From NCBI GenBank assembly GCA_025997215.1, contig BNUH01000061.1:1-15970 (forward strand): a DNA stretch of 15,970 nt, written 5' to 3'. This document shows positions 1 to 15,970 of the stretch, piece by piece; the first letter of the stretch is position 1; each line of letters opens with the position of its first letter. The notes beneath the pieces were generated by a model. The model searched no databases, was not told where the DNA came from, and worked only from the letters and a program-made list of their open reading frames with translations. The translations under genes were made by a program, and so were the position numbers. This DNA is from Clostridia bacterium. GTDB lineage: Bacteria; Bacillota_A; Clostridia; Christensenellales; Aristaeellaceae.

Positions 1-1010
1 GCGCGCAGATTGGGCGGCATCTCGCGGTGCTTCTCCCACGGCGCTGGGATCATCATCATGGCCGAGTGCGCGAGGCTGCGTCCGGTCAGCGTTAAAAACT
101 CCATGCAGTTGTCGAACATAGCCGAGTCGCTGCCGTCCTCGCGGATAATGGGCAGGACTTCGTCTATCGGTACGCCGAACACATCCGTCGTGATGTGCGC
201 CTGTCGCGCGCGCATGCGCTGGACGTTACCTTTTATAGTATTTATCTCGCCATTATGGACGAGGTAGCGATTGGGGTGCGCGCGTTCCCAGCTGGGGAAT
301 GTATTCGTGGAGAATCGCGAGTGCACCAGCGCCAGCGCGCTGTCGTAATCCAGATCCTGCAGATCCGGGAACAGCGGCTCCAACTGCTGCCCGAGCATCA
401 TGCCCTTGTACACGATTGTGCGGCATGAGAGGCTGCACGCGTAGAAGTCGGGCGGGTTCGGCTCGCGGATGCGCTTCTCGGCGCGTTTCCTTATAACGTA
501 TAGCGTGCGCTCGAAGGCCAGCTCGTCCTCGACGCGCGCGTTCTTCGCAATAAATACCTGACGGATCTTGGGCATAGCGGCCTTGGCCGTCGCGCCCAGA
601 TGTTCAGTGCGCACGGGCACATCCCGCCAGCCCAGCAGCCGCTGATCGGATTCATCCACGATGCGCTCGAATTCCTCTTCGACAGCGCGCCGCCGAACCT
701 CATCATGCGGCAGGAACAGCATGCCTACGCCATATTCGCCCGGCCTGGGCAGCAGCATGCCCAGCGGCTGACAAACCTTCCTAAAATACACATCGGGTAT
801 CTGGGTTAATATGCCAGCGCCGTCGCCGCTGTCCTGTTCAGCGCCGATGCCGCCGCGATGGGTCATCGCTACGAGCGCATCCAGCGCTTGCTTGACCAAC
901 GTGTGACTGCGCTTGCCATGGATGTGCGCGATCAGGCCGATCCCGCACGCCTCATGTTCGAAGGCTGGGTCATATAAATCCTGAAATCCCTTGACATTTG
1001 GCTGCCCCAT
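1..1010 (-). CDS. gltB: Glutamate synthase large subunit, N-terminal part (runs off the window)
   Basis: The minus strand is open from the ATG at 1008-1010 to the window edge, giving the first 336 residues of a protein that is normally about 1,500 long. It is the class II (Ntn) glutamine amidotransferase domain, which releases ammonia from glutamine to make glutamate from 2-oxoglutarate. A 21-residue propeptide ends in HEA, and Cys22 of the CGIGL motif would be the N-terminal nucleophile after cleavage. Further family motifs seen are MTHRGGIGAE, SGDGAGI, RFSTNTFPSWERAHP and HNGEINTIKGN. GAGG at 1020-1023, nine bases ahead of the ATG, is the likely ribosome binding site. The FMN, iron-sulfur and channel regions lie outside the window. 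The domain identification is secure; I cannot tell whether the rest of the gene is intact or whether gltD follows. Confidence 0.95.
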   Translation of the reverse strand, partial: MGQPNVKGFQDLYDPAFEHEACGIGLIAHIHGKRSHTLVKQALDALVAMTHRGGIGAEQDSGDGAGILTQIPDVYFRKVCQPLGMLLPRPGEYGVGMLFLPHDEVRRRAVEEEFERIVDESDQRLLGWRDVPVRTEHLGATAKAAMPKIRQVFIAKNARVEDELAFERTLYVIRKRAEKRIREPNPPDFYACSLSCRTIVYKGMMLGQQLEPLFPDLQDLDYDSALALVHSRFSTNTFPSWERAHPNRYLVHNGEINTIKGNVQRMRARQAHITTDVFGVPIDEVLPIIREDGSDSAMFDNCMEFLTLTGRSLAHSAMMMIPAPWEKHREMPPNLR

Positions 1011-1047
1011 ATTATGACGCCTCATTTTCATAGACAATATTACAGCC

Positions 1048-1076
1048 ATTATACCATCGTTGGATGTAAAATGCAA
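1048..1076 (-). promoter_or_regulatory. Sigma-A promoter of the glutamate synthase gene
   Basis: Reading the minus strand, a -35 box TTGCAT (1071-1076) is followed after exactly 17 bases by a perfect -10 TATAAT (1048-1053). Transcription would start near 1041 and leave a leader of about 30 bases before the ATG at 1010. No riboswitch or attenuator fits in so short a leader, so nitrogen control, if any, would act at the promoter. The boxes are seen directly; activity is inferred. Confidence 0.8.
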
Positions 1077-1140
1077 GATGCGGGGGGAATTCCTGCGAAA
1101 TTGGGTTCGCAAACCCCACCGCCTGCGGGGGCTTGGTTCG

Positions 1141-1277
1141 TCCTCTGCGGAGGGGCTTGCCCTCACTGCGGTGAGGGACTTGTTACTTTTCCCGTCCGTG
1201 GGAAAAGTAACCAAAAGGACGGCCAAAAAGGGAGGGCACTGTGCCCTCCCTCTCTGGACTCTCCCTCCTCAATGTTG
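1141..1277 (+). repeat. Dispersed hairpin repeat, copy 1 (inverted partner of 1582-1718)
   Basis: This 137-bp block matches the reverse complement of 1582-1718 except for two substitutions and two single-base indels, so about 97% identity. It is a chain of palindromes: CCTC-TGCG-GAGG, then CCCTCAC-TGCG-GTGAGGG, then TTACTTTTCCC-gtccgt-GGGAAAAGTAA with perfect 11-base arms, then GAGGGCAC-T-GTGCCCTC. A related looser hairpin sits just outside at 1119-1132. It contains no gene of its own. The family looks like one of the non-coding dispersed repeats of gut Firmicutes, but that is from memory and not checked. Confidence 0.85.
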
Positions 1278-1581
1278 CACCTGCTGCAAGAGACCAAACG
1301 GACTACATCCAGAGTAGCACAGTATTGCAGGGTTTTGTCATCATATTGTTTACTAACAAACCTAGATGATCTAAAGCTGCTGGCGTGTATCTGTTATGAT
1401 TACGTATTGGTTACGTACATGCATAGAAGATCCGGAGTTGGCAGCTGGGGATATATTATGATTATATAATGATAATGCCAAGCCTCGCCAATGCGACTAC
1501 CTCGCCGCGAAGCCGCGAGAATCTTGCAATACTGTGCATGTAAATCAATCGGAACGTTGGTCATAGACCAACCAGCGGAGC

Positions 1582-1718
1582 CAACATTGAGGAGGGAGAG
1601 TCCAGAGAGGGAGGGCACAGCTGCCCTCACTCTTTGGCCGTCCTTTTGGTTACTTTTCCCACGGACGGGAAAAGTAACAAGTCCCTCACCGCAGTGAGGG
1701 CAGCCCCTCCGCAGAGGA
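1582..1718 (-). repeat. Dispersed hairpin repeat, copy 2 (inverted partner of 1141-1277)
   Basis: This is the reverse-oriented copy of the 137-bp repeat. It keeps all four palindromes; the GGGCACTGTGCCC hairpin gains one base (CAGCTGTG) and loses perfect symmetry in its outer arm. Just outside it, at about 1727-1744, a CCGCC-TTCG-GGCGG hairpin (as read on the minus strand) corresponds to the degenerate CCGCCTGCGGGGG outside copy 1, so the duplication probably extends beyond the 137 bp with more divergence. Confidence 0.85.
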
Positions 1719-1770
1719 GGAACCCAATCCCGCCCGAAGGCGGCACGCAGCAGCTCGCGACAGCAACCGA

Positions 1771-1794
1771 AAAGGCCGCCAAACGGCGGCCTTT
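1771..1794 (-). terminator. Hairpin terminator of the Cys-rich gene at 1821-2621
   Basis: A perfect 10-bp stem, AAAGGCCGCC (1771-1780) with GGCGGCCTTT (1785-1794), encloses a 4-base loop. It begins 26 bases past the stop codon of the minus-strand gene. On the minus strand the stem ends in TTTT before CGG, so the U tract is short; the very stable stem still makes intrinsic termination likely. Confidence 0.7.
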
Positions 1795-1820
1795 AAAACT
1801 ATTGGAAATTGTTTCCAAAC

Positions 1821-2621
1821 TTACCTTGCACACCCGCAGGATGAGTATGGCGGACGCGCGATCGGTGTGCCAGGCTTGGTGGGCGTGTTCACGCTCACGC
1901 AGCCTTCGCCACATAGCGAGGCCGGCGGGAACAGCGGCAGCGAGAAGAACTCGTCGCAGACATTCTCCGCGAACTCTTCGCACGGCGGGATGGAGCAGAA
2001 TCCATAGCTGGGGACGAGGATCTCTACTTCAGCGAGAACCTTCAGCACGACGGTTACACACACGGTCATCTTGAAGGTGTTGTTGCCTATGTAGGAACCG
2101 GATACGCATATAGCGCTGCCCATGGATTCAATTGAATACGGCACGATCGATTCATCGGGAATCGAAAGCAGAACGTCCTTGTGGACGGTCACGACCGCGC
2201 GGCCGATGAACTCGTTGCACCGGGCGTCGGAGAACAGGATGTCGATGGGGACTTCGATCGTCGCGCGCACGCGTGCAAAGCACGGGCGATCGCACAGCCG
2301 CTCGACGGTCAGCGATGTAATCTCGCTCTGGGTGGTGGACGACCGGCAGCTCTCGAACACGATCGGCGCTTCGGGCTGATTGCTCGGCACCGAGTCAACC
2401 GACGTACACTGGTTGCCTTGGCTGGTGCAAACGGTCTTGGGGACGACGGCGAACTGCGTGAACTTTACCTCGATGTTAGTCAGCTGATCCTGCTGAAGGC
2501 AGGAGTCATAAACACGCTTGACTTGAATGCAGACCTTCTCTTGAAGTCCGCTCAAGGCATCGCCAGCAATAACACCAGGGCAGCTGCCCGGGTTGCCATT
2601 CTTGTAGGAATAAAAAGACAT
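1821..2621 (-). CDS. Cys-rich protein of unknown function, possible spore-surface protein
   Basis: This 266-residue protein starts at ATG 2619-2621 behind a near-perfect site, AAGGAGGC (2628-2635), seven bases upstream. It has 18 Cys spread along its length, no signal peptide, no membrane segment and no sortase signal. Beta-strand-like stretches with alternating Val/Ile and Thr (about residues 120-205) suggest a beta-sandwich core. The C-terminal tail is Cys/Pro/Gly-rich and ends in SSCGCAR. The N-terminal VCIQVKRVYDSC segment reminds me of conserved clostridial proteins thought to sit on the spore, but I cannot name a family. It does not carry the C-x11-C unit of the proteins at 4993-10157, yet the Cys content and missing export signal fit the same kind of role. 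It has its own terminator and a 171-base gap behind the preceding gene. Confidence 0.75.
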   Translation of the reverse strand: MSFYSYKNGNPGSCPGVIAGDALSGLQEKVCIQVKRVYDSCLQQDQLTNIEVKFTQFAVVPKTVCTSQGNQCTSVDSVPSNQPEAPIVFESCRSSTTQSEITSLTVERLCDRPCFARVRATIEVPIDILFSDARCNEFIGRAVVTVHKDVLLSIPDESIVPYSIESMGSAICVSGSYIGNNTFKMTVCVTVVLKVLAEVEILVPSYGFCSIPPCEEFAENVCDEFFSLPLFPPASLCGEGCVSVNTPTKPGTPIARPPYSSCGCAR

Positions 2622-2667
2622 GCAAAAGCCTCCTTAATTCGGTTGTGATGAGGTCTTCTCACATTCA

Positions 2668-2695
2668 CATCGTATGCGGGAGGCGTCAAACCGTT
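2668..2695 (-). promoter_or_regulatory. Possible sporulation-type promoter for the Cys-rich gene
   Basis: On the minus strand, AACG (2692-2695) and CATACGATG (2668-2676) are separated by 15 bases. This resembles the sigma-K pattern (AC near -35, CATAnnnTA at -10) and the sigma-E -10 (CATACAnT) without a matching -35. A sigma-A promoter is not evident in this gap. The match is imperfect and short, so it is only a candidate, but it would give a leader of about 40 bases. Confidence 0.25.
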
Positions 2696-2792
2696 ACAGC
2701 CGACGGATAATTGGCTGCTGTACGCCCCTTGCATCGGCGTGTAGGAGACCCTGCACAGCGCATCTTATGCTCGGGAGGCTTTCAACATTACT

Positions 2793-3284
2793 TTATAAAC
2801 GCTTAGAGACAAGCACGTCGATGGTAAACAAGCGTCCGTAGACGTAATAGCGCACCGTGACGATCCTGGCCGGATCGCCGTCCGTGCGCGATAGCAGTGT
2901 TCCCGACAGCGCGCCCGTCGAGAATGCCGCCAGCGAGAATCCGCGCGGCTCGCCCACCTGCAGCACGTCCAGGCCGACGCTTGGCTGAATCTCCAGCTGG
3001 ATCCATTCGGCTGGGAGGATGCCGTTATTCTTAAGCCGCACCGTGTAAACCAGGAACTCGTACCCATCCGGCGCGGTTAGATCAGCATCCGACAGAATCC
3101 TTCCTGTGAACGAACCCTCCGACAATTTCTGCTGCAAATCAGAGTAAACCGCCGGGGAATCGGCGGCGGGGTGGACTTCGACATACGCGTCCGTAACGGT
3201 CAGCACGGCCGACAGACGCAGGTATAGCGCAGCGCTGCCGGCGAGCGCGGCGATGATCAGCAGTATGACAGCCAAGCGCTTCAT
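2793..3284 (-). CDS. Small membrane-anchored or secreted protein of unknown function
   Basis: This 163-residue protein has a short basic start (MKR) and a hydrophobic segment at about residues 4-23, best read as an uncleaved signal anchor or a signal peptide. The remainder is soluble and beta-rich: an ordered region of about residues 55-160 has the pattern of an immunoglobulin-like or FxLYD-type fold (YEFLVYTVRLKNNG, then IVTVRYYVYGR near the end), seen by eye only. There is no Cys in the exported part. The ATG overlaps the stop of the upstream methyltransferase gene as ATGA (3281-3284), so the two are translationally coupled. The ribosome site GAAGG lies about nine bases ahead, inside the upstream gene. 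No terminator is visible before 2640, so read-through into the Cys-rich gene is possible. Confidence 0.75.
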   Translation of the reverse strand: MKRLAVILLIIAALAGSAALYLRLSAVLTVTDAYVEVHPAADSPAVYSDLQQKLSEGSFTGRILSDADLTAPDGYEFLVYTVRLKNNGILPAEWIQLEIQPSVGLDVLQVGEPRGFSLAAFSTGALSGTLLSRTDGDPARIVTVRYYVYGRLFTIDVLVSKRL

Positions 3285-4537
3285 GAGGCGTGGCCTTCTT
3301 TCTTAATAATGGTGTGTCCGTTGTAAACCCGCAGCGCGGCCTGGAGCGCGTCCGGGTCGGCGTCGGCGAATATCAGTGGGATGTGCACCATGCTCTGCAG
3401 GCGTGGGATTAATGTTGAATAAAACGCCGCTCCGACTGCGCTGTCTAGGTTAAGCTGTAACGCTTGCGCGCCATCGTCCAGCGCGTCAAAGGCTATGTCG
3501 GCGGCGGCGTCCGCCGCTTCGTCAGGATCGCCGCCGAGTAGCGCCCTGAAGCGCGGGTTGGCTTTGGCGTCCAGCGCGTCCGAAATATTCGTTATATTTG
3601 AAAGAATAAATGAGCGCGAGCCGGATGTAATCATGGCGGGTACGTCCGCAGGACGCGGCTGCAGCCGCTTGCCCTCGCTGGCCGCACGCAACGCCTGAAT
3701 GTGCTCGGGTGTGGTGCCGCAGCAGCCGCCGACCATCCATGCGCCCTCGTCGAACAGCGCCGCCGCAAGCGGCGCGTAATCCCCAGGGGATAAGCGGAAT
3801 ACGGCCTGGCCACCCACCATCTCCGGCAAGCCCGCGTTGGGGTTCGCGAATATGGGCAGTCGCGTCGACTGCGCGAGCTCGCGGATGATCCCGGCCATGC
3901 CGTCCGGACCCAGTCCGCAGTTTGCGCCGACGGCGGCCACGCCGAGGCCTTCAAACATCGCGGCTACGCCGGGCGCGTCCAAGCCCGTCAGCAGCCGCCC
4001 ATCATTATTAAACGAGAACGAAACCATCACGGGCAAGTCCGAACAGGATTGAGCCGCCAGCACTGCGGCCTTGGCCTCGTACGCGTCCGTGAACGTTTCT
4101 AATAGAATAAAGTCCGGGCCTTCGGCGACGCCCGCCGCTATCATTCGCGTGTAACCCGCAACCGCTTCCTCAAACGGCAGATCGCCAAACGGTTCCAGCA
4201 GCCGTCCGGACGGGCCGACATCCAGCGCGACACAGCCGTGTCCGGATTCCCGCGCTGCTTCGCGAGCTATGCGCACACCCGCCGCTGTAGCCGCCTCCGC
4301 GTCGTCTCCGACAAACCAATGGTGTGACGTAAACGTATTCGATGTGACGACATCACAGCCCGCGGTTTGGTATGCGAGGTGGACATCCTTTACAGCTTCA
4401 GGATTGTGGATATTCCACAACCCTGGAGGCATACCCTGTGGCAGCCCCCGCAGTTGCAGCTGTGTCCCGAATCCCCCGTCGAAGTAGAGGGGTTTCCCGC
4501 CCAGGTGCGGGATGGCATCCGACAATATCTTTCCCAT
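3281..4537 (-). CDS. Homocysteine S-methyltransferase with truncated folate-domain-like tail
   Basis: The 418-residue protein begins with the zinc-dependent homocysteine S-methyltransferase barrel (about residues 10-295), related to the first module of cobalamin methionine synthase. Family marks are FDGGFGTQLQ near the start, TSNTF, LLETFTD, GANCG and GGCCGT. The zinc ligands would be Cys207, Cys272 and Cys273. Residues about 305-418 (SGSRSFILSNITNISDAL through DDGAQALQLNLD to PLIFADADPDAL) look like the first half of the MetH pterin-binding domain and then stop. There is no cobalamin domain. It may move a methyl group to homocysteine from S-methylmethionine or a corrinoid partner, or serve as one MetH piece; the sequence does not decide. 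It overlaps the next gene by four bases. The methyltransferase call is firm; the substrate is not known. Confidence 0.9.
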   Translation of the reverse strand: MGKILSDAIPHLGGKPLYFDGGFGTQLQLRGLPQGMPPGLWNIHNPEAVKDVHLAYQTAGCDVVTSNTFTSHHWFVGDDAEAATAAGVRIAREAARESGHGCVALDVGPSGRLLEPFGDLPFEEAVAGYTRMIAAGVAEGPDFILLETFTDAYEAKAAVLAAQSCSDLPVMVSFSFNNDGRLLTGLDAPGVAAMFEGLGVAAVGANCGLGPDGMAGIIRELAQSTRLPIFANPNAGLPEMVGGQAVFRLSPGDYAPLAAALFDEGAWMVGGCCGTTPEHIQALRAASEGKRLQPRPADVPAMITSGSRSFILSNITNISDALDAKANPRFRALLGGDPDEAADAAADIAFDALDDGAQALQLNLDSAVGAAFYSTLIPRLQSMVHIPLIFADADPDALQAALRVYNGHTIIKKEGHAS

Positions 4538-4543
4538 GCCCCT

Positions 4544-4572
4544 ATATTACCAGATCGGCGCGGATTTGGGAA
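4544..4572 (-). promoter_or_regulatory. Candidate promoter of the methyltransferase operon, possibly leaderless
   Basis: On the minus strand, TTCCCA (4567-4572) and TAATAT (4544-4549) are 17 bases apart, and TGG directly before the -10 gives an extended -10. Only six bases separate the -10 from the ATG at 4537, so transcription would begin about at the start codon. AGGGG in the same six bases could be read as a weak ribosome site instead, in which case the real promoter lies further upstream. Confidence 0.35.
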
Positions 4573-4941
4573 GGGGTTTACGAGATTGGAGACACCTTAG
4601 GCTAACGCCCAATTGTTTATGCCGTATGCGGAAAGTAGGCCTAGCGCTAGCAATTCCCGCATAGATTTCGGCGCAGGATTATTAGAGGGGTCGGTATAGA
4701 TGGATTCGATATATGGAAAAAGTCAGGCGAGAAGCGGGTTTTCAGCGGGTTTGGCAGCATGCCGGATGAGGGGGCGTGTCCATACCCATCCCGATTCCGA
4801 GGCGGCATACACCTCCCCATGGCTCGAGGGCTTGGCCCTTTTTGAATACGGCGTTACGCGGCAATAACCGCAGCGGCGAACCGACAGACGCGGCTGCGTC
4901 GAGGAAACAACCGCAGGCGGTGACGCCGCGGTAAAGGCAAA

Positions 4942-4979
4942 AATCGGCACGACCGCAGCGCGGTGGCTGAGGGCCGATT
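4942..4979 (+). promoter_or_regulatory. Leader hairpin just before the ribosome site of the 4993 gene
   Basis: AATCGGC (4942-4948) pairs perfectly with GCCGATT (4973-4979). The loop holds a second stem, ACCGC (4952-4956) with GCGGT (4960-4964). The structure ends four bases before the AGGAGG at 4983-4988, so it could affect access to that site or protect the mRNA end. Whether it has any function is inference. Confidence 0.4.
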
Positions 4980-4992
4980 GGCAGGAGGCGCC

Positions 4993-7900
4993 ATGTTTGA
5001 TCAAAGTAACGGTATGAACTACGGAGCGGGTCCGTTCTATCAGCCGGGGGCCGCGCCGCCATATCAGGGCGCGGATCCTAATAATGGCGCCTGGCAGCAG
5101 CCCGGCGGCGCGTTTGGCGGTATGCCGTACGGGTATGGATACCAGCCGGATCCGGCGGCGTACGGCGGCGCGAATTATTACGGCGATCCCGGTTACGGGG
5201 CCGCCCAGTACGCGCCTGCCGCGAACACGGTGTATGGGAATGCTTACGGCGCTCCGCCGCCTGTAGCGCCTATCCAGCAGCCGCCGCCTGAACAGCAGGA
5301 TCCCTTCGGTCTGGCGGTAGCCTCGCCCGCGCTCGCCAACGGCAACGTTACGTGGTTCCTGCCGGGCAGCCAGCCCAGCTCGGACGACGCCTTCGCGGAC
5401 GTTATGGATCAATACCTGGCCCAGCCGCCGCAGCCTCAGCCGCAGGAACAGCCGCTTCAACAGCAGATTCAATATCAGCCCGTCGAGGCGGCCGCGCTTC
5501 CGCCCGCGCTGCCGATGCCGGTGCCTGTCACGGATTCCATAGCCGCCGATCATTACAACGCGATGGTTGAACGCGGCGCGGATTCGCCATATTACTGCCC
5601 GCCCGGGATGCATTTTGAGCCGGGATTTGGGATCGTGCCTGACACCCAGTATCGCTGCCCGCCGGGGATGCACTTCGAACCGGGATTCGGATGCGTGCCC
5701 GATCAGCATACGGACTGCCCGCCGGGTACCCATTTTGAGCCCGGACGCGGCTGCATGCTCGACGATGATACGGCGAACCCCGGCTGCTGTCCGGCCGGGT
5801 GGCACTTCGTGCTGGGCTACGGGTGTGTGTGGAACGGATCGGATGCGATGGAGGATTGTCCGGCAGGCTGGCATTTTGTGCCGGGCTACGGGTGCGTCTG
5901 GAATCACTCCATGCCCGAACGCCCGCACCGCTGCCCAGAGGGTTGGCATTATGAGCCGGGATACGGCTGCGTAGTCTCGCCAGCCGCGCCCAAGGAGCAT
6001 CCCTGCCCGTCGGGTCAATACTACAACACCGAGTTGGAGATGTGCGTGCTCGACACCTGTCCGGAGTCGATGCACTATGAACCGAGCATCGGCAGCTGCG
6101 TGTGGGGCGCGCCGTGCAAGCCTGGTTATCATTATGAATCCGGCCAGGGCTGCGTGCCCGGCCCGGCGCATCCGACCTGCCCGCCCGATTCCCACTTCGT
6201 CGAGGGCATCGGCTGTGTAATGGATCACGAGTACGGCGAGGATTGTCCGGATGGATTCCACTTTGAACCGGGATACGGCTGCGTATTCGGGCCGGATGAA
6301 TGCCCGGAGAATAGTTACTATGTGGCGGGCATCGGCTGCGTGTGGGGCCCGAGCAACCTGCCCGAGTGCACCGACTGTCCCGACGGGATGCGTTATCTGC
6401 CCGGCATCGGCTGCGTGTGCCAGGATCTGTACTGCAAGGAAGGGTCGCGCTTCCAGCCCGGCGTAGGTTGCATCGCCGAGGAAGGCACGCCGGGGATTGT
6501 CTGCCCCGATGGTTGCACGTATGTCGCTGGTATAGGATGCGTTCGCGGCGAGCGCGAGCCGGCCGATGAATGCGTCCCTGGTACTCACCTGGTGCCAGGC
6601 GTGGGCTGTGTCGCGGATGGCTGCGACTGCCCCGAGGGTTCGCATTACATACAAGGCATAGGCTGTGTCGGCGAGGACGCCGAGTGTCCGCTGGGTTCAT
6701 ACTACGTCGCGGCAATTGGCTGCTTGGTTGGGCCGGATGTCTGCGAGTGCGACGAAGGGCCGACTGGATCGCATCGAGTGCCGGGCGTGGGTTGGGTTTA
6801 CGATGATATCCCCATTGAACTGCTGCCCCAGGAGCCTCCAGTAGATCCAGGCGAGCCAGGCGAGCCAGGCGAACCAGGTGGACCGACTGGCCCCACCATT
6901 CCGATCGAACCGACTGAACCTGATGTCGATATAGAGGATCTATTCACATACCTGGATGGCGTCGGTTACGTCTACAATGACGCCGAGTGTCCGCCTTCAT
7001 TCCACTATGTGGCGGGCGTGGGCTGCGTCTACGGCCCGGATATGGCGACGATCATCTGCGCGGATGGCATGCGTTACTCGCCGGGCATCGGTTGTCTGGA
7101 TGATCTCGGGCCGACCCAATGCCCCAACGGTTCCGTATACATGGCCGAGATAGGCTGCATATGCGCCGAGGCTGAATGCCCGGATGGAATGTTCTACGTG
7201 CCCGGCATCGGCTGCGTGTGCGGCGTGCCGTCGCTCGAGGGTGGCCAGTGCCCGCCAGGTTCGCACATGACGCCTGGGGTAGGGTGCGTCTACGACGCCG
7301 AGACCTGCCCGACGGGATTCCGGTATATGCCGGGCGTCGGCTGTGTAATGGGCGGCGGGTTCATGCCGGATGATACAGTGTTCATACCGGGCGTGGGCAG
7401 CGTTTACAAACCCAGCGGATCCGATACGCCCGCCTGCCCGCCGGGATCATACTTCATGCCGGGCGTGGGATGCGTGCTGGGTTCCGGGCCGAACTGTCCG
7501 ACGACGCCCTGCCCGCCGGGTTCGCACTTCGTCTCCGGCGTAGGCTGTGTAATGAATGGCGGTTCACGCCTGGCTATGTCCGCACAGCCATGTCCGCCGG
7601 GCTCCCAATATCAGCCGGGTTATGGATGCGTAATGCCCGCCATGCCCTGCGGCCCATACGATAACCCCTGCCCGATGGGTTGGCGTTATGTGTCCGGCAT
7701 AGGATGCGTGCTGGATAACTGCGGCCGAGATGAAGAGACCTGCTGCGTCAACCCGAACGGCCCGACATGGGGCACTGGAGGCGGCGGAGGTGGATACGGC
7801 GGCGGCGGTACGGTCAACATCAATGTAAACGTCAACTGTTCCGGCGGCGGCGGTTATCCAACCGGCACCTGGCCAACCGGACCATGGCCGACATACTGCA

Positions 7901-8535
7901 CGGGGCCCAGCTGTCCGACGGGACCATGGCCACCGTACCCGCCGCACCCATGCCCGTGTAATACTATCCCGATCCCGATTCCGATTCCATGGCCGATGCC
8001 GATGCCGATGCCGGGCGGCTGCTGCGATCCATGTCCGCCGCCGTTCCCGCCACCACCATTCCCGCCGCCGTGTCCGCCGCAATGCCCGCCGGGTTCGACT
8101 TATGTACCGCCGATGGGATGCGTCGGGTTTACCGGATGCGCGTGTCCGCCGGGTTCGCATTACGATCCGAAGTTGTGCCAATGCGTGGGTGATATAATCG
8201 TTCAGCCGTGCAAAATTTGCGGATGCCATCCTTGCTGCTGTCCGCATGATCACGGGCCTAAGCCGCCCGGCGGTGGGTGCCCGCCGCCGCCAGGTTCAGG
8301 TCATGGTTCTGGATGCGGGCCGTGTCCGCCCGGTTCACACTATGACCCCGCGTTCGGGGGCTGTGTCGGGGATGTTGTGAATCCCTGCGGCCCCGCGCCG
8401 CCATTCGGCCCGCGCGCGCCCGACACGTTTGCAGACGCTTTGCAGGATTACAGCGGCAGTTCTTATAACATAACTAATGATGCCAAAGCGAACGGCGTTC
8501 GCTATTCTGCTGAACCAGGAGGGGTAACGTCATGA
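4993..8535 (+). CDS. Giant Cys/Pro/Gly repeat protein (about 32 C-x11-C units), putative coat structural protein
   Basis: I take the ATG at 4993 (1,180 residues), with AGGAGG at 4983-4988; an in-frame GTG at 4963 lacks a ribosome site. Residues 1-201 are Gly/Tyr/Pro/Gln-rich with many Tyr. From residue 202 run units of consensus C-P-x-G-x-[HRY]-[FY]-x-P-G-x-G-C-V, Cys at positions 1 and 13, with linkers of 3-12 residues. About 19 units lead to a short collagen-like GEPGEPGEPGG segment (near 620-634), then about ten more (666-905). A Gly- and Trp/Pro-rich zone follows, with alternating IP and MP dipeptides (992-1007), then three last units with a Cys/His cluster (1073-1087). There is no signal peptide, membrane span or LPxTG. 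I infer an intracellularly made, disulfide- and perhaps dityrosine-linked coat component; no named family is recognised. It is coupled to the next gene through ATGA. Confidence 0.85.
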   Translation: MFDQSNGMNYGAGPFYQPGAAPPYQGADPNNGAWQQPGGAFGGMPYGYGYQPDPAAYGGANYYGDPGYGAAQYAPAANTVYGNAYGAPPPVAPIQQPPPEQQDPFGLAVASPALANGNVTWFLPGSQPSSDDAFADVMDQYLAQPPQPQPQEQPLQQQIQYQPVEAAALPPALPMPVPVTDSIAADHYNAMVERGADSPYYCPPGMHFEPGFGIVPDTQYRCPPGMHFEPGFGCVPDQHTDCPPGTHFEPGRGCMLDDDTANPGCCPAGWHFVLGYGCVWNGSDAMEDCPAGWHFVPGYGCVWNHSMPERPHRCPEGWHYEPGYGCVVSPAAPKEHPCPSGQYYNTELEMCVLDTCPESMHYEPSIGSCVWGAPCKPGYHYESGQGCVPGPAHPTCPPDSHFVEGIGCVMDHEYGEDCPDGFHFEPGYGCVFGPDECPENSYYVAGIGCVWGPSNLPECTDCPDGMRYLPGIGCVCQDLYCKEGSRFQPGVGCIAEEGTPGIVCPDGCTYVAGIGCVRGEREPADECVPGTHLVPGVGCVADGCDCPEGSHYIQGIGCVGEDAECPLGSYYVAAIGCLVGPDVCECDEGPTGSHRVPGVGWVYDDIPIELLPQEPPVDPGEPGEPGEPGGPTGPTIPIEPTEPDVDIEDLFTYLDGVGYVYNDAECPPSFHYVAGVGCVYGPDMATIICADGMRYSPGIGCLDDLGPTQCPNGSVYMAEIGCICAEAECPDGMFYVPGIGCVCGVPSLEGGQCPPGSHMTPGVGCVYDAETCPTGFRYMPGVGCVMGGGFMPDDTVFIPGVGSVYKPSGSDTPACPPGSYFMPGVGCVLGSGPNCPTTPCPPGSHFVSGVGCVMNGGSRLAMSAQPCPPGSQYQPGYGCVMPAMPCGPYDNPCPMGWRYVSGIGCVLDNCGRDEETCCVNPNGPTWGTGGGGGGYGGGGTVNINVNVNCSGGGGYPTGTWPTGPWPTYCTGPSCPTGPWPPYPPHPCPCNTIPIPIPIPWPMPMPMPGGCCDPCPPPFPPPPFPPPCPPQCPPGSTYVPPMGCVGFTGCACPPGSHYDPKLCQCVGDIIVQPCKICGCHPCCCPHDHGPKPPGGGCPPPPGSGHGSGCGPCPPGSHYDPAFGGCVGDVVNPCGPAPPFGPRAPDTFADALQDYSGSSYNITNDAKANGVRYSAEPGGVTS
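8517..8535 (+). promoter_or_regulatory. Coupled ribosome site and ATGA overlap between the two repeat-protein genes
   Basis: AGGAGGGG (8517-8524) lies within the last codons of the first gene, seven bases before the ATG at 8532. That ATG overlaps the TGA stop (8533-8535) as ATGA. This arrangement normally gives translational coupling, so the two proteins should be made together in a fixed ratio. It also confirms the start of the second gene. Confidence 0.85.
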
Positions 8536-10157
8536 CTCCCATGAACCCCGTAGGATACCCATACCAGTACTGTCCGGGCGGCTTCCAACAGCCGTATTGC
8601 CCGAGCGGGACACAATTCGTGTGGGGGATTGGCTGCGTACCCGTGGGGCCAGGCACGGCCCCCGCGCCCTGTCCTGGCACGCCGCCGCCCCCTTGCCCGC
8701 CTGAACCCTGCCCGACCATACCGGACTGCGGCTGGACATTCGAATTCCCATGCCCGGACGGTATGCATTATGAGAATGGCTGCTGCGTACCTGATCCGCC
8801 GCAACCGTGTCCTCCGCCGCCCTGTCCCCCGCCGGATGATCCCTGCTGCTGCCCGCCGGGTACGCACTTGGTGCCGGGCGTAGGCTGCGTGGTGGATCCC
8901 ACCTGCCCGCAGGGTATGCATTATGAACCGGGCGTGGGCTGCGTATACGGGCCTGTCTGTCCGCCCGGAACGAAGTATGACAGCGACCGCGGATGTGTGG
9001 ATGAACACGGCTGTCCGATTGGAACCCACTTTGTCCATGGTTATGGCTGTGTGCAGGATCCCGTCTGCCCGGATGGTTATCATTATGAATGCGGCATCGG
9101 CTGCGTATCCGGTTCGCAATGCCCGCCCGGGAAGCACTTCGAGTATGGGCTGGGATGTGTGAACGGTCCGCCGTGCGAACCGGGGATGTATTACGCGCCG
9201 GGGCTGGGCTGCGTGACCGCGCCGACCTGCCCGCCGGGTACTGTATACGACCATTGGCGCGGGTGCGTTGTGAATAGTGACTGCCGCAAGGGTACCCATT
9301 ATGTGCCTGGCTATGGGTGCGTGCTGGATAGTGAACCGCAATGCCCCGAGGGTTCCAAATATTTCCCGGGATACGGCTGTCTGCCCGACCCGGATTACGA
9401 TCCATGTCCGCCGCCGCCGCCACCTGCTCCGCCGCCTCTGCCGTGCGGAACGTGTCCGCCTTGCTCGCCGCCTAACCCCGCGCCGCCGTATCCGCCGCCG
9501 CCGTATCCGCACGGCCATGATCGGCATGATCATCACGGTCGACATAATCGGCATGCCGGGTATGTTGAGCAGACTGGTTACGAGAATGTTGACCAGATCG
9601 TCGATTATCCCGTTAATCCGCCGAATCCATGGCATCCGCATACGCCGCCGCATGAGTACACGCCGCCGTGTCCGCCGCCTCCGCAGCCCATGCCGCCGAT
9701 CTATCCGCCGTACTGCGCAAACTGCGGATGCAAGAGGCCCTGTTCTTGCGGCAGGCCACCGGAAGCGAGACCGTGTCCGCACTGTCAGCAATCGCCTTGC
9801 GCGTGCCATCGATACTACGAGCGCCGCGATTGTTATCCAGTACCAACACCACCGACACCGGTACCGCCGGAACCGCTGCCGCTGCCACCGCCGCCGCCAT
9901 ACGAACGCCCATACGACAAACCCTGCCGTTGTCAAGAGCGCGGCGAACCCTGCCGCTGCCGTGAGCGCGGCCTGCCGTGCCAATGCTCGCTGCATCATGG
10001 CGACCGCGATCCATCGTGCGGTGAGCTGCCCACGCGCCGCAGTGTCCCAATTCCCATGGAAGCCACCGCCAACGGGGGCAGCAGCGTACAGCTTCAACGC
10101 TGGGATAAGAAGAAACCCTGGTGCAGAACGGGTTGCGAGAGGATTGACTGTCGTTAA
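8532..10157 (+). CDS. Second Cys/Pro/Gly repeat protein (about 12 C-x11-C units) with His-rich and CxC tail
   Basis: This 541-residue partner of the 4993 protein has no signal peptide and starts MTPMNPVGYPYQYC. After two units in a Pro/Cys-rich lead-in (residues 23-106), the array from Cys107 to about residue 291 is strictly regular: eight successive units of exactly 18 residues, then two of about 20. Within a unit, Cys are at positions 1 and 13 (for example CPPGTHLVPGVGCV). A poly-Pro segment follows, then a His-rich stretch PHGHDRHDHHGRHNRH (about 325-342) able to bind metal. A cluster of CxC and CxxC motifs comes next (395-434), and a 9-residue basic repeat CRCQERGEP/CRCRERGLP/CQC (465-485). 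The end is WCRTGCERIDCR. It is likely a co-assembling coat protein whose tail could bind metal or crosslink. Function is inferred from composition and context only. Confidence 0.85.
   Translation: MTPMNPVGYPYQYCPGGFQQPYCPSGTQFVWGIGCVPVGPGTAPAPCPGTPPPPCPPEPCPTIPDCGWTFEFPCPDGMHYENGCCVPDPPQPCPPPPCPPPDDPCCCPPGTHLVPGVGCVVDPTCPQGMHYEPGVGCVYGPVCPPGTKYDSDRGCVDEHGCPIGTHFVHGYGCVQDPVCPDGYHYECGIGCVSGSQCPPGKHFEYGLGCVNGPPCEPGMYYAPGLGCVTAPTCPPGTVYDHWRGCVVNSDCRKGTHYVPGYGCVLDSEPQCPEGSKYFPGYGCLPDPDYDPCPPPPPPAPPPLPCGTCPPCSPPNPAPPYPPPPYPHGHDRHDHHGRHNRHAGYVEQTGYENVDQIVDYPVNPPNPWHPHTPPHEYTPPCPPPPQPMPPIYPPYCANCGCKRPCSCGRPPEARPCPHCQQSPCACHRYYERRDCYPVPTPPTPVPPEPLPLPPPPPYERPYDKPCRCQERGEPCRCRERGLPCQCSLHHGDRDPSCGELPTRRSVPIPMEATANGGSSVQLQRWDKKKPWCRTGCERIDCR
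8850..9404 (+). repeat. 54-bp-period coding repeat array (18-residue units)
   Basis: Unit starts fall at 8850, 8904 and then every 54 bases to 9282, followed by a longer unit before the last one at 9342. The protein pattern is conserved but the DNA is not: TGC/TGT and Gly/Pro third positions vary freely between units. That means old duplications held in place by selection on the protein, rather than recent slippage. Confidence 0.8.
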
Positions 10158-10172
10158 GTGGAATGGATTAAT

Positions 10173-10206
10173 GAGGGCCACGACTTACGTCGCGGCCCTC
10201 GTTATT
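10173..10206. terminator. Hairpin terminator between the repeat-protein operon and the ThuA-like gene
   Basis: GAGGGCC (10173-10179) pairs with GGCCCTC (10194-10200), and inside it CGAC (10181-10184) pairs with GTCG (10189-10192) around a 4-base loop, leaving one A-C mismatch. The plus side runs into GTTATT and the minus side into ATTAATCC, so both tails are weak in U. It sits 15 bases past the stop at 10157 and 18 bases past the end of the convergent gene at 10224, so it probably serves both. Confidence 0.7.
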
Positions 10207-10223
10207 ACAACGTACGGTGATTA

Positions 10224-10946
10224 TTAAGATAAAGCCTTCGTCTCGTCACTCACATAGCTGATCCTGCTTGGCCTGGAGGCCCAGCGCGCGGCATTGACCA
10301 ACACCTTCTTGACGTTCTCATCGTAATAGGTGGGGAACGTTTCATGGCCGGGCTGGAAGAAGAATATCTTGCCGCCGCTGCGTTTCCAGCAGCAGCCGGA
10401 GCGGAATACCTCGCCGCTGGGGAACCAGGACACGAATACCAATTCATCCGGCGCGGGTATATCGAAGTGCTCGCCGTAGGTTTCCTCGTGCGGCAGCTCG
10501 AAGTAATCGCCGATGCCCTCTGCTATGGGATGCGTGTAGTCGATCTTCCACACGCGGGTCATGAGGCCTTCCTCATGCCAGCGGAGCTTCCCGGTTTGGG
10601 TGCCCAGCAGACGGTGCATCACCTTGCACGCGTGGGCTGAATGCAGCGCGACGAAGCCCATGCCGCTCCAAATATGCTTGACCACGCGATCCACGACGGC
10701 ATCCTCAACCAGATGATGCTTCGCGTGCCCCCACCAGAACAGCACGTCGGTGCTGGCTAATACCTCTTCGGTCAGGCCGTGTTCAGGCTCCTCAAGCGTT
10801 GCGGTGCGCGCCGTAATGTCCGGCTGCTCGTTGAGCAGGGCGGCAACCTGCGCGTGAATGCCGTTGGGGTATACGGCCTTGACTTCATCATACTTCTTTT
10901 CGCCATAGTATTCGTTCCATACGGTGGCGCGGATTGTTTGGGACAT
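10224..10946 (-). CDS. ThuA-like domain protein (trehalose utilisation family)
   Basis: The 240-residue protein matches the ThuA family, a glutamine-amidotransferase-like fold often found beside sugar-use genes; its biochemical activity is unsettled. Family-like segments are VTVWNE-type opening (ATVWNEYYGEKK), VYPNGIH, VLFWWGHAKHH, FVALHSAHACKVMHRLLGT, WKIDYTHPIAEGI, and FFFQPGHETFPTYYDENV near the end. No signal peptide or membrane span is seen. The ATG at 10944-10946 is set by a strong site, AAGGAGGAG, eight bases upstream (10954-10962). It stands alone, divergent from the beta-helix gene and convergent with the repeat-protein operon, so no sugar pathway can be assigned from its neighbours. 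Length agrees with single-domain members of the family. Confidence 0.88.
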   Translation of the reverse strand: MSQTIRATVWNEYYGEKKYDEVKAVYPNGIHAQVAALLNEQPDITARTATLEEPEHGLTEEVLASTDVLFWWGHAKHHLVEDAVVDRVVKHIWSGMGFVALHSAHACKVMHRLLGTQTGKLRWHEEGLMTRVWKIDYTHPIAEGIGDYFELPHEETYGEHFDIPAPDELVFVSWFPSGEVFRSGCCWKRSGGKIFFFQPGHETFPTYYDENVKKVLVNAARWASRPSRISYVSDETKALS

Positions 10947-11053
10947 TTGGCAGCTCCTCCTTGATTCGTGAGGCTTGATGGTTTAGAATAATGTTAGCGG
11001 ATTCTATTTGACGATCTGCTTTTATAATTCGACGAAAGAGGAAGGTTTCCTGC
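10947..11053. promoter_or_regulatory. Divergent promoter region of the ThuA-like and beta-helix genes
   Basis: These 107 bases must hold both promoters. For the plus strand a perfect TATAAT lies at 11023-11028, about 25 bases before the TTG start, but no good -35 sits 16-18 bases ahead. For the minus strand, CATTAT (10990-10995) with a TCGTCA 15 bases upstream (11011-11016) is a weak pair. Neither is convincing alone; shared control is possible. Confidence 0.4.
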
Positions 11054-13060
11054 TTGAGAATTGCAAAGGTGGCCGCAGCGGTATTATTCTGCGCCTTGAT
11101 GCTGATCGTCGTTGGTGCGCCGACAGCGTTCTCGGAAGCGGCGGAACTGACCGAACATATATACGTTTCGCCAAACGGACGGGTGGACGCCACTGGCGGC
11201 GTGGACGATCCGCTGCCATCGCTGGATGCCGCGCGCGAACGGCTGCGCCAGATACCCGGCGATCACACCGTAACGGTGTGGATGTACGGCGGGGTTTATC
11301 CCGTCGGCCAGCCTATAGAATTCAACGCTCTTGACCGCGACAATGTGATATACCGCTCACTGCCCGGCCAGGAGGCGGTGTTGGATGCGGGTGTAACCGT
11401 CGGCGGATTCGCGGAGACGGAGATTGACGGCGTGACGGTTTGGGCAGCGTTGGCACCGCAATTGCTGCGCGCTGATAACGTGCTCGCGTTGTACGACCAG
11501 GCTGGCGCGCTGCCGCTGGCGCGTTATCCTTCGACAGGATATTTGATGGTGAAGGACGCCCAAGTTGCGGACGCGTTGGGCAAGCTGCGTTACGGCGATG
11601 AGGATGAGCTGTCAAACGTCAACAACTTTATAGCGTTTTATACGGGCAGCGACCTTACACTGAACCCGGCTTCGTTCTACGACATGAACCGCGCGCTTGT
11701 GCGCATACCGCGTCTTTGGAAGGACGAGACCGCATACCTTGGCGGCTATGATCCCGAGACGGGCCGCTTGACGCTGTCGCGACCGACCAGCCTTACGGTT
11801 TGGCCGGACGACCTGTACTATTTTGAAAATGTGCGCGAGGGATTAAAGACGCCCGGCTCGTGGTATTTCGACAGCGCATCCGGCGTGCTGTACGTCGTGC
11901 CCAAACCGGAGTGGGATATAGAATCGCTGACGTTGAGCGCGGGTGTCAGCGAGCGGATCATGACGCTGGACGGGATGAGCGGAATCACGTTCAGCGGGCT
12001 GGCGTTCACCCATACGGGTTGGTCGGTGCCGGACGAGGTGGATTTTCCGCAGGCGGCGTACGATGTAAACGCGGCTGTGTACGTGACGGACTGCCAGTAC
12101 GTGGCGTTTGAGCGGTGCGCATTCCGCGATCTGGGCGGCACGGCGTTGAAGCTGTATCAGGGCGTGACGGATTCATCGGTACAGCGATGCATATTCGAAC
12201 GCGTCGGCGCGAATGCGATATTCGCGCACGGCATCAACAAGAGCGCCGATCCGCGCCGTGATGAGCGCATCACCATTATAGATAATGAGATACACCATTA
12301 CGGCGTGAACTATCGCAACGCTGTTGGGATTCTGCTCGTTCACACTGCCGATTCGGTTATATCGCATAACACCATCCATGACGGCGCTTACACGGCGGTC
12401 TCGGTCGGCTGGGTATGGGGCGATGGTTATAACGCAACACAGAATATTTATGTAGTCGATAACTCAATATACAATATCGGCACGGGTCAACTCTCGGACA
12501 TGGGCGGGATTTATCTGCTCGGCCGCCAGCCGGGTACGCTGCTGCTGGGCAATGTGATCCACGATGTGCACTACGCGGATAACGATGGCTACGGCGGTTG
12601 GGGGATTTATCTGGATGAAGGCTCGGCAGAGATTACGATCGCACAGAATCTGGTGTATAACTGCGCGTCGCAGGGGCTATTCATCCACAAAGGGCAGGGG
12701 AATGTAGCCTTATCAAACATATTCGCCGACAACAAACGCGGCCAAGTGGCGGTATCCAAGAAGCAGGAACTAGCCGGGGTTCGGCTGGACGGCAACATCC
12801 TGTACGGCGTCGGCAAGAATCTATTCGCCGACACGCCCGTCGGCTTGATTGAGGCGGGCGCGAATCTGTACTGGGATCCCAATTCGCGCGAGGCGCTACG
12901 CGTTCTGCTTAAACAGCATGGATTTATAGATGGAGCCACGGTTGTTAACCCTAAGCTGCGGGATACGTCGAAAGGTGATTACACACCTGCGGACGATTCG
13001 CCAGCTTTCGACGCGGGCTTTGTGCCGTACGATTGGTCTGACGCTGGTGCGCGGCCGTAG
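11054..13060 (+). CDS. Secreted right-handed beta-helix protein, GH141-like
   Basis: The 668-residue protein uses a TTG start (11054-11056), chosen because AGAGGAAGG lies eight bases upstream and it gives a proper signal peptide: MRIAK, a hydrophobic core of about residues 6-22, and a cut near residues 27-29. The opening IYVSPNG, then PLPSLDAARERLRQI and VWMYGGVYPV, followed by YFENVREGLKTPGSWYFD and GITFSGLAFTHTGW, is the layout I know from GH141-type beta-helix hydrolases. From about residue 335 to 640 come helical-rung repeats (NEIHHYG, NTIHDGAYTAVSVG, NSIYNIG, DMGGIY, NVIHDV, WGIYLDEGS). GH141 contains an alpha-L-fucosidase and a xylanase, so a glycan-cleaving role outside the cell is plausible; the specific activity cannot be read. 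It might also be a non-catalytic beta-helix. It ends in a hairpin at its stop codon. Confidence 0.8.
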   Translation: MRIAKVAAAVLFCALMLIVVGAPTAFSEAAELTEHIYVSPNGRVDATGGVDDPLPSLDAARERLRQIPGDHTVTVWMYGGVYPVGQPIEFNALDRDNVIYRSLPGQEAVLDAGVTVGGFAETEIDGVTVWAALAPQLLRADNVLALYDQAGALPLARYPSTGYLMVKDAQVADALGKLRYGDEDELSNVNNFIAFYTGSDLTLNPASFYDMNRALVRIPRLWKDETAYLGGYDPETGRLTLSRPTSLTVWPDDLYYFENVREGLKTPGSWYFDSASGVLYVVPKPEWDIESLTLSAGVSERIMTLDGMSGITFSGLAFTHTGWSVPDEVDFPQAAYDVNAAVYVTDCQYVAFERCAFRDLGGTALKLYQGVTDSSVQRCIFERVGANAIFAHGINKSADPRRDERITIIDNEIHHYGVNYRNAVGILLVHTADSVISHNTIHDGAYTAVSVGWVWGDGYNATQNIYVVDNSIYNIGTGQLSDMGGIYLLGRQPGTLLLGNVIHDVHYADNDGYGGWGIYLDEGSAEITIAQNLVYNCASQGLFIHKGQGNVALSNIFADNKRGQVAVSKKQELAGVRLDGNILYGVGKNLFADTPVGLIEAGANLYWDPNSREALRVLLKQHGFIDGATVVNPKLRDTSKGDYTPADDSPAFDAGFVPYDWSDAGARP

Positions 13061-13070
13061 GCTGCGCACC
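13046..13070 (+). terminator. Stem at the stop codon of the beta-helix gene
   Basis: GGTGCGC (13046-13052) pairs with GCGCACC (13064-13070), extended inward by GGCC with GGCT around a GTA loop, for an 11-bp stem. It covers the TAG stop (13058-13060). No U tract follows (ATTCGTC), so it may be a factor-dependent end or an mRNA-stabilising structure instead of a true intrinsic terminator. Confidence 0.45.
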
Positions 13071-13110
13071 ATTCGTCAAATTGGTAATTTATGGGATAGT
13101 GGAAATACCG

Positions 13111-13140
13111 TTCGCATCCACCCGCAGTCTGTGATATAAT
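13111..13140 (+). promoter_or_regulatory. Upstream promoter (P1) of the SH3b/fucosyltransferase operon
   Basis: A perfect TATAAT (13135-13140) is preceded by TGA, making an extended -10. A moderate -35, TTCGCA (13111-13116), lies 18 bases ahead. Transcripts would start near 13147. The extended -10 could compensate for the poor -35. Confidence 0.5.
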
Positions 13141-13151
13141 GTCGACAGCGA

Positions 13152-13180
13152 TTGACATATAATGAATAATTTTGCATAAT
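13152..13180 (+). promoter_or_regulatory. Main sigma-A promoter (P2) of the SH3b/fucosyltransferase operon
   Basis: A perfect -35 TTGACA (13152-13157) and CATAAT (13175-13180) are exactly 17 bases apart. The start point would be near 13187, only about eight bases before the first ATG at 13195. That favours translation from the GTG at 13210 or the ATG at 13258, or a very short leader when P2 is used. Confidence 0.8.
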
Positions 13181-13194
13181 CGGGTAATGCTGGA

Positions 13195-15039
13195 ATGACT
13201 AAGGCAGCGGTGCGGCGGGGACTTTGTGTCGAATACAGGGACGGCAGATGGCGCATAATGGCGTTTGCGCTGGCCGTCTGTTTTGTTGTATGCGCGTTCG
13301 CCCTGTCCGCGCTGGCGTTGGATCCCGTCGAAATCGGCGCGGGTATGGTATACGGCAGCGCGGATGTGTTCGCGGACGCTTCGTGCGTGGGTATAGCCGC
13401 CGTTACATTGCCTGACCAGACCGAGGTGGAGATTCTAGGAGCCGTGGATGGCGCGGTACGCATCGCGTATTACGATCCGGATACACTGATTTGGCGTACA
13501 GGTTATACGCCCGGAGAAGGTTCGATCATCACACTGCGCAAGCATCTCACGCCTGGGCCGCATTACCGGAATGTGCACCCCGATGCCGACGTGCTGGACG
13601 CTCCTCGCGAAGATGCCGTGCTCCTGGGCCGACTGGCCGAGGGCGTTGACGTGGAGGTTTATGAATCCACGTCCGAATGGGTGCGGGTGATAATCCGCGA
13701 TGCGAGCGGCCGCCGGACGCTGGGCTGGGTCATTCGCTCATTCATCGTGCCCAAGCCGAGGCCGCCGGAAGTTACTCCCATCAGCGCGACTATCAGCGGC
13801 GTCGAACCTGCATCGACGCCGGAGGTCGTGTTCGTCAAGATAACGTCCGCGCCAACGGCCAGTCCGGACGATCCGGCCATCATTCAAGAAGATCCTACCG
13901 CCAGCCCTACGGCCACCGCATCGCCCGAACCGAAAGCGCCCGAGCGTCCGCATTCGGTTACGCTGAACGCGCCGAACCCCGAGAAGCCCACCAAACTCGG
14001 TTCGCGTCCGGATGAGTACGCCATGTCGTATGGCGACTATTACAACGGCGTGGTGGGTGAATACATATCGTACAACCCGGAAGGCTGGGTGGAGGTGCGC
14101 ATCGGAACAGCCGTCGGTTATTGGCCGGCCGCGTACGTGTGGATCGACGCGCCGGGCGGCATGGTTCCATCGGCCATCCCCAGCGCGAGCGTCGCCCAGA
14201 TGAGCACGCGGCTGAATGTGCGCTCCTACCCCAGCACCAACGCCGAGGTGCTGGCGCAGTTCCTTACCGACCAGCCGCTGGAGGTGCTGGCCATCCGCGA
14301 CGACTGGGCGCAGGTGCGGGTGGACGATCTGATCGGTTACGTCGCGCGGGCATATGTGGTCAAGATGGTCAACCGTTATGTGGATCCCAATACGATTCCT
14401 AACAACCCACCGTTTTATGGAACATTTGACGAAGCCGTGGAAGTTTTTAACCCGGCATCCGCGCCGACGTCCACACCGACGCCCGAGCCTTCACCTACCC
14501 CTGCCAGATCATTATTGACATTGTCTGCAGCTGTGCCAACTGTCACGCCTGACCCGACGCCCAGCGCGGCTGAACGGCTGCGCCCATCCAACCCGCCCGA
14601 AAATCTCCCGAAATATGCCCTAGTCAATCCAGCCAGCGGCCAGCGCGCATCGCTGATGGAAGCGCCGTCTACGAATGCCCGCGTCGCGGGTTACTATTAT
14701 AAGGATGTCTGCGTGACCATCGACGCCGTTTATGATGCGCAATGGATCAAGGTGAGCATCGGGCATACGACGGGTTACATCCAGCTGCAGCAGTTGGATA
14801 TCGGGCGCATTCCAAAGGGCGCGCCGAATGTTTACCCGGATTCACTGCCGCGCCGACGCGTCAAGTATACGAAGGATTCGCCATCGCTGGAATTATTCGC
14901 CGCGCCAAACGCGCTGGCCGATCAACTGGGTTCATGCTCGGTAGGGCAGACGGTTCAAGTGCTGGGGATATCTGGATCGTGGAGCCATATAGTATCCAGT
15001 GGCAGGATTGGATACCTGCGCACTGAAAACCTCGACTAG
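13195..15039 (+). CDS. Secreted multi-SH3b-domain protein
   Basis: The protein of up to 614 residues has a hydrophobic export segment at about residues 22-41 ending ALSALALDP. It then has up to six bacterial SH3-like modules, near residues 45-115, 124-184, 279-322, 337-388, 474-537 and 556-614. The clearest is LNVRSYPSTNAEVLAQF followed by WAQVRVDDLIGYVARAYV; others share GYI/GWV ends after a WVRV or WIKV strand. Thr/Pro/Ser-rich linkers lie at about 190-260 and 420-465. SH3b repeats usually bind peptidoglycan or other wall polymers; there is no catalytic domain, so it may be a wall-bound scaffold or sensor. The start is uncertain: ATG 13195 has no ribosome site, GTG 13210 has AAGG five bases ahead, and ATG 13258 would give an uncharged signal peptide. 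It is coupled to the fucosyltransferase gene. Confidence 0.85.
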   Translation: MTKAAVRRGLCVEYRDGRWRIMAFALAVCFVVCAFALSALALDPVEIGAGMVYGSADVFADASCVGIAAVTLPDQTEVEILGAVDGAVRIAYYDPDTLIWRTGYTPGEGSIITLRKHLTPGPHYRNVHPDADVLDAPREDAVLLGRLAEGVDVEVYESTSEWVRVIIRDASGRRTLGWVIRSFIVPKPRPPEVTPISATISGVEPASTPEVVFVKITSAPTASPDDPAIIQEDPTASPTATASPEPKAPERPHSVTLNAPNPEKPTKLGSRPDEYAMSYGDYYNGVVGEYISYNPEGWVEVRIGTAVGYWPAAYVWIDAPGGMVPSAIPSASVAQMSTRLNVRSYPSTNAEVLAQFLTDQPLEVLAIRDDWAQVRVDDLIGYVARAYVVKMVNRYVDPNTIPNNPPFYGTFDEAVEVFNPASAPTSTPTPEPSPTPARSLLTLSAAVPTVTPDPTPSAAERLRPSNPPENLPKYALVNPASGQRASLMEAPSTNARVAGYYYKDVCVTIDAVYDAQWIKVSIGHTTGYIQLQQLDIGRIPKGAPNVYPDSLPRRRVKYTKDSPSLELFAAPNALADQLGSCSVGQTVQVLGISGSWSHIVSSGRIGYLRTENLD

Positions 15040-15050
15040 GAGGTATGGCT

Positions 15051-15905
15051 TTGCTGATCGTCACTCATAGCGCGGGCATGGGCAACCAGATGTTCCAATA
15101 CGCGCTGGCGGTTTACTTGAGGCAGCGCAACCGCCGCGTATACCTGGACGTCAGCCTTTATGAGCCGCCATTCGCGCGGATTCATAACGGCTACGATCTG
15201 TATCGCGCGTTTCGGATTACAGATCCGCTGCTGGATCGCGAGACGATCCGGCAACTGCTCGACGGCAGGAACGCCCGCACAATCCAGCAATTGAATTACG
15301 AACCGTTTGAACAGATCCAGCCCATGCTGGACTTCGACTATGATTCGACCAACCCCGCCGACGACTGGGCGATCGGCTTCTATGGATTCTGGCAGTATAA
15401 ACAGCTGCTTGAACCTATCGAGCAACTGTTGCGGCGGGCGTTCACATTCGACATAAACGCCGCTAACTCGCGCACTCGAGCGCTCCTGCCGCGTTTGTCC
15501 GACACCGAATCGGTGTGTTTGCACATCCGTCGGGGGGATTACATAGGCAGCGGGTTGGAAAGCGTCGCAACGCCGGAGTATTACGCGAGAGCTTTCCAGG
15601 TTATCCATGAGCGCGTGCGAAATCCTGCGTGGTTTATATTCACCGATGAACCGGATTGGGTGCGCGGGCACTTGCGGCTGCCCGCTGGCACCATCGTCGT
15701 CGACTGGAATCGCGGCGAGGATAGCTGGCAGGATATGCTGCTCATGAGCCGCTGCCGGCATCACGTTATACCGAACAGCACCTTCAGCTGGTGGGGCGCG
15801 TGGCTGGCGGCGCGGCCAGGGCAGGTGGTTGTGCAGCCTGAAACATTCATCCCCGGCGTGGATAATGGGGCGAATTATCGCTGGGCCGGGTGGGTGGCGG
15901 TGTGA
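15051..15905 (+). CDS. Alpha-1,2-fucosyltransferase, GT11 family
   Basis: I set the start at TTG 15051 (284 residues) because AGGAGG (15038-15043) is seven bases ahead of it, whereas the ATG at 15045 is one base from that site. The product then begins MLIVTHSAGMGNQMFQYALA, typical of the family. The donor-site motif HIRRGDY is at residues 158-164, and STFSWWGAWLA begins near 243; FYGFWQYKQL (about 113-122) is the usual middle motif. The enzyme moves L-fucose from GDP-fucose to a beta-galactose in alpha-1,2 linkage, in the cytoplasm, for surface glycans or glycoproteins. Length agrees with complete bacterial members. The ribosome site overlaps the TAG of the SH3b gene (15037-15039), so the two are coupled. 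No GDP-fucose synthesis genes lie in the window, and the acceptor is unknown. Confidence 0.92.
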   Translation: MLIVTHSAGMGNQMFQYALAVYLRQRNRRVYLDVSLYEPPFARIHNGYDLYRAFRITDPLLDRETIRQLLDGRNARTIQQLNYEPFEQIQPMLDFDYDSTNPADDWAIGFYGFWQYKQLLEPIEQLLRRAFTFDINAANSRTRALLPRLSDTESVCLHIRRGDYIGSGLESVATPEYYARAFQVIHERVRNPAWFIFTDEPDWVRGHLRLPAGTIVVDWNRGEDSWQDMLLMSRCRHHVIPNSTFSWWGAWLAARPGQVVVQPETFIPGVDNGANYRWAGWVAV

Positions 15906-15934
15906 GACGGGCGCGACACCTTTAACTTAATAGC

Positions 15935-15963
15935 ATTTTAGCATAACAACACCGAGTTGTCAA
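15935..15963 (-). promoter_or_regulatory. Strong sigma-A promoter facing the end of the fucosyltransferase gene
   Basis: On the minus strand a perfect TTGACA (15958-15963) is followed after exactly 17 bases by TAAAAT (15935-15940), with TGC directly before it as an extended -10. Transcription would start near 15928 and run leftward, antisense to the fucosyltransferase gene. No gene on the minus strand follows. The match is nearly consensus; what it transcribes is unclear. Confidence 0.6.
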
Positions 15964-15970
15964 GTGGCAA

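What the first reader, a model, noticed from the sequence alone, without database searches (positions are those of the whole stretch)
4993..10157. Two coupled genes for a C-x11-C repeat coat-like system
Two adjacent, translationally coupled genes encode about 44 copies of a unit with consensus C-P-x-G-x-[HRY]-[FY]-x-P-G-x-G-C-V, with Cys at positions 1 and 13. Neither protein has a signal peptide, membrane segment or wall anchor, which is unusual for proteins so rich in Cys. That combination is known for spore coat proteins, made in the mother cell and oxidised later. The unit also recalls, as an analogy only, the regularly spaced Cys repeats of protozoan oocyst wall proteins. I recognise no named bacterial family.
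Basis: partly seen in the sequence, partly recalled or inferred. Interest (0 to 1): 0.85.

Follow-up and report, generated by a model that had tools for sequence, protein, structure and literature searches.

The report
Paired cysteine-hairpin repeat structural proteins
Two overlapping bacterial genes encode cysteine-rich repeat proteins without an export signal that look like parts of a cross-linked protective layer, possibly of a spore, though nothing yet shows that the bacterium makes spores.

Summary
Two + strand genes, 4993-8535 (1180 aa, 95 Cys) and 8532-10157 (541 aa, 60 Cys), overlap by ATGA and carry 44 counted copies of C-P-x-G-x-[HRY]-[FY]-x-P-G-x-G-C-V. Residue shuffles give almost none. 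Codon positions 1 and 2 are conserved between units (66-67%) and position 3 is not (40%), so the repeat is old and kept as protein. No hydrophobic segment, anchor motif or family hit was found. AlphaFold2, at low confidence, draws one beta-hairpin per unit.

Best reading: a two-protein, disulfide-cross-linkable structural layer, most plausibly of a spore. It would work like CdeC/CdeM or CsxA without belonging to their families. This is inferred: the host is unidentified, no sporulation-type promoter was seen, and no relative in a spore former was found. The unit shape is not diagnostic of coats. Looser CPxG...C repeats occur in a PEP-CTERM protein (a genome from the phylum of an Asaia-named MAG), an FGE-sulfatase-domain protein and a Geoalkalibacter plasmid frame.

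The parts
4993..8535 (+). gene 1 (P0001), 1180 aa, 95 Cys, 32 of the 44 counted units
8532..10157 (+). gene 2 (P0002), 541 aa, 60 Cys, 12 of the 44 counted units
8532..8535 (+). ATGA overlap: start of gene 2 over stop of gene 1
4983..4988 (+). SD-like AGGAGG, 4 nt before the ATG of gene 1
   Evidence: read from sequence
8517..8522 (+). SD-like AGGAGG, 9 nt before the ATG of gene 2
   Evidence: read from sequence
4993..5595 (+). N-terminal tail of P0001 (residues 1-201) ahead of the first counted unit, with a Gly/Pro/Tyr/Gln-rich start and no Cys before residue 202
   Evidence: read from sequence
5596..7710 (+). main unit array of P0001 (residues 202-906), spacings 18-27, interrupted between residues 603 and 665
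8083..8367 (+). three C-terminal units of P0001 (residues 1031, 1051, 1111); the last two are C-x12-C variants
8598..8639 (+). first, isolated unit of P0002 (residue 23)
8850..9383 (+). main unit array of P0002 (residues 107-284), ten units, period 18
8209..8253 (+). second Cys motif of P0001 (residues 1073-1087), C-x2-C-G-C-x2-C-C-C
9714..9761 (+). matching second Cys motif of P0002 (residues 395-410), C-x2-C-G-C-x3-C-x-C

Best explanation
The two genes make two paralogous structural proteins, made in the cytosol from one message and at linked rates. Shown: the repeat, its conservation as protein, the overlap, the lack of a hydrophobic segment. Inferred: each 14-residue unit is a small beta-hairpin (strand around [HRY]-[FY], P-G-x-G turn, strand G-C-V) with Cys 1 and Cys 13 at its two ends, joined by linkers that are regular in protein 2 and variable in protein 1. 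The proteins stay reduced when made, then assemble and are oxidised into a cross-linked insoluble layer, with disulfides within units and between chains and perhaps Tyr-based cross-links through the Tyr-rich tail. The most plausible place is the coat or exosporium of a spore, made in the mother cell, where no export signal is needed.
For: 44 units far above shuffles, conserved at codon positions 1 and 2 only. ATGA overlap with an SD-like site for each gene. The two proteins are paralogous over the repeats, 39% over 207 aa, and share a second Cys motif. Hairpin in 10 of 10 units (pLDDT 54) and 3 of 3 units (pLDDT 69), both low confidence. Among windows with at least 7 of 8 non-Cys positions kept, the three with a missing Cys lack both (residues 589, 791) or Cys 13 alone (202), a hint that the two Cys pair (few cases). 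No hydrophobic segment, anchor motif or family. Cys density like CdeC and CdeM. The CsxA paper proposes that Cys-rich spore proteins of unrelated sequence assemble this way inside the mother cell (PMC7333573, section 17 read). A third Cys-rich protein without family (266 aa, 18 Cys) lies 2.4 kb away on the other strand.
Against: Host unidentified, so spore formation is not shown. No SigE- or SigK-like site upstream of gene 1; the one SigF/G-like match is at chance level. No sporulation family recognised in the eight neighbouring frames scanned. Similar looser repeats occur in proteins with a PEP-CTERM signal or a hydrophobic N-terminus. No relative found in any spore former, though Bacillota genomes could not be searched here. 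No structural match (best Foldseek E 1.0).
Confidence: 0.45

Rival explanations
1. A cell-surface, sheath or matrix protein pair of a non-sporulating state, leaving the cell by lysis or a route without a classical signal; the repeats act as extended adhesive or spacer arms.
For: The nearest repeats found are in proteins that look exported: a PEP-CTERM protein and P0003, an FGE-sulfatase-domain protein with a hydrophobic N-terminus. Genes further along the same strand (beta-helix protein, SH3-domain protein) look like envelope proteins.
Against: No hydrophobic segment or anchor motif in either protein, while those relatives have one. The neighbouring envelope-type genes begin nearly 900 bases downstream, beyond a convergent thuA gene.
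Confidence: 0.25
2. A cytosolic thiol- and metal-rich store: the Cys and the frequent His at unit position 6 bind metal or buffer redox state.
For: His at position 6 in 25 of 44 units and Cys at both ends of most; a His-rich stretch in P0002.
Against: Each unit spaces its Cys by 11 residues rather than as C-x2-C knuckles; gly/pro-rich hairpin repeats and Pro/Tyr-rich tails suit structure better (inference). No metal-binding family hit.
Confidence: 0.1
3. A structural protein pair of a phage or other mobile element.
For: P0004, a weak hit, is an unnamed protein whose start resembles phage structural proteins to my eye only; a Geoalkalibacter plasmid carries a looser repeat near a traG gene.
Against: No PHROG for P0001 or P0002; no match to P0001 in phages or plasmids; the 16 viral contigs with a unit-like match have one exact match each; the neighbours with families are metabolic or envelope genes.
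Confidence: 0.05

Closest known systems
CdeC and CdeM, Clostridioides difficile exosporium Cys-rich proteins (PMC6101409, PMC7677010; passages seen)
   Same: Cys density (9% and 8.7% against 8.1% and 11.1%), short repeats, no conserved domain, two Cys-rich proteins acting in one layer
   Different: CdeC is 405 aa and CdeM 161 aa; CdeC repeats are NPC and CCRQGKGK, not a CPxG...PGxGC hairpin unit. No sequence comparison was run.
CsxA, Clostridium sporogenes exosporium lattice protein (PMC7333573; passages and section 17 seen)
   Same: Cys-rich, proposed to assemble in the mother cell into a disulfide-linked layer
   Different: 25 Cys in one lattice protein; the passages seen describe no tandem unit. 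No sequence comparison was run.
COWP oocyst wall proteins of Cryptosporidium and coccidia (PMC2867935, PMC4514997; passages seen)
   Same: Tandem Cys repeats with Cys 10-12 residues apart, proposed to stiffen a resistant wall by disulfides
   Different: Signal peptides; a 65-residue domain with six Cys; eukaryotic. Analogy only.
CBM_14 / peritrophin-A-like CPxG...C repeats, as in P0003
   Same: C-P-x-G-x-x-[FY] followed by a Cys; profile A3 scores P0003 at 49 bits, keep-Cys shuffles give nothing; hhalign probability 92%. P0001 has four C-x12-C variants of this form.
   Different: P0003 has 18 C-x12-C units and 1 C-x11-C by the same patterns, an FGE-sulfatase domain and a hydrophobic N-terminus. 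The window proteins do not reach the CBM_14 cut-off.
PEP-CTERM repeat protein in L020
   Same: Run of CPxGxxxDxxGxC units, also C-x11-C in several; profile A3 31.7 bits
   Different: D-x-x-G in place of P-G-x-G; carries a PEP-CTERM sorting signal over cut-off

Membership tests
Cys-rich self-assembling spore coat/exosporium proteins (a functional kind: CdeC, CdeM, CsxA, CotY, ExsY) | High Cys content | tested here: met
   8.1% and 11.1% against 9% and 8.7% for CdeC and CdeM
Cys-rich self-assembling spore coat/exosporium proteins (a functional kind: CdeC, CdeM, CsxA, CotY, ExsY) | No classical export signal | tested here: met
   No hydrophobic segment; no dedicated signal-peptide predictor was available. 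That the known ones lack a signal is inferred from their mother-cell assembly.
Cys-rich self-assembling spore coat/exosporium proteins (a functional kind: CdeC, CdeM, CsxA, CotY, ExsY) | Host forms spores | tested here: inconclusive
   No genome held. Plasmid-borne best matches for two neighbours include Bacillota, a weak lead.
Cys-rich self-assembling spore coat/exosporium proteins (a functional kind: CdeC, CdeM, CsxA, CotY, ExsY) | Expression under mother-cell sigma factors | tested here: inconclusive
   No SigE- or SigK-like site within 455 nt upstream of gene 1, by patterns recalled from B. subtilis
Cys-rich self-assembling spore coat/exosporium proteins (a functional kind: CdeC, CdeM, CsxA, CotY, ExsY) | Disulfide-dependent self-assembly; presence in spores | not testable with these tools
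   needs protein work
CdeC, CdeM, CsxA or CotY sequence families | Sequence similarity | tested here: not met
   No Pfam or NCBIfam family over cut-off for P0001 or P0002. Which of these proteins have a model there was not checked, and no direct comparison was run.
COWP oocyst wall proteins | Signal peptide | tested here: not met
   against
COWP oocyst wall proteins | 65-residue type I domain with six Cys 10-12 apart | tested here: not met
   two-Cys unit with period 18-27,
CBM_14 (PF01607) | Score over the curated cut-off | tested here: not met
   P0001 13.9 bits against 22.1; P0002 no match at E <= 1
PEP-CTERM surface proteins / NF047412 | Sorting signal or domain over cut-off | tested here: not met
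   no match in P0001 or P0002 at E <= 1; met by L020

The most novel reading that the evidence does not exclude
A previously undescribed two-component protective shell: a pair of translationally coupled proteins made of tandem disulfide beta-hairpins, oxidised after assembly around a spore, a bacterial counterpart reached independently to the Cys-repeat walls of protozoan oocysts.
Probability: 0.35. Interest if true: 0.75.

Novelty: new variant of a known kind. Interest (0 to 1): 0.5.

Why it matters
If the reading is right, it adds a coat or exosporium building block with a clear repeating unit, so that disulfide hairpin geometry, period and two-protein stoichiometry become directly testable. 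The CsxA authors propose that many Cys-rich spore proteins of unrelated sequence share one assembly strategy; this would be a strongly periodic case. If the reading is wrong, a 44-unit Cys repeat pair without an export signal still needs an explanation of how its thiols are kept or used.

Tried and rejected
Protein searches: P0002 whole, 7978 candidates, none at E <= 1e-5; P0001 residues 200-910, 2 of 4827 candidates at E <= 1; P0002 residues 100-290, 69 candidates, none at E <= 1. The first was probably swamped by Pro-rich words. All need shared 5-residue words and exclude proteins outside 0.55-1.75 of the query length, so distant relatives can be missed.

Genome scan lost: the unit pattern had one N too few. 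It matched 0 times in the window, and its single hit (L001, an Asaia-named MAG contig) has no unit repeat.

Viral contigs: 16 stretches with one exact match each. Of the 17 loci examined, L002, L016 and L007 have frames with 4-6 C-x11-C windows; on sight L002 is Cys-rich with one matching unit, L016 looks like a zinc-finger type protein and L007 low complexity, none followed further. The search for related loci with P0001 and with the 266-aa neighbour gave nothing.

Plasmids and phages: P0001 none; P0002 one weak plasmid match, E 7e-3, a Geoalkalibacter frame with CPxG...C repeats and no Pfam family over cut-off.

398 genomes of the phylum of G001: P0001 0 of 398 (the tool warns that an empty answer shows nothing without a known positive); profile A1 2 of 398: L020/L021, one PEP-CTERM protein, and L019, in whose longest-scoring frame I saw no repeat. 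These genomes cannot answer the spore-former question.

PDB: no match to P0001; A1 best E 0.46; Foldseek best E 1.0, none at 1e-3, on a low-confidence model. PADLOC none. PHROGs none for P0001 and P0002. Rfam none. No tRNA.

Cys co-loss: Fisher p 6e-5 (50 windows) and 0.006 (43 windows), but both counts include overlapping, shifted and chance windows, so I use only the three well-formed cases. Alignment A2 came out of register and was dropped for A3.

Literature: eight searches; no paper in their listings was seen to describe this unit. Most listed papers were seen as listings only.
Full report
Observation. P0001 has 95 Cys (8.1%), P0002 60 (11.1%). I count 44 units, 32 + 12; Cys 1 in 42 and Cys 13 in 37 of 44. 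Shuffles almost never produce such windows. Between units, codon positions 1, 2 and 3 agree at 0.661, 0.671 and 0.398: the conserved thing is the protein in the + frame, and the copies are not recent DNA duplications. In the main array of P0002 eight of nine spacings are exactly 18; in P0001 they run from 18 to 27.

Surroundings. On the other strand upstream lie a frame with a class-II glutamine amidotransferase domain (3-1226, open at the window edge; glutamate synthase-like by the plasmid matches), a 266-aa Cys-rich protein of no family (1821-2621, 18 Cys), a 163-aa frame of no family and a homocysteine S-methyltransferase domain protein (3281-4537). Downstream are a convergent ThuA protein, then on the + strand a beta-helix protein, an SH3-domain protein and a family 11 glycosyltransferase. 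None of these is a recognised sporulation protein. Plasmid matches for two neighbours include Bacillota: Peptoclostridium 38% for the methyltransferase and Paenibacillus 52% for the glutamate synthase-like frame, but Rhizobium also ranks high in the latter. The host stays unidentified; no genome is held, and the window or a 40-base stretch of it has no match in plasmids, phages or viral contigs.

Structure. AlphaFold2 on ten units (A1, pLDDT 54.4, pTM 0.28) and on three units (A3, pLDDT 68.8, pTM 0.34) gives one two-stranded hairpin per unit in every unit: a strand at [HRY]-[FY], a turn at P-G-x-G, a strand at G-C-V. Confidence is low, the alignments are made of the proteins' own repeats, and no solved structure matches significantly. 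Among well-formed units the few that lack a Cys lack both (residues 589, 791) or Cys 13 only (202): a hint, no more, that the pair bonds within the unit.

Relatives. Three protein searches gave only P0003 (E 2.6e-7, 27% identity) and P0004 (E 2.4e-6, 31%). P0003 carries an FGE-sulfatase domain, a hydrophobic N-terminus and 18 C-x12-C units by the pattern used. A profile of three units scores P0003 49, P0004 38 and the PEP-CTERM protein of L020 32 bits, and none of 15 shuffles that keep Cys in place. So there is a loose, wider class of CPxG...C repeats, in part in exported proteins and in at least one genome from the phylum of an Asaia-named MAG (Pseudomonadota by that name; the tool does not state the group). 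That class does not sporulate (general knowledge), so the unit shape by itself does not argue for a coat. What sets the window pair apart is the P-G-x-G-C core, the number of units, the coupling, and the lack of any export feature. P0001 itself holds four C-x12-C variants, which links the two forms.

How it most likely works. Cytosolic synthesis of two paralogous proteins (39% over 207 aa) from one message; folding into strings of hairpins; assembly; oxidation to a cross-linked layer. The Cys density and the lack of an export signal match proteins known to do this around spores, for which assembly inside the mother cell has been proposed (PMC7333573, section 17; PMC6101409, passages; PMC7677010, passages). 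The spore step is the weakest: recalled SigE and SigK patterns are absent upstream of gene 1, although such patterns may not fit this organism. I hold it at 0.45.

Known kinds. It works like the Cys-rich spore surface proteins; membership in any of their sequence families is not supported. It is not a COWP (no signal peptide, different repeat) and does not reach the CBM_14 cut-off. I call it a new variant of a known kind.

Limits. The 398 genomes that could be searched lie in the wrong phylum for the question.

Noticed in passing
window 1821-2621 (-): A 266-aa protein with 18 Cys (6.8%), no hit in Pfam, NCBIfam or PADLOC, one chance-level PHROG (E 0.45), no match in plasmids, PDB or viral contigs. 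It could belong to the same layer.
   Followed up: partly
window 1128-1286 and 1573-1731: A long inverted repeat pair (arms of 86, 48 and 30 nt at 95, 92 and 87% complementarity, 286 nt between the inner arms), like a pair of small mobile or REP-type elements; no match to one arm in plasmids or phages.
   Followed up: partly
window 6850-6885 (P0001 residues 620-631): A short collagen-like run, (G-E-P)x3 then G-G-P, in the linker between two runs of units.
   Followed up: no
window 8209-8253 and 9714-9761: A second Cys motif, C-x2-C-G-C..., shared by the C-terminal parts of both proteins.
   Followed up: no
L020 1378-3084 (-): PEP-CTERM protein with a run of CPxGxxxDxxGxC units; also over the cut-off of NF047412. 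P0004 passes the same NF047412 cut-off.
   Followed up: partly
L018 3701-4799 (Geoalkalibacter plasmid pGSUB1): A frame with CPxG...C repeats in a stretch without a listed gene, downstream of a traG-type gene and a TnpB gene.
   Followed up: partly
window 8532-10157, antisense: One antisense frame of gene 2 has no stop at all; codon-position conservation points to the + frame.
   Followed up: yes
window 13061-13194: A SigE-like match with 2 mismatches upstream of the SH3-domain gene (0.24 expected in shuffles) and two overlapping sigma-70-like sites.
   Followed up: no
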